This document shows positions 1-64,000 of a stretch of 64,000 nt of DNA, in pieces (positions within the stretch are counted from its first letter, which is position 1; every line of letters starts with the position of its first letter). The DNA lies in the NCBI RefSeq assembly GCF_006274605.1, contig NZ_CP040846.1:1371041-1435040 (forward strand), given 5' to 3'. Below the pieces are notes generated by a model. The model had not been told where the DNA came from, did no database searches, and saw only the letters and a list, made by a program, of their open reading frames with translations. Origin of the DNA: Thermococcus indicus. GTDB taxonomy: Archaea > Methanobacteriota_B > Thermococci > Thermococcales > Thermococcaceae. A program made the position numbers and the translations under genes.

Positions 1-1084
1 CGCTCTTTGGCTCGCCGGAGTAGCCGTAGCCCTCAACGCCGACGAAGCTCACCATCGGCAGCTCCTCAAATTTCGGCTCGACCCACCTCACGACTTCCCT
101 CGTGTAGTAGTTGTTCCCTATCCAGTCGTTCCTCTCAAGGTGTGGAATCCTGGTCGGGTTGAAGTCGAGCTCCAAATCGACCCTCCCCCTGTTGAGGGCC
201 TCTAGGAAGAGCCTGTTGTGGAAGTAGTCGTAGTTCTCGGCCGCTTTTATGTCCCGCTCGTCTTTGGGGTTCAGGGGGTAGGCGGGTATTATGTTCAGGA
301 TTATCCCCACCGGAGCCTTTGTGTGCTCCTTTATGGCCTCGTAGGCCCTCGCGTGGGCGATCATCTGGTTGATGATGACCCGCTTTGCAGCCTTGGGGTT
401 GAGTATTCCCGGTGGCCAGCCGACGTATGGAGCGAGGTAGCCGAGCTCGACGGTAACCATCGGTTCGTCGAAGGTCGCCCAGAAATCGACGAGCTCCCCG
501 AACTTCCAGGCCGAATAGGCCGAGAACTTGACGAACTCGACCACGTTCCTCTCGTCCACCCAGCCCCTCGCTCTACTGCCCTCGAAGTCGCTCCTCGTCC
601 AGAGGGGGTCGTGAACCCATACCGGCAGGGTCTGGTGGTTCAGCGTCACGAAGGTGGTAAAGCCAAGCTTCTTCAGGTTCCTGAGGACGGCCGAGTAGTG
701 CTCCACCTCGCGCCTGTTGGCCAGGGCGTCGAGCTCCTCAAGGGCTTCCTTTGTGACCTTCACGCGCTTTATCAGTCCGTAGGAGTCCCTCTCGACTTTG
801 ACCTTAACGCCCCACGTCGGGCAGGGGAAGATTCTGCTCCACTCTATCGTGAGTTGGTAAGCATTCAGGCCGAGGTCCTTAGCCAGGCGGTGGTCTATCT
901 CGTAGAGCTCGTAGTTGTTTATGCCCTCCTCGGGCAGATCGCCGCTCACAAGGTCGTTCTTTATGTTGAATGGGTCGCGGACCCAGTGCCACCAGTCGGT
1001 TCTGGCGTCTACGTTCCTCCGGTATAGATCACCCATCTCGAACTGAAATGCCGACTGAACGACGCCCCAGTGAAAACTGACCAT
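1..1084 (-). CDS. GH1 family beta-glycosidase, N-terminal 361 residues (runs off left edge)
   Basis: This glycoside hydrolase family 1 enzyme belongs to the archaeal beta-glucosidase/beta-mannosidase branch. It probably acts in the cytoplasm on disaccharides imported by the neighbouring transporter. The start at 1084 opens MVSFHWGVVQSAFQFE, the usual beta-barrel beginning, behind a GGAGAGGTGG ribosome site. The acid/base motif is at residues 204-208 and reads TFDEP instead of the family's TxNEP, so Asn206 is replaced by Asp (codon at 467-469). The nucleophile region lies beyond the window. The gene is divergent from the binding-protein gene, in the position of TK1761 in the T. kodakarensis chitin locus. 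The family call is secure; substrate is inferred from context. Confidence 0.93.
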   Translation of the reverse strand, partial: MVSFHWGVVQSAFQFEMGDLYRRNVDARTDWWHWVRDPFNIKNDLVSGDLPEEGINNYELYEIDHRLAKDLGLNAYQLTIEWSRIFPCPTWGVKVKVERDSYGLIKRVKVTKEALEELDALANRREVEHYSAVLRNLKKLGFTTFVTLNHQTLPVWVHDPLWTRSDFEGSRARGWVDERNVVEFVKFSAYSAWKFGELVDFWATFDEPMVTVELGYLAPYVGWPPGILNPKAAKRVIINQMIAHARAYEAIKEHTKAPVGIILNIIPAYPLNPKDERDIKAAENYDYFHNRLFLEALNRGRVDLELDFNPTRIPHLERNDWIGNNYYTREVVRWVEPKFEELPMVSFVGVEGYGYSGEPKS

Positions 1085-1143
1085 CAATTCCACCTCTCCA
1101 ATTATAGATTCCATCGTTTTTATAATTTTCCATGTCCTCTGAT

Positions 1144-1225
1144 GTTCATCTGTCCCAGCCAGAACACCCGTGAACCAAGGGGACACGTGAACTTTTGTGT
1201 ACAGCGTAGTGGATATGATGTTCAC
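1144..1225. promoter_or_regulatory. Repeated GTGAAC/GTTCAC motifs between the divergent glycosidase and transporter genes
   Basis: The divergent intergenic region carries GTTCAT at 1144-1149, GTGAAC at 1170-1175 and 1187-1192, and GTTCAC at 1220-1225. The first and last sit in nearly identical contexts (TGATGTTCAYC). The last copy ends seven bases before the TATA box of the transporter operon. They look like operator half-sites for a regulator of the chitin/glucosamine locus. The regulator is not identified in this window. Confidence 0.35.
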
Positions 1226-1230
1226 CAAAA

Positions 1231-1241
1231 AGCTTATATAG
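1231..1241 (+). promoter_or_regulatory. TATA box of the transporter operon
   Basis: AGCTTATATAG lies about 55 bases upstream of the ATG at 1292, which predicts a leader of roughly 30 nt. An A-rich stretch just upstream could serve as BRE. A second AT-rich candidate (TTATAAAAT) lies at 1254-1262. Confidence 0.5.
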
Positions 1242-1291
1242 ATTCCACCCATGTTATAAAATTGACATTGTTTATAATGAGGTGGGAAACT

Positions 1292-3184
1292 ATGAAAAGG
1301 TACCTCGCCCTTGCCGTGGTGGCTCTTCTGCTTGGTAGTTTAGCGGGCTTTGCCAGCGCCGCCGAGGAGAAGGGTCCGGCTAACTTCGGCAACTATTACA
1401 ACGCTCAGGCCAACGAGCTCCTTAGGGCCCTTGCCACCACCTCCGATGAGAACAAGCAGGTTGAGTACCTGAAGGAGCTTACCAAAATATGGCTCCAGGA
1501 CGTTCCGGCCGTTCCCGTCTACACCGGTACCGTCTTCTACGAGGCCAGCACCAAGTACTGGAAGGGCTGGCCCAACGAGAAGAATCCCTACGGCGTTCCG
1601 ATATTCTGGGCCGGCTTTGGAACCTGGGGTACGGCCCTTGCCCTCCTCGGAGTCAAACCAACCGGGGTCCAGGACGATACCGGTGGCGACTTCCCGAGGC
1701 ACGAGACCATATACACCGCCAACAGCGCTCCCCCGACCAGCGCCAACCCCTTCCAGGGCGGCAACATCATAGGCATCGATGGCCTCGTCTTCGAGCCGCT
1801 CTTCATGCTCAACTTCATGACCACCGAGCTGAAGCCCTGGCTGGCTGAGAGCGGGACTTGGATCAGTGACAACACCTTCGAGGTCAAGCTCCGCGATGCC
1901 ACTTGGCAGGACGGCCAGCCGCTGACGGCGGAGGACGTCGAGTTCTCCTTCGAGTACTACGAGAAGCTCGGCCTCAAGGACTGGAGTGCCGTAGGGCTTA
2001 AGGAGATAAAGGTCGTCGATGACAGAACGGTTGATTTCATCTTCGAGGGCAAGCCCAACGTCTGGGCCTGGAGGAGCAACCTCTACTCGGTTCTCATAGT
2101 CCCGAAGCACGTCTTCGAGAACCTCGACCCCGAGCAGGTCAAGACCATGACCTTCACCGGCGACGACAAGGAGTACCTCGTCGGCTCTGGTGCTTACAGG
2201 CTCAAGGAGGTCGTCCAGCAGCAGAAATCGATCCTTGAGAGGAACGACGACTGGTGGGGAGCCAGGTACTTCAACGAGCCGGCCGCCAAGTACATAATCC
2301 AGCTCTACGTCTCCAGCAACGACCAGGCGGCCAACATGTTCCTCAAGGACGACCTCGACGTTGCCACTTACTACCTCGACATAGCCGAGCTGAAGAAGCA
2401 GAACCCCAACATAGTCAGCTGGCTCGAGGGTGAGCCCTACTTCCCACCGGTCGTACCGGTCGTGCTCTACTTCAACACCGCCCACGAGCCGCTCAACAAC
2501 CCCGAGGTCAGGAGGGCGATAGCCATGGCCATCAACCCCGAGCAGATAGTCCAGCAGGGCCCCATAAGCGCCGTCCCCGACCAGACCCCCCTCGGGCCGA
2601 TAATGCAGGGCTGGAAGGACAGGATAGGCGCCGACCAGCTCATCAAGGAGTACGGCTGGAAGTACGGCGACATAGCCGGGGCCATAAAGATACTGGACAG
2701 CCTCGGCATCAAGGACACCGATGGGGATGGCATAAGGGAGTACAACGGCAAACCCCTCAAGCTCACCTTCATAACCTGCTCCGGCTGTTCTGACTGGGTC
2801 CAGACCGGCGAAATCATCAAGAACCAGCTCAGGCCCCTTGGAATAGACGTCGAGATAAAGACCGGTGACTGGACCAACTTCTTCATGAAGAACCTCAACG
2901 ACGGCAACTTTGACCTGGCACTCCACTGGGCCGGAACCTTCAAGCCCGACCCGTACAGCGTCTACTACAGCCTCATGTACAACGAGAACCCGCCGGAAAC
3001 GCCGACTGAGACTCCGACTACTACCTCACCATCCACAACTTCCCCGTCAAGCACTACTTCGCCTTCGACCACTCCGAGCACCAGCAGTCCAACCACCACA
3101 ACCAGCGGCGGTGGAGGAATCTGCGGTCCGGCCGCGTTAATAGCCCTCGCCGCGATACCCCTCCTCCTCAGGAGGAGGCGCTGA
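1292..3184 (+). CDS. ABC transporter solute-binding protein (family 5), circularly permuted order, CGP-CTERM anchored
   Basis: This 630-residue surface protein of the DppA/OppA-like family 5 probably captures glucosamine or chitin oligosaccharides. The start at 1292 follows GAGGTG and gives a signal peptide at residues 1-23. Residues 27-124 (PANFGNYYN through LALLGVKPT) look like the C-terminal block of this family. The canonical N-terminal block (RHETIYTANSAPPTSANPF) follows at about residue 136. The body ends at the DLALHWAGTFKPDPYSVYYS region, where the moved block would normally continue. A Thr/Ser/Pro stalk and a CGP anchor motif with a hydrophobic helix and four Arg close the protein. 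The gene heads a transporter operon. Family is secure; the permutation is read directly from block order. Confidence 0.9.
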   Translation: MKRYLALAVVALLLGSLAGFASAAEEKGPANFGNYYNAQANELLRALATTSDENKQVEYLKELTKIWLQDVPAVPVYTGTVFYEASTKYWKGWPNEKNPYGVPIFWAGFGTWGTALALLGVKPTGVQDDTGGDFPRHETIYTANSAPPTSANPFQGGNIIGIDGLVFEPLFMLNFMTTELKPWLAESGTWISDNTFEVKLRDATWQDGQPLTAEDVEFSFEYYEKLGLKDWSAVGLKEIKVVDDRTVDFIFEGKPNVWAWRSNLYSVLIVPKHVFENLDPEQVKTMTFTGDDKEYLVGSGAYRLKEVVQQQKSILERNDDWWGARYFNEPAAKYIIQLYVSSNDQAANMFLKDDLDVATYYLDIAELKKQNPNIVSWLEGEPYFPPVVPVVLYFNTAHEPLNNPEVRRAIAMAINPEQIVQQGPISAVPDQTPLGPIMQGWKDRIGADQLIKEYGWKYGDIAGAIKILDSLGIKDTDGDGIREYNGKPLKLTFITCSGCSDWVQTGEIIKNQLRPLGIDVEIKTGDWTNFFMKNLNDGNFDLALHWAGTFKPDPYSVYYSLMYNENPPETPTETPTTTSPSTTSPSSTTSPSTTPSTSSPTTTTSGGGGICGPAALIALAAIPLLLRRRR

Positions 3185-3221
3185 GTTCTTCCTTTTCTTT
3201 TAAATCGATGGGGGGAAACGA

Positions 3222-4214
3222 ATGGGGTTCAGGAAGTACCTGCTCAGGAAGACTGTGGTTTACCTGGTAACCTTCCTCTTCGCGGTTACGCTCAACTGGC
3301 TCCTTCCGAGGCTCATGCCCGGCAATCCAATCGAGGCCATGATAGAATCCAACCTCAACCTCGCCCCGGGCGAGAAGGAGATACTCATAAAGTTTTACGA
3401 GGAGCTTTACGGGCTCAACGAGCCCCTCTGGAGGCAGTTCGTGAACTTCTGGGTCAGGCTCTTTCACGGGGACCTCGGCTACAGCCTTCTCTACAAGGCC
3501 CCCGTATGGGATTTAATCAGGCACGCCCTTCCCTATGACATAGCCATCCTCCTCCCGGCCATAGCCCTGAGCTGGTTAGTCGGGAACTGGCTCGGTGCCC
3601 TTGCCGGGAAGAACAGGAGGTATGACCGCTACATGATGCCCCTGTTCTACTTCCTCGCGAGCATGCCCTACTTCTGGTTCGCCATGCTTCTCGTCTACTT
3701 CGTCGGCGTCAGGGCCGACCTGCTCCCCTACCAAGGTGCCTACGACCCGGCCCTCGTTCCGGCCCTTTCCTGGGAGTTCATAAAGAGCTTCCTGGAGCAC
3801 TGGATCCTTCCGTTCCTGAGCCTCTTCACGGTCATGATCGGCAGCTGGGCAATCGGAATGCGCAACATGATAATCTACGAGCTTGAGGCAGACTACGTCC
3901 GCTATCTCGAGGCCCTCGGCGCGAGCGAGAAGCTCATGACCAAGCACGCCTACAGGAACGCTATCCTGCCCCAGGTCACAGGCCTGGCCCTGCAGCTCGG
4001 CCTCATGGTGGCTGGAGCGATAGCGACGGAGATAGTCTTCAACTACCCAGGAATAGGCATACTCCTGATGAACGCCGCGCTTAGCCAGGACTACTTCCTC
4101 CTCCAGGGGGCGTTTCTGATGGTGGTCATCTCGGTTCTGGCTGCCAACTTCGTCATCGACATAGTCTACGCCTTCATAGACCCGCGCGTCAGGGCAAGCT
4201 ACACGGAGGGTTGA
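3222..4214 (+). CDS. ABC transporter permease, DppB/OppB family
   Basis: This 330-residue inner-membrane permease has about six transmembrane segments and, near residues 220-245, the BPD_transp_1 EAA-type coupling loop (EADYVRYLEALGAS). It follows the binding-protein gene after 37 T-rich bases and overlaps nothing upstream. It pairs with the next permease to form the channel. The position matches the TK1756-TK1760 transporter next to glmD/glmA in T. kodakarensis, so the imported substrate is probably a glucosamine disaccharide rather than a peptide. Confidence 0.92.
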   Translation: MGFRKYLLRKTVVYLVTFLFAVTLNWLLPRLMPGNPIEAMIESNLNLAPGEKEILIKFYEELYGLNEPLWRQFVNFWVRLFHGDLGYSLLYKAPVWDLIRHALPYDIAILLPAIALSWLVGNWLGALAGKNRRYDRYMMPLFYFLASMPYFWFAMLLVYFVGVRADLLPYQGAYDPALVPALSWEFIKSFLEHWILPFLSLFTVMIGSWAIGMRNMIIYELEADYVRYLEALGASEKLMTKHAYRNAILPQVTGLALQLGLMVAGAIATEIVFNYPGIGILLMNAALSQDYFLLQGAFLMVVISVLAANFVIDIVYAFIDPRVRASYTEG

Positions 4215-4216
4215 GA

Positions 4217-5155
4217 ATGGCCAGGGAAAGTGCTCTCTCAAAGCTCAGGCTTGCCTTCAGAAACAACAAGTTCCGCTTCGGCTTCGCACTGTTGGCGTTC
4301 TTCGTGCTGTTCGCCATAGTCGGACCTCTCTTCACGCCCTTCGCCAGCGACGGCTTGTACTATGAGACCATACCGGGCACCAACATAAGCGTCGCCACCT
4401 ACTCGACCAAGACCCTCCCCCCGATGACCCACGAGAACCTCACCACCTACACCGGGAAGGGGGTCGAGGTACTCCACATACTTGGAACCGACAAGCTCGG
4501 CAAGGACCTCTACACCCTCATCGTCTACGGACTCAGGACGAGCCTCTGGGTGGCGGTCCTGGCGGCGGTGATAGGGACGGTCATGGGAATAACCATTGGC
4601 TTCATCGCCGGCTACCGCGGCGGCCTCACGGACGAGCTATTGATGATGTTCGTGAACATAATGCTGGTCATTCCCTCAATAGTGCTCCTTATCCTCGTCG
4701 CGGCCTACCTTGAGGCGAGAAGCCCGGAAGTCCAGGCCCTCATCATAGGCCTAACAGGCTGGCCCTGGGTCGCCAGAGCCGTTCGCTCCCAGACGCTGTC
4801 GCTCAAGAACAGGGAGTTCGTGAACCTCGCCAAGCTCGCCGGGCTGAGCGACCTCAGGATAATCTTCGGCGAGATAATGCCCAACATGATCTCCTACATC
4901 TTCATGGTCGGAATCCTGCAGTTCAGCGGGGCAATACTCGCTTCGGCAACGCTCGACTTCATCGGCCTGGGCCCCACCACGGCCGTCTCGCTGGGAACCA
5001 TACTCCAGAAGGCGATAGCCCACAACGCCCTCCAGTTCGGCTGGTGGTGGTGGTTCATTCCGCCCGGGCTGATTATAACGCTCATCATCACGGCGTTGTT
5101 CTTCATCAACCTGGGAATGGAGGAGGTATTCAACCCGAGGCTTAGGAGGGAGTGA
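4217..5155 (+). CDS. ABC transporter permease, DppC/OppC family
   Basis: This is the second permease subunit, 312 residues, with an N-terminal helix, an external loop and the usual five C-terminal helices. The coupling loop around REFVNLAKLAGLSDLRII contacts the ATPases. The ATG at 4217 is preferred over the in-frame TTG at 4211 because GGAGGG lies just upstream. The start is two bases after the dppB-like stop, so the genes are translationally coupled. Confidence 0.92.
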   Translation: MARESALSKLRLAFRNNKFRFGFALLAFFVLFAIVGPLFTPFASDGLYYETIPGTNISVATYSTKTLPPMTHENLTTYTGKGVEVLHILGTDKLGKDLYTLIVYGLRTSLWVAVLAAVIGTVMGITIGFIAGYRGGLTDELLMMFVNIMLVIPSIVLLILVAAYLEARSPEVQALIIGLTGWPWVARAVRSQTLSLKNREFVNLAKLAGLSDLRIIFGEIMPNMISYIFMVGILQFSGAILASATLDFIGLGPTTAVSLGTILQKAIAHNALQFGWWWWFIPPGLIITLIITALFFINLGMEEVFNPRLRRE

Positions 5156-5156
5156 G

Positions 5157-6128
5157 ATGTCACTGCTCACCGTGGACAACCTTAAAATCTACTACGCGAC
5201 GCCCAGGGGCCACGTCAAGGCCGTGGACGGCGTTTCCTTCGACGTCAGGGAGGGGGAGGTCTTCGGCATAGCCGGCGAGAGCGGCTGCGGGAAATCAACG
5301 CTCGTCCACTCCCTTATCCTCAGGAAGCCCCCGATGGTTCACATGGGTGGAAAGGCAATCTTCAAGGGAATGGACCTGATGACGATGGACGAGCGTGAAT
5401 CCCGGAGGATTCGCTACACTGAACTCTCCATAATCCCCCAGTACGCGATGAACGCCCTGAACCCGACGAAGAAAATCAAAGACATCGTCTGGGACCTGGC
5501 CAGGGAGCACGGCCACACAGACAGGGGGGAACTAGAGAAGCTCCTCCGCGAGAGACTGGCCATGGTCAAGCTTTCCCCCAAGGTCGCCGACATGTACCCG
5601 GTTGAGCTGAGCGGTGGAATGAGGCAGCGCGCGACTATGGTGGTCTCAACCCTGCTCAACCCCGACCTCCTCATAGCGGACGAGGTTACCTCCGCTTTGG
5701 ACGTCACGACCCAGCGCGTTGTCATAGAACTCCTCCACCACTTTATGGAGGTCGGCATAGTCAAGTCAATAATCTTCGTCACCCACGATTTGGCACTGCT
5801 CGACAAGATAGCCGACCGCGTCATGATACTCTACGCGGGAAAAGTGGCTGAAATCGGCCCGACGGAGGAGATAATCAGCTCTCCGGCCCACCCGTACACC
5901 AGGCTCCTCCTCGACTCGCTCCCCAAGATGGGAGTGCAGTACAGGAGGCAGAAGCTCAAAGGGATTCCGGGCTATCCGGTAAGCCTCCTCAACCCGCCGA
6001 AAGGCTGCCGCTTCTACACCCGCTGTCCCAACGTGATGGATAGGTGCGGCGAGCTCGAGCCAAAGCTGGTCGAGGTCGGGCCGGGGCACTACGCGGCCTG
6101 TCATCTCCTAGGGGGTGAGAACCAATGA
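5157..6128 (+). CDS. ABC transporter ATP-binding protein, DppD/OppD family
   Basis: This ATPase of 323 residues has Walker A at residues 40-48 (GESGCGKST), the signature LSGGMRQR near residue 157, Walker B (LLIADEVT) and the H-loop (VTHD). The C-terminal oligopeptide-transporter extension carries the CRFYTRCP cysteine motif. It starts one base after the upstream stop and overlaps the next ATPase gene by four bases (ATGA). It forms a heterodimer with the next ATPase to drive import. Confidence 0.94.
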   Translation: MSLLTVDNLKIYYATPRGHVKAVDGVSFDVREGEVFGIAGESGCGKSTLVHSLILRKPPMVHMGGKAIFKGMDLMTMDERESRRIRYTELSIIPQYAMNALNPTKKIKDIVWDLAREHGHTDRGELEKLLRERLAMVKLSPKVADMYPVELSGGMRQRATMVVSTLLNPDLLIADEVTSALDVTTQRVVIELLHHFMEVGIVKSIIFVTHDLALLDKIADRVMILYAGKVAEIGPTEEIISSPAHPYTRLLLDSLPKMGVQYRRQKLKGIPGYPVSLLNPPKGCRFYTRCPNVMDRCGELEPKLVEVGPGHYAACHLLGGENQ

Positions 6129-7087
6129 CCCTCCTTCAGGTTGAGCACCTCACCAAGGTCTTCACTTCGGGATTCATAGGCGGCTTTGAAATCCGGGCCG
6201 TCGATGACGTCAGCTTCACAATAGGGAAGGGCGAGATAGTCTCGCTGGTAGGCGAGAGCGGCAGCGGAAAGACCACCGTTGGAAAGCTCATACTCCGGCT
6301 TATCCAGCCCACCTCCGGAAGGATACTCTTCGAGGGCAGGGACGTCCTGGAATTCGGCAAGAAGGAGCTCAAGAAGAACTACTACCGCCAGGTTCAGGCC
6401 GTTTTCCAGGATCCCTTCGCGAGCTTCAACCCGCTCCACCCGATTGACCGGGCCTTCGACCTGGTGTTTAACTCCTACTTCCCTGGGACGGGCCGGGAGG
6501 AAAGGGAGAACATGATAAACTCCGCCCTTGAGGGCGTCGGTCTGAACCCCGCCGAGATTAGGGGCAAGTACCCCCACCAGCTGAGCGGCGGCCAGCTCCA
6601 GAGGATTCTCATCGCCAGGGCTTTGCTCCTCAAGCCCAAGCTCCTCATAGCCGATGAAGCAGTTTCGATGCTCGACGCTTCAACGAGAATAGACGTCCTC
6701 AACCTCCTCGGCGACTTCAGGGACAAATATGGGACTTCGGTTCTCTTCGTCACCCACGACCTGGCGTTGGGCTACTACATCAGCGACTCGACGATAATCA
6801 TGTACCGCGGAACCATCGTCGAGATGGGCGACACGGAGAAGGTCTTCCACAACCCGCTCCACCCATACACCCAGATGCTCCTCGAAAGCGTGCCCGACTT
6901 GAACGTCAGGTGGGAGTTCAAGGGAATCGAGCCGGAGAAGGAGGAGGGGGCAGTTTATTCCATCCAGGGCTGTCGCTACGCGCCGAGGTGCCCGAGGGCC
7001 AAGGAGAAGTGCTTCAAATTCCGTCCCGGGCTTGTTGAGGTCGAGAAGAACCACTGGGTTGCGTGCCATCTCCACGGGGGTGGTTGA
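6125..7087 (+). CDS. ABC transporter ATP-binding protein, DppF/OppF family
   Basis: This partner ATPase of 320 residues has Walker A at residues 43-51 (GESGSGKTT), the signature LSGGQLQR, Walker B LLIADEAVS and the H-loop VTHD. The C-terminal cysteine motif (CRYAPRCPRAKEKC) is typical of the family and can hold an Fe-S cluster in DppD/F proteins. The stop abuts the start of the deaminase gene, so uptake and catabolism genes form one operon. Confidence 0.94.
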   Translation: MTLLQVEHLTKVFTSGFIGGFEIRAVDDVSFTIGKGEIVSLVGESGSGKTTVGKLILRLIQPTSGRILFEGRDVLEFGKKELKKNYYRQVQAVFQDPFASFNPLHPIDRAFDLVFNSYFPGTGREERENMINSALEGVGLNPAEIRGKYPHQLSGGQLQRILIARALLLKPKLLIADEAVSMLDASTRIDVLNLLGDFRDKYGTSVLFVTHDLALGYYISDSTIIMYRGTIVEMGDTEKVFHNPLHPYTQMLLESVPDLNVRWEFKGIEPEKEEGAVYSIQGCRYAPRCPRAKEKCFKFRPGLVEVEKNHWVACHLHGGG

Positions 7088-8068
7088 ATGCACTCGACGA
7101 TTAGGGAGATTAGAAAGACCCCCGAGGGAATAATCAGGGCCCAGAGGGCCTTCGAGGAATTCATAGCCAATCACGACTTCCGGTTACCGAGGGAGATAGT
7201 TTATACTGGCTGTGGCAGTTCACACTTTTTGGCAAAGCCGCTGGCCATGGCAACCACCCGCCTCGGGGGCAGGGGGTTCAGCGCCCCCTGCTCCGAACTT
7301 CTCTATTCGAGGGAGTGGTATCCGATAGGGAACCCAGAGCTCCTCGTGGCGATTTCGCGCTCAGGCGAAACGACCGAGGCGGTGAAGGCCCTCGAAGCCC
7401 TCGACGTCCCGAGGTTCGCCCTCACAGCCTACGAGAGCGCCCTATCTAGGAAAGCGGATTATGCCTTGATAGTCCCGGCCCACGAGGAGAGTGTCGTCAT
7501 GACTCACTCGTTCCCGGCCTTCTACTTCGCCTACCTCCAGCTGCTCCTCAGCTCGTTCGGGAAGGAAACACACAATGCGGAGCTCGTCTCCTCCCTGACG
7601 GGGGAGGTCTTAGAAAGCGAAGACTACATCAGGGAGCTCGTTGAGGGCTTCGACTTCAGGAACGTTATCTTCTTGGGTTCAGGAATACTCTATCCGGTGG
7701 CACTTGAGGCGATGCTCAAGATGAAGGAGATGGCCCTCTTCTGGAGCGAGGCTTACCCGACTTTCGAGGTGAGGCACGGCTTCAAGTCTATAGCAGACGA
7801 GGGAACGCTCGTCGTTCTGCTCGTCGATGAGCCCTTCAACTGGCACGAGAAACTGACAAGGGAGTTCCAGGGGCAGAAGGCGAGGGTTCTAACCGTCGGG
7901 AGGCGCGACACAGGTGCGGACTACTTCATGGAGGTTCCCGAGGTGGATAAGCTGGTGAGTCCCGCCCTCTACCTCCCGGTTGTTCAGCTTTTGGCCTACT
8001 ACAAGGCCGTTTCGCGCGGTTTGAACCCCGACAACCCCAGGTTCCTCAGCAAGGTCGTCAAGTGGTGA
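7088..8068 (+). CDS. glmD: Glucosamine-6-phosphate deaminase (SIS-domain, archaeal GlmD type)
   Basis: This 326-residue protein has two SIS sugar-isomerase domains. The first has the phosphosugar-binding SRSGETTE loop near residue 95; the second spans about residues 180-320. Archaeal GlmD converts glucosamine-6-phosphate to fructose-6-phosphate and ammonia. It is unrelated to bacterial NagB and resembles the isomerase half of GlmS. Placement directly before glmA matches the TK1755/TK1754 pair. The start at 7088 immediately follows the upstream stop. Confidence 0.88.
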
Positions 8069-9459
8069 TGGTGATGAGGGTTGGCCACGATGGTAAGACT
8101 TACATACTGGACGGTGAGCGCTTCCTCGTCTACGGAGGGACGCTCCAGTTCTTCAGGGTTCCAAGGAAGGACTGGGAGGACAGGCTGGAGAGGATGAAGG
8201 GGCACGGCCTCAACACTGTAGACACCTATGTCGCCTGGAACTGGCACGAGCCCGAGAAGGGGAGCTTCGACTTCACGGGGGAAACTCACCCGCAGAGGGA
8301 CCTAATCGGCTTCCTTGAGCTGGCCGAGAGGCTCGACCTCAAGGTCATCATCAGGCCCGGCCCCTACATCTGCGGCGAGTGGAGGAACGGCGGAATACCC
8401 GACTGGCTCATCGACGAACACCCGGAAATCCTGGCAAAGGGCCCCAACGGACCGCTTCCGAGGGATATCTACTACCCGCCGGTTACCTACCTCCACCCGG
8501 TCTATCTAAAGGCCGTCTCGGAATGGTACGATGCCGTTCTCCCGGTAATCAGGGACTACCTCTACACCAAAGGCGGGCCGATAATAAGTGTCTCCATAGA
8601 CGATGAGCCCTCCTACTGGGAGACGATATTCCAGCCCTTCCTGACCGATTACAACGACGTCATCGTTAAACCCGGCGGCCTCTGGGAGGAGTGGCTTAGG
8701 CGTAACTACTCCCTTGACGAGCTGGGCGAGCGCTACGGAATTCCCATAGGCGACTACTCCGAGGTCTACGCCCCGGCGAGCGAGAACGAGCCCCTGCCGA
8801 AGATACTCGACTGGCACCACTTCAAGATATGGATGACGAACCGCTACGTCGAAACCCTCTACAACCACCTCAAACGCTACATTGACATTCCAATAAGCAT
8901 ACTCGACCCCTACCTGCTCTTGGCGGCGTGGAGGCACTTCTACCGCTACGTCAGGGAGAAGAACCTCGACATACACCTCTGGACCGAGTTCTGGTACTCC
9001 TTCTACCGCTCCTTCGACCTGAAGGAGGACAGGCTCGGGCACGTCTATTATAAAACCGGAATCTACCGCTTCTATCGGAGAAAACTTGGAACGCCACCTC
9101 TCAGCATAGAGACGCAGGCTTCCCTGGCCCACACGATAGAGCCCGACGAGGCCGAGCACCTCTACTCGCTGATAGCTTCCCTTGGAATCCACAACATCAA
9201 CTACTACCTCTACGTCGGCGGCGAAAACCCGAGGGGCTACGAGTCCCACAACGGAATCACCTGGGACGTTTACTCGCCGATAGGCCTCGACGGGAGCGAG
9301 AGGCCCCACGTTGGGCCAATAAAGTGGCTCGGCGAGTTCCTGCTCAACAACCCGGACTTCGTTAATTCGGAGCTCAGGCCGAGGGTTGCCTTCGGAACCT
9401 ACGAGCCCTACGAGGCGGTTTCGCTGTTCGGCCTCAGGGGGGCCTTACCGAGAGCGTGA
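8068..9459 (+). CDS. glmA: Exo-beta-D-glucosaminidase GlmA, 5' part of frameshifted gene
   Basis: This is the catalytic part of the GH35-like exo-beta-D-glucosaminidase that cleaves chitobiose-derived glucosamine dimers to glucosamine. The TIM barrel begins at residue 1. The acid/base motif is SIDDEPS (Asp179-Glu180 from this start) and the nucleophile is Glu348 in PLSIETQ. These match the positions reported for the T. kodakarensis enzyme (about 786 residues) to within one residue. The frame breaks after LFGLRG: the G run at 9437-9442 has six Gs, and a seventh restores reading into the next segment. The start overlaps the glmD stop (TGATG at 8066-8070). Confidence 0.88.
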   Translation: MVMRVGHDGKTYILDGERFLVYGGTLQFFRVPRKDWEDRLERMKGHGLNTVDTYVAWNWHEPEKGSFDFTGETHPQRDLIGFLELAERLDLKVIIRPGPYICGEWRNGGIPDWLIDEHPEILAKGPNGPLPRDIYYPPVTYLHPVYLKAVSEWYDAVLPVIRDYLYTKGGPIISVSIDDEPSYWETIFQPFLTDYNDVIVKPGGLWEEWLRRNYSLDELGERYGIPIGDYSEVYAPASENEPLPKILDWHHFKIWMTNRYVETLYNHLKRYIDIPISILDPYLLLAAWRHFYRYVREKNLDIHLWTEFWYSFYRSFDLKEDRLGHVYYKTGIYRFYRRKLGTPPLSIETQASLAHTIEPDEAEHLYSLIASLGIHNINYYLYVGGENPRGYESHNGITWDVYSPIGLDGSERPHVGPIKWLGEFLLNNPDFVNSELRPRVAFGTYEPYEAVSLFGLRGALPRA

Positions 9460-10421
9460 ACCTCAACGAGTACATCCTGGGCGAGCGTGGGCTTTTGACG
9501 CTCCTCGCCATGAGCAACGTTCCCTTCGACGTCATTGACCTTGAGGAGGCATCTTTTGATGAGATGCTCTCCTACGACCAGCTCTGGGTCTACAGTCTCG
9601 ACTTTCTCTCAAGGGAAGTCCAGGACAAGCTCGTCGAGTTCGTTGCCAAAGGGGGGAACCTCGTAATCCTCCCGATGCTTCCCTACCTCGACGAGAACAT
9701 GAAGCCCTATTCGGCCTTGGTGGAGTTCCTCGGCGTTGAGGTTGAGAGAGTCAATGCTAGAGACAACCCGAGGCTGATTCAGTTCACGAGCGTATCATCG
9801 GAGGGAATAGACAGGATGCTCGTCAGGAACACCGTGAGGGAAGTTAGGGGTGGGGAACCCTTCGTCTTCCACTACGGAAAACCGGTGGGAACGTTCGTGA
9901 GGAGAGGAAAGGGAAGTGCAATCGTCCTCGGCTTCAGGCTGCAGTACTACACCAGCCACCACGACCTTCACAGGAAGTTCGTGGACAAGCTTTTGGCGAT
10001 GCAGGGAGTTGAGAGGGACTTCGAGGTAACCGACAGGGACATGATAGCGATTCCGCGCGGGAACTACCTCGTCCTGCTGAACCCGAGGGGGCACAGGGTC
10101 TTTGGGAAGGTGAGGTACAGGGACGTTGAGATTCCACAGCTCCTCGACGGGATAGAGATGGGGAAGCGCGGTGCCCTCTTCCTGCCCTTTGGAGTTAAAG
10201 CTGGGGACGTTGAGGTCGTTTACTCAACGGCAACCCTACTCGGCAGGGACGGGGATGTGCTCCACCTCAGCAACCATCTCTCCGGCATGAGTGAAGTGGC
10301 GCTGAGGAACGTTGATGAGGTCCGGGTCATCAGTGGAAAAATCGTGGACGAGTCACTCTCCGATGGGGTTCTTACCATTGTGGTCGAGCACAGGCCTGGA
10401 AGCTTTGAGCTGGAGTTCTGA
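9456..10421 (+). CDS. glmA: Exo-beta-D-glucosaminidase GlmA, 3' part (beta-domains)
   Basis: This is the C-terminal 321 residues of GlmA, covering the glutaminase-like trimerisation domain and the beta-sandwich. It lies in the +1 frame relative to the 5' part. The GTG at 9456 overlaps the upstream TGA (GTGA), so a separate polypeptide could be made by re-initiation. There is no separate promoter and no strong ribosome site, and sequence continuity across the G run argues that this was one gene. No other stop interrupts the segment, so the break is recent, programmed or a sequencing error. Confidence 0.85.
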   Translation: MNLNEYILGERGLLTLLAMSNVPFDVIDLEEASFDEMLSYDQLWVYSLDFLSREVQDKLVEFVAKGGNLVILPMLPYLDENMKPYSALVEFLGVEVERVNARDNPRLIQFTSVSSEGIDRMLVRNTVREVRGGEPFVFHYGKPVGTFVRRGKGSAIVLGFRLQYYTSHHDLHRKFVDKLLAMQGVERDFEVTDRDMIAIPRGNYLVLLNPRGHRVFGKVRYRDVEIPQLLDGIEMGKRGALFLPFGVKAGDVEVVYSTATLLGRDGDVLHLSNHLSGMSEVALRNVDEVRVISGKIVDESLSDGVLTIVVEHRPGSFELEF

Positions 10422-10434
10422 CTCCACTGCCCCT

Positions 10435-11580
10435 TCACGCCTTTTTATTCTGGGCTCTGAGAGTATCGAGGACTTCTTCAAAGGGGGCATTGGTCTTAAG
10501 GGCCATTGGCGAGAAGTGGGTCCTCGTCGCGGAGTAGCCTTTCCCGCGAAGAATCTCGATTATATCTGCGAGCTTCCCGACCTGGAGGCCGTTTCTCCTC
10601 GCGAGGGCGTGGGTGTCGTAGTGGAACGGAACGTCGAGTTCCCCGGCGAGAGTTTCGAGGAACGGGAGCGTCTTTCTGTGGGCGAGGGAGTATCCCCTGG
10701 CCAGATCAAGCATTTCATCGACGAACCCCTGGCTCTTCAGCGGGCCGAGCCAGAGGGGTCCGTGTGTGCCCGGCTTTCCGGGCATGAAGGAGTTCTCATA
10801 CTCAAACCTGCCGTTCTCGTCCTGCCACAGATAGCCGAGGTTCGAGAGGCTCCCGTCGGCCTTCCTCGCACCGCTCCTTAGCCTCAGAAAGGCCCTGAAG
10901 TAGTGGTCGCGGTAGTAAGCCAGCAGAACCTCGACGCCGAGATCGTACTTGGCGGCGTACCTGACGACGGTTCCGATGAGTATCCTCAAACCGACCTCAT
11001 GGCAGAGCTCGCCCCTTATCGGTTCCGCCAGGTACTTCCTGCGGCAGGCGTGCCGGTAGGCGCCGCAGAGGACGCCGGTATCGGTGGCTGTGACCGCCAA
11101 AACGCCCCTTCTCCTGACACTCCTCAGGGCGGTGTCGAGAAACTCCATCGGGGATCCGAAGGGGTCGAGGTCGAGGAAATCAAAGTACCTGAACTTCTCG
11201 GCCATGAGTCTGTTGGCATCGTCGAGGTTAGCCACAACCTCTTTCTCTCCTCGAAAAGCGATCCTCTTCTCACTTATCCACTCCCCCTCGATGCCGAGGT
11301 TCAGCCGGACGTTTTCCAGGATCAGCTTGAAGGCCTCCTCGCTTATGTCGTTGAGCCAGACCTCCTCAGCCTGCGTTTCAAGGGCGTAGCGGATGCCCCT
11401 TATTCCGGTTGCGGAGAGGGCATCGAGAACCCTCTTTGGTTTGAGCACCCCCACGGCCAGGACGCTTATATCCCGGTTTAAGGCCATGACCGGGTTGTAG
11501 AAGACCGGGGCGTCGTATATCCTCTCCGCCTTCGGGACAAGGATTTTTGCAAGACCCTCGCGCACCTCGACGAACTCCAT
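10435..11580 (-). CDS. trm1: tRNA (guanine26-N2)-dimethyltransferase
   Basis: This class I SAM methyltransferase (381 residues) makes m2,2G26 in tRNA. It shows the Trm1 hallmarks: the [12 protein letters not shown] opening, the [16 protein letters not shown] loop, the catalytic DPFGSP motif and the [11 protein letters not shown] strand. The ATG at 11580 is chosen over upstream in-frame starts because GGTGAG precedes it and the family begins MEFVEV. It lies 46 bases downstream of the L35Ae gene on the same strand and converges on glmA. Confidence 0.94.
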
Positions 11581-11626
11581 CATCTCACCGGAGAAAGAAA
11601 AGGTTGGGAGGTTTAAAGGGTTGCGC

Positions 11627-11893
11627 TCAAAGAATCTCGACGTAGTCACCGACCGCCTGTCCTGGCAGGCCGGGTTTGAAGTAGGCCTTCACCTCGCCCC
11701 GGTTGCCGTGGGGCTTGAGAATCTTTCCGAACATCTTCCTGCCGGTCGGGGTCCTCCAGACGACCTTTCTGCCTATGAGCCTTGAAGCGGCGTTCCTGTC
11801 ATCGATGCCGAGGGGCTTCAGAATCATGTGGTGGTTGTCCTGGTGCTCCTTCGTTCCCGCGTAGGCAAGGATGAGAGCCTTCCCCCTGGCCAT
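11627..11893 (-). CDS. rpl35ae: Large ribosomal subunit protein L35Ae (eL33)
   Basis: This small basic ribosomal protein (88 residues) is recognised by the [14 protein letters not shown] opening, the central [13 protein letters not shown] and the [13 protein letters not shown] stretch typical of eukaryotic/archaeal eL33. The ATG at 11893 follows GGTGGGGAC; an upstream in-frame ATG at 11908 would add five residues not seen in the family. It probably forms a short operon with trm1. Confidence 0.93.
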
Positions 11894-11934
11894 CGTCCCC
11901 ACCTCCACCGGATGGGGTTCGCGGGCAGGTATTT

Positions 11935-12603
11935 TTAAGTTTTATCCCCTCCAGCGCAGGCTGAGAGCCCGTCGTCTATCTCCAGTATCTCACGGAGGGA
12001 TTTAATTTTGAGGAAGTTCTGCCTCTCGAAAAGCAGTGCAACGTCGCTTTTGTAGGGGGAAGCCTTCTGAACCAGGAGCGTGTTCTCGTCGAGAATGTAG
12101 GTGAACCTGCTCGGACTGTCGTCCACCCAGACGAAGGGCTCGTCGGGGTAAAGCTCCCGTAGGTTCTCAAACTTCTTGAGCATGTCCTTTGTGCCCCTGA
12201 AGGTTATCACCTCATCGAACTCGTCGTACCAGTTTGTCTTCTTCATGAAGATGACCTTTCCGCCGGGGTATGTGTGCTCGCCTGAGAAGCTGATGACGTG
12301 GCGCCCTCGTTTTCTCAGCGTTCGGACAACGTTCCGGGAGTGTGGGAAATCCTTGATGTACCTGGGCATGAGCTTGTAGTACTCGTGTATCGTGCCCTGG
12401 GCAACGAGCTCGTGAATGACTCCAAGGTACTGGTAGGTGAGCTTGCCCTTGATGAAGAGGAAAAGCGCCTTGTAGTAGTCGTCGTAGAGGTCGCTCTCTA
12501 TGACCGCTGGAACGGTCTTTTCGATTGCTATGCGGAGGGCCTTCTCAACCGCGCCCGTGCTGTCAACGAGGGTTCCGTCGAAGTCGAACAGATAAACCGT
12601 CAT
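11935..12603 (-). CDS. HAD-superfamily hydrolase
   Basis: This 222-residue haloacid dehalogenase-type phosphatase has motif [10 protein letters not shown] at residues 7-15 and a helical cap at about 20-90. Motif II is in HVISFSGE, motif III around KKTNWYDEF, and motif IV is [11 protein letters not shown]. Substrate cannot be deduced; the family includes phosphoglycolate phosphatases and nucleotidases. It is monocistronic and divergent from the prolidase gene. Confidence 0.82.
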
Positions 12604-12722
12604 GTACCTAGTACTCCCGCGGGATTATAACCTTTTCCTGAGGAGAAGCCGCTGGTTTTCGTCGGTAGTCTGCCGAAAGGGTTTTATTGCAATGACGATT
12701 ACAAATGCCCGGTGATTAAAAG

Positions 12723-13769
12723 ATGAGGATTGACAGGCTCAAGGAGTTCATATCCGAAAACGAACTCGATGGAGTTCTAATTACCGGGAAGGAGAACCTC
12801 TTTTACTTCACCGGCAGCTTCCCGGTTCTCGGCGGCTACCTCGTCGTCACCCCTGACGATGCCCTCTTCATCGTCCCCGAGCTGGAGTACGAGGAGACAA
12901 GGGAAACCTCAAGGGTTCCCGTCGAAAAATTCAAGACCGGAAAGGAGCTCTACGAGAGACTTTCCTCCTTCAAGCTGAGGAAGCTTGGCATAGAGGGCAG
13001 AACGAGCTTCTCAACCATCCAGACGCTCAAAGAGAAGGTGGGCGCCGCGGATTTCGTCCCGGTCGATGACGTGGTGAAAGAGCTCCGCATAATCAAGACC
13101 CCCGAGGAGATTGAGGTCATAAAGGCCGCCTGCGGGATAGCGGACATGGCCATGATGGCCGCTTTGGAGGAGATAAGCGAGGGCAAGCGCGAGAGGGAGA
13201 TAGCGGCGAAAATGGAGTACGTCATGAAAATGAACGGTGCCGAAAAGCCGGCCTTCGACACGATAATAGCCAGCGGCTGGAGGGCGGCCCTGCCGCACGG
13301 CCTGGCCAGCGACAAGAGGATAGAAAAGGGAGACCTTGTCGTCATCGACGAGGGGGCGCTTTACAGGCACTACCACTCTGACACCACGAGGACGATAGTC
13401 GTGGGCAGTCCGAACGAGAAGCAGAAGGACATCTACTACGCCGTCCTCGAGGCCCAGAGGAAAGGCGTCGAGGCGGCCAGGCCCGGAATGACGGCCAAGG
13501 AGCTCGACACCATCGTCAGGGACGTAATCAAGGAGTACGGCTACGGCGACTACTTCATACACTCCACTGGACATGGCGTCGGCCTTGAGATACACGAGTG
13601 GCCGAGGGTCAGCCAGTTCGACGAGACGGAACTCAAACCGGGGATGGTTATAACCATCGAGCCCGGAATATACCTGCCCAAGTTCGGAGGCGTTAGGATA
13701 GAGGACACCATCCTCATCACGGAGAACGGCGCCGAGAGGCTCACCAGGACCGAGAGGGAGCTTATTTAG
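12723..13769 (+). CDS. pepQ: Xaa-Pro dipeptidase (prolidase)
   Basis: This M24-family metalloprotease of 348 residues hydrolyses dipeptides with C-terminal proline. It has an N-terminal creatinase-like domain (1-120) and a pita-bread domain. The dinuclear metal ligands are visible: Asp in VVIDEGA, Asp in HSDTTR, His in STGHGVG, Glu in TIEPGIY and Glu in VRIEDT. Length and motifs match the characterised Pyrococcus furiosus enzyme. A TATA-like GGGTTTTATTGC and GGTGATT lie upstream. Confidence 0.95.
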   Translation: MRIDRLKEFISENELDGVLITGKENLFYFTGSFPVLGGYLVVTPDDALFIVPELEYEETRETSRVPVEKFKTGKELYERLSSFKLRKLGIEGRTSFSTIQTLKEKVGAADFVPVDDVVKELRIIKTPEEIEVIKAACGIADMAMMAALEEISEGKREREIAAKMEYVMKMNGAEKPAFDTIIASGWRAALPHGLASDKRIEKGDLVVIDEGALYRHYHSDTTRTIVVGSPNEKQKDIYYAVLEAQRKGVEAARPGMTAKELDTIVRDVIKEYGYGDYFIHSTGHGVGLEIHEWPRVSQFDETELKPGMVITIEPGIYLPKFGGVRIEDTILITENGAERLTRTERELI

Positions 13770-13820
13770 TTTTCCAAAACTTTTATTTACGTCTTTTGTA
13801 AAGAGTCGCCGGGAGAAGAA

Positions 13821-13994
13821 ATGGGGTTATCAAATTTCATATCACCAAATGCCGAGGATCCAAAGATTAAGAACTTTGATGGTTACTTTGATGTTAGTTC
13901 ATCAGAACTTCAATTGCTGCTCAATGAGCTTGAGGACGCCAAGAGAAACGGTATTAAACTGGAGCAGTTGATGGAGGTGAGAGAGTGCAGATAA
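13821..13994 (+). CDS. Small hypothetical protein coupled to pelota (57 aa)
   Basis: This short reading frame (MGLSNFISPNAEDPKIKNFD onward, ending LEQLMEVRECR) has GGGAG five bases upstream of its ATG. It overlaps the pelota GTG start by 10 bases, which suggests translational coupling. The middle (SSSELQLLLNELEDAKRNGIK) predicts an amphipathic helix. Codon use is AT-rich (TTA, TCA, AAT, ATA) compared with its neighbours. I do not recognise the family. Confidence 0.5.
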   Translation: MGLSNFISPNAEDPKIKNFDGYFDVSSSELQLLLNELEDAKRNGIKLEQLMEVRECR

Positions 13995-15058
13995 TCCACC
14001 AGGACGTCAAGGAGGGCAAGATAAAGGTCAAGGCCGAGACACTCGATGACCTCTGGCACCTCTACCACATCATAGACCCGGGCGACGTTGTTTATGCCAA
14101 AACGCTCAGGAAGCAGGCCCAGAGGAGCGATTCTCTCAGGGCAGAGAAGGTCGAGGTTATTCCGGTCTTCCTCGGAGTTAGGGCCGAGAAAATAAACTTC
14201 CACAAGTTCGCCAACCAGGTCCGCGTCACAGGGCCGATAGTCTACGCCAGCAGGGACGACGTCCCCCTCGGCAAGTACCACACGATAGCGATAGAGGAAG
14301 GCACGGTCGTTACCATACAGAAGCCCCGCTGGAAGGAGCACCACATCGAGCGCCTTAAGGAGGCCGTGGAAGCTTCAAAGCGCGCCCGTGTCATGATAGT
14401 CGTCATAGACGACGGCGAGGCGGATATGGCGATAATCAGGGAGTACGGCGTCGAGATACTCAAGGGGATACGCTACAACCTCGGCGGGAAGAGGTACAGC
14501 ACAAACCGCGAGAGCGAGGAGAAGAAGTTCTTCCACGATGTCGCCAAGAGCATGGAGGAGATAATAAGCAGGGAGGGCATAGAGAAGGCCATCGTGGCCG
14601 GCCCTGGCTTCGTCAAGGAGGACTTCTACAAGTTCCTGCGCGAGAACTACGGGGAGCTGGCAAAAAAGGTTGCCATCGAGGACACGAGCGTAACCGGGAG
14701 GACGGGCATCTACGAGGTCATCAAGCGCGGAACGGTTGACAAGGTCTACCACGAGAACCGCGTTGCTAAAGAGGTCCAGCTCGTCGAAAAGGTTCTCGAA
14801 AACGTGGCGAGGAACAACGGTCTGGCCGCTTACGGACTCAAAGAGGTTGAGGAGGCCGTCAATTACGGCGCTGTTGAGACGCTCCTGGTTCTCGACGAGC
14901 TCCTCAAGGGGGAGCACAGGGAGAAAATCGAGGAGCTAATGGACGCGGTGAGGTATTCGAGGGGTGAGGTCGTGGTCGTTAGCTCGGAGCACGAGGGCGG
15001 CGACAAGCTGAAGGCCCTTGGCGGCCTGGCGGCGCTGCTGAGGTTCAGGATTAGGTGA
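13985..15058 (+). CDS. pelA: mRNA surveillance / ribosome rescue factor pelota (aPelota)
   Basis: This Dom34/pelota protein (357 residues) acts with aEF1A/ABCE1 on stalled ribosomes. The Sm-like N domain spans residues 1-130 (ETLDDLWHLYHIIDPGD, KTLRKQAQ) and the eRF1-like central domain about 135-260. The C domain about 265-355 includes AVETLLVLDEL. It lacks the GGQ of release factors, as expected. The GTG start at 13985 is used because MQIIHQDVKEGKIKVKAET is the family's usual beginning. Confidence 0.95.
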   Translation: MQIIHQDVKEGKIKVKAETLDDLWHLYHIIDPGDVVYAKTLRKQAQRSDSLRAEKVEVIPVFLGVRAEKINFHKFANQVRVTGPIVYASRDDVPLGKYHTIAIEEGTVVTIQKPRWKEHHIERLKEAVEASKRARVMIVVIDDGEADMAIIREYGVEILKGIRYNLGGKRYSTNRESEEKKFFHDVAKSMEEIISREGIEKAIVAGPGFVKEDFYKFLRENYGELAKKVAIEDTSVTGRTGIYEVIKRGTVDKVYHENRVAKEVQLVEKVLENVARNNGLAAYGLKEVEEAVNYGAVETLLVLDELLKGEHREKIEELMDAVRYSRGEVVVVSSEHEGGDKLKALGGLAALLRFRIR

Positions 15059-15419
15059 GTCTGGAACCCACAAATTCAAGGACGAGCTCGGCCAGTTTTA
15101 TCGCATTTTCTGCCTCTTCTTTGTCCGGTTCGTGAATGGTTGGATATCTCGCCTCGACGGCATAGGCGGTTAGAAGATCCACATCATTATCGAAGAGTTT
15201 CAAGAATTCAGAATCCACCTCGGCACACAGGAGTATGAGTTCCCCGATGTCGTGGGTTCGTTTGATGGGTTTCCCCTTTGATATCAAAAACGCCTTCAAA
15301 GCCTTTTCAGCGCACTGCTGAGCGTGGAAGGTCGCGTAGTCATAGAAGTCAAGAGAAAGGCTGTTTCTGGCCAGCACAAGGTCTTTTTCGGCCTTTTTGA
15401 GCCATTCCCTAAAGCTCAA
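15051..15419 (-). CDS. HEPN domain protein (toxin-type RNase candidate)
   Basis: This 122-residue all-helical HEPN protein has the opening FREWLKKAEKDLVLARNSL and the CAEKALKAFLI helix. The RX4H motif (RYPTIH) is the ribonuclease signature of HEPN toxins. The TTG start overlaps the stop of the nucleotidyltransferase gene (TTGA). The 3' end overlaps the convergent pelota gene by eight bases. Together with the MNT partner this is a HEPN/MNT toxin-antitoxin module. Confidence 0.86.
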   Translation of the reverse strand: MSFREWLKKAEKDLVLARNSLSLDFYDYATFHAQQCAEKALKAFLISKGKPIKRTHDIGELILLCAEVDSEFLKLFDNDVDLLTAYAVEARYPTIHEPDKEEAENAIKLAELVLEFVGSRLT

Positions 15420-15733
15420 ATTTTCACACCCTCCCGAAGGGCGTAGTAGTAAACAAAACCTGTATCATCCTTGACCTTTTCGAGCTCATCGCTTGAGATA
15501 AACAGGACATCCACCTTGATTCCTTTTAACAGAAGCTCCCTGTGTATCATTTTGTACGCTTCCAGCTCTATCTTTCTCTTTAATGGCCTGGATAGAACCA
15601 CCAAAACATCCCAATCACTGTCGGTTCTAAAATCACCCCTGGCTCGGGAACCGAAGAGGATTATATCATTGACCTCTAGGCCAAGCTGTCTTGATACCTT
15701 GAGAATCACATCCCGGATAATCTCCCGGCTCAT
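15416..15733 (-). CDS. MNT-type nucleotidyltransferase (antitoxin of HEPN pair)
   Basis: This 105-residue minimal nucleotidyltransferase has the pol-beta motif FGSRARGDFRTDSDWDVLV at about residues 26-44, with both catalytic Asp in SDWD. In characterised HEPN/MNT systems this protein neutralises the HEPN RNase by AMPylating it. It is first in a two-gene operon ending at the HEPN gene. Confidence 0.88.
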   Translation of the reverse strand: MSREIIRDVILKVSRQLGLEVNDIILFGSRARGDFRTDSDWDVLVVLSRPLKRKIELEAYKMIHRELLLKGIKVDVLFISSDELEKVKDDTGFVYYYALREGVKI

Positions 15734-15758
15734 GGTCAGTACTACGCCCTCTTGGTAT

Positions 15759-16763
15759 TTATCCTTTGCCGTACAGCCCCATGTAGGGGTCGCTCTTAAA
15801 CGTTGGAAACTCTCTTTCTTCCCCGTTTTCGATTAGGATGCGCTTCTTATCGGCGGTAAACTCGCCCAGCTCGAATGCAATAATTCCATTTTTGTTGAAT
15901 TCTTTAATCAGGGAACCAACGTTCTCGGGGGGAACTATCGCTATCACCGTGCCGGTGGACGAAACGCCCCACGGATCGAGGCCGTAGAAGTCGAGGACCT
16001 TCCTCACGAGGGGGTCCAGGTGGAGCTTCTCGGCGTGAACTGTGAAGCCGACCCCGGAGTTGTCGGCTATCTCGTGGAGGGCGGTTAAACCGCCCTCAGT
16101 GGCATCGTGCATGCCCCTGACAAAGGGTCTGGCCGCTAAAGCATCAGGAACTGCGGTTTCGAAGCGGTAGAGCCCCCTGAGGAGCTGGATTTCCCTGGAA
16201 GAGAGGAGCTTTCTAAGCTCGTCCTCCCGGAAGTACGCCGCGGAGACCGCGAACTCAAGACCGACCTTGCCGGTCACGACTATCCTGTCACCGGGCTTTG
16301 CAAGCGGAAGCCTCAGCTGGTCCTTCTTCACAAGACCCATCGCGGTGGTGGTGACGGTTGGCTCGGCTACGCTCGGATAAACGCCCGTGTGGCCGCCGAT
16401 TATCGCGCTCCCGTACTTCCGGCATTCCGCGTTTAAGTCGCGCATCGTCTTTTCGAGAAAACCCTTCTCGCTTCCGGGGGGAAGGATGATATCAACCACC
16501 AGCCACCTCGGCCTCGCCCCGAAAACCGCCACATCGCTGGCCGCGAAGTGGTACGAGAAAAATCCAAAGGTTTCCCCGGGGACGCCGAGGGTGGGGTCGG
16601 TGGCGATCACAAGGTAGTGGTCGTGGTCGTATTCGAGGACGGCCGAGTCAAAGCCCTCCCTGGGCCCGTACACCACGTTCATATCCTCCACGCCCAGGTT
16701 TGGGAATACAACATCGTGCAGAACGTCATTCCTCAGTTTTCCGAGCGGAAGCTTCACCTTCAT
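15759..16763 (-). CDS. PurM-superfamily (AIR synthase/HypE-like) protein
   Basis: This 334-residue protein has the two-domain PurM fold: an N-terminal ATP-binding half with the Asp-containing VIATDPTLG and IIGGHTGVYP loops, and a C-terminal half beginning near GDRIVVTGKVG. It resembles HypE, ThiL and SelD but ends in DPYMGLYGKG without the terminal Cys that HypE needs. True hydrogenase-maturation HypE is therefore unlikely. Its 5' end overlaps the PP-loop ATPase gene by 38 bases, so the two may cooperate. The start at 16763 follows a run of six Gs. Confidence 0.75.
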   Translation of the reverse strand: MKVKLPLGKLRNDVLHDVVFPNLGVEDMNVVYGPREGFDSAVLEYDHDHYLVIATDPTLGVPGETFGFFSYHFAASDVAVFGARPRWLVVDIILPPGSEKGFLEKTMRDLNAECRKYGSAIIGGHTGVYPSVAEPTVTTTAMGLVKKDQLRLPLAKPGDRIVVTGKVGLEFAVSAAYFREDELRKLLSSREIQLLRGLYRFETAVPDALAARPFVRGMHDATEGGLTALHEIADNSGVGFTVHAEKLHLDPLVRKVLDFYGLDPWGVSSTGTVIAIVPPENVGSLIKEFNKNGIIAFELGEFTADKKRILIENGEEREFPTFKSDPYMGLYGKG

Positions 16764-17553
16764 TCCCCCCAAACTTCGAGATGACCTCCCTTACTTCGCG
16801 GAGGGTTTCTCCATCGCAGTTCCAGCACATTATCTCAAAGCTTGGCACCCGGACGCTCACGCGGACCCTTCTTGCCCGGGCGATTTTGCTCACCTCGTAG
16901 TTCACCCCGAAGGCCAGGTTCATGAGCTCCTCCGTGACGACCTCCTCACGGTCGATGTACTGGAGCGGACAGCCCTCCCTCCACTGCCGCCTCCTCGCGT
17001 GCTCGTACATGCGGTAGGGTCTTATCCCCACCTCATCGGCCAGCCTTTCGACTTCCCCGGCAGTGTGCTTGATTAGGGGTCTGAAGAACGGAATTCCAAT
17101 CCTCGGTATGTCGCAGAGCCTTATATCCCCCGTGCACTGATCCAGGAGGGCGCCTATTATCTTATCGTTGGCGTTGTCCCCCTTGGCAAGGACGTCGAAG
17201 CCGTTGTTGATGGCGAACCATTTGGCGTTCCAGAGCATGACCTTCTTGCAGTTTATGCAGATCGGCCCCTTTCTTCCGGCCGCCTCGCGGAGAAGCCCGT
17301 CGGTAACATCAACGAGGTAGTGCTCAACTCCGAGTTTTTTGGTGAAACCCATCGCCCAGTTCAGGGTTTCCCTCCAGCTCCAGCGGTGGAAGAAGGTGAG
17401 GGCTGAAACGTCAAGGCCAGCTTCCTTTAGGAGGTAGAGGACGAGTGAGCTGTCCTTCCCGCCTGAGAACATAACGAGTATGCGTTTTTCATAAAGGCCG
17501 TGTTCCCTGGAAAACCCCGCTATCTCTTCAACAACGCTCTCGATGTCCCTCAT
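16726..17553 (-). CDS. PP-loop (N-type) ATP pyrophosphatase
   Basis: This adenylating enzyme of 275 residues has the PP-loop FSGGKDSSL at residues 29-37. Two cysteine pairs are CINC in the middle and CWNC near the C-terminus. It resembles TtcA/TtuA tRNA-thiolating enzymes and related sulfur-transfer ATPases, but the cysteine pattern does not fix the substrate. The ATG at 17553 lacks a ribosome site and lies a suitable distance from an upstream T/A-rich box, so the transcript is probably leaderless. Confidence 0.8.
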   Translation of the reverse strand: MRDIESVVEEIAGFSREHGLYEKRILVMFSGGKDSSLVLYLLKEAGLDVSALTFFHRWSWRETLNWAMGFTKKLGVEHYLVDVTDGLLREAAGRKGPICINCKKVMLWNAKWFAINNGFDVLAKGDNANDKIIGALLDQCTGDIRLCDIPRIGIPFFRPLIKHTAGEVERLADEVGIRPYRMYEHARRRQWREGCPLQYIDREEVVTEELMNLAFGVNYEVSKIARARRVRVSVRVPSFEIMCWNCDGETLREVREVISKFGGNEGEASARKTEE

Positions 17554-17591
17554 GGGGTGAGGTAAAAAAAGGAGGCTTAAAAAGCTAAGCC

Positions 17592-17954
17592 TCAGACGTT
17601 GACCTTTCCCATCCACTCCTCGGCCAGGTTGCCGACGACCGGGAACTTGTAGCGTTCGCCCTGGTAGGCCTTCACCATGCCGAGAATCCAGAGGACAAAG
17701 CCGGCGATTCCCAGGAGCCAGGCGATGATGCCCCCTATGTACGGGATGAAGCTGAGGATCACCTGGAGCACCGTGATGCCTATGAAGGTTATCGTCGACT
17801 GCATAGCATGGAAACGGACGAAATCGCTCTCCTTCTCAAGCACCAGGAATAGTATCCCCGTAATCCACCAGGCGAGATAGGCAAGCAGTCCCTCAAGGTT
17901 CTCATCCATGCCGAGGGACGTCTTCTTGGGTTCTTCAGGCGGAGTCTCCTCCAT
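17592..17954 (-). CDS. DUF4870-type membrane protein
   Basis: This 120-residue membrane protein has three hydrophobic segments (LAYLAWWITGILFLV, STITFIGITVLQVILSF, IIAWLLGIAGFVLWILGM) and the conserved RFHAMQS motif of the DUF4870/YccF-like family. The start at 17954 follows GGAGGTG. Function is unknown. It is monocistronic, with a TATA-like AAGGTATTTAAGGG upstream on its strand. Confidence 0.82.
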   Translation of the reverse strand: MEETPPEEPKKTSLGMDENLEGLLAYLAWWITGILFLVLEKESDFVRFHAMQSTITFIGITVLQVILSFIPYIGGIIAWLLGIAGFVLWILGMVKAYQGERYKFPVVGNLAEEWMGKVNV

Positions 17955-18101
17955 GATAACACACCTCCGAAATTCAACTCCTTGTATTCTCCCCAATCCC
18001 TTAAATACCTTTCCAAGGTTTTAAATTTCGTATCCTCCGGGAACACCTTTCTGGAGCGTCCCGGAACCCGTGGATTTCTGATTTCGAACTCTCTGATTTT
18101 G

Positions 18102-18164
18102 TTAGGCTCACCAAAGCTTTTTAAGGTCATCGAGGGATTGGAATATCGAATTAGGAAAGCCTAA
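18102..18164 (+). promoter_or_regulatory. feo promoter with two DtxR-like operators flanking the TATA box
   Basis: TTAGGAAAGCCTAA at 18151-18164 is a perfect TTAGG-N4-CCTAA palindrome matching the core of the DtxR/IdeR iron box. TTAGGCTCACCAAA at 18102-18115 has the same spacing with one mismatch. Between them, CTTTTTAAG at 18117-18125 can serve as TATA, which places the transcription start near 18150, at the second operator. This layout predicts metal-dependent repression of feoABC. Confidence 0.6.
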
Positions 18165-18175
18165 CGGTGATGCTC

Positions 18176-18403
18176 ATGATTGTACCTTTAAACGCACTCA
18201 GACCCGGGGACAGGGGGATTGTGGTGAACATCCTCGGCGGCCCCACCGCAAGGCAGCGGCTAGTGGGCATGGGCCTCACCCCCGGAGCGACGGTTCAAAT
18301 AATCGAGTCCCACCAGTACGGCCCGATAATCATCTCCGTCGGCGGCGTGCGCTTCGCTATCGGCAGGGGGATGGCGGCGAAGGTCATGATACGGAAACTG
18401 TGA
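18176..18403 (+). CDS. feoA: Ferrous iron transport protein FeoA
   Basis: This SH3-like cytoplasmic protein (75 residues) is encoded first in the feo operon and is thought to modulate FeoB. It shows the family pattern LRPGDRGIVVNI, RQRLVGMGLTPGATV and a final GRGMAAKVMIRKL. The ATG at 18176 has GGTGA five bases upstream; in-frame starts at 18167 and 18170 are less well placed. Confidence 0.93.
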   Translation: MIVPLNALRPGDRGIVVNILGGPTARQRLVGMGLTPGATVQIIESHQYGPIIISVGGVRFAIGRGMAAKVMIRKL

Positions 18404-18413
18404 GGTGGCCGTC

Positions 18414-20390
18414 ATGATGAAGGTCATTGCACTGGCAGGGAACCCCAACGTCGGAAAAACAACCATATTCAACGCACTGACCGGGCTGAGACAGCACGTC
18501 GGCAACTGGCCCGGCGTCACGGTCGAGAAGAAGGAGGGAGTCCTGGAATACAGGGGGCAGAAGTTTCTCGTGGTTGACCTCCCCGGCACGTACTCCCTCA
18601 CGGCCCACTCCATCGACGAACTCGTCGCGAGGGACTTCCTCCTGAAGGGGAGCGCCGATGTGGTCGTGAACGTCATCGACGCAACGGCCCTCATGAGGAA
18701 CCTCTTCCTCACCATGGAGATACTGGAGATGGGCCTCAACAACGTTATCATAGCCCTCAACAAGGTGGACCTGGCCGAGAAGCACGGTATCGAGATAAAC
18801 GTAAGGAGGATGGAGGAGGTTCTCGGCGTTCCAGTGGTGGCGATGAGCGCAAAGGAAGGTGCCGGCCTCGACGAGCTGAAGGAGAAGATACACCAGATGG
18901 CCAACGGGATGCTGAAGGAGAGGCCCGTGATCCCCCAGTACGACCCGGAGGTCGAGAGGGAGATAGAGCATATAATGGCGGTTCTCAGGGACACCGAACT
19001 GGGGGAGGAGTACAACCTCCGCTGGCTTGCGATAAAGCTCCTCCAGCGCGACGATGGCGTCATAAAGCTCATCCTCAGGCACCTCGGAAGTGAGAAGCTC
19101 GACGAGATCATGGGGCACATAGCGGAGGTTGAGGCGCGTTACAAGCGCGCGATGGACCTTATAATAGCCAGCCAGAAGTACGAGTTCATCGACAGGCTCA
19201 TGCACCGCTTTGTGCGGTACACAAAGGTGGAAGGCGAGAGCTTCAGCGACCAGCTCGACAGGTTCCTCACCCACCCCGTCTACGGCCTCCTCACCCTCTT
19301 CGGCGTCTTCTACCTCATGTTCAAATTCGTGTTTGCCGTCGGGCTGCCCCTCCAGGGATACCTCGACGATGCTTTCACGGCTTTCGGGGAATGGCTCGCG
19401 CCGCATATAGCAAACGAGGCTCTGAGGGGGCTCCTGGTCGATGGAATCATAGCGGGCGTTGGTTCCGTGCTCAGCTTCTTCCCGCTAGTCTTCCTGCTGT
19501 TCCTGGCCCTCTCCGTCCTCGAAGACGTTGGGTACATGGCCAGGGCAGCGGTTGTCATGGAGCGCATAATGAGGAAGTTCGGCCTGCCCGGCAAGAGCTT
19601 CATCCCGCTGGTGCTCGCCTTCGGATGCAACGTTCCAGCGGTGATGGCGACGAGAACGCTCGATGACGAGAGGGACAGGTTGCTGACCATGCTCGTCAAC
19701 CCGCTGATACCCTGCTCGGCCAGGCTGAGTGTCATAAGCTTCCTGGCGGGGGCTTTCTTCGCCAGCCACCAGGCGCTCGTCGCGGTTAGCATATACGCCA
19801 CGGCGGTGTTGCTTGCCCTCCTTGTGGCCTGGCTCCTGAGCAGGTTCGTTATCAGGGGCGAGGAGAGCCCGTTCATCATCGAGCTACCGGAGTACCTCAT
19901 CCCGTCGTGGAAGACGGTGACGCTCCACTCGTGGGAGAGGAGCAAGGAGTTCATAAAGAAGGCGGGAACCATAATCCTACTCGGCTCGATGGCCATCTGG
20001 TACCTCAGCAGCTATCCCGTGCAGATGGGCACCGGTGGAAGCTACGCGGAGAGGCTCGGCATGTTTTTCGAGCCGTACATGCGCCTCATGGGCCTCGACT
20101 GGAAGGCCGCTGTAAGCCTGCTGTTCGGGATAATCGCCAAGGAGAACGTCATATCGACCTACGGGATAATCTACGGAAGCGAGGAGGCCATAGCGGGAGC
20201 GATGACACCGCTCCAGGCCTACGTGCTTGGCATGGTCACCACCCTCTACGTCCCGTGCATAGCCACGATAGGCGCGGTTAGGGCCGAGAGCAACTGGAAA
20301 TGGGCCGCCTTCACGGTGGTTTACATGATAGCCCTCGCGTCGCTCGTTGGAATCCTGATATGGAACGTGGGGACGGCGCTGGGCTACTGA
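18414..20390 (+). CDS. feoB: Ferrous iron transporter FeoB
   Basis: This GTPase-coupled Fe(II) importer has 658 residues. The G domain at residues 1-170 has G1 GNPNVGKTT, G3 DLPGTYSL and G4 NKVD. A helical GDI region follows, then the transmembrane Gate domains (FIPLVLAFGCNVPAVMATR and a second Gate copy near CIATIGAVRAESNWKW). GAGGTG precedes the ATG at 18414. The gene sits 10 bases after feoA and before a FeoC-like gene. Confidence 0.96.
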   Translation: MMKVIALAGNPNVGKTTIFNALTGLRQHVGNWPGVTVEKKEGVLEYRGQKFLVVDLPGTYSLTAHSIDELVARDFLLKGSADVVVNVIDATALMRNLFLTMEILEMGLNNVIIALNKVDLAEKHGIEINVRRMEEVLGVPVVAMSAKEGAGLDELKEKIHQMANGMLKERPVIPQYDPEVEREIEHIMAVLRDTELGEEYNLRWLAIKLLQRDDGVIKLILRHLGSEKLDEIMGHIAEVEARYKRAMDLIIASQKYEFIDRLMHRFVRYTKVEGESFSDQLDRFLTHPVYGLLTLFGVFYLMFKFVFAVGLPLQGYLDDAFTAFGEWLAPHIANEALRGLLVDGIIAGVGSVLSFFPLVFLLFLALSVLEDVGYMARAAVVMERIMRKFGLPGKSFIPLVLAFGCNVPAVMATRTLDDERDRLLTMLVNPLIPCSARLSVISFLAGAFFASHQALVAVSIYATAVLLALLVAWLLSRFVIRGEESPFIIELPEYLIPSWKTVTLHSWERSKEFIKKAGTIILLGSMAIWYLSSYPVQMGTGGSYAERLGMFFEPYMRLMGLDWKAAVSLLFGIIAKENVISTYGIIYGSEEAIAGAMTPLQAYVLGMVTTLYVPCIATIGAVRAESNWKWAAFTVVYMIALASLVGILIWNVGTALGY

Positions 20391-20399
20391 GGTGTTGGA

Positions 20400-20663
20400 A
20401 TGCTGGAGAGGATCCTGGAACTGCTGGAGGAAGGGAAGAGCATAGACGAGATAGCCCGGGAGCTGGACGTTCCGAGGGACGAGGTCGTCGGCGCCATGGA
20501 GGTGCTGGCCGACCTCGGCTACCTGGAGCGGGTGGAGGCAGGCAACTCCTGCGCCACCTGCCCCCTTAAGAGCGTTTGCCCCGGTGCCTGCTTCCGCTTC
20601 AAGGGGAAGGTGTATCAGCTCCCGGATTTCAGGCTCGGCGGGAAGGAGGTATCGAAACCGTGA
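20400..20663 (+). CDS. FeoC-like winged-helix protein with cysteine cluster
   Basis: This 87-residue protein has an N-terminal helix-turn-helix (KSIDEIARELDVPRDEVVGAMEVL) and a C-terminal Cys motif C-x2-C-x5-C-x3-C (CATCPLKSVCPGAC). The motif resembles the Fe-S or metal-sensing cysteines of FeoC. It is the last gene of the feo operon, nine bases after feoB, and probably tunes FeoB stability or activity in response to iron or oxygen. Confidence 0.8.
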   Translation: MLERILELLEEGKSIDEIARELDVPRDEVVGAMEVLADLGYLERVEAGNSCATCPLKSVCPGACFRFKGKVYQLPDFRLGGKEVSKP

Positions 20664-20697
20664 TGGAGCCTTACAGAACTTATATTTTTTCCGCGGT

Positions 20698-20752
20698 TAA
20701 ACCCCGATTTTTGGGGCAAAACACTCATGTGGGGGCCTAAACGCGGATTTTT
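20698..20752 (+). repeat. Imperfect direct repeat with 40-base period upstream of the nucleotidyltransferase gene
   Basis: TAAACCCCGATTTTT (20698-20712) recurs as TAAACGCGGATTTTT (20738-20752), 13 of 15 bases identical and exactly 40 bases apart. The first copy also forms a small CCCC/GGGG hairpin. Both precede the TATA box at 20788-20800. They could be tandem operators or part of the feo terminator. Confidence 0.4.
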
Positions 20753-20851
20753 CGAACTTTTCACCGTCAGTTAAACCTGCCACCGCCGGTTATATATTTT
20801 ATGGCCGTAAAACATATAAAACCCTTTGTTGAAAGGGTAAACGGTGATACC

Positions 20852-22093
20852 ATGAAGGCAGTTATTCTTGCTGGCGGTTTTGGAACGAGGTTAAGGCCGC
20901 TTTCATCGACCAGACCCAAGCCCATGGTCCCGGTTCTTGGCAAGCCAAACCTTCAGTACCTCCTTGAGAGCCTGGAGAAAATCCAGGAGATCGATGAGAT
21001 AATCCTGTCCGTCCACTACATGAGGGGAGAGATAAGGGAGTTCATCGACGAAAAGATGGCCGACTACCCCAAAACGATACGGTTCGTCAATGACCCGATG
21101 CCGCTTGAGACCGGCGGAGCACTCAAGAACGTGGAGGATTACGTGGATGGCGACTTTCTGGTCATCTACGGTGACGTTTTCACGAACTTCGACTTTAAAG
21201 AGCTCATCAAGGCCCACAAAGAGAACGACGGCCTCATAACGGTCGCGGTTACCAAGGTCTATGACCCGGAGAAGTACGGAGTCGTCGAGCTGGACGACGG
21301 AAACAAGGTCACCCACTTCGAGGAGAAGCCCCACAGGCCGCATACCAACCTCGTCGATGCGGGCATCTACATGGTTAACAAGAAGGTTCTGGAGGAGATT
21401 CCGAAGAACAAGGAGGTCTACTTCGAGCGCGAGGTTCTCCCGAAGTACGTGGCCAGGGGACTTGTTTACGCCCACAAAATACCGCGTGAGTACTATTGGA
21501 TCGACCTCGGGACCCCGGACGACCTCTTCTATGCCCACCAGGTTGCGATGGATGAGATAGCCAAGGAAAACGGCTATTTCGTCATCAAAGAGGGTGCCGA
21601 AGTTCCGGAGGACGTTGAGATACAGGGGCCGGTTTACATCGACGAGGGGGTTAAGATAGGCCACGGCGTCAAGATAAAGGCCTACACGTACATAGGCCCG
21701 AACACCGTTGTCGAGGACAGGGCCTACTTCAAGCGCGCCATACTCATAGGCAACGACATCGTTAGGGAGCGCGCCGAGATAAAGGACAGCATCCTCGGGG
21801 AGGGCGTTGTCGTCGGAAAGAACGTCATACTAAAGGAGACCGCGGTCGTCGGCGACTACGCCAAGATTTACGACAACCTCGTCATCTACGGGGCCAAGGT
21901 GCTGCCGTGGAAGAAGGTCGAGGAGTACGAGGCGTACATCAAGATAAAGCTCGACCCGACCAAGGTCAGGCCCGGCGTCACCCCGGACCGTTGCCCGCTC
22001 GGCCTGCCGGAGTGTATCTACACCAAATTCAAGGCCATAGCGGGAGAAAAGCCGCCCTGTGACGAGTGCATAGAGAACCAGTGGCTCTTCTGA
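20852..22093 (+). CDS. Sugar-1-phosphate nucleotidyltransferase with left-handed beta-helix
   Basis: This 413-residue NDP-sugar pyrophosphorylase has an N-terminal Rossmann-like transferase domain (AGGFGTRLRPLSSTRPKPM at about residues 7-25; VIYGDVF as the metal/UDP loop). A C-terminal hexapeptide-repeat beta-helix spans about 240-345, and a Cys-bearing tail closes the protein. Mannose-1-phosphate guanylyltransferase or glucose-1-phosphate thymidylyl/uridylyltransferase are both possible. GGTGATACC precedes the ATG at 20852 and TATATATTTT lies at 20791-20800. Confidence 0.88.
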   Translation: MKAVILAGGFGTRLRPLSSTRPKPMVPVLGKPNLQYLLESLEKIQEIDEIILSVHYMRGEIREFIDEKMADYPKTIRFVNDPMPLETGGALKNVEDYVDGDFLVIYGDVFTNFDFKELIKAHKENDGLITVAVTKVYDPEKYGVVELDDGNKVTHFEEKPHRPHTNLVDAGIYMVNKKVLEEIPKNKEVYFEREVLPKYVARGLVYAHKIPREYYWIDLGTPDDLFYAHQVAMDEIAKENGYFVIKEGAEVPEDVEIQGPVYIDEGVKIGHGVKIKAYTYIGPNTVVEDRAYFKRAILIGNDIVRERAEIKDSILGEGVVVGKNVILKETAVVGDYAKIYDNLVIYGAKVLPWKKVEEYEAYIKIKLDPTKVRPGVTPDRCPLGLPECIYTKFKAIAGEKPPCDECIENQWLF

Positions 22094-22130
22094 GTTTTTG
22101 TCGGTATTTTCCTTACATTTTTCTTTTGAA
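22094..22130 (+). terminator. T-rich terminator region after the nucleotidyltransferase gene
   Basis: Several T tracts (GTTTTTG, ATTTTCC, CATTTTTCTTTTG) follow the stop codon on the coding strand, the usual form of archaeal intrinsic termination. Confidence 0.5.
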
Positions 22131-22160
22131 AGCCTCCCTTTCGGGGCGGGAGGAGGTCGG
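22127..22160 (+). repeat. IS200/IS605-like right-end hairpin, solitary copy
   Basis: The stretch GAAAGCCTCCCTTTCGGGGC and the following GGGAGGAGGTCGG form a CCTCCC/GGGAGG hairpin. It resembles the right-end hairpin of Thermococcales IS200/IS605 (TnpB) elements and the similar hairpin at 29049-29085. No transposase remains next to it, so it would be a relic. An ordinary terminator hairpin is the alternative. Confidence 0.35.
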
Positions 22161-22253
22161 GACCCCTTTCAATTCCTCTAAAGTCTTATTGCAACTTGGG
22201 GGGCAGGCAAAAGGTTTAAACCCTTTGAGTGGTACTGATATCAGGGGGTAAGT

Positions 22254-23606
22254 ATGCGGCCCACAGTTGCGCTGGCGGCGCTGGTGCTCTTCACAGTGCT
22301 CGTTCTCCAGCCGGGAGTACACGCACAGGGGAACACAGTTTACGTTGCAAAGGTCGATGGAATGATAACCGGCTATACAGTCGATCAGTTCGACAGATAC
22401 ATAAGCAGGGCGGAGGATGCGAATGCCTCCGCCATAATTATCGAGCTGAACACCCCCGGCGGCAGGGCCGACGCCATGCAGGAGATAGTAACGCGGATTG
22501 AGAGCGCCAGGGTCCCGGTTATCATCTACGTCTACCCCTCGGGCGGAATGGCCGCATCCGCGGGAACGTACATCGCCCTGAGCTCTCATCTCATCGCCAT
22601 GGCCCCAGGAACGGTGATAGGGGCCTGCAGGCCGATACTCGGCTACGGCCAGAACGGAAGCATCGTCGAAGCCCCGCCGAAGATAACCAACTTCTACGTG
22701 GCCTACCTCCGCGAGCTGGCCCGGATGAGCGGCAGGAACGAGACGCTCGCGGCGGAGTTTATAACCGAGGACAGGAGCGTAACCCCCGAGGAGGCCATGA
22801 AGTACGGGGTCATTGAGGTCATAGCGACCGACCTTGACGACCTCCTCCAGAAAGCCGACGGCATGGAGACAAAGATGCCGGTCAAGGGCAAGGGGAGGGT
22901 CGTGCTGCACATCAAAAACGCAAACGTGGTTTACCTGGAGCCATCCTTCAGGGACACGGTGGTGAAGTACATAACCGACCCAACCGTGGCGTACCTCCTT
23001 CTGAACATAGGCTTCATAGGGCTGATATTCGGCTTTTTAACCCCTGGCTGGCACGTGCCGGAGACCATAGGGGCCATACTTCTGGTGCTCGGCCTCATCG
23101 GACTGGGCTACTTTGGATACCGCAGCGCGGGCCTGATACTCATGGTCCTGGCGATGATATTCTTCATAGCCGAGGCGCTGACGCCGACCTTCGGCCTGTT
23201 TACCGTCGCGGGGATTGTGACCTTCGTCATAGGGGGCATTCTGCTCTTCAGCGGAACCGGAGCTGGAGGTGAGTACCTGGTGACGGGTGAGACGTACTCG
23301 GTACTGCGTATAGCGATACTGGTCATGGCAATACTGCTCGGGCTGTTCTTCCTCTTCGGTGCAGCCACTGTGGTCAGGGCCCACCGGAAAAAACCCGAGG
23401 CTGGGAAGGAGGAGCTCATCGGGGAGGTCGGAAGGGTCGTGGAGGACATTGATCCAGAGGGCGTCATCAAGCTTCACGGGGAGTTATGGAAGGCGGAGAG
23501 CAGGGATGGAAGCATGATCCCTGTCGGGGAGAAGGCCAAGGTTGTTGAAGTCAGGGGATTAACCCTTATCGTCGAAAAAGTTGGGAAAGCAAAGGGGGGA
23601 GAATGA
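22254..23606 (+). CDS. NfeD-family membrane serine protease (STOPP, PH1510 type)
   Basis: This 450-residue membrane protein has a signal peptide (1-24) and a ClpP-like serine protease domain with a Ser-Lys dyad. By comparison with PH1510 the dyad is Ser102 in MAASAG and Lys143 in APPKIT. Four to five transmembrane segments (about 245-370) and a C-terminal OB-fold NfeD domain (385-445) follow. In Pyrococcus the homologue cleaves the C-terminus of the stomatin partner, whose gene follows immediately here. GGGGGTAAGT precedes the ATG. Confidence 0.94.
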   Translation: MRPTVALAALVLFTVLVLQPGVHAQGNTVYVAKVDGMITGYTVDQFDRYISRAEDANASAIIIELNTPGGRADAMQEIVTRIESARVPVIIYVYPSGGMAASAGTYIALSSHLIAMAPGTVIGACRPILGYGQNGSIVEAPPKITNFYVAYLRELARMSGRNETLAAEFITEDRSVTPEEAMKYGVIEVIATDLDDLLQKADGMETKMPVKGKGRVVLHIKNANVVYLEPSFRDTVVKYITDPTVAYLLLNIGFIGLIFGFLTPGWHVPETIGAILLVLGLIGLGYFGYRSAGLILMVLAMIFFIAEALTPTFGLFTVAGIVTFVIGGILLFSGTGAGGEYLVTGETYSVLRIAILVMAILLGLFFLFGAATVVRAHRKKPEAGKEELIGEVGRVVEDIDPEGVIKLHGELWKAESRDGSMIPVGEKAKVVEVRGLTLIVEKVGKAKGGE

Positions 23607-24452
23607 ATGGCCATAACGGCAAGTACCGTGGTTATTTCGATTGTTTTGTTGTTTGTTTTGATTATACTGGCAACGGCAATAAAGATAGTCAAGGAGTACG
23701 AGAGGGCGGTTATATTCCGCCTCGGTAGGGTCGTGGGAGCAAGGGGTCCAGGACTGTTCTTCATCATCCCGATATTCGAGAAGGCGGTCATAGTAGACCT
23801 CCGTACGCGCGTCCTCGACGTGCCTGTGCAGGAGACCATAACCAAGGACAACGTTCCCGTTCGGGTCAACGCCGTCGTTTACTTCCGCGTGGTTGATCCC
23901 GTCAAGGCGGTTACCCAGGTGGCGAACTACATAATGGCCACCAGTCAGATAGCGCAGACCACGTTGAGGAGCGTCATCGGTCAGGCACACCTCGACGAGC
24001 TGCTGAGCGAGAGGGAGAAGCTCAACCTCCAGCTCCAGAAGATCATCGATGAGGCCACAGATCCGTGGGGAATAAAGGTCAGCACGGTCGAGATCAAGGA
24101 CGTTGAGCTGCCGAGCGGCATGCAGAGGGCCATGGCCAGGCAGGCCGAGGCAGAGCGTGAGAGGAGGGCCAGGATAACCCTGGCAGAGGCGGAGCGCCAG
24201 GCCGCTGAGAAGCTCCGCGACGCCGCTGAGATAGTATCCCAGCACCCGATGGCCCTTCAGCTCAGGACGCTCCAGACCATAAGCGACGTCGCCAGCGACA
24301 AGAGCAACGTGATCATCCTGCCGCTCCCGATGGAGATGCTCAAGCTCTTCAGGAGCCTGGCGGACACCGCGGAGATGGCCAGGGTAAAGCTTGAAAAGGA
24401 AGTCCAGGAGAAGCTGGAGGCCGAGGCCAGGGCAAAGGCGGGAGAGGAGTGA
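23607..24452 (+). CDS. Stomatin/prohibitin-like SPFH protein
   Basis: This 281-residue SPFH/band-7 protein corresponds to Pyrococcus PH1511 (p-stomatin). It has an N-terminal membrane anchor (residues 8-27), the SPFH core ([20 protein letters not shown] to about residue 150), an Ala/Glu/Arg-rich coiled coil at 170-210 and a hydrophobic C-terminal segment ([15 protein letters not shown]). That segment corresponds to the site cut by the NfeD protease in Pyrococcus. The start directly abuts the nfeD stop. Confidence 0.95.
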
Positions 24453-24480
24453 ACTACGAATAGTTTTTCTTCTATCTTTT
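24453..24480 (+). terminator. T-rich terminator after the stomatin operon
   Basis: TAGTTTTTCTTCTATCTTTT follows the stop codon on the coding strand, consistent with archaeal oligo-T termination. Confidence 0.5.
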
Positions 24481-24625
24481 CCCCATGTCTTTAGATGAAC
24501 CGCAAAAAATAAAAGCATTGCCAGCATAGTTCATACACGCAAACTGAATACTCCGTATAAAATCGAAGGTCACAGTGATTATCGCGGGGAAGCGTCGTTA
24601 GCGCTTTACACCGGAGGTGTTAACT

Positions 24626-25405
24626 TTGGAAGGCCGTTCAATTGTTTTTGCATCTGGAAAAGGTGGAACTGGTAAAACAACGACGGTTGCAAACCTGGGT
24701 GTTGCTCTGGCCCAGTTTGGAAAGGAAGTCATTCTGCTGGACGCGGACATCACGATGGCGAACCTGAGCCTCGTCCTTGGAATGGAGGACATTCCAATAA
24801 CCCTCCACGACGTCCTGGCCGGCGAGGCGGACCTCAAGGACGCCATCTACGAGGGTCCAGCAGGGGTCAAGGTCATACCAGGAGGACTGAGCCTGGAGAA
24901 GATAAAGAAGGCCAAACCGGAAAAGCTCAGGCAGCTCATCAGGGAGATAGGCCAGATGGCGGATTTCGTCCTCATCGATGCTCCCGCCGGCCTCGAAATG
25001 ACATCCGTTACGGCGCTCCTCATCGGTAAGGAGCTCATAATCGTTACCAACCCCGAGATATCCGCGATCACGGACTCCCTTAAAACCAAGCTCATAGCCG
25101 AGAAGCTCGGAACACTCCCCCTCGGAGCGATACTCAACAGGGTAACCAACGAGAAGACCGAACTCACCCAGGAGGAGATCGAGGCCATCCTCGAGGTTCC
25201 GGTTCTGGCCGTTATACCCGAAGACCCAGAGGTCAAGCGCGCAAGCGCCTACGGTGTCCCGCTGGTAATCAAGAACCCCACCAGCCCGTCGGCAATAGCC
25301 ATTAAGCAGCTCGCTGCCAAGCTCGCGGGAATCAAGTGGCAGCCACCCGAGCCGGAGAGCCCCATAAAGAGGGTCTTCAAGGCACTCTTCGGAGGGAAGA
25401 AGTGA
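24626..25405 (+). CDS. MinD-like P-loop ATPase
   Basis: This 259-residue ParA/MinD ATPase has a deviant Walker A KGGTGKTT (residues 12-19), switch I LLDADITMANLS and Walker B VLIDAPAGLE. The C-terminal half ends in an amphipathic stretch (SPIKRVFKALFGGKK) suited to membrane binding. The TTG at 24626 is chosen because GGAGGTG lies six bases upstream. The next gene encodes a small membrane protein overlapping by one base, a likely functional partner. Confidence 0.9.
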   Translation: MEGRSIVFASGKGGTGKTTTVANLGVALAQFGKEVILLDADITMANLSLVLGMEDIPITLHDVLAGEADLKDAIYEGPAGVKVIPGGLSLEKIKKAKPEKLRQLIREIGQMADFVLIDAPAGLEMTSVTALLIGKELIIVTNPEISAITDSLKTKLIAEKLGTLPLGAILNRVTNEKTELTQEEIEAILEVPVLAVIPEDPEVKRASAYGVPLVIKNPTSPSAIAIKQLAAKLAGIKWQPPEPESPIKRVFKALFGGKK

Positions 25406-25653
25406 TGGCCGACGCCCTCGTGTATGGAATCGTGGTCATCCTCATTATCCTCAATATAATCCTGCTGATGCTCTACTACTCCGCCAAAAGCAATCCCTAT
25501 TACGTCGTCTACGACGAAGAGACCAAGAGCGCTCTGAAGAGGCGTGTCTCAAGCCTCAAGGAGGACCTTGAGAGCGAGCTGGTGGACTTCGACGTCGAGG
25601 AATGGGAGAAGACCCTAGAAGAGTCCATTGACGAGGAAGTCAGGAACCTCTAA
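25405..25653 (+). CDS. Small single-helix membrane protein paired with MinD-like ATPase
   Basis: This 82-residue protein has one N-terminal transmembrane helix (VYGIVVILIILNIILLMLYY, about residues 6-25) and a charged cytoplasmic tail likely to form a helix or coiled coil (KSALKRRVSSLKEDLESELV). Its ATG overlaps the ATPase stop (TGATG). I know no family for it; the arrangement suggests a membrane receptor for the ATPase. Confidence 0.75.
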   Translation: MADALVYGIVVILIILNIILLMLYYSAKSNPYYVVYDEETKSALKRRVSSLKEDLESELVDFDVEEWEKTLEESIDEEVRNL

Positions 25654-25742
25654 GCTTTTTGACCATTTTGTTATTAAACATTTTTGGGGCGTTAAATTTT
25701 AAAAGGCCTCTTCTATTAACTCCAAACTGGGGGTGGGCTCTT

Positions 25743-25991
25743 ATGAAGGTCCGGCTCGGCTATCCAGACAGGATAGTCGAGGTCGATGACAAGACCGTTC
25801 GGGTCTTCCGGGGCAGACTCGTGAGTGCCCCCCTGAGCGAGGTTGTGAGCTACTACCTGAGGGGCGATGGACTTCTGCCCCCCGCGGTCAGGGAGATCGC
25901 GCAGGACATCGTTGGGGTTCTCCTCAGAACAGGTGAGCTCAAGGGCGAGTACCCGGGGGTTGCGGGGCAGGTTCATGGCCTCAGCAGATGA
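25743..25991 (+). CDS. Hypothetical protein, 82 aa
   Basis: This small predicted soluble protein starts MKVRLGYPDRIVEVDDKTVR and has a likely beta-hairpin N-terminus and helical C-terminal half (PPAVREIAQDIVGVLLRTGE). GGGGGTGGG lies just upstream and a TTAAATTTTAAAAG promoter-like box precedes that, so it appears to be its own transcription unit. Function not recognised. Confidence 0.6.
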   Translation: MKVRLGYPDRIVEVDDKTVRVFRGRLVSAPLSEVVSYYLRGDGLLPPAVREIAQDIVGVLLRTGELKGEYPGVAGQVHGLSR

Positions 25992-26113
25992 TTTCTACAT
26001 TATCCTGCAAGACCCCATCCATTTTTTAAAATGTTTTTCCCGTACATCAGTTGAAAAAGTTTAAGTATTCTTCCGCACAATACCGAGAACTAAATCCATG
26101 GGAGGGAGTGGAA

Positions 26114-27625
26114 GTGAAGGCAAAGGTAAGGATACTGGACGTGCACAGCGGGAGATATTCGGTTTTCATAAACGAGAAAGAGGCCATGAAGGCCAAGCTT
26201 CACCCGGATGATCTTGTAAAGCTTGAGGCCGGCAAGAAGACGGTTTATGGCAGCGTGGTCATAAGCGGTCTTGTCAAGGAGGGGGAGATCGGAATAAGCA
26301 GGGACGTTCTTCAGCTCCACAGCTTCTCGGAGGGTGAGGTGGTCACGGTCATCCCGAGCAGCACTCCCGAGAGCGTCCGCTACATAAAGAAGAAAATGAA
26401 CGGAGAAAAGCTCCGGAAGGTGGAGATAGAGACGATAATCAAGGACATAGTCGATAGGAAGCTCCGTGACATCGAGATAAGCTCATTCGTCACCTCACTC
26501 GAGATAAACGGCCTCGATATGGACGAGATAGCGGCACTGACGATAGCCATGGCCGAGACGGGTGACATGCTCGACATAGACAGAAAGCCAATAATGGATG
26601 TCCACAGCATTGGAGGCGTCCCAGGCAACAAGACCAACATCCTTGTCGTGCCTATCGTTGCCGCCGCCGGCCTCACCATCCCGAAGACCAGTTCCCGCGC
26701 AATAACCAGCGCGGCCGGAACAGCTGATGTTGTTGAGGTCTTCGCGGACGTCAGCTTCTCCCTCGACGAGATAAAGCGAATCGTGGAGAAGATAGGCGCC
26801 TGTATGGTCTGGGGCGGTGCCCTCAATCTCGCCCCGGCCGACGACATAACCATCAAATCGGAGCGCGCCCTTAGCATCGACCCGACCGGTCTGATGCTGG
26901 CCAGCATAATGTCAAAGAAGTACGCCATGGGGAGCCAGTACGTTCTCATTGACATCCCAACCGGCAAGGGCGTCAAGGTCGAGAGTGTGGACCAGGCCAG
27001 GGCATTAGCAAGGGACTTCATCGAGCTTGGTAAGAGGCTCGGCCAGTACGTCGAGGTGGCCATAACCTACGGCGGACAGCCGATTGGACACACCGTTGGC
27101 CCGGCCCTCGAGGCCAGGGAGGCACTCCAGGCCCTCATGACAGGTACCGGTCCGGGCAGCCTCATAGAGAAGGCCACAGGGCTCGCCGGAGTCCTCCTGG
27201 AGATGGGCGGCGTTGCACCCGCAGGAATGGGCAAGAAGATGGCGCGCGAGATACTCGAGAGCGGAAAGGCCTACCAGAAGATGCGCGAGATAATAGAGGA
27301 GCAGGGAGGCAACCCGGACATCAAGCCGGAGGACATACCTATCGGCGACAAGACCTACACTTTCACCGCACCGACCAGCGGCTACATCACCGCCATAGAC
27401 AACAAGGCCATTACTGGAATAGCCAGGGCAGCAGGGGCACCGGAGGACAAAGGCGCGGGAATCGAGCTGTACGTCAAGGTTGGGGAGAAGGTCAAGGAGG
27501 GCGACCCGCTCTTCACCATCCACGCGGAGAGCGAAGCCAGACTCGACCAGGCGATAGTCTTTGCAAGAAGGGCCGAGCCCATAAGGATAGAGGGGATGGT
27601 CCTCCAGAGGATAGGCAACATCTGA
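26114..27625 (+). CDS. deoA: AMP phosphorylase
   Basis: This 503-residue enzyme of the thymidine phosphorylase family phosphorolyses AMP (also CMP and UMP) to ribose-1,5-bisphosphate. That product feeds ribose-1,5-bisphosphate isomerase and type III RuBisCO in Thermococcales. It has an extra N-terminal domain (1-85), a helical domain and the phosphate-binding region [15 protein letters not shown]-terminal domain follows. The GTG at 26114 gives the same length as the characterised T. kodakarensis enzyme; upstream in-frame codons would add 21 atypical residues. Confidence 0.95.
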
Positions 27626-27638
27626 TCCCTTTTCTATT

Positions 27639-28634
27639 TCACTTCAGTACCTGAAAGTCAATCGCTATGTTGAACTGCCTCGGGGCGTAGGGGCGGACTT
27701 TTCTTTCCCCTAGGAACTCAACCCCAAGGCCCAGCTCCCGGGCGACGGTCTTTATCTTCGCCTCGTGCTCTGAGAACAGGTCCCCATCCGGGCCGAAGCC
27801 GTAGTAGTGGACAACCCCACCGTCCCTGACGCTCAGCATGGCCTCCCTCAAAAAGCGGTCGGCGAACTTGGGGAGGTTCATTATCACGCGGTCGGCCTTG
27901 AGCTGTCCGGCAACCTTCCGCACGTCCCCGAGGACGGGCACAACGTTGTCGACCTTGTTCAGCCCGATGTTCTCCTCAAGGTAGCGGACCGCCCAGGGGT
28001 TCAAGTCAACGGCAAAGACGAGCTTTGCCTTCTTGGCCAGAAGCACCGCGTACGGTCCGACGCCGGCGAACATATCGAAGACAACCTCTCCCGGCCGGGT
28101 CTTCTCGAAAATCCTCATCCTCTCGGTGGCGAGGCGGGGGGAGAAGTAAACTCTGGCAACGTCGAGCTTCAGCCTTATCCCGTTCTCGCGGTGGAGGGTT
28201 TCAGTCCTCCTCTCACCAGCGAGGTGAATAAGTTCCCTCACGCGGTATTCCCCGGAAACCTTGCTCCCCTTGGCGAAGACGGCCTTTATGTGTCGGTGAA
28301 CCCTGAGGATGGCCTCTCCGATAGCTTTTCCATAGGGCATCAGCTCCTTCGGAAGCTCGATTATCGCTATGTCACCGATTATGTCGAAGGAGCTCGGGAG
28401 GAGCGGTCTAACCTCGTCAGGAACCTCGACGACCTCGCGGTAGCTGTGGGGTCTTTTCTCAAGCCTCTCAAAGTCTGCCTCAACGAGCTCAAAGCCCTCA
28501 ACCGGCTCTATGAGGGGGAAGAGTATAAACTCGCCCTCTCTTCTGATGGCGTATCCTTTAGCCAGGACGCCGAGTTCGATGAGTTTTCTTCTGGCCTTCT
28601 CTGCCTCTTGTTTGGGGACTTTGACCGCGAGCAT
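27639..28634 (-). CDS. trm5: tRNA (guanine37-N1)-methyltransferase, Trm5 family
   Basis: This 331-residue enzyme methylates N1 of G37, or acts on wyosine intermediates if it is the Trm5a/Taw22 form. It has a D1 docking region and a class I SAM domain with [19 protein letters not shown] (about 190-208), [16 protein letters not shown] and the catalytic NLPK motif. NLPK fits Trm5b better than Trm5a, but I would not insist. The ATG at 28634 has AGGTG six bases upstream and is preferred over the GTG at 28643. The gene converges on AMP phosphorylase with a 13-base gap. Confidence 0.9.
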
Positions 28635-28781
28635 TTTTGACACCTGGTGGCCTCACTGTAAGAATCCACGGTTATTCAAAAAACTTTTGCAGGATTGCAT
28701 TGGATAATGCCCTCCTAACACAAGCTTCAGCTGTCTCTGGCTGGAGTGAAGTTCAGAAGGAAAGAACGATGTGGCTTCTAC

Positions 28782-28817
28782 CTTCCATTTCTACGGTAGA
28801 GAGATCTATAATGGAAG
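28782..28817. repeat. 36-base palindrome in an AT-rich intergenic patch
   Basis: CTTCCATT at 28782-28789 and AATGGAAG at 28810-28817 form a perfect 8-bp inverted repeat around a loop containing a smaller CTACGGTAG palindrome. It sits 20 bases before the promoter-like TTTTAAATTATATCC of the next small gene. It may be a left-end relic of the element suggested by the hairpin at 29049, or an operator. Confidence 0.35.
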
Positions 28818-28857
28818 TCTTTTAAATTATATCCGTGGAGCCGATGCTCAAGTTAAG

Positions 28858-29142
28858 GTGAGAAAGCAGATCAAAAGGCAGAAGAAAATGGGCAAAGTCC
28901 ATAACATTGAGCAAAGGCTTATCTACGTTCCCTCAAAGGCCGAGCTTCCAGAGGAAGTTTACCTTCTCACTCCCGAGGAACTCAAAGAACTCTTCGAGCT
29001 GATTCCCGCAGAAAAGAGGCCGAGCTGGCGGCGAGGGGCTAACTCGCTGGAACCCTCGCACTTTAGGGCGGGGAAGAGGTCAGACTACCACCACTTTCAT
29101 TTTCATAAGCTTTTTGCTCCTATTTTTTCGCAAACCCTATAA
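28858..29142 (+). CDS. Hypothetical protein, 94 aa, 3' end merged with an element-like hairpin
   Basis: A TATA-like TTTAAATTATATCC at 28821-28834 predicts a start of transcription near 28852, so the GTG at 28858 (leaderless) is the likely start; an ATG at 28888 is the alternative. Residues 11-60 look genuine (KVHNIEQRLIYVPSKAELPE, TPEELKELFELIPAEKRPSW). The rest (RRGANSLEPSHFRAGKRSDY) is translation of the hairpin region at 29049-29085 and low-complexity His-rich sequence. The original C-terminus may have been lost. No family recognised. Confidence 0.45.
   Translation: MRKQIKRQKKMGKVHNIEQRLIYVPSKAELPEEVYLLTPEELKELFELIPAEKRPSWRRGANSLEPSHFRAGKRSDYHHFHFHKLFAPIFSQTL
29049..29085 (+). mobile_element. 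IS200/IS605-like right end (TnpB/omega-RNA-type hairpin), solo
   Basis: The hairpin CCCTCGCACTTTAGGGCGGG followed by GAAGAGGTCAGAC matches, from memory, the right-end hairpin of Thermococcales IS200/IS605 elements (stem, CTTTAG loop, then AGGTCA). No tnpA or tnpB flanks it, so this is a relic or a non-autonomous copy. A weaker relative lies at 22127-22160. Confidence 0.5.
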
Positions 29143-29179
29143 GCGATTCAATCGTATAAGGCAACATAGGGGTGAGCGT

Positions 29180-29569
29180 ATGAGCGAGAGCGTCCAAGTC
29201 ATCATTCACCGCATCGAGAGGATAGAACGAGAACTCGAAGAACTCAAGCTTGAGCTCATCGAACTGAAGAAAATCATGCCACCCACCCTCGAAACCCTGG
29301 AACTGACCGGCGAGTTCGCCGGGTACAAGCTCAAAGCCCCCATCCACCTAACAGTAGAATACAACCGCGAGGAAGACACCTGGTGCGTAGAAAATCCCGA
29401 GTTAGAACTCTACGGGTGCGGAGAAACACTAACCAAGGCCCTAAGGGATGCCGAAGAAGTTTTCAAGGCCCTCATAGAAGAATACGTTCTTGAAGGCGAG
29501 GATAACCTCGACGAAGACGCCAGAAAACTGAGAGAAGCACTCCTCCGGCACGTAGAGGTGAGCCCATGA
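29180..29569 (+). CDS. HicB-like antitoxin with N-terminal coiled coil
   Basis: This 129-residue protein carries at residues 52-115 a HicB-type partial RNase H fold (APIHLTVEYNREEDTWCVEN, GCGETLTKALRDAEEVFKAL). Residues 1-35 form a heptad-like coiled coil (VIIHRIERIERELEELKLEL) instead of the usual C-terminal HTH or RHH DNA-binding domain. GGGGTGAGC precedes the ATG. It overlaps the toxin gene by four bases (ATGA). Antitoxin role is inferred from the pair. Confidence 0.75.
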   Translation: MSESVQVIIHRIERIERELEELKLELIELKKIMPPTLETLELTGEFAGYKLKAPIHLTVEYNREEDTWCVENPELELYGCGETLTKALRDAEEVFKALIEEYVLEGEDNLDEDARKLREALLRHVEVSP

Positions 29570-29847
29570 AACGCAGAGAACTCCAAAAAGCCCTACGAAA
29601 GAAGGGCTTCATCGAAAAGGAAGGCGGGCGACACACCAAATACATCCTAACCGAGAACGGTAAGAAAAAACGCGTGATGACAATCCTCAGCAGGGGAAAG
29701 GATAAAGAAGAACTCGGGCCGGCCCTCGTGAAGAGAATAATGAAACAACTCCACTTCAACGATCCTAAAAAGTTTGACGACTTTGTGAAATGCCCCCTGA
29801 GTTATGAGGAATACCTCACCATGCTCCGAGAAAAGAAAGTGATTTAA
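29566..29847 (+). CDS. HicA-like mRNA interferase toxin with C-terminal extension
   Basis: This 93-residue protein has the HicA dsRBD-like core: MKRRELQKALRKKGFIEKEG, then GGRHTKYIL in place of the usual GSHH, with the His retained, then a strand pair and LVKRIMKQLHF. About 25 extra residues (DPKKFDDFVKCPLSYEEYLT) extend past the usual end. Start codon coupled to the hicB-like stop. It lies in the accessory patch next to tRNA-Glu. Confidence 0.72.
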   Translation: MKRRELQKALRKKGFIEKEGGRHTKYILTENGKKKRVMTILSRGKDKEELGPALVKRIMKQLHFNDPKKFDDFVKCPLSYEEYLTMLREKKVI

Positions 29848-29972
29848 GTGGGAGCTGATGAGCGACGACGCTAAAATCATCACACCGCTGGCGAGATTAT
29901 TCTGCTGATGGAAAGATAGTGAACCAGAATCGTATTAACCTCAAGAGTATTACTTTTGGTTGGGGTGATACC

Positions 29973-30203
29973 ATGTATTCTATAAAAGATGTTCAGGATA
30001 TCATCACCCATATAGTCTCTACTAAAGGGCATGTAGGAGTTCGGGACGGAGGCATAGAGATCCACATCCACGGAGGCCTTTCCGGCCAAGAATTCAGAGA
30101 GATAGAAAACACGGCCTGGAAAGGTGGGCTGGTCTTAGACAGAATATACTACCACCGGAACAGCGACAGCCTTGCAATTAGGTTCAGAAAGCCAAGGGAA
30201 TGA
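29973..30203 (+). CDS. Hypothetical protein, 76 aa
   Basis: Starts MYSIKDVQDIITHIVSTKGH after GGGGTGATACC, a strong ribosome site. The sequence alternates short strands and charged loops (GVRDGGIEIHIHGG, GLVLDRIYYHRNSDSLAIRF), suggesting a small alpha/beta fold. No family recognised. It lies in the accessory patch between the HicAB-like pair and tRNA-Glu. Confidence 0.6.
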   Translation: MYSIKDVQDIITHIVSTKGHVGVRDGGIEIHIHGGLSGQEFREIENTAWKGGLVLDRIYYHRNSDSLAIRFRKPRE

Positions 30204-30212
30204 AATAAAAAC

Positions 30213-30629
30213 ATGGGAAAATATTCAAGGCGTGAACCAATTAGCTACATCCAAATGTGGGGCGCAGGTCAAAATTGGTGGATTTTCATGGATGATCCTG
30301 GAGGAAACCGCCATAAAAAGACAGATGTGCACATTACTCTTGACCAGGACGTCGTTCAAGAATTGAGGCGTTTGGATGTCGTGAGGTCTCGTTTCATCAA
30401 TGGCATGTTGAGATGGGCTCTTTTTGGAGAGGAGCCATCTCTAACTGCAAAGCTCCTCTTAGAAAAGCGAGCAAGAGAATTATGGTGCCCCGGCCGGGAT
30501 TTGAACCCGGGGCGCGGGCTCGAAAGGCCCGCATGTTTGACCGGGCTACACCACCGGGGCTCGATATTAGGGAAGGGGGAGCGTTTAAAAATCTTTCGTC
30601 TGATGGGAGACCTCCGGCAAACTTTTTAA
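30213..30629 (+). pseudogene. RHH-like reading frame that runs antisense into tRNA-Glu
   Basis: Residues 30-65 (KTDVHITLDQDVVQELRRLD, VVRSRFINGMLRWALFG) look like a ribbon-helix-helix DNA-binding unit. The frame has no stop before it enters the antisense of the tRNA at 30483, and its last 45 residues are tRNA-derived nonsense. There is no good ribosome site. It is probably a gene cut off at the tRNA 3' end by integration or deletion. Confidence 0.35.
30483..30560 (-). tRNA. tRNA-Glu (UUC anticodon), CCA encoded
   Basis: Read on the minus strand, it has a 7-bp acceptor stem GCCCCGG/CCGGGGC and a D arm GTGTAGCCCGGTCAAAC. The anticodon stem CGGGC/GCCCG encloses loop CTTTCGA (anticodon TTC), and the T arm CCGGGTTCAAATCCCGG is followed by encoded CCA. 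No intron. Its 3' end faces the accessory patch to the left, the usual side for integrated elements. Confidence 0.96.
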
Positions 30630-30651
30630 ACCTCCGCCCGACCCTCAACCG

Positions 30652-31770
30652 ATGGCCATGAAGACGCTCGCCGACCTTTTCAGGGAAGCACTGGAAGAGA
30701 AGGGCATCGATAGCTTCGGGGTGCTCTCCAAGAGATTCAGAAAGTCAAAGAACAAGCTCCAGGACGTGGCAGTGGAGATAGTCAACGGGAAGGGTGCAAT
30801 ATTCCGCGTCCCGGAGAAGACGGCCGTTGCGTGGGACCTGAACGGCAACCGTGTAGAAGGCTCCCTCTACGCCTACGCCCCCCTGTGCATGAAGGAGAAG
30901 TTCGAGCCTGTTTTAACACCCGAAGAGCTGAAGGCAAAGCTCCCTGAGTGGCCCTACTTCATAATCGACCTATACCACTGGGACAAGCACACCCAGAAGG
31001 AGAAGGGCAAGGTCTGCCTGCAGGTGAGCCAGAGCTACGGCCTGCTGAGGGACTACTTTACGGGAAAGGAGCTGGCCGTAACGTGGGCGAACGATGAGTT
31101 TAAATCCATGTTCCACGGCCCGATTGATAGGATAATCACCTACGGAGGCCCAACGGCGGAGTTTTTGAGGGAGAGGGGCATTAACGAAGTTGTTCTCCTC
31201 GATCCCTGGGCGAAGGAGGTCCTGAGCGAAAAGGATTTCGACGTCGGGGCTTTTATAATCGGCGGTATCGTTGACACCGGCGGGAACAAGAAGAAGACCA
31301 CGCCCAAGATAGGCGAGGAGCTTGATAACGCCGGAATACGGGTACGCAGAAGGAAGATCGTTCTCAAAGGCGACGTTATAGGCGTCCCCGACAGGATAAA
31401 CCGCATCCTCGGCATAATCCTGAAGATGATGGTGGAAGGAAAGTCCATGGATGAAGCAGTTTATGAGTTCCAGGAGCCTCTGCATGCGCGCTGGCGCCTG
31501 AGGAAGGAGCTCCCCAAGCGCGCAATCAGATACAAAGTGAACGGCAAGACCTACCGGGTGGTCGAGAAGGAGCTGTTCGACGATTACTCCAGGTGGCTTA
31601 AAATCCGCTGGGAGGACTTTGTGAAGGTGCTCCGCGAGCTGGATTTGGTGGCACTTGAGAGAAAAAGGATACACCACCTCAACAAGATTTCAAACGCAAG
31701 GATAATAAACGGGAGGCTGTACAGGATCATTCTGCTCAAAAAGGCGGCAATGTTGTGTTACAACTGTTGA
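30652..31770 (+). CDS. trm10: tRNA m1A9/m1G9 methyltransferase, archaeal Trm10 family
   Basis: This 372-residue SPOUT-class methyltransferase modifies position 9 of tRNAs; the T. kodakarensis homologue is dual-specific for A9 and G9. The central domain has the expected Trm10 features: PYFIIDLYHWDKHT, IITYGGPTAEFLRE, and the SAM-knot region AFIIGGIVDTGGNKKKTTPK. ACTTTTTAAACC at 30620-30631 supports a leaderless start at 30652, with a second ATG at 30658 possible. Convergent with valS. Confidence 0.93.
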   Translation: MAMKTLADLFREALEEKGIDSFGVLSKRFRKSKNKLQDVAVEIVNGKGAIFRVPEKTAVAWDLNGNRVEGSLYAYAPLCMKEKFEPVLTPEELKAKLPEWPYFIIDLYHWDKHTQKEKGKVCLQVSQSYGLLRDYFTGKELAVTWANDEFKSMFHGPIDRIITYGGPTAEFLRERGINEVVLLDPWAKEVLSEKDFDVGAFIIGGIVDTGGNKKKTTPKIGEELDNAGIRVRRRKIVLKGDVIGVPDRINRILGIILKMMVEGKSMDEAVYEFQEPLHARWRLRKELPKRAIRYKVNGKTYRVVEKELFDDYSRWLKIRWEDFVKVLRELDLVALERKRIHHLNKISNARIINGRLYRIILLKKAAMLCYNC

Positions 31771-31815
31771 AACTTTTTTATCTGTGGCTTAGAAACCAGA
31801 AAGGGAAAGAAAGAC

Positions 31816-34482
31816 TCAGAAGAACACTATAACCGCATCCCCAACCACTCCCGTCTCGACCTCTTCACCTTCGCTAAAGACGGCCTTCCTGATGACCACG
31901 TCGTCCTTGCCGAGCTCGACCTTTTCTCCATCAACTTCAAACTCGACCTTTCCGGTTTCTTTGAGCGCCTTTGCAACTTCTTCCGCGTTTTCCTTGAGGT
32001 AGGCGGTAATCTTCGGCACGAGCTTGCCGTATCTCGGCCCGACCGTTCTGAAGTTGGGCTTTATCTCGGTGATGCGCTCTTCAAGGGCAGGCTCGCCCCT
32101 GATGATTTCGAGCCTCTCGATGTTCATCGTTCCGGCTATGTCCTTCTCGATGGCCTTTATCTTGTCGTAGCTGTCGGTTGCATAGATTGCCACGTGCTTC
32201 AGCTTGGCGTTGAGAGCCAGGCCGTGGGAGTTCTTGTAGCGCCTTATCGCGCCGACTATCTCGCGAGCGAGCTCGCCGAGCTTCTCGGCTTCGCTATCAA
32301 TCCTGTCCTCCCTGAACTTCGGCCACTCAAGCAGGTGGACGCTTTTCGCCCCAACCCTCTCCCGGAAGAGGTTCTGATAGAGCTCCTCGGTGATGTGCGG
32401 CGCGAACGGGGCGAGGAGGAGCATTATGTTGTAGAGCAGCTCGTAGAGTGCCGCTTTCGCCTTCAGCTTGCTCTCCTCGTCGTCGCCGTAGAGCCTGTAT
32501 TTAATCATCTCGATGTAGTCATCCGCCACCTCGTGCCAGACGAAGGTCATCAGCTCCCTCGTGAGCAGGTTGAAGCGGTAGCGCTCCATCTCCTCGGTGG
32601 CGAACTTTATGAGCCTGTGTAACCTTGAGAGAATCCAGCGGTCGAGGGGCTCAAGCTCCTCCGGGGCGTTGCTCGGGTCGAAGTCTTCCAGATGTCTCTC
32701 TGCAAAGCGGTAGATGTTCCAGACCTTCTGCAGGAAGCGGAAGTTGTAGTCAACGGTCTCCCACTTGAAGGGATGGTCCTCTCCCTGTGGCGCCAAGGCC
32801 GTCCAGAGCCTTAGGGCATCTGCCCCGTACTTTGGAATCACCTCATCTGGAGCAACGACGTTTCCGTAGCTCTTGCTCATCTTCCTTCCGTCCGGCCCGG
32901 CCACCATTCCGTTGATTAAAATGTCCTTCCAGGGCTTCTCGCCGGTGAGCATGTAGGTTCTGAATATCGTGTAAAAGGCCCACGTCCTTATGATGTCCGT
33001 TCCCTGGGGTCTCAAAGCGGCCGGGAAGTTGTGCTCGAACCAGCGCTTGGCATTCCCGTCACCCTTGATGGCCTCGTGCCATTTGGTTATTATCAGCGGG
33101 GTTATGCTCGAATCGACCCAGCAGTCGAGGACATCGGTGACGGGCTTCGGCTCGCTCCCGTCGGAGCACTTCCTCGGCGGTTTCTCAAAGCGCGGGTCAA
33201 CCGGGAGCTTGTCCTCATCCGGAAGGATAACCTCGCCGTTATCGCAGATCCAGAAGGGAATCGGCGTTCCAAAAACCCTCTGCCTGCTTATGACCCAGTC
33301 CCAGTCCATCGACTCTGCCCAGTCCTTAAGCCTCAGGAACATGTCGCTCGGATACCAGTTGATTTCCTTCGCCACTTTGACTATCTCGTCCGTGAAGTCC
33401 TTCACCTTGATGAACCACTGGGTCTTGGGAAGCAGCTCGATTGGTGCCATACAGGAGCTCCTCTCGGTGTGTCTCAGAACGCGGTGCTTTATCTTCTCCT
33501 TCTTGTAGAGGAGTTCCATCTTTTCGAGGTCTTCCGCTATCTTCTTCCTCGCCTCCTCCGTCCTGAGCCCCTTGTATGGCCCGGCCCTCTCGTTCATCGT
33601 TCCGTCCTCGTTGATGGCTATTATTACGGGCAGGTTGTAGCGCTTCTGCCAGACGACGTCCTGCTCGTCACCGTAGGTACAGTTGTAAACCGCACCGGTT
33701 CCGAATTCGGGATCAACGTCCTCATCGGCTATGACCGGCACTTCGCGCTCGAATATCGGCAGTTTGACCTTCTTGCCAACGACATCCTTGTATCTCTCGT
33801 CCTCGGGGTGGACGAAGACCGCCACACAGGCGGGCATGAGCTCGGGCCTCGTCGTCGCTATCGGGACGTAGCCGGAGCCATCAGCTAAGGGAAGCTTGAT
33901 GTAGTAGAGGTAGCCTTCCTCCTCGACGTAGCCGACCTCAGCCTTCGCCAAACTCGTCCTACAGCGGGGGCACCAGTAAACAGGGTGCTCCGCCCGGTAG
34001 AGAAGACCTTTCTTGTAGAACTCGATGAGAGACTTCTGCACGGCAGCTTTGTACCAGTCGTCCATCGTGTGGTACTCCAGGTCCCAGTCCGCGGAATAGC
34101 CTATCCTTATGAACTGGTTGCGCATGGCTTCGATGGCCTGCCAGGTCCACTCAACGCACTTCTGAAGGAACTTCTCCGGCTGATCCTTGCTTATTCCGAA
34201 CTCCTTTTCGACCTTCAGCTCGGTCGGGAGACCGTGGTTGTCAAAGCCCTGGGGAAAGAGCACGTTGTAGCCGGTCATCCTCTTATAGCGCGCTATGATG
34301 TCGATCCAGGTGTGGCTGAGTACGTGACCGAGGTGGAGCGTTCCGCTCGTGAACGGGGGCGGGGTATCTATCGCGTAGCTCGGTCTCTTCTCGTCGAGCT
34401 CGTACTTGTAGATTTTCTCATCCAGCCAGAACTTCTGCCACTTCGGTTCAATCTCGTTCGGGTCGTAGGTCTTGGGAAGCAT
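31816..34482 (-). CDS. valS: Valyl-tRNA synthetase
   Basis: This class I aminoacyl-tRNA synthetase of 888 residues has the HIGH-like signature TLHLGHV near residue 44, a CP1 editing domain (about 180-330), KMSKS in GRKMSKSYGN near residue 528 and the anticodon-binding domain from about 630. It is of archaeal type, without the bacterial C-terminal coiled-coil extension. The ATG at 34482 is favoured because GGTG lies six bases upstream. A TATA-like GATTTTTAAGCC is at 34530-34541. Confidence 0.96.
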   Translation of the reverse strand: MLPKTYDPNEIEPKWQKFWLDEKIYKYELDEKRPSYAIDTPPPFTSGTLHLGHVLSHTWIDIIARYKRMTGYNVLFPQGFDNHGLPTELKVEKEFGISKDQPEKFLQKCVEWTWQAIEAMRNQFIRIGYSADWDLEYHTMDDWYKAAVQKSLIEFYKKGLLYRAEHPVYWCPRCRTSLAKAEVGYVEEEGYLYYIKLPLADGSGYVPIATTRPELMPACVAVFVHPEDERYKDVVGKKVKLPIFEREVPVIADEDVDPEFGTGAVYNCTYGDEQDVVWQKRYNLPVIIAINEDGTMNERAGPYKGLRTEEARKKIAEDLEKMELLYKKEKIKHRVLRHTERSSCMAPIELLPKTQWFIKVKDFTDEIVKVAKEINWYPSDMFLRLKDWAESMDWDWVISRQRVFGTPIPFWICDNGEVILPDEDKLPVDPRFEKPPRKCSDGSEPKPVTDVLDCWVDSSITPLIITKWHEAIKGDGNAKRWFEHNFPAALRPQGTDIIRTWAFYTIFRTYMLTGEKPWKDILINGMVAGPDGRKMSKSYGNVVAPDEVIPKYGADALRLWTALAPQGEDHPFKWETVDYNFRFLQKVWNIYRFAERHLEDFDPSNAPEELEPLDRWILSRLHRLIKFATEEMERYRFNLLTRELMTFVWHEVADDYIEMIKYRLYGDDEESKLKAKAALYELLYNIMLLLAPFAPHITEELYQNLFRERVGAKSVHLLEWPKFREDRIDSEAEKLGELAREIVGAIRRYKNSHGLALNAKLKHVAIYATDSYDKIKAIEKDIAGTMNIERLEIIRGEPALEERITEIKPNFRTVGPRYGKLVPKITAYLKENAEEVAKALKETGKVEFEVDGEKVELGKDDVVIRKAVFSEGEEVETGVVGDAVIVFF

Positions 34483-34549
34483 GGGCATCACCTTTTCGGT
34501 TTTTTGAAGATGGGTTACCCTCAGAAGGGCGGCTTAAAAATCTTAGCAA

Positions 34550-34645
34550 CGCCGGTGGTGCCGGAGTAAAGGCTAACCAAGAAGTGCGGAACGCATGGGA
34601 TTCAAAGGTCGAAATCGGCGTTACGGTGGACGATAGGCACCACCA
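34550..34645 (-). ncRNA. Candidate structured RNA upstream of valS
   Basis: GGTGGTGCC (minus-strand 5' end, 34644-34636) pairs perfectly with GGCACCACC (34562-34554), closing a 91-nt domain. CTTTTTAAACC on the minus strand (34666-34676) is a TATA box centred about 26 bases before 34645, so transcription should start at the first base of the stem. A T-rich stretch (GATTTTTAAG) follows at 34530-34541 and may both end this RNA and serve as the valS TATA box. No tRNA features, no H/ACA or C/D boxes seen. Family not recognised; a spurious ORF on either strand is the alternative. Confidence 0.5.
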
Positions 34646-34702
34646 GGGTATAGAAATGAGCCCGAGGTTTAAAAAGTTTGGGGTCAAGAGCGAAAGGACT
34701 TC

Positions 34703-35155
34703 TCAATCGCGTTCGGGGAGGTAGGCATAGAACCATGCTCCAATCTCTTCAATCCACTCACTCTCTCCGCTAAAGCACTCTTCAAACCTCAGGTTTCCAC
34801 ACTCAAAGATGCCCCACTCCGGCTCAAAGATTTTGAAAAGGCCCACCAGGCGGTAGCGTGGTGCCGGAACTTCAGAATCCGAGGGTTCGAGAGTGATAAT
34901 TGGTCTTTCAGCGTTTTTCACGTTAAACACTTCAAAGTACGGTGGGTCGATTTCCACATCAATGTACTGGCCTTCGAGTTTTGAGAACTTTTCAGCCTGC
35001 TCCCCAACGGGAATGAAGACGCTTATTTTAACACCCGGAGGTTCCGAGAGGAACTCAGCTTCCCCTGAGTGAACCACTCCGTCGTAGTCCCTAAATGGGG
35101 TAAAAGAAAGGAGCAAAAGCCTGCTGAGCAGGATATAAGTTGTGCCGTCCGGCAA
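34703..35155 (-). CDS. Hypothetical protein, 150 aa (third of an unknown trio)
   Basis: GGAGGTG seven bases upstream supports the TTG start at 35155. Predicted mostly beta, with VKISVFIPVGEQAEKFSKLE, GQYIDVEIDPPYFEVFNVKN and an acidic, aromatic C-terminus (SGESEWIEEIGAWFYAYLPE). It is the last gene of a leftward operon that begins with a methyltransferase. No family recognised. Confidence 0.65.
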   Translation of the reverse strand: MPDGTTYILLSRLLLLSFTPFRDYDGVVHSGEAEFLSEPPGVKISVFIPVGEQAEKFSKLEGQYIDVEIDPPYFEVFNVKNAERPIITLEPSDSEVPAPRYRLVGLFKIFEPEWGIFECGNLRFEECFSGESEWIEEIGAWFYAYLPERD

Positions 35156-35236
35156 CAGTAGACACCTCCACGTTAGAGTTTTCCCTGAACTTTAGGCAGT
35201 TTTCTGCAAAATGCGAAACAGCCCTCGTGGTTGCCT

Positions 35237-35683
35237 CTATTTTCCCTGGGGAGTTACATCCACCTGTGCAAGTAGGAGTCTTTTCCCCCTCGCAGAAATC
35301 CATCCCTTCCAGGATAGCCCTTCAATCCTGAAAGGTATTCCGAGAACATCCACAAGTGATTCTCCCGCGTGATAGCCCTTCACCGAATAGACAACGTCTT
35401 CACTGGAGAGAGAAACCCTGAATTCGTACCATTCATCATCAGAGGCCTCGATTTCGCTGGCGTCGAGGGCAAAAACCGGGAAAAGTTCTTTTTTGTTTTG
35501 ATATGCTGAATCAACCAGCTTCTTAAACTCCTCTGGGATAAGAACATGAGGAACTGGAATCCACGGGTTCCAGCCTCTAATGGCATCCCGTTTGGTTCTT
35601 CCGTGATTCCTCTTGACGAGGAAAACCGCCCTTTTGCCATCAAAATAAGCGACTTTAGCAATGGCCTTAAAGGTCTGGCCCAT
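35237..35683 (-). CDS. Hypothetical protein, 148 aa (second of an unknown trio)
   Basis: Starts MGQTFKAIAKVAYFDGKRAV after GGGG and overlaps the upstream gene by 17 bases. Basic N-terminal half (VKRNHGRTKRDAIRGWNPW) and a beta-rich C-terminal half (EWYEFRVSLSSEDVVYSVKG, RIEGLSWKGWISARGKRLLL). It could be an RNA- or ribosome-associated OB-like protein but shows no motif I can name. The C-terminus (AQVDVTPQGK) precedes an 81-base gap to the third gene. Confidence 0.65.
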   Translation of the reverse strand: MGQTFKAIAKVAYFDGKRAVFLVKRNHGRTKRDAIRGWNPWIPVPHVLIPEEFKKLVDSAYQNKKELFPVFALDASEIEASDDEWYEFRVSLSSEDVVYSVKGYHAGESLVDVLGIPFRIEGLSWKGWISARGKRLLLAQVDVTPQGK

Positions 35684-36230
35684 CAATATCCCCTCCTTTA
35701 ACGGCCCTCGCATAAAACCACGGAAAGGAGACCGTAATGAAGTCGCCAGTCCGAATTTCCAGTCTGCTGAACTTCTCATAAGGAAGGTCTAGATACATTG
35801 GAATTCCTGAGGGACGGATTTCGATGAGTACTCTTTCCCCCGATTGGTTGATTTGAGTAACCCTTCCTTCGACGGTGATTCCCTGCCTCACAAAACCTCT
35901 CATTTCCTTCCACTTAACTTTTCTTTTCCATCTGCTGTTTTTTGGAGGGTAATAATATCGGTATTCGATTCTCTCCATTCCTATTTCATTTCTCATTATA
36001 CTCTCCGGAACGGCCATTAAAGCCAGCTCCAAGGGTTCTTTAGTCTTGAATGAGCGGACGACTTCGGAGTGGAGCAACTCCTCATGGTTTCTGATGTCCG
36101 AGAGGACTATTCCTGAGGGGATTGTTAGTAGCACAAAGTGTTCGTCCATCACTCCATGAAATTCTGGCAGATCCAGAACGTCAAGGTTCAAGACGATGCC
36201 TTTCACGGGAGCGGGCATCATCGGAATCAT
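35667..36230 (-). CDS. Hypothetical protein, 187 aa (first of an unknown trio)
   Basis: Its ATG at 36230 overlaps the stop of the methyltransferase gene (ATGA). The N-terminal part (GIVLNLDVLDLPEFHGVMDE) and the C-terminal part (VEGRVTQINQSGERVLIEIR, TGDFITVSFPWFYARAV) predict two beta-barrel-like units joined by a very basic linker (PPKNSRWKRKVKWKEMRGFV). The GRVTQIN...GERVLIEI pattern resembles an OB fold but is not diagnostic. Confidence 0.65.
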   Translation of the reverse strand: MIPMMPAPVKGIVLNLDVLDLPEFHGVMDEHFVLLTIPSGIVLSDIRNHEELLHSEVVRSFKTKEPLELALMAVPESIMRNEIGMERIEYRYYYPPKNSRWKRKVKWKEMRGFVRQGITVEGRVTQINQSGERVLIEIRPSGIPMYLDLPYEKFSRLEIRTGDFITVSFPWFYARAVKGGDIDGPDL

Positions 36231-37036
36231 CTACGGGGTTGTTTGAACGAAGGGAGAAAACCGTTTTCTTTGTAAGTACGCGAACTTCCATATCTCACCG
36301 CCACCAGCCAGTACCTCCTGTCGCTGGGCCTCAGCTCGTGAAGGTCCCCGTAGATTTTGACCCGCCTGAAGTGCTTCTCAGCCAAAAGCCTCATCTCTCT
36401 TGGGGTGTAGATGTTGAGCTCATCGTCCACCATGAAGGCCCTAACGCTCCCGTCGGGCTTCACTATCTGCACGAGCCTCTTGAAGCGGAGCTTCTGGAAG
36501 GCGGGCTCGACCTCGCGCCAGTCGGTTATGATTAACCGCTCATCCCCCTTCCGCTCGTCCCATACTATCGGGCCGTCCCTCCCGCCGTAGAACCAGCATG
36601 GGAAGTCGGCGATGAAAATCCCGCCCGGCCTGAGAGCCCGTTTTACAGAATTAAATAATTCCTGAATTGCAGAATCATCGAAATACATAATGGATGAAAA
36701 GAACATCGTCACGGCGTCAAATTCCTCCTTAAAATCAATCTCAAGCGCGTTTCCCTGAATGAACTCGACGCTAAGCCCTTCCCTTTCGGCCTTTCTTCTC
36801 GCAACGGCAAGCATCTCTTCGTGGAGGTCGAGGCCTGTAACTTGATATCCGCGCCTCGCGAGTTCGAGCGTTGGGATTCCGGTTCCGCAGGCGAGGTCGA
36901 GAACCCGCGTTACTTCCCTCTCTGCCTCGTTCCGGAAGAGCTCCTCCACGAAGTCTATCTCTTTCCCAATTCGTTCGGCCCTTCTCCTATAAATCGCGTC
37001 GTAGTACTCGGCAAGGGCCGTGTAGAGCTCATGCAT
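36227..37036 (-). CDS. SAM-dependent methyltransferase (class I)
   Basis: This 269-residue class I methyltransferase has motif I VLDLACGTGIPTLELARRGY (about 44-63), the acidic loop TGLDLHEEML, motif II NALEIDFKEEFDAV and motif III ALRPGGIFIADF. The C-terminal beta-hairpin region likely binds substrate, which is unknown (small molecule or glycine-methyltransferase-like). The stop overlaps the next gene, so it heads a four-gene leftward operon with three unrecognised proteins. Confidence 0.85.
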   Translation of the reverse strand: MHELYTALAEYYDAIYRRRAERIGKEIDFVEELFRNEAEREVTRVLDLACGTGIPTLELARRGYQVTGLDLHEEMLAVARRKAEREGLSVEFIQGNALEIDFKEEFDAVTMFFSSIMYFDDSAIQELFNSVKRALRPGGIFIADFPCWFYGGRDGPIVWDERKGDERLIITDWREVEPAFQKLRFKRLVQIVKPDGSVRAFMVDDELNIYTPREMRLLAEKHFRRVKIYGDLHELRPSDRRYWLVAVRYGSSRTYKENGFLPSFKQPRR

Positions 37037-37085
37037 GGTACCACCATAAATATGAATATATTTTCAAACAAAAGGTTTTCGGCGC

Positions 37086-38042
37086 TCAGAACTCAACGGG
37101 CCACATGTTGGTGTACAGCAGGAACCGCGTATCCCCGTCGGTGCTCTCCTTAACCTTTCTAAGCGGCACCCTCTTGATGGAATCCTCCCCTTCTCCCACC
37201 CCCAGATTCTTGACGTAAAGGATCACCCTCTTTGGCGGTTCTTTGACTTCTGTCTCTATCCTTACCTCCCGTTTCCCCATTTCACCGCCCCGAGTCAGCA
37301 CGGTTACTACGAGGTCGTCCCCTTCCTCGATTTTCCATGAATAACTCCTGCCCAGCGGCATTCTGGCTTTGATTACCAGCACGTTGCGCCTGGCCTTTCC
37401 ACGCCCGAAGATGCCCATGCTGAACGACACCCCAAGCGCGAGGAGGAGAAGCGGAGGGGCTAGGTAGTACAGCTCCCCAAAATCCACCCTTCTCCCGGTG
37501 AGGTAATCAATCGCCCACAGGAACACCAGGGCAGACGTTACCGTTGCCACGGCCATCACTAAGAGGGAGGGGTAAACGACGCCCGCAACGTCCCCCGCGG
37601 GAATTTCCCACTCACTCATAATCCTCTCCTTCTCAAGCAGCTCCCCGATGTAGTCGTCAACTATCGAGACAACGACGAGCACGGGGATGTAGAAGAACGC
37701 CCGTGAAATTGAGAGTAGCACGTTTTCCCTCAGTGCATCCATCAGAGGTGGGTACAGGGTCGGGAACGCTATTTCGACCAGGGGGGAGGCCCTCATTATC
37801 AGGTACAGCATGTTCGCGAAGTAAGCGAGGGAGATCAACCATCCGGGGGATTCCCCGTTGAGAACTATAAACCCCACCAACGCGGCCACGCCGAGGCGGA
37901 TCAGCGTTTCTGGAGCTGCGATTCCGAGTCCACCAAGAAACGCCGTCAGGGGTGCTATCGAGGCCAGCATGTCCGAAACTATTAGTATCATTGGTATCAA
38001 AACTGCCAGCCTCAGTGTCGTCAGGACGTGATCCGTTCTCAT
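37086..38042 (-). CDS. Membrane protein, last gene of MoxR/DUF58/transglutaminase operon
   Basis: This 318-residue protein has about six N-terminal transmembrane segments (from LRLAVLIPMILIVSDMLASI to LLLLALGVSFSMGIFG) followed by a soluble beta-rich tail (about residues 220-318). The ATG at 38042 overlaps the DUF58 stop (ATGA). No family recognised; its place in the operon suggests a membrane component of the same envelope-linked complex. Confidence 0.75.
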   Translation of the reverse strand: MRTDHVLTTLRLAVLIPMILIVSDMLASIAPLTAFLGGLGIAAPETLIRLGVAALVGFIVLNGESPGWLISLAYFANMLYLIMRASPLVEIAFPTLYPPLMDALRENVLLSISRAFFYIPVLVVVSIVDDYIGELLEKERIMSEWEIPAGDVAGVVYPSLLVMAVATVTSALVFLWAIDYLTGRRVDFGELYYLAPPLLLLALGVSFSMGIFGRGKARRNVLVIKARMPLGRSYSWKIEEGDDLVVTVLTRGGEMGKREVRIETEVKEPPKRVILYVKNLGVGEGEDSIKRVPLRKVKESTDGDTRFLLYTNMWPVEF

Positions 38043-39301
38043 CTTATCAGCCTCACGGTTTTTGTGACGACGGAGGTCACGTCTTCCCTGGTCGGATCCC
38101 AGAGGATTGAGTAAACACCCGCCCTTAGAAGGTCGTGCCGAAGGGCCCACTTCTCCAGCAGTATCAGCGAGCTGACCTCCCTCTCCAGAAGCGAGTACGT
38201 GGACACATCGAACACGAGCATTGGAAGCCGTTTATCCCTGTATATCGGACGAAGCCTTCTTATGCCCTCCCTAACCTCTGCCAGTCTTTCGGGGAGCAGG
38301 TTTGAGACGTAAATCACCAGGGGTGTGTAGCGGATAAGCACGTGCTTGAGGCCCTCCACGGCGCGAACGAAGTCCCCCTTTTCAACTTCAACCTCTTCAA
38401 GCTCCAGGAGCGTTTTAACCAGGATATACAGCTGCTTTGACCCGGTGGCGGGAAGGATGAGCTTTCCGTGGCCCACTACGTAGAGGCCAACGTTGTAGTT
38501 TCTCTTTGTGAAGTAGTACGCCAGGGAAGAGACGAGCTGGATGCTGTATTCCAGGGGGTTTTCCACGGAGGAGCCAACTTTGGAGCCTGTTGCGTCTATG
38601 ATGAAAAGCACCGTCTTTTTGCCCTCCTTCTCGAACTCGTTTACCAGAACCTCACCCTTCCTGGCGGACGCCTTCCAGTTTATGAAGCGGACGGGGTCGC
38701 CCGCGCGGTACTCCCTTATCTCCCTGAAGTCCGTGGAGGCCACGCCCCTGATGGAGACGCTCGTCACGGGGATGGGAATCTGGGACTTTGTAACGGGCGT
38801 TCTGGTCCTCTTCGGAAGGCTTACGCGCGGCAGCACCGATAGGTAGGTTTCTTCACCAAAAACACCCCACCTGCTCGGTTTGAGCCCAAAGACGTGGTAG
38901 CCCATCACCTCACTGCGGCCGATGCGGTACCTGCCCCTCTTCGCGGGTTTGATGACGTACTCATACTCCACCACCAGTTCCCGGGGCCCCTTGAAAAACG
39001 CTCGGACGTTGCTCCCATCCACCAGCGCGAACTCCTCCGGGAGGGTGTCCCTTATCACCACGAAGCCGAGGCCGCGCCTGACCTTGAGGCGCACGCTGAC
39101 CCTCAGTTCTTCCCCCACCCGAAGGTTCGTTTTGACGAGCTCCCGCTCAACCGATATTCCCTCCGGGGGATCGGCCAAAAGACCAACCGCCAGCACCGTC
39201 ATGGGAATTACCGCCAGGTACGCCAGTCCAGGCATGGAGAAAATTATTCCGGCTGCGATGAACCAGAGGGCGGTGGAGATGAAGGAGCGAGCCGCGGCCA
39301 T
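38039..39301 (-). CDS. DUF58 protein (vWA-like), MoxR partner
   Basis: This 420-residue protein has two N-terminal transmembrane helices (about 8-45), a beta domain and the DUF58 signature REYRAGDPVRFINWKASARK followed by a von Willebrand A-like domain (TVLFIIDATGSKVGSSVENP). DUF58 proteins are encoded next to MoxR ATPases in most prokaryotes and are thought to form a chaperone-like complex with them. The ATG at 39301 overlaps the MoxR stop by one base. Confidence 0.9.
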   Translation of the reverse strand: MAAARSFISTALWFIAAGIIFSMPGLAYLAVIPMTVLAVGLLADPPEGISVERELVKTNLRVGEELRVSVRLKVRRGLGFVVIRDTLPEEFALVDGSNVRAFFKGPRELVVEYEYVIKPAKRGRYRIGRSEVMGYHVFGLKPSRWGVFGEETYLSVLPRVSLPKRTRTPVTKSQIPIPVTSVSIRGVASTDFREIREYRAGDPVRFINWKASARKGEVLVNEFEKEGKKTVLFIIDATGSKVGSSVENPLEYSIQLVSSLAYYFTKRNYNVGLYVVGHGKLILPATGSKQLYILVKTLLELEEVEVEKGDFVRAVEGLKHVLIRYTPLVIYVSNLLPERLAEVREGIRRLRPIYRDKRLPMLVFDVSTYSLLEREVSSLILLEKWALRHDLLRAGVYSILWDPTREDVTSVVTKTVRLIR

Positions 39302-40275
39302 CACTCCTCACGCTCGAACTCTTTGGGAACCGGGACCCTCTTAACCGCCGCCTCGACGATCTCCTGGCCGCTTACCCCCTCAAAGGCGTACTCCGCCCCG
39401 AGGACGATTCTGTGGGCCAGCGCATCTATGACGTACCTCTTGACGTCATCGGGAACAACGAAATCCCTGCCGTTCATCATGGCGTTCGCCTTGGAAACCT
39501 TCAGCAGCGCCAGGGCGCCCCTGGGGCTCGGGCCCGCCTCGACCCTTTCGTCCTTCCTGACCTCCCTGACGATTCCCGCGATGTATTTGAGAACCTCGTC
39601 GTGTATAAACACTTCGTGCTCAACGAACGCCTGCATCTCCAGGAACGTGCCCCTGTCCATGACCGGCTCCATGTCCGCCGTTGGGTCGTCCTTGCCCCAC
39701 GATATCCTGGCCTTGAGGATTCCGACTTCGTCATCTAAGCTCTTCGGATAGCCCACGCTCATTCTGAGGAGGAACCTGTCGAGCTGGGCCTCTGGGAGGG
39801 GGTAGGTTCCCTCGTACTCGATGGGGTTCTGGGTGGCTATCACGAAGAAGGGCCTCTCAAGCTTCAGGGTGTCGCCCTCAATCGTGACCTGGCGCTCCTC
39901 CATTGCCTCGAGCAGAGCGGACTGCGTCTTGGGAGGAGCGCGGTTTATCTCGTCCGCCAGAAGGACGTGGGTGAAAACCGGCCCCTTCAGAAGCTCAAAC
40001 GTTCCGAGGTTTTGCCTCCAGACTTTGGTCCCTATGATGTCGCTCGGCAGCAGGTCGGGCGTGAACTGAACCCTGCGGTACTCCAGGCCGAGGGCGCGGC
40101 CGAAGGCCTTCGCGAGCAGGGTTTTCCCCAGACCCGGATGGTCCTCAAAGAGGACGTTTCCATTTACGAGAGCCGCCGCCAGCGTTTTCCTCACAACCTC
40201 CTCGTTGCCGATGTAAACCCTGGAAACCGCCGAAACGACTTCATCGCAGAGGGTTGCGTAGGACTCCGCGTTCAT
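39301..40275 (-). CDS. MoxR-family AAA+ ATPase
   Basis: This 324-residue AAA+ protein has Walker A DHPGLGKTLLA (about 39-49), Walker B HVLLADEINRAPP, sensor 1 FFVIATQNPIEYEG, the arginine region PEAQLDRFLLR and sensor 2 SPRGALALLK. MoxR proteins remodel or insert cofactors into partner proteins, usually with a vWA/DUF58 protein. ATGA overlap with the upstream membrane protein gene. Confidence 0.94.
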   Translation of the reverse strand: MNAESYATLCDEVVSAVSRVYIGNEEVVRKTLAAALVNGNVLFEDHPGLGKTLLAKAFGRALGLEYRRVQFTPDLLPSDIIGTKVWRQNLGTFELLKGPVFTHVLLADEINRAPPKTQSALLEAMEERQVTIEGDTLKLERPFFVIATQNPIEYEGTYPLPEAQLDRFLLRMSVGYPKSLDDEVGILKARISWGKDDPTADMEPVMDRGTFLEMQAFVEHEVFIHDEVLKYIAGIVREVRKDERVEAGPSPRGALALLKVSKANAMMNGRDFVVPDDVKRYVIDALAHRIVLGAEYAFEGVSGQEIVEAAVKRVPVPKEFEREE

Positions 40276-41309
40276 CTTTTACCCCCCATATACTCTTCAA
40301 TCTTTTCGATGGCGGATTTAACAAGTTGAAGGCGCCTTTGGAGGCGCTCCCTCTCCCGCTTCCGGATCAGCCAGTTAGGGGTGAACACCGAGTAGCACTC
40401 CTCCTTGTACTCCACGATGGGCTCGGTAAGCTCTCTAACGGCTTCGATGTTTCCCAGCGCTTTTATGCCGTAGTAAGTCAGGAACGTCACGAGCGGGCCC
40501 TTCTTTTTACGGAGGACGAAGTCTTCCACCGCTCCCTTCACACGTTCGAACTCCTCGTCCCCGGTTATAGATATCTCCATACTGTGCTTTTTCCACTCCC
40601 CCACCAGATAGTTCTCGAGGTTCGCCGCCGAGAGGTGGTTCTGCACGGCCATCGCCGCCAGCAGGGTTGCAAAGCCTATCGTCCCCCACTCCAGGTAAAA
40701 CACGTACCGCGGGTAGTTTTCAAGCATGTAGGGCCTGAGGCCGGCGTACAGCCCCAGGAGTACAAAAAGCAGTATGATCCCGGCGGCGTTTCTCTCCACG
40801 AAACGGCTTCCTATCAGGCCGGAGCGTTCAGCGGCAACGAGCGCGTACACGACCACCGACGCCGCCGCGGCGTAGAGGAACGCGGGGGCTATAATGTACC
40901 CCTTAACCAGATGACCGCTGAAGAGATAGAGAGCGTAGAAGACGAGGGCCACTCCCAGGCCCCGGGTTAGAAATCCCGGAACCTCCGGGAGCTCCGGTGC
41001 AATGCTGGCTACGGTAACCCCTGCCGCAAGAAGGGCCAGTGGGAGCTGGAATTCCAAGCTGGTGTACGGTTCGGATGGCAGGAGATAGAACGCGAGTGCA
41101 AAGCCGGCCCCCTTAACGAGGTTGGAGACAACTTCCCCGTAATTGGGGAGCAGAAGCGAGAGCCGGGAGAGGAGGAAAAACAGCAGGAGCACCTCGATGC
41201 TCGCCACGAAATCCCCCAGGTATCCGCTCAGGAGAGGGTATCCTGAAAGGGCATAGACGAGCACCATGAGGATGGGGTAGAGAATCAGAGAGGCATCAAT
41301 CTTCCTCAT
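40272..41309 (-). CDS. Polytopic membrane protein in transglutaminase operon
   Basis: This 345-residue protein has about eight transmembrane segments over residues 5-235, then a charged cytoplasmic domain ending in basic heptads (IRKRERERLQRRLQLVKSAI). The ATG at 41309 follows GGTGAC and overlaps the 3' end of the transglutaminase gene by 14 bases. No known family recognised. Confidence 0.75.
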   Translation of the reverse strand: MRKIDASLILYPILMVLVYALSGYPLLSGYLGDFVASIEVLLLFFLLSRLSLLLPNYGEVVSNLVKGAGFALAFYLLPSEPYTSLEFQLPLALLAAGVTVASIAPELPEVPGFLTRGLGVALVFYALYLFSGHLVKGYIIAPAFLYAAAASVVVYALVAAERSGLIGSRFVERNAAGIILLFVLLGLYAGLRPYMLENYPRYVFYLEWGTIGFATLLAAMAVQNHLSAANLENYLVGEWKKHSMEISITGDEEFERVKGAVEDFVLRKKKGPLVTFLTYYGIKALGNIEAVRELTEPIVEYKEECYSVFTPNWLIRKRERERLQRRLQLVKSAIEKIEEYMGGKR

Positions 41310-44300
41310 AGCAGTCACCTCCCACCAGTCGGGACAGGGACTGGTAGAACTCCATGAACTCCCTCCTTCCAACGGGATAAAGACTGTACCTGGCGACCTC
41401 GAAAAGGTACGTGACGGTTTTCAAATCATCCCAGTCGTATTCACCCCGCAACCTGTGGGCAAGTTCCTCCGGGGCGAGGTCTTTGCCCCCCAGCCCTTTT
41501 CTCCTGGCGAGTTCGAGGAAGCATCTGTCGTAGAGCCTCATTATCTCCTCCCTGTAGTCCACAACCCACACCTTGACCCATCCCATAACTTTCTCCCCCT
41601 TTGCGAGAAGTTCGTGAACCCCTCTGGGCAGCACCAGTTCAAATCTATTCCCCGTTCCAGCGGGCTTGCCGTCGACGAAGAGCTCAACGGGAACGTCGCT
41701 CGTGACGGTGATTTTTTCGCCCTCGCCGTAAACCGGCGGCCTTCTGTCGGGATGCAGAATTGGCGCGTAGCGCCTTTTCTCCAGCCCCCTGAGGGCGGAG
41801 GTAATCCCAATCCTAAGCGCCGTGAGACCTTCCCTCCTCCGGTAGACGAGCACCCCAGCGGGCAGTATGATGAGGCCCGCGAGAATAAGGGCGTAAGGCG
41901 GCCGCCTGGCCACGGAAACCTCGAACTCCGCGGTGGAGGGGAGATAAAACTCATCCCCTTCAAAGACCGCCCTGGCCCCCTGTCTCCCGCTTTCACTCGG
42001 CCGAACCGCGAAGAGGGCCGTGCCGTTCATGTCGGTTCTGGCGCTGTGGTTGCCGAAGAGGTCGAGGATGATGACCCTTCCCGGGACCGGATTGCCGAAC
42101 GCATCCACGAGCCTGACCGCGATCGTGGCGTTCTCCCCCTCCCGCATCTCGCCGAATTCCACGGTCATGTTGGTGGGGGAGGCCAGGGTCACGGGGGTGC
42201 TCTCCAGAAGAACGTCCTCGTAGGTAAAGAAAACGTTGTAAATCCCCGGAGAAACGTTTACTGGAACGGTGAAGTTAAAGCGCCCCTCCTCTAGGACGCT
42301 GGTGAAGCGGCCCATGGGGGTCGAAAGGGACACGCTGCCGGAGTCGATGCCCAGAATCGAGCCGTTGATCGTGATGTTCCTGCCTATTATCCACCTATCA
42401 GGAACGGTTGCATTGAGCTCGACCGCGGTGATGTTTACCGCCGCCTCCGCACCCAGATAGTACCTGCTTCCCCCGTACGATATCAGAACGTGGTGTCCCC
42501 CTGGCGTTTCCAGAAGCAGGGGAGCCGTGAAGACGCCGGCGGAATCGGTGGTAACGTTGATGCGAGAGCTTCCATCCAGGTTGACCTCAATCGTGGCGTT
42601 GGGAACGCCGTTTCCGGCGGAGTCAATGAGCTTTCCCCCGAGTTCGAACTTCCCGGTCTTCGTCACCACCCGCTCCTCAATCTGAATTGTGGTCCTGTCC
42701 CTGACGATTACCTCGGGGTCGCTGTTGGACGGAAGGTAGTAATCGTTTCCCTCGAAGTGGGCTACGATCTGATAGTTCCCCAATGGGAGGTCTGGGGGGA
42801 CGGAGCACTCAACGCTGAAGCGTCCGTTTACAGAGGCACCCATGCCAACCACCACACCGGGCGAGTCCTTGCTCTCGTTGAGGGTCACGTACACCGGGCC
42901 GTCAACGGGCCCTCCGTTCTCGCCGGTTACGGTTCCGTTCACCCAGAAGGATTGGTTCTTCAGTATTTCGGAGGGGTAATCCGTTATCCTCGTCCTGGTG
43001 CGCCCGAGAACGCGCAGGGGAACCTGAAGGACGACCGCTGTGTCGTTGGAAGTTCCGGTTATTTTGATGGTGTAGTCCCCGGGCCTTGAGGGCGCCGTTA
43101 AGATGAGGTCGGATTCAAAGTCCGGGTTTCCTGACTCCTTCAGGAGCCTGTACCTACCGGGGTACTCCACGTCCAGGTTAACCCTTCCGAAGTACCCGTC
43201 CCCTATGACGTGTATCTTTAATCTGCCGAGTTCCCCCGTCACGAGGGTGAGGTTTTCAGGTTCTGCCGTCAGCGAGAACTTCCCGCCCCGAACTATGACG
43301 GTGAACCCCCGGGATGCGGTTCCGTTCACGGTACCGCAGTATGAGAGAACGACTTTGACCGTTGGATGATACGTGCCCGGCTCCGGGATTTCCTTCATGA
43401 GGAAGGATTTCGTGATGTTCGGCGCAATCGTGGAGCTGACCGAATACAATCCACCCATGCTGATTTTAACACCGAGTTCCGGTTTGCAGCCGTTTACCTC
43501 TCTGAGGCCGTGCGGAATCACTGTAATGTAAACCCGGAAAGACTTGTTGACATCGGTGACAACAGGATTCGGGTCGATCAAGATGTCGAAATCCGGGCCG
43601 GCAGGGCTCCGGTTCTTCGGTTTCTGCGATTCGCTCATCCCGAAGGTCCCGTTACCTTGTCCCAAGAGACCGCCCGCGGGTGCCGTGGCATCGAACGTAA
43701 CCCACCCAATGCCCTCAAAGGGCACCTCCGCCCACGCGTGGGCCTGTATCGGGTGCACGGCCTGCTCGGCGGGGGTTTCCTTTATCAGGTATCCTGTAAC
43801 CAGCCTCGCGGGGATTCCGTTCAGTCTGGCCAGAATCACAAAGGCAGTGTTGAAGTCGATGCAGACCCCTCTCTTTGAGTGGAACAGGAACCATTCGAGG
43901 GGGTCGATACCATTGGGAGCGGGGGGCGCGTTCATGTCGAATTCGTAGTGCATGCGAAGATAGCTCTCTATTGCCCTCGCCTTCAGGTAGTCCCCTTCGA
44001 TCCCCGCGGTTATGTTGCGGGCGAGCTCCAGAACCCTCTCACTCACGTTAGGAGTCTGGAGGTACCGGGTAGAAACAGTGGTTTTCGCTCCCTCCAGGAC
44101 AGTATTCGGGAATATATAGTGTACGGTTTTGAAGGTGTAGTTCCAGACGATCCCAGAGGCTCCGAACAGGTGGCCTTCATCGTAGTATCTCAGATCACCC
44201 GGCGCGCTCACCTCTTCGGTATAAAGGGCTGTCAGGAGGTTGTCCGCGATTATTGGGGACGCCAGAACCACCGTGATGTTATCGGACACCTCCGAATGCT

Positions 44301-44868
44301 CCACGGAGAGAACTGGAAGATTGCCCCGGTTTCCAGGTACTGAGGTCTCGTTCAGGCGGTACCACGTTCCGTTCAGGTACGTGGCATAGACACCACCCCT
44401 GAGGTACGCGGTGTGGGCTGCCCCGCTCACTGTCATGACGATTCTCTCGGTGTCTCCCCTGCAGAAGCCGTTCCTGCGGAGGTCTATGGACTCGGGCTCT
44501 GTAAGGATACCCGCACCACCGGAGTTGTTCCCGGCCGGTGGAGAAGGGTAGCTCAGGTTGCTGTACTCCGGACTGAGATTGAAAGAAACGTTTCTCGGGG
44601 ATACCCCACGTGTGCTGCTGTTTAGCCAGGGATAAAACCGGGAGAGATCGAGGGTACCGTTTTTCATCACAGACTTCTCTACAGACTGTTCGGGACTTTT
44701 AACCCCCAGAATACTCTCAATGCCTGCAATTGCAGAGCCATTACCCGCAGAAACCCCCTCGGAGGCGCCATAGAGCCTTGTAGGTATCTGATTTATCGAC
44801 GCTATCAGGAGCAGGGTGAGCAGGAGGATCAGCGCGGAGGATATGTATTTTCTCAACGGAGACACCAC
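41296..44868 (-). CDS. Large membrane-anchored transglutaminase-like protein with Ig-like repeats
   Basis: This 1190-residue protein has an N-terminal signal anchor (residues 8-27) and an Asn-X-Ser/Thr-rich external part. The transglutaminase core carries Cys336 (KRGVCIDF), His377 (QAHAWAEV) and Asp393 (WVTFDATAP). Several Ig/carboxypeptidase-regulatory-like repeats span about 440-1000, a transmembrane helix (LILAGLIILPAGVLVY) follows, and the cytoplasmic tail has a DUF4129-like end (YDRCFLELARRKGLGGKDLA). The start is GTG at 44868; TTG at 44856 is an alternative with better GGTG spacing. It heads the operon with MoxR and DUF58, a pairing seen widely in archaea and bacteria. Target proteins unknown. 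Confidence 0.88.
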   Translation of the reverse strand: MVSPLRKYISSALILLLTLLLIASINQIPTRLYGASEGVSAGNGSAIAGIESILGVKSPEQSVEKSVMKNGTLDLSRFYPWLNSSTRGVSPRNVSFNLSPEYSNLSYPSPPAGNNSGGAGILTEPESIDLRRNGFCRGDTERIVMTVSGAAHTAYLRGGVYATYLNGTWYRLNETSVPGNRGNLPVLSVEHSEVSDNITVVLASPIIADNLLTALYTEEVSAPGDLRYYDEGHLFGASGIVWNYTFKTVHYIFPNTVLEGAKTTVSTRYLQTPNVSERVLELARNITAGIEGDYLKARAIESYLRMHYEFDMNAPPAPNGIDPLEWFLFHSKRGVCIDFNTAFVILARLNGIPARLVTGYLIKETPAEQAVHPIQAHAWAEVPFEGIGWVTFDATAPAGGLLGQGNGTFGMSESQKPKNRSPAGPDFDILIDPNPVVTDVNKSFRVYITVIPHGLREVNGCKPELGVKISMGGLYSVSSTIAPNITKSFLMKEIPEPGTYHPTVKVVLSYCGTVNGTASRGFTVIVRGGKFSLTAEPENLTLVTGELGRLKIHVIGDGYFGRVNLDVEYPGRYRLLKESGNPDFESDLILTAPSRPGDYTIKITGTSNDTAVVLQVPLRVLGRTRTRITDYPSEILKNQSFWVNGTVTGENGGPVDGPVYVTLNESKDSPGVVVGMGASVNGRFSVECSVPPDLPLGNYQIVAHFEGNDYYLPSNSDPEVIVRDRTTIQIEERVVTKTGKFELGGKLIDSAGNGVPNATIEVNLDGSSRINVTTDSAGVFTAPLLLETPGGHHVLISYGGSRYYLGAEAAVNITAVELNATVPDRWIIGRNITINGSILGIDSGSVSLSTPMGRFTSVLEEGRFNFTVPVNVSPGIYNVFFTYEDVLLESTPVTLASPTNMTVEFGEMREGENATIAVRLVDAFGNPVPGRVIILDLFGNHSARTDMNGTALFAVRPSESGRQGARAVFEGDEFYLPSTAEFEVSVARRPPYALILAGLIILPAGVLVYRRREGLTALRIGITSALRGLEKRRYAPILHPDRRPPVYGEGEKITVTSDVPVELFVDGKPAGTGNRFELVLPRGVHELLAKGEKVMGWVKVWVVDYREEIMRLYDRCFLELARRKGLGGKDLAPEELAHRLRGEYDWDDLKTVTYLFEVARYSLYPVGRREFMEFYQSLSRLVGGDCYEED

Positions 44869-44979
44869 TCTTGACTGTGTCCCGTATTATACCTACCCCA
44901 CCCGAATTATTTAACACAGGAATTATTTAACCGTTGCCCCCGTGTTTCCACAGGACATCCAACGTGTATCAAAGACCGT

Positions 44980-45936
44980 TTAAACCCGCTTGAATCCTGC
45001 AATCAAAATATCATTCTCCTCAGGCTTTCTGACCGAAAAGCGAACGTATTCCGGCAGGCCGAAGCTCTCACAGTTTCTCACGAGGATCCCGCGCCTCTTG
45101 AGGCCCTCAACGAATTCCTTCGCATTGCCAACGCGCTTGATGAAGAAGTTGGCGTCGCTTTTAACCTTTAGCGCCTTTTCCAGCCTCTTCTTCTCGCGCC
45201 AGATTAGGGGCAGGGTCTTCCGCAGGTGCTCGAAGCCGTCTTCAATCACGAATTCGAGGAAGGCAACGCCCGTTGAGCCTATGCTCCAGGGCATTCTAAC
45301 ACTCCTAAACGCCTCTGGAAAGCCCAGGACGTAGCCCACCCTTATCCCAGGCAGACCATAGCTCTTCGTGAAGGTTCTGAGCTTCACTATGTTCTCTCCT
45401 TCCGGACTTTCCCGCCTTTCAACGAAGTCTATGAAGGCCTCGTCGAGGACAAGGAGGGCTTTTCTGTCCTCAACCGCATCGAGGAGCGGTTTGAGCTCCT
45501 TAATTCTATAAAACCTCCCGTCGGGGTTGTTGGGGTTGCAGAAAAATACAACGGAATTTCTCTCGACGAGTTCCGCCAGCCTTTCTGGATCGTTGGGGCC
45601 TTTGACGACCTTCGCCCCAAAAATTCTCGCCACCCTCTCGTATTCGCCGTAGGTGTGGCCCGGGATTATTACCTTCCTCCCGCGGAGCGCGAGGATTCCT
45701 AGGAGGTAGAGCGCCTCAGTGATTCCAGCGGTCACCGTTACAGGTTGGTCGATGAGCTCTCTCAATTCCTCCTCAAGCCTCTCATAGTATGGATAGCGAT
45801 CGCTTATCTCTTTGGAGCGCTCAAACATTTCGTCAAGCCATTCCGGAGGATACGGGTTCAGAGATGCCGAGAAGTCGAGCAAACCTTCCTCCCTCGCACC
45901 GCCGTGGTAGGTCGAGAACTTCACGGGCTCAAGCAT
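44980..45936 (-). CDS. cobD: PLP aminotransferase, CobD/HisC-like (threonine-phosphate decarboxylase candidate)
   Basis: This 318-residue fold-type I PLP enzyme has the substrate loop [35 protein letters not shown] and the Schiff-base Lys in [15 protein letters not shown]. The opening DFSASLNP and the context beside cbiB favour L-threonine-O-3-phosphate decarboxylase (CobD), which supplies aminopropanol phosphate for the nucleotide loop. HisC activity is the alternative. The ATG at 45936 has GGAGGTG upstream and overlaps the cbiB end by 16 bases. Confidence 0.83.
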
Positions 45937-46805
45937 GGGAACACCTCCGTTGTTAGGAGTAGAGCAACGATAACCACCCATTCCGCAACAATCACCCAGT
46001 AAACCTTCAAAGCCCTCCCTATGTCTTCGTTCCCCGGTTCCCTCCCCGGAAATCTATAAAGGCCGGGCTTCTCAAGCCAGACGCCGAGGACGGCTGACAT
46101 CGCCGAGATGGGTTTGTCGGAGTTGAGCTTGAACCTCGCGAGACGGTAGTGTCCCAGAACTTTCCTCCAGCCGAGCGGAATGTAAAGGAGAACCGTCAAG
46201 CGGGCCGGGACGAAGTTGAGAACGTCATCCAACCTGGCGGAAAACTTGCCAAAATATTCATAGCGCTCGTTCCTGTAGCCGAGCATGGCATCCAAGGTGT
46301 TCACCGCGCGGTAGAGCAAAGCTCCCGGGATGCCGAAGAGGAGGAAGTAGAAGAGCGGAGCAATCACCGAGTCGTTGAGGTTCTCGGCGAGGCTTTCTAT
46401 TGAGGCGGAGTTTAGGTGGGCCTCGTCGAGGGCTTTAACATCTCTGCTGACTATCATCGAAACGGCCTTCCTCTTTTCCTCGATGTTCCCAGTTATCGTC
46501 CTCGCGACGTGCTCGTATAAACTTCTAACCGCGAAGGAGCTCTTGAGGATGTAAACCCCGAGGGCGTAGTCCAGCGGGAAGGGGAGGTAGGAAGGGAGAA
46601 GTGAGAGCAGAAGGGCGGTGATTATGACGAGAAGGGCCGTGGAGGTTCCGGCCAGAAAATCGAGGGAGGGGTCTCTTCTCCTCCAGCGTCCCTCAAAAAG
46701 GTCAGCTAACCTACCGAACCACACGACGGGATGAACCTTAGCCGGCGGTTCCCCTAAGAGCAGATCCCAGAGCAGTGCAAGGAAGAAAACCGTCAGAACC
46801 TCCAT
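45921..46805 (-). CDS. cbiB: Adenosylcobinamide-phosphate synthase CbiB
   Basis: This 294-residue integral membrane protein attaches aminopropanol (phosphate) to adenosylcobyric acid. It shows [19 protein letters not shown] at the N-terminus, the conserved [31 protein letters not shown] and [19 protein letters not shown] motifs. It overlaps both the upstream uracil-DNA glycosylase gene and downstream cobD, so all three are one leftward operon. Confidence 0.95.
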
Positions 46806-47539
46806 TCTCCGAAGGCCTCCCTTATCGCCGAGTATTCTTCCAGCATCTCCTCATTTGGCCCCCTCAGCCCCCTTCTCACGTACCAGGCGGGGTGTCTGAG
46901 GTAGGTGAACTCAAAGCCGAGCCGTTTCAGGGCCTTTTCGGCGGTTCTGCCGACCGCGAAGATGGCTCTCGGCTTCACAGCTTTAAGCTCCCTCCCGAGG
47001 AGCTCAAGCTCGCCCTCACCGAAGCCCCTAAACCTGTTGTCGGGAGGATTGCACTTGACGACGTTGGTTATGTATAAGAAGTCCGGGTTGATGCCGAGGC
47101 TGAAGAGCGTCTTCCTCAGCAGCATTCCCGAGGCGTCGCGGTAGAAACAGATTCCAGTCTTTCCGCAGCCCTTTCTCCCCGGTGCCTCCCCGACGAGAAC
47201 AACGCCGGAGCCGGGCCAGCCGTTGGAGAAGGGCAGACCCCCAAACTCGCCCACCCGGAGCTGATAGCGGTAGTATTCCTCGCGACAGAACCTCAGGGGG
47301 TCTTTGAGGAGCTCACGGTAGAGGGCTTCCAGCTCCCTGGCTTTTCTCCCGTCTTCCCCGTTCACGACGAGGAAGCGCTCGTCGGGGTTGTATATCGTTC
47401 TCGCGTAGACCCCGTAGGTTTTCTCGTCTAAGCTCAGAAAATCCCTCCAGTCGCGGAGGACTAACGGGATTACCTTAAGATTGGCCGGGTTTACGTAGAT
47501 CCCGCCGACCTTTTTGAGGTTCTCAAACGGCAAGAGCAT
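46793..47539 (-). CDS. Uracil-DNA glycosylase superfamily protein
   Basis: This 248-residue family 4/5-like UDG has the active-site strand [20 protein letters not shown] and a middle [14 protein letters not shown]. The C-terminal HPAWYVRRG motif corresponds to the leucine-loop/His region of family 4. Cys residues at [14 protein letters not shown] and VKCNPP could ligate the usual 4Fe-4S cluster. Its place before cbiB looks like a coincidence of operon packing rather than a cobalamin role. Confidence 0.85.
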
Positions 47540-47599
47540 AATGGATAAAAAGTCCAGGGGGTTTATAGGTTTGATGGTTCAGTCCCGGTGGGTGGAAGT

Positions 47600-48022
47600 A
47601 TGGAACGAAGGGAACTGGTGGAGAAACTGAAGGAAAAGGGAATAACCCTTGACTCCATGCTCGACACGGCTCTGGAGCTTTACGTGGGGGATGGAAGGGA
47701 AAAAGTCCGCGAGAGGCTCGAAAAGCTGATGCTAAGGTATCTCGACGACATCAACATCCAAGCGCTTCTCATGGCGGCGCTCCTGCTTGAGGAGAACTTC
47801 AAGGTCGAAGGCGACCCCGTGAACCTTATCGCGGACGAGCTGATTGGAATAGACATCGCCGAATACATAGGCGGGAAGATGGCGCTCTTCAACTTCTTCT
47901 ACTACGACACAAGGAAGCCCGGGATTCTGGCCGAGCTTCCGCCGTTTCTTGACGATGCGATAGGCGGCTTCATAGCCGGCTGCATGACGAGGCTCTTCGA
48001 ATCGGAGGCGGACTGGCCATGA
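47600..48022 (+). CDS. cobZ: Alpha-ribazole phosphatase CobZ-like (PgpA fold)
   Basis: This 140-residue all-helical protein resembles archaeal CobZ, which replaces bacterial CobC in dephosphorylating alpha-ribazole-5'-phosphate. Typical segments are [38 protein letters not shown] and [25 protein letters not shown] precedes the ATG at 47600, and the stop overlaps the cobS start (ATGA), which supports the role. Confidence 0.82.
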
Positions 48023-48714
48023 GGAACCTCCTGCCGTTCTTGACAAGGATTCCAGTGGAAGGAGACTTCGAGAAAGCCCGCGAGGAGCTCTGGGCCTTTC
48101 CACTCGTTGCCTTGGTTAGTTCAGCGCTTCCAACGCTCGTCCTCTACTTAGGGCTTCCCCTCTCGAACGTCCTTGCCCTTCTCGCGCTCTACTTCACCAT
48201 TGGCCTCCTCCACCTCGACGGCTTGGCGGACTGGGCCGATGGGGTAATGGTCAAAGGAGACAGGGAGAGGAAGATAAAGGCGATGAAAGATTTAAACACC
48301 GGTATAGCCGGCATCTTCGCCGTGGTGATGGTTCTGCTCCTCCAGGTTTACTCCCTTTCGCTTGTTCCTTTCTACGCGCTTTTTTTATCCGAGCTGAACT
48401 CAAAGCTCGGCATGCTCCTCGCTCTGGCAACAAAGAAGCCCCTCGGTCAGGGCCTTGGGGCGTATTTCATGGAAGGGATGACTGGGAAACGGCTCCTCGG
48501 CGGGCTCATTTTCTACGCCCTCCTCCTCGTCCCTCTAATTGCCTATGATCCGAACGTCTTGGCCTCGCTCCTCGGCCTTCTCGCTGGGGGCTATGCAATT
48601 CGTATTTCCCTGAAAAACTTCGGCGGAATAAACGGTGACTGCATAGGTGCGATAGCGGAGATAACAAGGGCCGGGACGTTGGTGGTTATGGCGTTTGCGT
48701 GGCAATTGATTTAA
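48019..48714 (+). CDS. cobS: Adenosylcobinamide-GDP ribazoletransferase (cobalamin synthase)
   Basis: This 231-residue membrane enzyme joins adenosyl-GDP-cobinamide to alpha-ribazole. It has the opening [13 protein letters not shown], the catalytic acidic motif [20 protein letters not shown] (about 58-77) and the C-terminal [14 protein letters not shown]. About six transmembrane helices. Coupled to cobZ. Confidence 0.95.
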
Positions 48715-48745
48715 AGGACAACGACAAAAAGAGTGTGGTGGGAGA

Positions 48746-48955
48746 ATGTAAGAGGTAGAGAGAATATTTGCTAAGCTTCCGCCCGAGGCCCGAAGGGAGC
48801 TTTTAGACTACGCGGAATTCCTTCTCCAGAAATATGGAAAGCGAGAGAGCAGAGGGTTTAGGTTTACCTGGGAAGGAAAGCTGAAGGACGTCAAGATGAC
48901 CTCCGTTGAACTCCAGCACAAGGCCTTGGAGTGGCGGGAGAAGGTATCTGATTGA
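48746..48955 (+). pseudogene. DUF2281/VapB-like antitoxin with a stop at codon 2
   Basis: Reading from ATG at 48746 the second codon is TAA, then the frame is open: EEVERIFAKLPPEARRELL is the expected beginning if that codon were GAA (G-to-T change), preceded by GGTGGGAG. The rest (DYAEFLLQKYGKRESRGFRF and onward to VSD) looks intact. No alternative start lies before residue 40. Nonsense-inactivated antitoxin. Confidence 0.7.
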
Positions 48956-49001
48956 CACGAACGTTTTCCTTGGAGAACCCCGTTCCAAGCTTCTGGAATA
49001 T
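48942..49001 (+). pseudogene. VapC (PIN toxin) 5' remnant, truncated at the hicA gene
   Basis: In the +1 frame after the antitoxin remnant, RYLIDTNVFLGEPRSKLLEY is a PIN-domain N-terminus with the first catalytic Asp. It lacks a usable start codon. Recognisable sequence stops at about 49001, exactly where the convergent hicA gene ends. The open frame continues to a TAA at 49070 but only as hicA antisense. The rest of the toxin is gone. Confidence 0.65.
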
Positions 49002-49232
49002 TTATGGATCCTCAAGGAGTTCTTTGAAGACCTTAACGGAAATCCCCACCTCCCGAAGAATAGCCCTTAAAAGGCCGGTTTTTAGGCTTTTGTGGAGCGG
49101 AACTGTTATCATTTTTCCAGAAGGACCAATTAGGATAACGTGAGAACCTTTTTGGCGGGCAGGATAGTATCCCAACTTTCGAAGGGCTTTAATGACTTCC
49201 TCTCCGGAAACGTCTCGTGGAAGCTTTGTCAT
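49002..49232 (-). CDS. hicA: HicA mRNA interferase toxin
   Basis: This 76-residue dsRBD-like toxin has GEEVIKALRKLGYYPARQKG, the catalytic His in GSHVILIG, VPLHKSLKTGLLRAILREVG and a short tail. The start overlaps the hicB stop by four bases. Its 3' end sits exactly at the junction with the truncated vapC, so this module may have replaced or landed on that locus. Confidence 0.9.
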   Translation of the reverse strand: MTKLPRDVSGEEVIKALRKLGYYPARQKGSHVILIGPSGKMITVPLHKSLKTGLLRAILREVGISVKVFKELLEDP

Positions 49233-49456
49233 AGGGATACCTCGACGATGTGACTTTTCTCGGAGCGAATGAACTTTTTCATAGTCTTTCCGAGTTCTTT
49301 CTCTTCAAGGACTTCAAGGTAGAGCTCGATAGCCTCTTTTATGTTTTTAAGAGCTTCCTCTTTTGTTTCACCCTGGCTAAAGCAACCAGGGAGGGCGGGA
49401 ACGTATGCGACATAGCCACCCTCCGGTTGAGGTTCAAGGACGACCTTAAACTTCAT
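49229..49456 (-). CDS. hicB: HicB-family antitoxin (short form)
   Basis: This 75-residue antitoxin has the HicB partial RNase H fold: MKFKVVLEPQPEGGYVAYVP, ALPGCFSQGETKEEALKNIK and EAIELYLEVLE. There is no DNA-binding domain beyond residue 60, so autoregulation would need another protein. GGTGAGAG precedes the ATG at 49456. Confidence 0.9.
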   Translation of the reverse strand: MKFKVVLEPQPEGGYVAYVPALPGCFSQGETKEEALKNIKEAIELYLEVLEEKELGKTMKKFIRSEKSHIVEVSL

Positions 49457-49513
49457 CAATCTCTCACCACCAAAAGTTTATCCTCACGAGTTAAATAGGT
49501 TTTTATCACCATT

Positions 49514-49539
49514 GTCCACGCAGTGAAGAAACTGCGGAC
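49514..49539. repeat. Strong hairpin between hicB and the putative glycosidase
   Basis: GTCCACGCAGT and ACTGCGGAC form a nine-pair stem with one bulged A around a GAAGAA loop. It lies 3' of the convergent lipoprotein gene and 5' of hicBA. It may be a terminator for the former or an operator/leader for the latter. Confidence 0.4.
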
Positions 49540-49566
49540 AGACCGTTGAAAAATATTCCGTCAAGG

Positions 49567-50700
49567 TTATTTTTCTATAGGCGGCTGAACCCCAGGAATC
49601 ACATCGAGTCTATCCAGCTCCCTGTCCTCGAAGGCCACGTAGGGGAGGTAACCCCTCTCCCGGGCCTTTTCTATAAAGTCGAGGATTCTTGCGAGGTCTT
49701 CATCGCTCCTTGTCCCGTCATCAACATAATCAACAACCAGAACAATTTTTCCGGCCTTAACAACCCCATCGAGGAGTGGAACCTTTTCGCTCACCCAGGG
49801 ACTCGGCTCAAGGCCGTCGTAAAAGACGTCCTCACTCGCCCAGCCGGAGACTGTTCTCAAAAGGCTCCCATTATCGTAGTCAAGGAGCCACTCCCCGTTC
49901 TGGGGGATTATTATGAAGTCCTTGCCGGCTTTAGAGCGGGTGTAGTTGGATATCTGGATTATGAATTCGATCATCTGCTTTGCCGTCCAGCTCTCGTTGT
50001 AGCCCTTCTCAGCCCAGAACCAGTACTCATCAACTTTGTCGAGGTAAACGCCTGAAAAACCCTGCGCGATGATTTTGTCGAGATACTCGAGGACTACCCT
50101 CTTCCAGCCCTCCTCCCAGTACTTGACGGCGTAGTTGCCCTCCCAGTCAGGATTCTCCGGCCCGAGCCACTCGGGAGGATTCTCTTTCCACTCATCTCTC
50201 CAGTAGAAGCGATACTCTTCAGCCTCACCGATGCTGATGTAGGCTATGGGAATCACCCCGGCCCTCTTAATCATCTCGATTTCCTCTCTCGTGTAAGCGG
50301 TTTCATCGCCCCCGTCCCTCGAGTAGTCCATGACAACCAAGTCGAAGCCACTATTGGCTATCACCTCGGGACTCGCGTTCTGGAGCCAGTAGGCCCAGCT
50401 CTTAGTCGAGGAGAGGTTCAGCGTTCTCTTACCTGGGACTTGGCTTGAAGTCTCACCCTCTGGAGCGGTTTGTCCCGTTGACGTTACGTTTTGCTGGGCT
50501 GTTTTGAGCGAGGTGGAGTTTGATGGAGTCGGGGAGGAGGTGTGCGATACGGAGGGAGCGGGAGAAGACGTCGTCTCAGGTATGGGTTGGAGAGGGGGCG
50601 AGAACGAAGCCGTACTGGTTTTCTCTCCCACTGGAGCGTCTGAAAGGCAGGCGGAAGCAAAAACTATGAGGAGCAGGAGGAACACACCAGCGAGCCTCAT
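49567..50700 (-). CDS. Secreted lipoprotein, MJ1477/TM1410-type putative glycoside hydrolase
   Basis: This 377-residue exported protein has a lipobox-like signal (IVFASAC, Cys18), a Ser/Thr/Pro linker (30-90) and a TIM-barrel domain of the TM1410/GH114-like family. The domain carries SWAYWLQNASPEVIANSGFD, VVMDYSRDG, IAYISIGEAEEYRFYW and GVYLDKVDEYWFW with acidic residues at strand ends. Possible role: endo-alpha-polygalactosaminidase or a related exopolysaccharide hydrolase. Divergent from cobY. Confidence 0.82.
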   Translation of the reverse strand: MRLAGVFLLLLIVFASACLSDAPVGEKTSTASFSPPLQPIPETTSSPAPSVSHTSSPTPSNSTSLKTAQQNVTSTGQTAPEGETSSQVPGKRTLNLSSTKSWAYWLQNASPEVIANSGFDLVVMDYSRDGGDETAYTREEIEMIKRAGVIPIAYISIGEAEEYRFYWRDEWKENPPEWLGPENPDWEGNYAVKYWEEGWKRVVLEYLDKIIAQGFSGVYLDKVDEYWFWAEKGYNESWTAKQMIEFIIQISNYTRSKAGKDFIIIPQNGEWLLDYDNGSLLRTVSGWASEDVFYDGLEPSPWVSEKVPLLDGVVKAGKIVLVVDYVDDGTRSDEDLARILDFIEKARERGYLPYVAFEDRELDRLDVIPGVQPPIEK

Positions 50701-50750
50701 GAATGCCGTTGAGTGGAAGGCCTTTTAACCATTGCCCGCTATCAACTCCC

Positions 50751-51290
50751 ATGATAATCATCATGGCAGGCGGAAGGTCGAGCAGAATGGGCCGGGAGAA
50801 GCCCGTCCTGAAGGTTGGAAATAGACCAATGCTCCTGCGCGTTTACGAGGAGGCGAAAAAGGTTGACGAAGTTCTTGTGGCCCTCTCAAGGAACACGCCG
50901 AAGACGAGGGAACTTTGCCTCCGCGAGGGAATTCCCTTCGTTGAAACCCCCGGAAAGGGCTACGTTGAGGATCTAATTTACCTTCTCCGCGAGTTCGGGC
51001 CGTTCATCAGCGTTTCCGCTGACTTGCCCTTCGTGAGGGCGAGCGACTTTCTGGCGATAAAGAAGGCCTTCGACGGAAAAACGAGCCTGACAGGAGTTCT
51101 TCCTCTGAGGCTCGTTCCGAAGGACTTAAAGCCAATCGTTTACAAAGGCTACGCAATAGTCGGCCTCAACGCTGTTGGAACCGAAGGCGAGGAATTCTTC
51201 GAGCTGAGCAACCCGCTTTTGGCTTTGAACGTGAACACGCCGGAAGAGTTAAAGCTGGCGAACAGAATAGCCTGCCTGGTGGGAAAATGA
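50751..51290 (+). CDS. cobY: GTP:adenosylcobinamide-phosphate guanylyltransferase CobY
   Basis: This 179-residue archaeal CobY replaces bacterial CobU in activating adenosylcobinamide phosphate. The nucleotide-binding motif is MIIIMAGGRSSRMGREKPVL at the N-terminus, with SVSADLPFV as the metal strand and NVNTPEEL near the end. The ATG at 50751 lacks a ribosome site; CTTTTAACC at 50722-50730 is well placed for a leaderless transcript, so the longer frame from 50703 is rejected. Confidence 0.92.
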   Translation: MIIIMAGGRSSRMGREKPVLKVGNRPMLLRVYEEAKKVDEVLVALSRNTPKTRELCLREGIPFVETPGKGYVEDLIYLLREFGPFISVSADLPFVRASDFLAIKKAFDGKTSLTGVLPLRLVPKDLKPIVYKGYAIVGLNAVGTEGEEFFELSNPLLALNVNTPEELKLANRIACLVGK

Positions 51291-51326
51291 TTTAAGCATC
51301 TTTCTTGATCCTGTGGTGGTGATGGG

Positions 51327-51545
51327 ATGGACGGTGCCGGTCGTTCGGTGGGCGGCTTTGTGGTGTTCATTGCCCTCGCCATAATCGGGGTTATCCTAAT
51401 ACTCGGATTCCTGCTCTTTGCGGCGGCGTTCCTGATAGTCTTGGTGCCACTGGTGATAATCCTCATTGTCGTGGGAGCCTTGAAGGGGTGGTGGAAGAGG
51501 AGACACCCACCCAAGGAGCTTGAGGGGCCTGAGGACTACTTTTAG
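51327..51545 (+). CDS. Small membrane protein, 72 aa
   Basis: Two hydrophobic stretches ([20 protein letters not shown] and [17 protein letters not shown]) followed by a basic/acidic tail ([18 protein letters not shown]). GGTGGTGATGGG precedes the ATG. It lies 36 bases after cobY and overlaps the convergent cobQ end by four bases. No function known. Confidence 0.65.
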
Positions 51546-52993
51546 AGTCCCAGCTCCCCTAAAATCCTCTCCACGTCGAGGTTTTTCTCAACTACCTTTG
51601 CGAACCTCTCGATTTCCTCCTCTATGCTCCACCTCTCAACCGTAACTGGCTCAAGGCCCTTCTCCGCCCTCAGAAAGTTGAGGAAGCGCTCGGTGAAGGC
51701 GAAGTTGTGGAAGATGCCGTGTAGATAAGTTCCGAAGGCCCTCTCGCCTATCGCCCCCTCAGGCTCAAAGGTTTTCGCCCCGTTGATGGCAGTTATGATT
51801 GAAAAGGGCCTCTCCGAGGTGCTCCTGCCGAAGCGTATCTCGTAACCCTCAACGGCCATTCCCTTAGCCGGTCCCCACAGAACCTCGGCCTTTAGATGGT
51901 TCGTCCTCTTGGTTCTCTCGAAGACGGTCTTGGCCGGCAGTAGGCCAATGCCCCTAACGGTTCCGCGCTTCGACTCAACTCTGTCTGTTATCTTCTCACC
52001 CAGCATCTGAAAGCCCCCGCAGATTCCGACGACGAAAGAACCCTCACGGTGGGCCTCTATTATGGCATCTTCGAAGCCGTTCTCGCGGAGCCAGAGCAAA
52101 TCCTCCACCGTGTTCTTGCTCCCCGGAATGATTATGACGTCGCCCTTTAGTTCCTCCGGTTTGGTGACGTAATCAACGCCGTTGGCCCAGTGGAGTGGTT
52201 CAAAGTCGGTGAAGTTGCTTATGTGGGGTAGCCTGATTACCTGGATGTGAAGCTCGCCTCTGACTTTCGGGAACTCTGCTAAGGAGTCCTCCTCCGGCAG
52301 GCGGTGGCTGATGTAGGGGATAACACCGAAGGTGGGCTTTCCGTAGCGGTTCTCAAGGTATTCAAAGCCCGACTTGAGAAGGGAAGCGTCCCCCCGGAAC
52401 TTGTTGAAGATGAAGCCGATTATCGCCTCCCTCTCGCGTTCATTCAAAAGCTCCATCGTGCCGACTATTGAGGCGAAGCTCCCGCCCCGGTCTATGTCGG
52501 TGACGAGGATTCCTTTCGCTCCAGCGTGGAGCATTACTCTCGTGTTCGCTATGTCGTAGCCCTTGAGGTTAATTTCAACCGGACTGCCGGCGCCTTCGAT
52601 TATAACGAGGTCGTGCTTCTCCTTCAGCTCATCCAAAACTTCCATAGCCTTCCTGAAAAGTTCTTCTTTCTTTGAGAGCATGTAGTCCTTGGCGGAGACA
52701 CTGCCAATCGGCTCCCCCATGAAGACGACCTGGCTTCGCATGTTGCCCTCTGGCTTGAGCAGAATCGGGTTGAACTTAACGCTGGGCTTTTTTCTGCACG
52801 CTATGGCCTGCAGATACTGCGCCCTGCTTATCTCGCCCCCCTCGATGCTCGGCGCGGAGTTGAGGCTCATGTTCTGGCTTTTAAAGGGCACCACGTCGTA
52901 GCCGAGGTTCGAGAAAACCCTGCAGAGGGTCGTGACGAGGAGCGACTTACCGGCACCGGACGATGTCCCGAGTACCATCAATGCCTTTCCCAT
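51542..52993 (-). CDS. cobQ: Cobyric acid synthase CobQ/CbiP
   Basis: This 483-residue glutamine-dependent amidotransferase amidates adenosylcobyrinic acid a,c-diamide. It has an N-terminal ATP-binding domain ([20 protein letters not shown]), [20 protein letters not shown] and a C-terminal class I glutaminase-like domain with nucleophile Cys in [12 protein letters not shown] and His in [11 protein letters not shown]. Divergent from cobT. Confidence 0.95.
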
Positions 52994-53061
52994 TCTCCCA
53001 CCGTTCGGAGTTGGCCGAAGGGCATATAAACCCTTGGATAAAAAGTCCAGCGGTGGTTGGA

Positions 53062-54072
53062 ATGGAGAGCTTATTCCTCCTCGTTCTGGGAAATACTGAG
53101 ATAAGTACCGTTCCGGGAATCAGCGTTGCCGGGGCAACTCCTGAACTGACGAAGCTGACACCTGTTGCCGATGCGGAGTACCTCTTCCACGAGAAGCCGT
53201 TAACCATTGATGTCATTCCGGTAACTCCAGAGGGCCACCCGACGCCGGCCATAATCACGAAAGCGGCGAGAGAACTGGCGAACTTCCCGGTTCTTGTCGT
53301 CAGGGGTGGAACGTATCTCGCTCCGCTCGTCCCCCACGTGCACATCAGCGGGCACGTTGGCAGGGACTTTAGGAAGGGGCCCGCTTTACCCGAGTTCGGT
53401 GAGATAATCAAGCGGGCCAAGCTTCTCGGCGAGGAGCTTAACAAGTTGCCACTCAAAGAACTCGTCATTGGCGAGTCAACGCCCGGTGGAACGACAACTG
53501 CTCAGGCCGTCCTCTGGGCTTTGGGTTACGATGCCAAGACGAGCTCGGCCTCGCCGAACAACCCCCAGAGCCTGAAGGAGAAGGTAATCAGCGAGGCCTT
53601 TGGAAGGGCCGGAATCGAGAGGGGTCAGCTGAAGGACAACCCTCTTGAGGCTCTGAGGCAGTTCGGCGACCCGATGATGGCGACGGTGATAGGTATTTCC
53701 CTCGGCTTCAGGAAAAACATCGTCCTCGCTGGAGGAACGCAGATGTTAGCTATTTCAGCCCTTTTAAAGGCCCTCGACGAGGATTTGGGCAGGTTCATGA
53801 TAGCAACAACCAAGTGGGTGGTTAATGATAAGAGCGCGACCTTCCTCGAAACGGCGAAGGAAATAGGGATAATAACCTACGCCGCAGATCTGGACTTCTC
53901 GGAGAGCGAGTTCAAGGGCCTTAAAGACTACGAGAGGGGTTACGTCAAGGAGGGTGTTGGCGCTGGAGGAGCGACGTGGCTGGTCGTTAAAGCCGGCTTC
54001 TCGCCAGAGGAAGTGAGCAAAAAGGTCGAGGAGCTTTATGGAAGGCTTATGGAGATGAAGTCGTCTCCCTGA
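53062..54072 (+). CDS. cobT: Nicotinate-nucleotide-dimethylbenzimidazole phosphoribosyltransferase family protein (archaeal CobT)
   Basis: This 336-residue protein matches the archaeal CobT-like family: [20 protein letters not shown] at the start, [40 protein letters not shown] and a Gly-rich end ([13 protein letters not shown]). It would make alpha-ribazole phosphate for the lower ligand. The ATG at 53062 follows GGTGGTTGG; the longer frame from 52963 overlaps the cobQ promoter and is rejected. Confidence 0.92.
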
Positions 54073-54214
54073 GCAGTTCAGCTTTTATCCCGGCTTTTAC
54101 CGCTTTTTCGTACATCTTTTTGTCGTCGGTTACCAGTTTGGCGTCTGCTCTTTTTGTACATGCCAGGAAGAGAACATCAAAGCCACTCGTGTCGAGGACG
54201 AGGTCAGTAGTCAT
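54047..54214 (-). pseudogene. VapC (PIN toxin) with large internal deletion, 55 aa
   Basis: The frame joins a PIN N-terminus (MTTDLVLDTS, first catalytic Asp) directly to a PIN C-terminal half (GFDVLFLACTKRADAKLVTD, then [17 protein letters not shown]). About 70 residues between them, including the second catalytic acid, appear to be missing without loss of frame. Its ATG overlaps the antitoxin stop as in an intact vapBC operon. The 3' end overlaps cobT by 26 bases. Probably inactive as an RNase. Confidence 0.6.
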
Positions 54215-54410
54215 AGTCCCTCTCCCTCATCTCCCGTATCATCTCGGTTATGTCCTCCACTTCTTCCGTGTACTCCGTCTCCTCTTCCGCAAGTCGAATT
54301 AGTTCCTCAAGGGTAACCTTGCCCTTCCGGAGTTCCCTCAGCCGGAGTTTCAACAGGAGGTTCTGCGCATCAAGGAAGAGCCTTTCAACCTGAGCCTCCA
54401 CGTCCTCCAT
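54204..54410 (-). CDS. VapB-type antitoxin, 68 aa
   Basis: This small, highly charged helical protein (ERLFLDAQNLLLKLRLRELR, TEYTEEVEDITEMIREMRER) is encoded just before and overlapping a PIN-toxin remnant. The ATG follows GGTGAGAGA. No RHH or AbrB motif can be named, so the antitoxin call is by context. Confidence 0.65.
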   Translation of the reverse strand: MEDVEAQVERLFLDAQNLLLKLRLRELRKGKVTLEELIRLAEEETEYTEEVEDITEMIREMRERDYDY

Positions 54411-54439
54411 TCTCTCACCGGCTTTAATAGGGGTTGAAA

Positions 54440-55033
54440 CTATTTAACACTCCTCGTCTTCTCCCACGTTCTCAAACTCTCCTCAAGGGCCTTCCTGACG
54501 GCTTTCCCGATGTTTATTCCAAGCTCCGTTGCCGTTCCCGCCCACTCGATTTCGCCTTCGAAAGCAAAAATTCCGATGCCGTCGCTCGTCGTTCCGGTGG
54601 CGTTGTAGCCGAGGCTCAGAAGTGTATAGGTTTTGGCTTCGGTTGCCGTCATTATTGCGTTGGCCATCGCGCCGACGGTTAGGCCTTCCTCAATTACGAG
54701 GGCGATGTTTATCGTTCCAGGTTTCCACGGTGGTGGCTCTTCGCCAGCTATCGCTGGATTTGTAATCCCCGCCGTCACGTAGGCAGTAACGCTTCCGCGC
54801 CTTGAAACCGCGAGCACTTTCCCAATGTCGGCGGCGGTCATGAAGCCCACGAAGTTTTTGAGCCCGTGTTCCAGCTCAAAGGCACGGCAGTCGGCTTTGT
54901 AATCCCCTGCATAATCCTTGTGCACCATCATGAAGAAGAAGCCATTTGCTTTCGTCAGGCCTCCTCTGTGGGGTGCGTTGCTTAATGCCAGCAGCGGCTC
55001 GTCGAAGCGCTTGATGAAGTGATCAAACCTCAT
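54440..55033 (-). CDS. cbiZ: Adenosylcobinamide amidohydrolase CbiZ
   Basis: This 197-residue enzyme removes the aminopropanol arm from salvaged adenosylcobinamide to give adenosylcobyric acid, the route archaea use to reuse foreign corrinoids. Family segments seen: LALSNAPHRGGLTKANGFFF, NFVGFMTAADIGKVLAVSRR, VTAGITNPAIAGEEP and LLSLGYNATGTTSDGIGIFA. Monocistronic, divergent from moaB. Confidence 0.93.
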   Translation of the reverse strand: MRFDHFIKRFDEPLLALSNAPHRGGLTKANGFFFMMVHKDYAGDYKADCRAFELEHGLKNFVGFMTAADIGKVLAVSRRGSVTAYVTAGITNPAIAGEEPPPWKPGTINIALVIEEGLTVGAMANAIMTATEAKTYTLLSLGYNATGTTSDGIGIFAFEGEIEWAGTATELGINIGKAVRKALEESLRTWEKTRSVK

Positions 55034-55134
55034 GAATGACCGTCCGCTCCGGGGGATATAACGCTTGCGCCGTTAAACGCTTCCGTTTGCTGAAAGGTTA
55101 TTAAGGTCGGGAAATATTTTACCCTGGTGATGAT

Positions 55135-55650
55135 ATGGGCGCTGAGGAGCACAAGAGGAAGGCCCCACGGAAGTTCAAGTTCGCGGTCATAACGGTGAGC
55201 GACACGGCCAGCAGGGGAGAGAAAGAGGATAAGAGCGGAAAGTTTCTCGTCGAGGAGCTTGAGAAGGCTGGACACGAGAGGGTTCTTTACAAAATAGTCC
55301 CTGACGAGAAGATGGAAATCATTGGGGCAGTGATCGATGCCTTCAGGGCTGGGGCGGAAGTTCTGGTAACCTCCGGCGGAACTGGAATAGCGAGCAGGGA
55401 CGTTACGATAGAGAGCGTCAGGCCGCTTTTGGACAAGGAGCTGACGGGCTTCGGCGAGATTTTTAGGCTTCTGAGCTACGAGGAGATAGGCACAGCCGCG
55501 GTCATGACGAGGGCAACCGCGGGGATAATAAGGAGCCAGGGCAGGGCAATGGCAATCTTTTGTCTGCCGGGAAGTTTGGGCGCGGCGAAGACCGGGATAA
55601 GGATTATCCTCAGCGAAGCTGGCCACGTCCTCAAGCACGGGAGGGAGTAA
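55135..55650 (+). CDS. moaB: Molybdopterin adenylyltransferase MoaB/Mog-like
   Basis: This 171-residue MoCF-biosynthesis protein adenylylates molybdopterin (or tungstopterin) before metal insertion. Motifs: FAVITVSDTASRGEKEDKSG, the catalytic VTSGGTGIASRDVTIESVRP (about 83-102) and FCLPGSLGAAKTGIR. GGTGATGAT precedes the ATG. In Thermococcales the cofactor is normally tungstopterin. moeA follows 480 bases downstream. Confidence 0.93.
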   Translation: MGAEEHKRKAPRKFKFAVITVSDTASRGEKEDKSGKFLVEELEKAGHERVLYKIVPDEKMEIIGAVIDAFRAGAEVLVTSGGTGIASRDVTIESVRPLLDKELTGFGEIFRLLSYEEIGTAAVMTRATAGIIRSQGRAMAIFCLPGSLGAAKTGIRIILSEAGHVLKHGRE

Positions 55651-55694
55651 ACTTAAATCGTCCTTGGGTCTAAAAAGGTTGAGAGGTGACGGCT

Positions 55695-55838
55695 GTGGAG
55701 AACCTTAATGAGACAAAAGATGCCGCGGCGGAGCAAAAGGGTGGAAAGCTCAAAGGTATTAGGAAGTTCAGGGGGATTCTCGGAACATTTGATGAGAAAA
55801 CTATACAGTGGGCCATTGAGGAGGCTGAGGAGATTTGA
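55695..55838 (+). CDS. VapB-type antitoxin, 47 aa
   Basis: GAGGTG six bases upstream supports the GTG at 55695. The protein ends KLKGIRKFRGILGTFDEKTI, QWAIEEAEEI, a pattern common in short archaeal VapB antitoxins whose C-terminus wraps the PIN toxin. The stop overlaps the vapC TTG by four bases. Confidence 0.65.
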   Translation: MENLNETKDAAAEQKGGKLKGIRKFRGILGTFDEKTIQWAIEEAEEI

Positions 55839-56128
55839 AGGACGTCGTTTTTATTGACACCTCCATCATAGTCGAGTACCTCCTGAACGGGCCGAAGGCA
55901 GATTTTGCGGAAATCGTTCTGAGCGGTTCTTCAACCAACGTGACCTCTACCATGGTTTATAGGGAATCTCAGGGAATAAGTGAACTCAAGACAATCATGA
56001 GAAAGTATCGCTTGATGCCCTCTGACGCTCAAATAGTCCTAACCTGCAGGAATTATGGCATTGAAAAAATAGCCACGTTTGATTCCGACTTCAAGAGGGT
56101 TGATTTTCTAAAAACAATGGGGGTTTGA
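55835..56128 (+). CDS. vapC: VapC PIN-domain toxin, shortened (97 aa)
   Basis: PIN domain with VVFIDTSIIVEYLL (first Asp), STMVYRES (Glu), MPSDAQIVLTCRNYGIEKIA and TFDSDFKRVDFL (further Asp). All four acidic positions survive, but the protein is 30-60 residues shorter than usual: the helical middle between MVYRE and ISELKTIMRKYRL appears deleted in frame. Activity is therefore uncertain. It starts TTG, coupled to vapB, and ends three bases before the moeA ATG. Confidence 0.72.
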   Translation: MKDVVFIDTSIIVEYLLNGPKADFAEIVLSGSSTNVTSTMVYRESQGISELKTIMRKYRLMPSDAQIVLTCRNYGIEKIATFDSDFKRVDFLKTMGV

Positions 56129-56130
56129 AA

Positions 56131-57321
56131 ATGAGGGAGTTCAAACGTCTAACTCCTTATCGTGAGGCATTAAAGATGCTTCTTAACGATTTGAAGGAGC
56201 TTAATGAGATCGAGGAAGTTCTCCTTTCCGAGGCCCTCGGCAGGGTTCTGGCCGAGGATATCGTTTCTCCCATAGACAGCCCTCCCTTTAATAGGTCGGC
56301 CGTGGACGGCTATGCTTTGAGGGCCGAGGACACGTTCCCTGCGAGGGAATACAGTCCGGTCGAGCTCAGGGTTATAGACGAGATAGTCGCCGGCGAGGAG
56401 AGTAAAGCCAAGGTGGAACCCGGAACGGCGGTAAAGCTCATGACCGGCTCAAAGATGCCTGAGGGAGCAAACGCCGTACTCATGCAGGAGATGGCGGAGC
56501 GAGATGGGGACATCATAAGGGTCCTTCGGCCTGTTGCTCCCGGACAAAACGTGGCCTTCGCCGGTGAGGACGTAAGGAAGGGAGAGATAATCCTGCGGAG
56601 GGGACAGATTTTAAGGCCCCAGGACCTGGCGTTGCTCAAAAGCGTGGGCTTCAAGACCGTTAGGGTCAAGAGAAAGCCCCACGTTGGGATAATCGTAACG
56701 GGGGACGAGCTGATAGAGGAGTTTGATGAGGACGCGCTGAAGGCAGGAAAGATTATGGAGAGCAACTCGATTATGCTCACGGGGCTGGTGCGGCAGTACT
56801 TTGGGCAACCGGTTTTCTACGGGGTCGTCCCCGATAAGGAAGAGGCTATCAAATCGGCGATAGAGACGGCAAGGGGAGAGTGCGACCTCGTTCTCGTCAC
56901 CGGTGGTTCGGCGTTCGGCGACCGGGATTTTGCCCACCGCTTCGTTGAGCTGCTCTTTCACGGTACAACCATAAAGCCCGGCCGGCCGGTGGGCTACGGC
57001 GAGAGGGTCTTCATAATGAGTGGCTATCCGGTAGCGGTCTTCGCCCAGTTCCACCTGTACGTCAAACACGCCCTGGCGAAGCTGGTGGGGGCTAGGAACT
57101 ACGAGGTCAGGGTTCGGGCAAGGCTCACCGAGCGCGTTTCGAGCCAGCTCGGGAGACACGAGTTCGTGAAGGTCTGGTATGAGAACGGAGAAGCCAGGCC
57201 AATCAAGAAGAAGGGTAGCGGCATAATAAGCTCGCTGGTGGAGAGCAACGGGTACATAGAAATCCCGGAGGACAGTGAGGGACATCTGGAAGGAGAAACA
57301 GTGGAAATCGTGCTCTACTGA
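56131..57321 (+). CDS. moeA: Molybdopterin molybdenumtransferase MoeA
   Basis: This 396-residue enzyme inserts Mo or W into adenylylated molybdopterin. Signature segments: SPIDSPPFNRSAVDGYALRA (about 50-69), KLMTGSKMPEGANAVLMQE, VGIIVTGDELIE, VTGGSAFGDRDF (the usual GG.S.GD motif) and KPGRPVGYG. GGGGG precedes the ATG at 56131, preferred over the TTG at 56125. The C-terminal domain IV ends at ETVEIVLY. Confidence 0.94.
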   Translation: MREFKRLTPYREALKMLLNDLKELNEIEEVLLSEALGRVLAEDIVSPIDSPPFNRSAVDGYALRAEDTFPAREYSPVELRVIDEIVAGEESKAKVEPGTAVKLMTGSKMPEGANAVLMQEMAERDGDIIRVLRPVAPGQNVAFAGEDVRKGEIILRRGQILRPQDLALLKSVGFKTVRVKRKPHVGIIVTGDELIEEFDEDALKAGKIMESNSIMLTGLVRQYFGQPVFYGVVPDKEEAIKSAIETARGECDLVLVTGGSAFGDRDFAHRFVELLFHGTTIKPGRPVGYGERVFIMSGYPVAVFAQFHLYVKHALAKLVGARNYEVRVRARLTERVSSQLGRHEFVKVWYENGEARPIKKKGSGIISSLVESNGYIEIPEDSEGHLEGETVEIVLY

Positions 57322-57322
57322 G

Positions 57323-57538
57323 CTATGCCTCCTGGAGAAAAGACTCAAGATGGACGAACTTCAGAATGGCTCGGACGTCTTCAGGAATATCCTCAAGTCT
57401 GCGGGGGTCTGCGAGCATCTCAAATACCTCGATAACTTCCGTTGTTTTCCTCTCTCTTCTCTTCTTGGGTGAGTATCCCTGCCAGGGGGGATAGTGGCGA
57501 AGGAGCAGTTCCCATTTTTTTCTTCCGGATATCCTCAT
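57323..57538 (-). CDS. Hypothetical protein, 71 aa
   Basis: ATG preceded by GGGGGAGG, with a TTTATTTATG promoter-like stretch about 40 bases further up. The sequence MRISGRKKWELLLRHYPPWQ, GYSPKKRRERKTTEVIEVFE, MLADPRRLEDIPEDVRAILK is basic at the start and helical at the end. It converges on moeA with no gap. Possibly a small nucleic-acid-binding protein or antitoxin-like protein; not recognised. Confidence 0.55.
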   Translation of the reverse strand: MRISGRKKWELLLRHYPPWQGYSPKKRRERKTTEVIEVFEMLADPRRLEDIPEDVRAILKFVHLESFLQEA

Positions 57539-57636
57539 GCCCTCCCCCGGTCAACTTTAGCGTCCATCATAAATAAACTTTTTCTATTCGGATTTTGCAT
57601 ACTATGATTAATAGTTTGCAAAAATCGTAGAATTCC

Positions 57637-57851
57637 TATGGCCCGCCCGTAACTCCCGCCCTCATCGATGCCAGACGGCGGGCTCAGGCGGGCTAACCCA
57701 GGCGGGCCGTCTGTGCCCGGTCTGGGTTTCCCGCGGTCATCGCGCTCCGTAACGCGGAAGGCCCTCCCGCGGGGACCTCGCTGTAAGACCGGGCTGTGGC
57801 CCCCGCATCGCACTCTGGTTCATTCGTCCCCAGAGTCCTCGCGCGGGGGCA
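57637..57851 (-). ncRNA. H/ACA-type guide RNA candidate (two to three hairpins)
   Basis: On the minus strand, hairpin I (57850-57799) has the stem GCCCCCGC/GCGGGGGC, an internal pocket and an upper stem ACUCUGG/CCAGAGU with a kink-type loop GGACGAAUGAA; ACA follows at 57797-57795. Hairpin II (57794-57715) has GCCCGGUCU/AGACCGGGC, an upper stem CCCGCGG/CCGCGGG capped by a K-turn-like GA...GAUGA, and ACA at 57714-57712. Hairpin III (57713-57672, CAGACGGC/GCCGUCUG) is less typical and lacks an ACA. It is far more GC-rich than its surroundings. A TATA box sits 26 bases upstream and T5 lies at 57620-57624. Expected role: guiding rRNA pseudouridylation with Cbf5/L7Ae/Nop10/Gar1. Confidence 0.68.
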
Positions 57852-57870
57852 TTAACACGTTGAAAAAGAG

Positions 57871-57882
57871 GGTATATAAAGC
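57871..57882 (-). promoter_or_regulatory. TATA box of the H/ACA-like RNA
   Basis: GCTTTATATACC on the minus strand is centred about 26 bases before 57851, the first base of the lower stem. It lies just past the stop codon of the upstream membrane protein gene, so the RNA has its own promoter. Confidence 0.65.
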
Positions 57883-57886
57883 TGCC

Positions 57887-58981
57887 TCACTCCATAAGCC
57901 GTACAAGCTGGGAGTACCTTTGGGGGTCGAAGCTGGTCTTCTCAACAACCAGTATCAGGGTACCATTGTTGATGACAACAATGTCCCGCAGTTTCGAGAG
58001 AAATTTCATAAGGCTCTCCCAGGAGTTGTAAACCGCGAGGTATTCCGGGCAGTCAATAACAACAACGCCCCTGCCGCCGGAGGCGGAGACTTTCTCCATA
58101 TAGCGGTAGGAGATTTCCACCATCTTGGCCAGATCAGTTGGGTTAAGCGTTTTGGCAGCCCTTTCAAAGGGAACCGTTGTCACGAAGTAGTATGTCCACG
58201 TCTCCGGAATGTCGGAGACATTGCGTATAAATGCAAGGACCGGGGAGTTCGCAAGGACGGATTTGAGCTGAATGTAGCTCTTCTGATCTATCACCATCAC
58301 TCCAGGGCTCATGTCTATCTCCGATGGAACGCTTTTTGAAATGTTCTCAAAAGTGTCCATGTGCACTAGACGAAGCATGGCCCATGCCATCTCAACTATG
58401 AGGACCGTTGAGAGTGTGAACCCCACAGGCATGTACCAAGTATGGATACCCAAAATTGAGGCGGGAATCAGGTGAAGTCCAAAGAAGATAATGCCCATTG
58501 AAAGGTACTTCACGGCACTATGATAAATCTCCCTCACGTCCCACAGCAGAGTCCCCGCCCCAACGACGAAAACTCCGCTTATACCAAAAGAGGCGGCCAC
58601 AGTGGCGGTCCACAGAGCGTTGTTCGTGTAGTAATATGTGGCGTACATATAAAACATGAACATAACCGGCATGAGTCCCATTTTTCCCAAGTTGCCGTGG
58701 CGTATTCCAAGGCTTTCCTCCCCCATAAACAGAACCGAGCCGTAGAACATCAATCCCGCAAATAGGGGCAGTGAGATCAATCCAACAACCTCAAGCCAGC
58801 CCACATCCTGGAAGGCACTGGCAAGGACAAAGATAAAATCGAATATCCACGCCAGGGAAAAGGCAAGTACCGACTTCCTGCGGGTTGAGAGGTACTTTTT
58901 AAATATCACCGTTGCGGCGGTTAAATCCGCCAGCATAACTATGGACGCCTCAACCACGAGGACCGTTTGGGTACCGTCCAT
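57887..58981 (-). CDS. DUF835 membrane protein
   Basis: This 364-residue protein has seven predicted transmembrane helices (about residues 10-215) and a cytoplasmic DUF835 domain (about 230-364: GVMVIDQKSYIQLKSVLANS, VVVIDCPEYLAVYNSWESLM, VINNGTLILVVEKTSF). DUF835 proteins are common and uncharacterised in Thermococcales and may be sensory. The ATG at 58981 follows GGGGTGAACC and is preferred to the upstream ATG at 58999. Confidence 0.85.
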   Translation of the reverse strand: MDGTQTVLVVEASIVMLADLTAATVIFKKYLSTRRKSVLAFSLAWIFDFIFVLASAFQDVGWLEVVGLISLPLFAGLMFYGSVLFMGEESLGIRHGNLGKMGLMPVMFMFYMYATYYYTNNALWTATVAASFGISGVFVVGAGTLLWDVREIYHSAVKYLSMGIIFFGLHLIPASILGIHTWYMPVGFTLSTVLIVEMAWAMLRLVHMDTFENISKSVPSEIDMSPGVMVIDQKSYIQLKSVLANSPVLAFIRNVSDIPETWTYYFVTTVPFERAAKTLNPTDLAKMVEISYRYMEKVSASGGRGVVVIDCPEYLAVYNSWESLMKFLSKLRDIVVINNGTLILVVEKTSFDPQRYSQLVRLME

Positions 58982-59234
58982 TGGTTCACCCCATACCATA
59001 TGTAACGTTCAAGCAGTCCCATTTGAAGGAGTTCAAAGGAGACACCCTGGCCACGCCTCCCCTTCTCAAACCCGGCGGCGGATCGCGACGGGTCACGACA
59101 GTTTGAAGATGTCCTTATTCCTAGGACACATTCTGCAGCCATCGCCACTATTCCTGGTGAGGAAATGCGGTATCGTCCACTCGATGAGCCGTGTGCGTTT
59201 CTGTTCGATGCCCGATCTCCGGTAAAAACGAACC

Positions 59235-59444
59235 CTATTTCTGCAGTATCTGGACACGACCCAGGGCTGCCCCCGGGTTCAGAAGGCCTTCAGAGACTTC
59301 GATTGAACTCCTGTCGGAGATTTCTTTAAGATTTTGGGTCGCCATACCATGTAGTTTTTTCCAGTACAGGGTATGTCCAGTAGTGAGCTCAGGAATGTTC
59401 AAAGGGCCAGCGTAAACTCCCTCCAGCAAGCTCATACAGTCCAT
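59235..59444 (-). CDS. Hypothetical protein, 69 aa, possibly a remnant
   Basis: GGTTTTTATACATCGG on the minus strand (59460-59475) is a TATA box about 25 bases before the ATG, fitting a leaderless transcript. The sequence (LLEGVYAGPLNIPELTTGHT, LYWKKLHGMATQNLKEISDR) looks protein-like but matches no family I know. It may be the 5' part of a longer decayed gene: 59000-59230 downstream holds no convincing continuation. 59445-59660 contains only promoter-like sequence for the next gene. Confidence 0.4.
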   Translation of the reverse strand: MDCMSLLEGVYAGPLNIPELTTGHTLYWKKLHGMATQNLKEISDRSSIEVSEGLLNPGAALGRVQILQK

Positions 59445-59676
59445 GGCATAATAATAGGCGCCGATGTATAAAAACCTTCCCTATAACAACCCAGCCGAGA
59501 TCGCATTTTTCCCGTGGAAAACTTGCCCCGGGGGGTGGGAAAGGACCAGGCACGCGGGATGAAAGGCCATAACCCCGAAAAACCCCGGACATTCCCTTTC
59601 CGCTATTTCACCGTGCCATTGTCACAATGCCGAAAATTTATTTAAGCCTGTTCTCAAATTTTCAGCGGTGATAGCG

Positions 59677-60927
59677 ATGAATGGGAAAATTATTCACGAC
59701 GGTATCCACGGCAGCATGAAGCTCACAGGGCTCATTCTTGACCTCGTCAAAACCCCCGAGTTCCAGCGTCTCAGGAATATAAGACAGCTCGGCCTCGCGT
59801 ACCTCGTTTACCCTGGTGCCAACCACTCTCGCTTTGAACACTCCCTCGGCGCGTGGAGCATAGCCCGAAGACTCGCCGCGGAAGTTGGACTGAGCGAGGA
59901 TGAAAGTATGCTCCTCCAGGTCGGGGCTCTCCTTCACGACATCGGGCACGGGCCCTTCAGCCACACGTTCGAGAGCATATACAAGCACTACGTTAAAGAG
60001 CACGACCATATGCGGCTCGGACAGGATATAGTTCTCGGCAAGATCAACATAACCGAGAGCGAGAACGGCGGCAGGATTCCAGAGATAATTGAGGATTACG
60101 GCTATGACTTCGAACCGGCGGACGTGGCGAACCTCATCCTCGGCAAACACGAAAAGCGCTACCTCGGCCAGATGCTGCACGGCGATGTGGACGTTGATCA
60201 GCTCGACTACCTGGTCAGGGACGCGCACTACACCGGCGTCGCCCACGGCATAATCGACCTGGAGAGGCTCATGAAGGTCCTCCGGATTCACGACGGCGAG
60301 CTCGTTGTCGATGAGAAGGGCATCGAGGCAGTTGAGGGCATGATGGTAGCAAGATCCCTCATGTACTCCCGCGTTTACTTCCACCACACCGTGAAGATAG
60401 CGGAGGGAATGCTCACCCGGGCCCTGGAGTTCGCCCTGGAGGAGGGCCACCTCTGGGACTTCTGGAAGATGACCGACTGCCGCGTTCTTGTGGAGCTGGA
60501 GGATCTCGAGGGCTTCCCCGCGGAGATGGTGCGGCGCGTGAAGTACAGGGAGCTTTACAAGGCCGCAGTTCTGGCAAACGCCGACGAACTGAGCACCGAG
60601 GAGAAGAGGGAGCTGCTGACGGCGTACAGGAACGTCAAAAGGAGGCAGGAGATAGAGAGGGCACTCGCAGATGAGGTTGGTGCGAGGGAAGGGGAGGTGA
60701 TCCTGGAGTTCAGCATAGCGGACCTCATGCTCAGCGAGCCGAGGCTTAAGGCAACGGAGATAAACGTTCTCCTGGACGACGGAGGGATACAGCCGCTGAC
60801 CCGGGTTACGCCCCTGGCCAACGCCCTGAAGAGGCGTCAGACGCCGCGCTGGGCCGTCCTCATAGCGTCACCGGGGGAGTACGTACCCAAACTGCGGGAG
60901 ACCTGGAGAAAGGTGCTGTTCAGCTGA
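59677..60927 (+). CDS. HD-domain phosphohydrolase (dNTPase/SAMHD1-like)
   Basis: This 416-residue HD enzyme has the metal motif in order: His in NHSRFEHSLG, His-Asp in ALLHDIGHGPFSHTFES and Asp in DVDVDQLDYLVRDAHYTG. This is the arrangement of the dGTPase/SAMHD1-like family, so the role is probably hydrolysis of deoxynucleoside triphosphates or a related phosphate ester. GGTGATAG precedes the ATG at 59677 and AATTTATTTAAGCC at 59634-59647 is the TATA region. Confidence 0.9.
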   Translation: MNGKIIHDGIHGSMKLTGLILDLVKTPEFQRLRNIRQLGLAYLVYPGANHSRFEHSLGAWSIARRLAAEVGLSEDESMLLQVGALLHDIGHGPFSHTFESIYKHYVKEHDHMRLGQDIVLGKINITESENGGRIPEIIEDYGYDFEPADVANLILGKHEKRYLGQMLHGDVDVDQLDYLVRDAHYTGVAHGIIDLERLMKVLRIHDGELVVDEKGIEAVEGMMVARSLMYSRVYFHHTVKIAEGMLTRALEFALEEGHLWDFWKMTDCRVLVELEDLEGFPAEMVRRVKYRELYKAAVLANADELSTEEKRELLTAYRNVKRRQEIERALADEVGAREGEVILEFSIADLMLSEPRLKATEINVLLDDGGIQPLTRVTPLANALKRRQTPRWAVLIASPGEYVPKLRETWRKVLFS

Positions 60928-60948
60928 AGGGGAACAGCCGGAACGCGA

Positions 60949-61905
60949 TCAGCCGAAGAGCCCCTTCTTTATCTCCTTCTTCAGCTCCTCTATGAGGTCT
61001 ATGAGCTCGTCGGCGTCCCTCACCTCGTCGAGGCTGTCCTTCGGGATAAGGGGGACCTCCCCAACGACCTCGGTCCTGGTCTTCTCGAGTATGAAGACAC
61101 CGTCGCTGTTTATTATCCTGCCAACCTCCGCCACCATCTCGGCGCGCTTGACTGTGGAGCGGGTCTTGCGCTCGTCTATGCCCGTCAGGATCCTGAACTC
61201 CTCCTCCCTCGACACAGCGTTGAATGGGGCCTTCTTGACCTTGACAACGCCGAGGCCCAGTTCCTTGAGGCGGTCGAATATCTCCCTCTCAAGCGGTGTC
61301 TCGGGGGTAACGTCGAGGTTGGCCTCAACGGTCGAGTGGAGAACGTCGATGGGCTCCGCCAGGGGCTCGTCGAAGAGCTCCTCAAGTCGTATGGCGACCT
61401 CGAGTGAGACCGCCTGCTCACCGCGTTCGTAGTTGGTGAGGCTCTTTCTGGAGACGCCGAGGAGCTGCGCCAGCTCGTTTATTGAGTATCCGTACTTCTC
61501 CCTCAGTTTCCTCAAGAGGCCGCCGTTTATCCTCACGTAAAAGCCGCCGCGCTCGGCAAATATGGCCGGCATCTCGTTCTCGACGAGGACGTCGTAGAGG
61601 GTCTCGGGCCGTAGGGCGTAGATCCCAAACCTCTCGTAAACGACGCCCTCCTCAAGCTCGGCGTTTTTCGTCTTTAGGCCGACGATCAGGGGCGAAGCCT
61701 TGAAGAAGCGGGCCAGTCTCTTTAAATCCTCCGCCTGCTCCCCGGTGACGGCATCTATGTTGGTGGCCACCTTTATGAAGAGCAGGAGGAATAACCTGCT
61801 CGCCACTATGTCAAAGCACGAGCCCTTAAACTCCATACGCGCCGTTTTATACCCCGTGCCCCTGAGTATCGCCTCAACCGTCCGTATGAGCCTTTCCCTG
61901 TCCAT
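60949..61905 (-). CDS. HTH (Xre-type) transcriptional regulator, archaeal family
   Basis: This 318-residue regulator has an N-terminal alpha/beta domain (1-120; FKGSCFDIVASRLFLLLFIK) and a central Xre-like helix-turn-helix (YSINELAQLLGVSRKSLTNY at about 139-158). The C-terminal domain is conserved in an archaeal family of putative HTH regulators. The ATG at 61905 coincides with the transcription start predicted from TTATATAA at 61928-61935. The longer frame upstream is the shadow of the acetyltransferase gene. Confidence 0.85.
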   Translation of the reverse strand: MDRERLIRTVEAILRGTGYKTARMEFKGSCFDIVASRLFLLLFIKVATNIDAVTGEQAEDLKRLARFFKASPLIVGLKTKNAELEEGVVYERFGIYALRPETLYDVLVENEMPAIFAERGGFYVRINGGLLRKLREKYGYSINELAQLLGVSRKSLTNYERGEQAVSLEVAIRLEELFDEPLAEPIDVLHSTVEANLDVTPETPLEREIFDRLKELGLGVVKVKKAPFNAVSREEEFRILTGIDERKTRSTVKRAEMVAEVGRIINSDGVFILEKTRTEVVGEVPLIPKDSLDEVRDADELIDLIEELKKEIKKGLFG

Positions 61906-61950
61906 CACCCTTAAATACGCAAACGGCTTATATAAAGTTAAGGTGTCGCT

Positions 61951-62502
61951 ATGAGGCCGATCATACTCAGGGGAAGCCTCGTGTCGATAGGCATGCTTCT
62001 GAAGGACGACCTGCGGCAGGTCTGGCTCTGGTACAACGACCGCGACGTCAGGAAGTACCTCTCCTTCCCGGAGGAGATATTCTTCTACGAGGATGAGCTG
62101 GAGTGGTACGAGGCTCTGAGGCGGGAAAAGAAGCACGAGAAGGTATTCGCAATCATAGAGAACTCCTCGCGCTCCCTCGTTGGACTTGTGGGGCTGCACA
62201 GAATAGACCACCACAACGGGCGCGCCGAGCTTGGCTACTTCCTGGCCAGAAGGCACTGGGGCCACGGCTATGCCAGCGAGGCTGTAGAGCTCGCCCTTGA
62301 CTACGCCTTTGAGTGGCTCAACCTGCGGAAGGTCTATGCCCACGTCTTCGAGACAAACATTGCATCGATAAGGGTTCTTGAGAAGAACGGCTTCACCCTC
62401 GCGGGCCGCTGGAGGAAGCACCAGTACGTCCCGGGGGAGGGCTTCGTTGATGTGCTGATGTACGAGAGGTTCAGGGAGACGAAAAAACCAGACGGACGGT
62501 AA
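61951..62502 (+). CDS. GNAT acetyltransferase, RimJ/RimL type
   Basis: This 183-residue N-acetyltransferase of the Acetyltransf_3 group has LVGLVGLHRIDHHNGRAELG, the acetyl-CoA loop RRHWGHGYASEAVELALDYA (about 110-129) and NIASIRVLEKNGFTLAGRWR. Substrate could be a ribosomal protein N-terminus, an amino group of a metabolite, or spermidine-like. AGGTG lies five bases upstream. Divergent from the HTH regulator with a 45-base shared promoter. Confidence 0.9.
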   Translation: MRPIILRGSLVSIGMLLKDDLRQVWLWYNDRDVRKYLSFPEEIFFYEDELEWYEALRREKKHEKVFAIIENSSRSLVGLVGLHRIDHHNGRAELGYFLARRHWGHGYASEAVELALDYAFEWLNLRKVYAHVFETNIASIRVLEKNGFTLAGRWRKHQYVPGEGFVDVLMYERFRETKKPDGR

Positions 62503-62538
62503 ACTGGTACGCTCCATTTCTCACCTGGGGTGATTCGT

Positions 62539-63894
62539 ATGGTAAAAAACATCCCAACCATACCTATCATTGTGCTGCTCGCGGGAATGCTCGTCCTCTC
62601 CGCTGGATGTCTCAACGGCGGCGGAGCCACGCAGACGACCTCAGGACAGTCCAACGAAAGCACCACCCTCCAGGCCAGTGAGACGACCGATTCTCCCCAG
62701 AGCACCCCGATGCCAACTAGCTCCATTTCAACGACGGGAACAGCGAGCACCGAAGTACTCGAAGGGGACAATGAAACGACCTCCACCGCTACGGGAACCC
62801 CCAATGTGGTCACGGTCACGTTCATCGTCTCGGTTCCTAACTACACTCCGGAAAACGACTCGATTTATATCGCAGGTGACTTCAACGGCTGGAATCCGGG
62901 TGATGAAAACTACAGGCTCAGAAAGCGCGACGACGGGAGGTGGGAGATAACGCTGGAGTTCAGGGAAGGAACCGGGATCGAGTTCAAGTTCACCCGCGGC
63001 TCGTGGGAGACCGTTGAGAAGGGCAGAAACGGTGAAGAGATTTCGAACAGACACTTCACGTTCAAGGAAAACGGAATCTACGAGTTCACGGTTTATCACT
63101 GGCGCGATTACGTGGAGGAGGTAGGGGTCGGCACGCACACGATAGTCGGGAACGTGACGACTTTCAAGATGTTCATGCCCCAGCTCAACAGGACGAGGAG
63201 GATATGGGTCTATCTGCCGCCCGACTACGGGAAAAGCGACAGAAGATACCCCGTCCTCTACATGCACGACGGCCAGAACCTCTTTGACCAGGCGACCTCC
63301 TTCGCCGGCGAATGGAATGTGGACGAGACCCTGGAGAAACTCTTTCGGGAGAGAAACTTCTCCGTCATAGTGGTCGGCATAGACAACGGCGGTGAGAGGA
63401 GGATAGACGAGTACTCGCCGTGGAGGAACGAGGCCTACGAAGGGGGCGGGGAGGGAGACGCCTACGTCCGCTTCATCGTCGAAACTCTCAAGCCGTACAT
63501 CGACTCCCATTACAGAACCCTCCCGAACGAGACAGGGATAATGGGCTCCTCCCTCGGGGGGCTCATCTCGATCTACGCCGGCTTCGCCTACCCGGAGACC
63601 TTCCGCTACGTTGGGGCTATGAGTTCAGCCTTCTGGTTCAACCCGGAGATCTATGACTTCGTGAGGAACGCCCCGGAAGGCCCGGAAAAGATCTACATCG
63701 ACTGGGGGACCCTTGAGGGAAGCGACCCGAGCGAAATGGTGGAGACCAACAGGAGGATGGTGGAGGTATTGAGGGAGAAGGGCTACATTGAGGACGAAAA
63801 CCTCCTCGTCATCGAGGATAAAGGTGCAGGGCACAACGAGTACTACTGGTCGAGGCGCTTTCCGGACGCGGTGCTCTGGCTCTTCGGCGGTTGA
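62539..63894 (+). CDS. Secreted lipoprotein: CBM48-like domain plus esterase D/enterochelin-esterase-like hydrolase
   Basis: This 451-residue exported protein has a lipobox (LVLSAGC, Cys at about 23), a Ser/Thr-rich linker (25-95) and a starch/glycogen-binding-type beta-sandwich ([20 protein letters not shown] to about 195). The alpha/beta hydrolase has nucleophile Ser in [19 protein letters not shown] early in the domain and His in GAGHNEYYW near the end. It is probably a carbohydrate esterase acting on extracellular polysaccharide. GGGGTG precedes the ATG at 62539. Confidence 0.86.
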
Positions 63895-63923
63895 TTTTTA
63901 AACCCATTCCCATTTCTTCAACC

Positions 63924-64000
63924 ATGCTCCTTCACATCGGCATCGATGACACCGACTCGCCCAACGGCATGTGCACCACCTACCTCGGCGCGCTCCTCTA
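63924..64000 (+). CDS. tiaS: tRNA(Ile2) 2-agmatinylcytidine synthetase TiaS, first 25 residues (runs off right edge)
   Basis: The opening [20 protein letters not shown] matches the N-terminus of TiaS, which conjugates agmatine to C34 of tRNA-Ile(CAU) so that it reads AUA. The IDDTDS motif is the family's kinase-like start. GATTTTTAAACC at 63893-63904 supports a leaderless transcript beginning at the ATG. Confidence 0.85.

Follow-up and report, generated by a model that had tools for sequence, protein, structure and literature searches.

TpMglB-2 (Tp0684) of Treponema pallidum, a functional and tethered protein, is the 'Cluster Bc' circularly permuted binding protein, and its authors suggested tethering as a reason for the permutation (PMC4990184). 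A search of the open-access literature turned up no previous case of natural permutation among family 5 or Cluster C binding proteins. In VcCBP of V. cholerae, the Upper1 domain comprises residues 1-35, 140-239 and 489 to the C-terminus, the Lower domain comprises residues 240-488, and the hinge lies at about residues 486-490 (PMC10667598). Sugar-binding proteins of Cluster C-IV conserve Asn204, Trp363, Asp365 and Trp513 (VhCBP numbering), and VhCBP loses about 4 kcal/mol when Trp513 is mutated (PMC8449061). Thermococcus has a known chitin pathway whose parts include GlmA and a diacetylchitobiose deacetylase (PMC6566704 and references therein).

The window analysed here, a stretch of 64,000 nucleotides from Thermococcus indicus, includes an ORF on the plus strand (1292-3184) that encodes a protein of 630 residues. 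Judged from sequence comparisons, the product is a family 5 (SBP_bac_5) solute-binding protein that has undergone circular permutation in nature. The signal peptide is followed by a block that is normally C-terminal (block B), a new linker, the remainder of the binding protein (block A), a Thr/Pro stalk and a CGP-CTERM anchor; the stalk thus comes after block A, not block B. The features of the gene and of its upstream region are as follows.

1221-1277, plus strand: conserved promoter region, near-identical upstream of permuted and normal binding-protein genes in 8 genomes
1221-1244, plus strand: BRE/TATA-like element TTCACCAAAAAGCTTATATAGATT of the promoter region
1254-1277, plus strand: inverted-repeat-like box TTATAAAATTGACATTGTTTATAA of the promoter region, 5' of the start codon
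1292-1363, plus strand: signal peptide, residues 1-24, shared with normal orthologues as far as ...FAS-(V)SAE; the junction EEKG (residues 25-28) links it to the moved block B
1364-1663, plus strand: moved block B, residues 25-124 (phmmer match to 4pft 439-534)
1664-1687, plus strand: linker GVQDDTGG, residues 125-132, connecting the natural C-terminus with the natural N-terminus
1688-2989, plus strand: block A, residues 133-566, the normal N-terminal and central part (PF00496; phmmer match to 4pft)
2990-3118, plus strand: Thr/Ser/Pro stalk, residues 567-609 (from sequence, compared with normal B-to-stalk junctions)
3119-3184, plus strand: CGP-CTERM sorting/anchor domain, residues 610-630, and stop (TIGR04288)

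In a phmmer search of the PDB, the protein matched 4pft (whole-sequence E of 1.7e-85) in two collinear pieces whose order is swapped, residues 134-546 corresponding to 4pft 3-414 and residues 25-120 to 4pft 439-534. When the protein is compared with Thermococcus relatives, residues 132-567 match first and residues 26-124 second, and in every normal relative tblastn placed the match to residues 26-124 on the 3' side of block A. Pfam PF00496 (SBP_bac_5) covers residues 179-565 with an E-value of 5.5e-76 (256.5 bits, cut-off 32.4), but the canonical linear order of this family, in which the C-terminal block is last, is absent since block B precedes block A. The C-terminus (residues 610-629) matches TIGR04288 (CGP-CTERM) with 27.5 bits against a cut-off of 21, and an AGGTGG ribosome site lies immediately upstream of the start of the signal peptide. 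A preliminary description of this DNA had reported the ORF, signal peptide, block order, stalk and CGP anchor, and all of these were found as described. It had also held the rearrangement to be a relocation and not a duplication, which agrees with the presence of a single gene copy in the genome and of each block once. The moved block does lie directly after the signal peptide, with its limits corrected from residues 27-124 to residues 25/29-124 (1364/1376-1663 in the window). The block that follows is normal N-terminal sequence as had been stated, but it is the entire remaining 434 residues (133-566).

The permuted gene takes the slot that the normal gene occupies in the operon, with GH1 on one side and the permease, ATPase, SIS and GlmA genes on the other.

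1-1084, minus strand: divergent GH1 glycosidase gene, running off the window edge (Pfam Glyco_hydro_1); the same neighbour occurs in all relatives
3222-7087, plus strand: cognate ABC transporter genes (Pfam BPD_transp_1, ABC_tran, oligo_HPY), syntenic in permuted and normal genomes
3222-4214 and 4211-5155, plus strand: two permeases
5157-6128 and 6125-7087, plus strand: two oligopeptide-type ATPases
7088-8068, plus strand: SIS-domain sugar isomerase/deaminase (Pfam SIS)
8062-9459 and 9456-10421, plus strand: GlmA-type exo-glucosaminidase, frame broken (Pfam GH42/GH35, GLMA_2nd, GLMA_C)

Two permeases and two oligopeptide-type ATPases beside the binding-protein gene form the context of SBP_bac_5/Cluster C proteins, and the TTATAAAATTGACATTGTTTATAA box is a possible operator for the operon. 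The GlmA gene is split by a one-base frame change beside a run of G near 9436-9442, while it is a single frame in the relatives checked; the frameshift may be genuine or may stem from a sequencing error. A PIG-L (Dac-like) deacetylase gene is located about 2.6 kb before the binding-protein gene, outside the window (G000:C1:1369318-1369701).

A search of 61 genomes from the genus gave full-length matches in the permuted order, at 88-90% identity, in two more species (G030 and G004). The junctions are near-identical in the three permuted copies (EEKG/PANFG, KPTG-VQD(D/N)xGG-DFPRHE and MYNENPP), and the linker of 7-8 residues is present in all three alleles as VQDDTGG, VQDDAGG or VQDNGGG and absent from normal alleles. 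In a sample of 115 genomes of the phylum, 39 had a match at E < 1e-40, 36 of them without the permuted order, and no permutant beyond the three was found. Other homologues examined, down to about 40% identity, gave two separate matches, A then B, and bacterial homologues with both blocks have the normal order. Unpermuted homologues all place the equivalent of residues 27-124 at the C-terminus, and the collinear alignment with an N-terminal domain that the preliminary description had set as counting against a permutation did not occur. Normal orthologues (G001, G032, G018; L090-L092) share the operon, promoter, signal peptide, stalk and CGP anchor with the permutant and are 83-84% identical to it in block A and about 78-80% in block B, but their order is signal peptide, A, B and stalk, with the stalk on the upper-lobe end.

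The restriction of the permuted order to three genomes, together with a low-complexity stalk that could mislead an assembler, might be taken to mean that the block was misplaced during genome assembly. Such an error is hardly credible, however, given that separate assemblies of three species agree in block order and are near-identical at the junctions, which are in frame, that the three copies differ by about 10% in protein with pairwise dS of 0.3-0.5 in block A, and that each genome has one copy, leaving no paralogue available to recombine in silico. A second, normal copy was not found in the permuted genomes. Misassembly, which the preliminary description had named as one way in which its reading could fail, was rejected on the strength of the two other Thermococcus species with the same order. 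A real gene could still be a dead or decaying copy, as might be argued from the broken GlmA frame nearby in the same genome and from the faster change of block B on the stem to the permuted copies, where dN between permuted and normal copies is 0.11-0.15 as compared with about 0.02-0.07 among normal copies and 0.02-0.03 within the permuted ones. Decay is nevertheless highly improbable: the reading frame is intact in all three species, the promoter, signal peptide and anchor are conserved, and a second close copy of the binding protein is absent from the genome. Moreover, pairwise dN/dS among the three permuted copies (Nei-Gojobori) is 0.095-0.13 in block A and 0.02-0.065 in block B, values which indicate that the permuted protein is maintained. 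The permuted gene is under purifying selection. The pairwise dN values suggest a burst of changes in block B around the rearrangement, on the stem to the permuted copies, and part of these changes may be compensatory.

The closest solved structures are TmMnBP1/2 of T. maritima (TM1223, TM1226; 4pft, 4pfu) and the Vibrio CBP (1zty, 5yqw, 7ebi), with about 35% and about 23% identity to the permutant, respectively. These are Cluster C sugar-binding proteins that share conserved Asn, Asp and Trp residues of the sugar site with the Thermococcus protein, but they are unpermuted and the equivalent of Trp363 is Cys in the Thermococcus group. Residues N343, D501 and W106 of the permutant align to Asn204, Asp365 and Trp513 of VhCBP, which accounts for three of the four Cluster C-IV residues. 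The equivalent of Trp363 is Cys499 (2786-2788 in the window) in permuted and normal Thermococcus proteins alike, and as a consequence sugar specificity is not readable from VhCBP. The combination of Cys at this position with a retained Asp365 equivalent suggests that the ligand is held differently. W106 (1607-1609 in the window), which lies in block B, is likely the equivalent of the ligand-stacking Trp513. The Dac-like deacetylase, SIS isomerase and GlmA genes in or near the operon point to import of glucosamine or chitobiose-type oligosaccharides, and such substrates are the best inference from this context. Chitin-oligosaccharide capture, which had been suggested for this protein, fits the operon, but a GH18 chitinase was not found in the host genome or in any of the five genomes searched. 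The lack of GH18 despite the Dac-like deacetylase gene raises the possibility that these species scavenge oligosaccharides released by others.

Structure prediction with AlphaFold2 was done without templates, with the A and B parts of relatives entered as separate, unaltered alignment rows; most rows span one block only, which leaves little paired co-variation between the blocks. The permuted protein was modelled with pLDDT 88.3 and pTM 0.86, and the normal orthologue from G001 with pLDDT 91.4 and pTM 0.89. Helices and strands are largely shared between the two models in swapped order, and residues 103-111, including W106, have pLDDT < 50 in the permutant model. A single confident fold of the permutant is well supported by prediction, in keeping with the earlier suggestion that the permuted protein could fold, and the pTM suggests that block B packs on block A. 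Foldseek aligned the permutant to 1vr5 over 428 columns (TM 0.66) and the normal protein over 548 columns (TM 0.87); since Foldseek is a sequential aligner, the lower coverage of the permutant is as expected for a permutation. The best structural matches were Cluster C proteins and not proteins of the Type I/Cluster B fold.

The cut between A and B aligns to about residues 427-431 of VcCBP, inside the Lower domain, and by the same alignment residues ~29-82 of block B belong to Lower and residues ~83-124 to Upper1 after the hinge. According to the VcCBP boundaries, both natural chain ends are in Upper1 (PMC10667598), which bears out the earlier claim that they share one lobe. The expectation that the moved block would complete lobe I holds in so far as the block contributes to Upper1, but with the cut in Lower the block serves both lobes. 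Because the new chain ends are in the lower lobe, the stalk would tether the permutant by the lobe opposite to that used in relatives. On these homologous domain boundaries, the stalk and membrane tether probably moved from the upper to the lower lobe, and the altered anchoring geometry that had been proposed would follow from this domain map.

The A blocks of the permuted copies form one clade in the protein tree (support 100/99), as do the three copies in the A+B DNA tree (100/100). Grouping of the three hosts is rejected by GH1 (p-AU 7.8e-5), by DppC+DppD+DppF+SIS (p-AU 2.5e-10) and by rpoB (p-AU 9.7e-7), and these AU tests on the flanking gene, downstream operon genes and rpoB ruled out inheritance by host descent alone. 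Sliding identity reveals a local tract. G004 is 94-95% identical to the normal G018 in GH1 and DppC, as opposed to 73-89% in block B and the first 450 nt of A, whereas the window genome is 87-89% identical to G004 and G030 in the binding-protein region, 79-80% in GH1 and 72-73% at the start of DppC. A single permuted clade, set against flanking genes and rpoB that conflict with a grouping of the hosts, indicates that the permuted allele arose once and then spread between species by homologous recombination. Identity along the operon (1-10421, L088-L092) is a patchwork among Thermococcus species, for example in segments of DppB and GlmA, which points to frequent recombination at the locus that is not limited to the binding protein. 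Candidate junction remnants of a duplication-deletion intermediate (e.g. NPPATP versus KPAGTP) were no better than shuffles, and the event is too old for the junctions to reveal its original mechanism.

Recombination with a deep-branching Thermococcus relative could in principle have made the permuted gene a mosaic and caused the permutation at the same time, and D52, N54 and K55 in block B and W231 and N403 in block A do match the deep clade. This origin is improbable, as sites in A that separate near and deep relatives are 50 near-type versus 4 deep-type without significant clustering, and no junction remnant beat the shuffles. With regard to the product, the natural ends are spanned by the short linker GVQDDTGG, and short linkers favour swaps, such that block B might complete a neighbouring molecule in a domain-swapped dimer; the confident single-chain model and the location of the natural N- and C-termini in the same domain, where a short bridge may suffice, make an arrangement of this kind very improbable. 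A further question is why the allele spread. Engineered permutants of binding proteins often function, which favours the idea that the permutation is functionally neutral, with fold and tethering as before and the spread due to ordinary recombination at a surface-protein locus. The same idea is favoured by recombination in the neighbouring genes of the operon and by TpMglB-2, which keeps ligand binding and closure though permuted (PMC4990184). On the other hand, the domain map has the tether changing lobe, and many changes accumulated in block B on the stem, of which some may be compensatory; taken together, the case for neutrality is evenly balanced. It concerns the cause of the spread and is compatible with the best explanation given below. 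It is rather unlikely that the shift of the tether altered contact with the transporter and was favoured for doing so, and that the allele spread by recombination in one operon slot for this reason.

Very probably, then, the gene encodes a permuted, tethered Cluster C binding protein of a chitin/glucosamine-oligosaccharide importer that resulted from a single rearrangement, adopts the normal fold and has spread laterally. A single rearrangement in a Thermococcus lineage set the C-terminal ~98 residues behind the signal peptide and before the remainder, and a short linker that normal alleles lack came to connect the natural ends. The chain most likely adopts the normal two-lobed shape with block B at its usual place, where it would contribute to both the lower and the upper lobe, provide the hinge between them and bring in the conserved ligand-stacking Trp. 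The permutant most likely still delivers sugar to the adjacent DppBCDF-type transporter, held by its stalk at what would now be the opposite lobe from that of its relatives. The permuted allele later displaced its normal counterpart in further Thermococcus species via homologous recombination. The block order, its recurrence in three species, the single origin and lateral spread of the allele and the purifying selection on it are established, whereas fold, sugar binding and relocation of the tether are what we infer for the permutant.

Permuted binding proteins such as TpMglB-2 were known before in Cluster B; the Thermococcus protein adds a recent, archaeal permutant of Cluster C. Both are natural circular permutants and tethered sugar-binding proteins of an ABC importer, with the sugar role presumed in Thermococcus, and the Thermococcus protein shows circular permutation of the TpMglB-2 type. 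Its fold class places it outside Cluster Bc, however, as the bacterial TpMglB-2 has the Cluster B/Type I fold and the archaeal Thermococcus protein belongs to Cluster C. In TpMglB-2 the usual N-terminal segment is now C-terminal, whereas the move in Thermococcus was from the C- to the N-terminus. TpMglB-2 is also old and poorly conserved, with 13% identity in the moved part, while the Thermococcus permutant has normal orthologues with about 84% identity in block A in the same slot. Natural circular permutation is a rare kind of rearrangement and as a rule comes to light only when much time has passed, in comparisons of distant relatives. Within the single genus Thermococcus, both the permuted and the unpermuted allele are found at one locus, their proteins diverge by about 16-20%, and the permuted allele crosses species. 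The high interest of the permutant stems from this closeness of the unpermuted alleles, which, together with the mobility of the permuted allele, makes direct tests of the cost or gain of a permutation possible. Folding, stability at high temperature, binding and transport could be compared between the alleles, as could be the question of whether it matters which lobe holds a tethered binding protein to the membrane.
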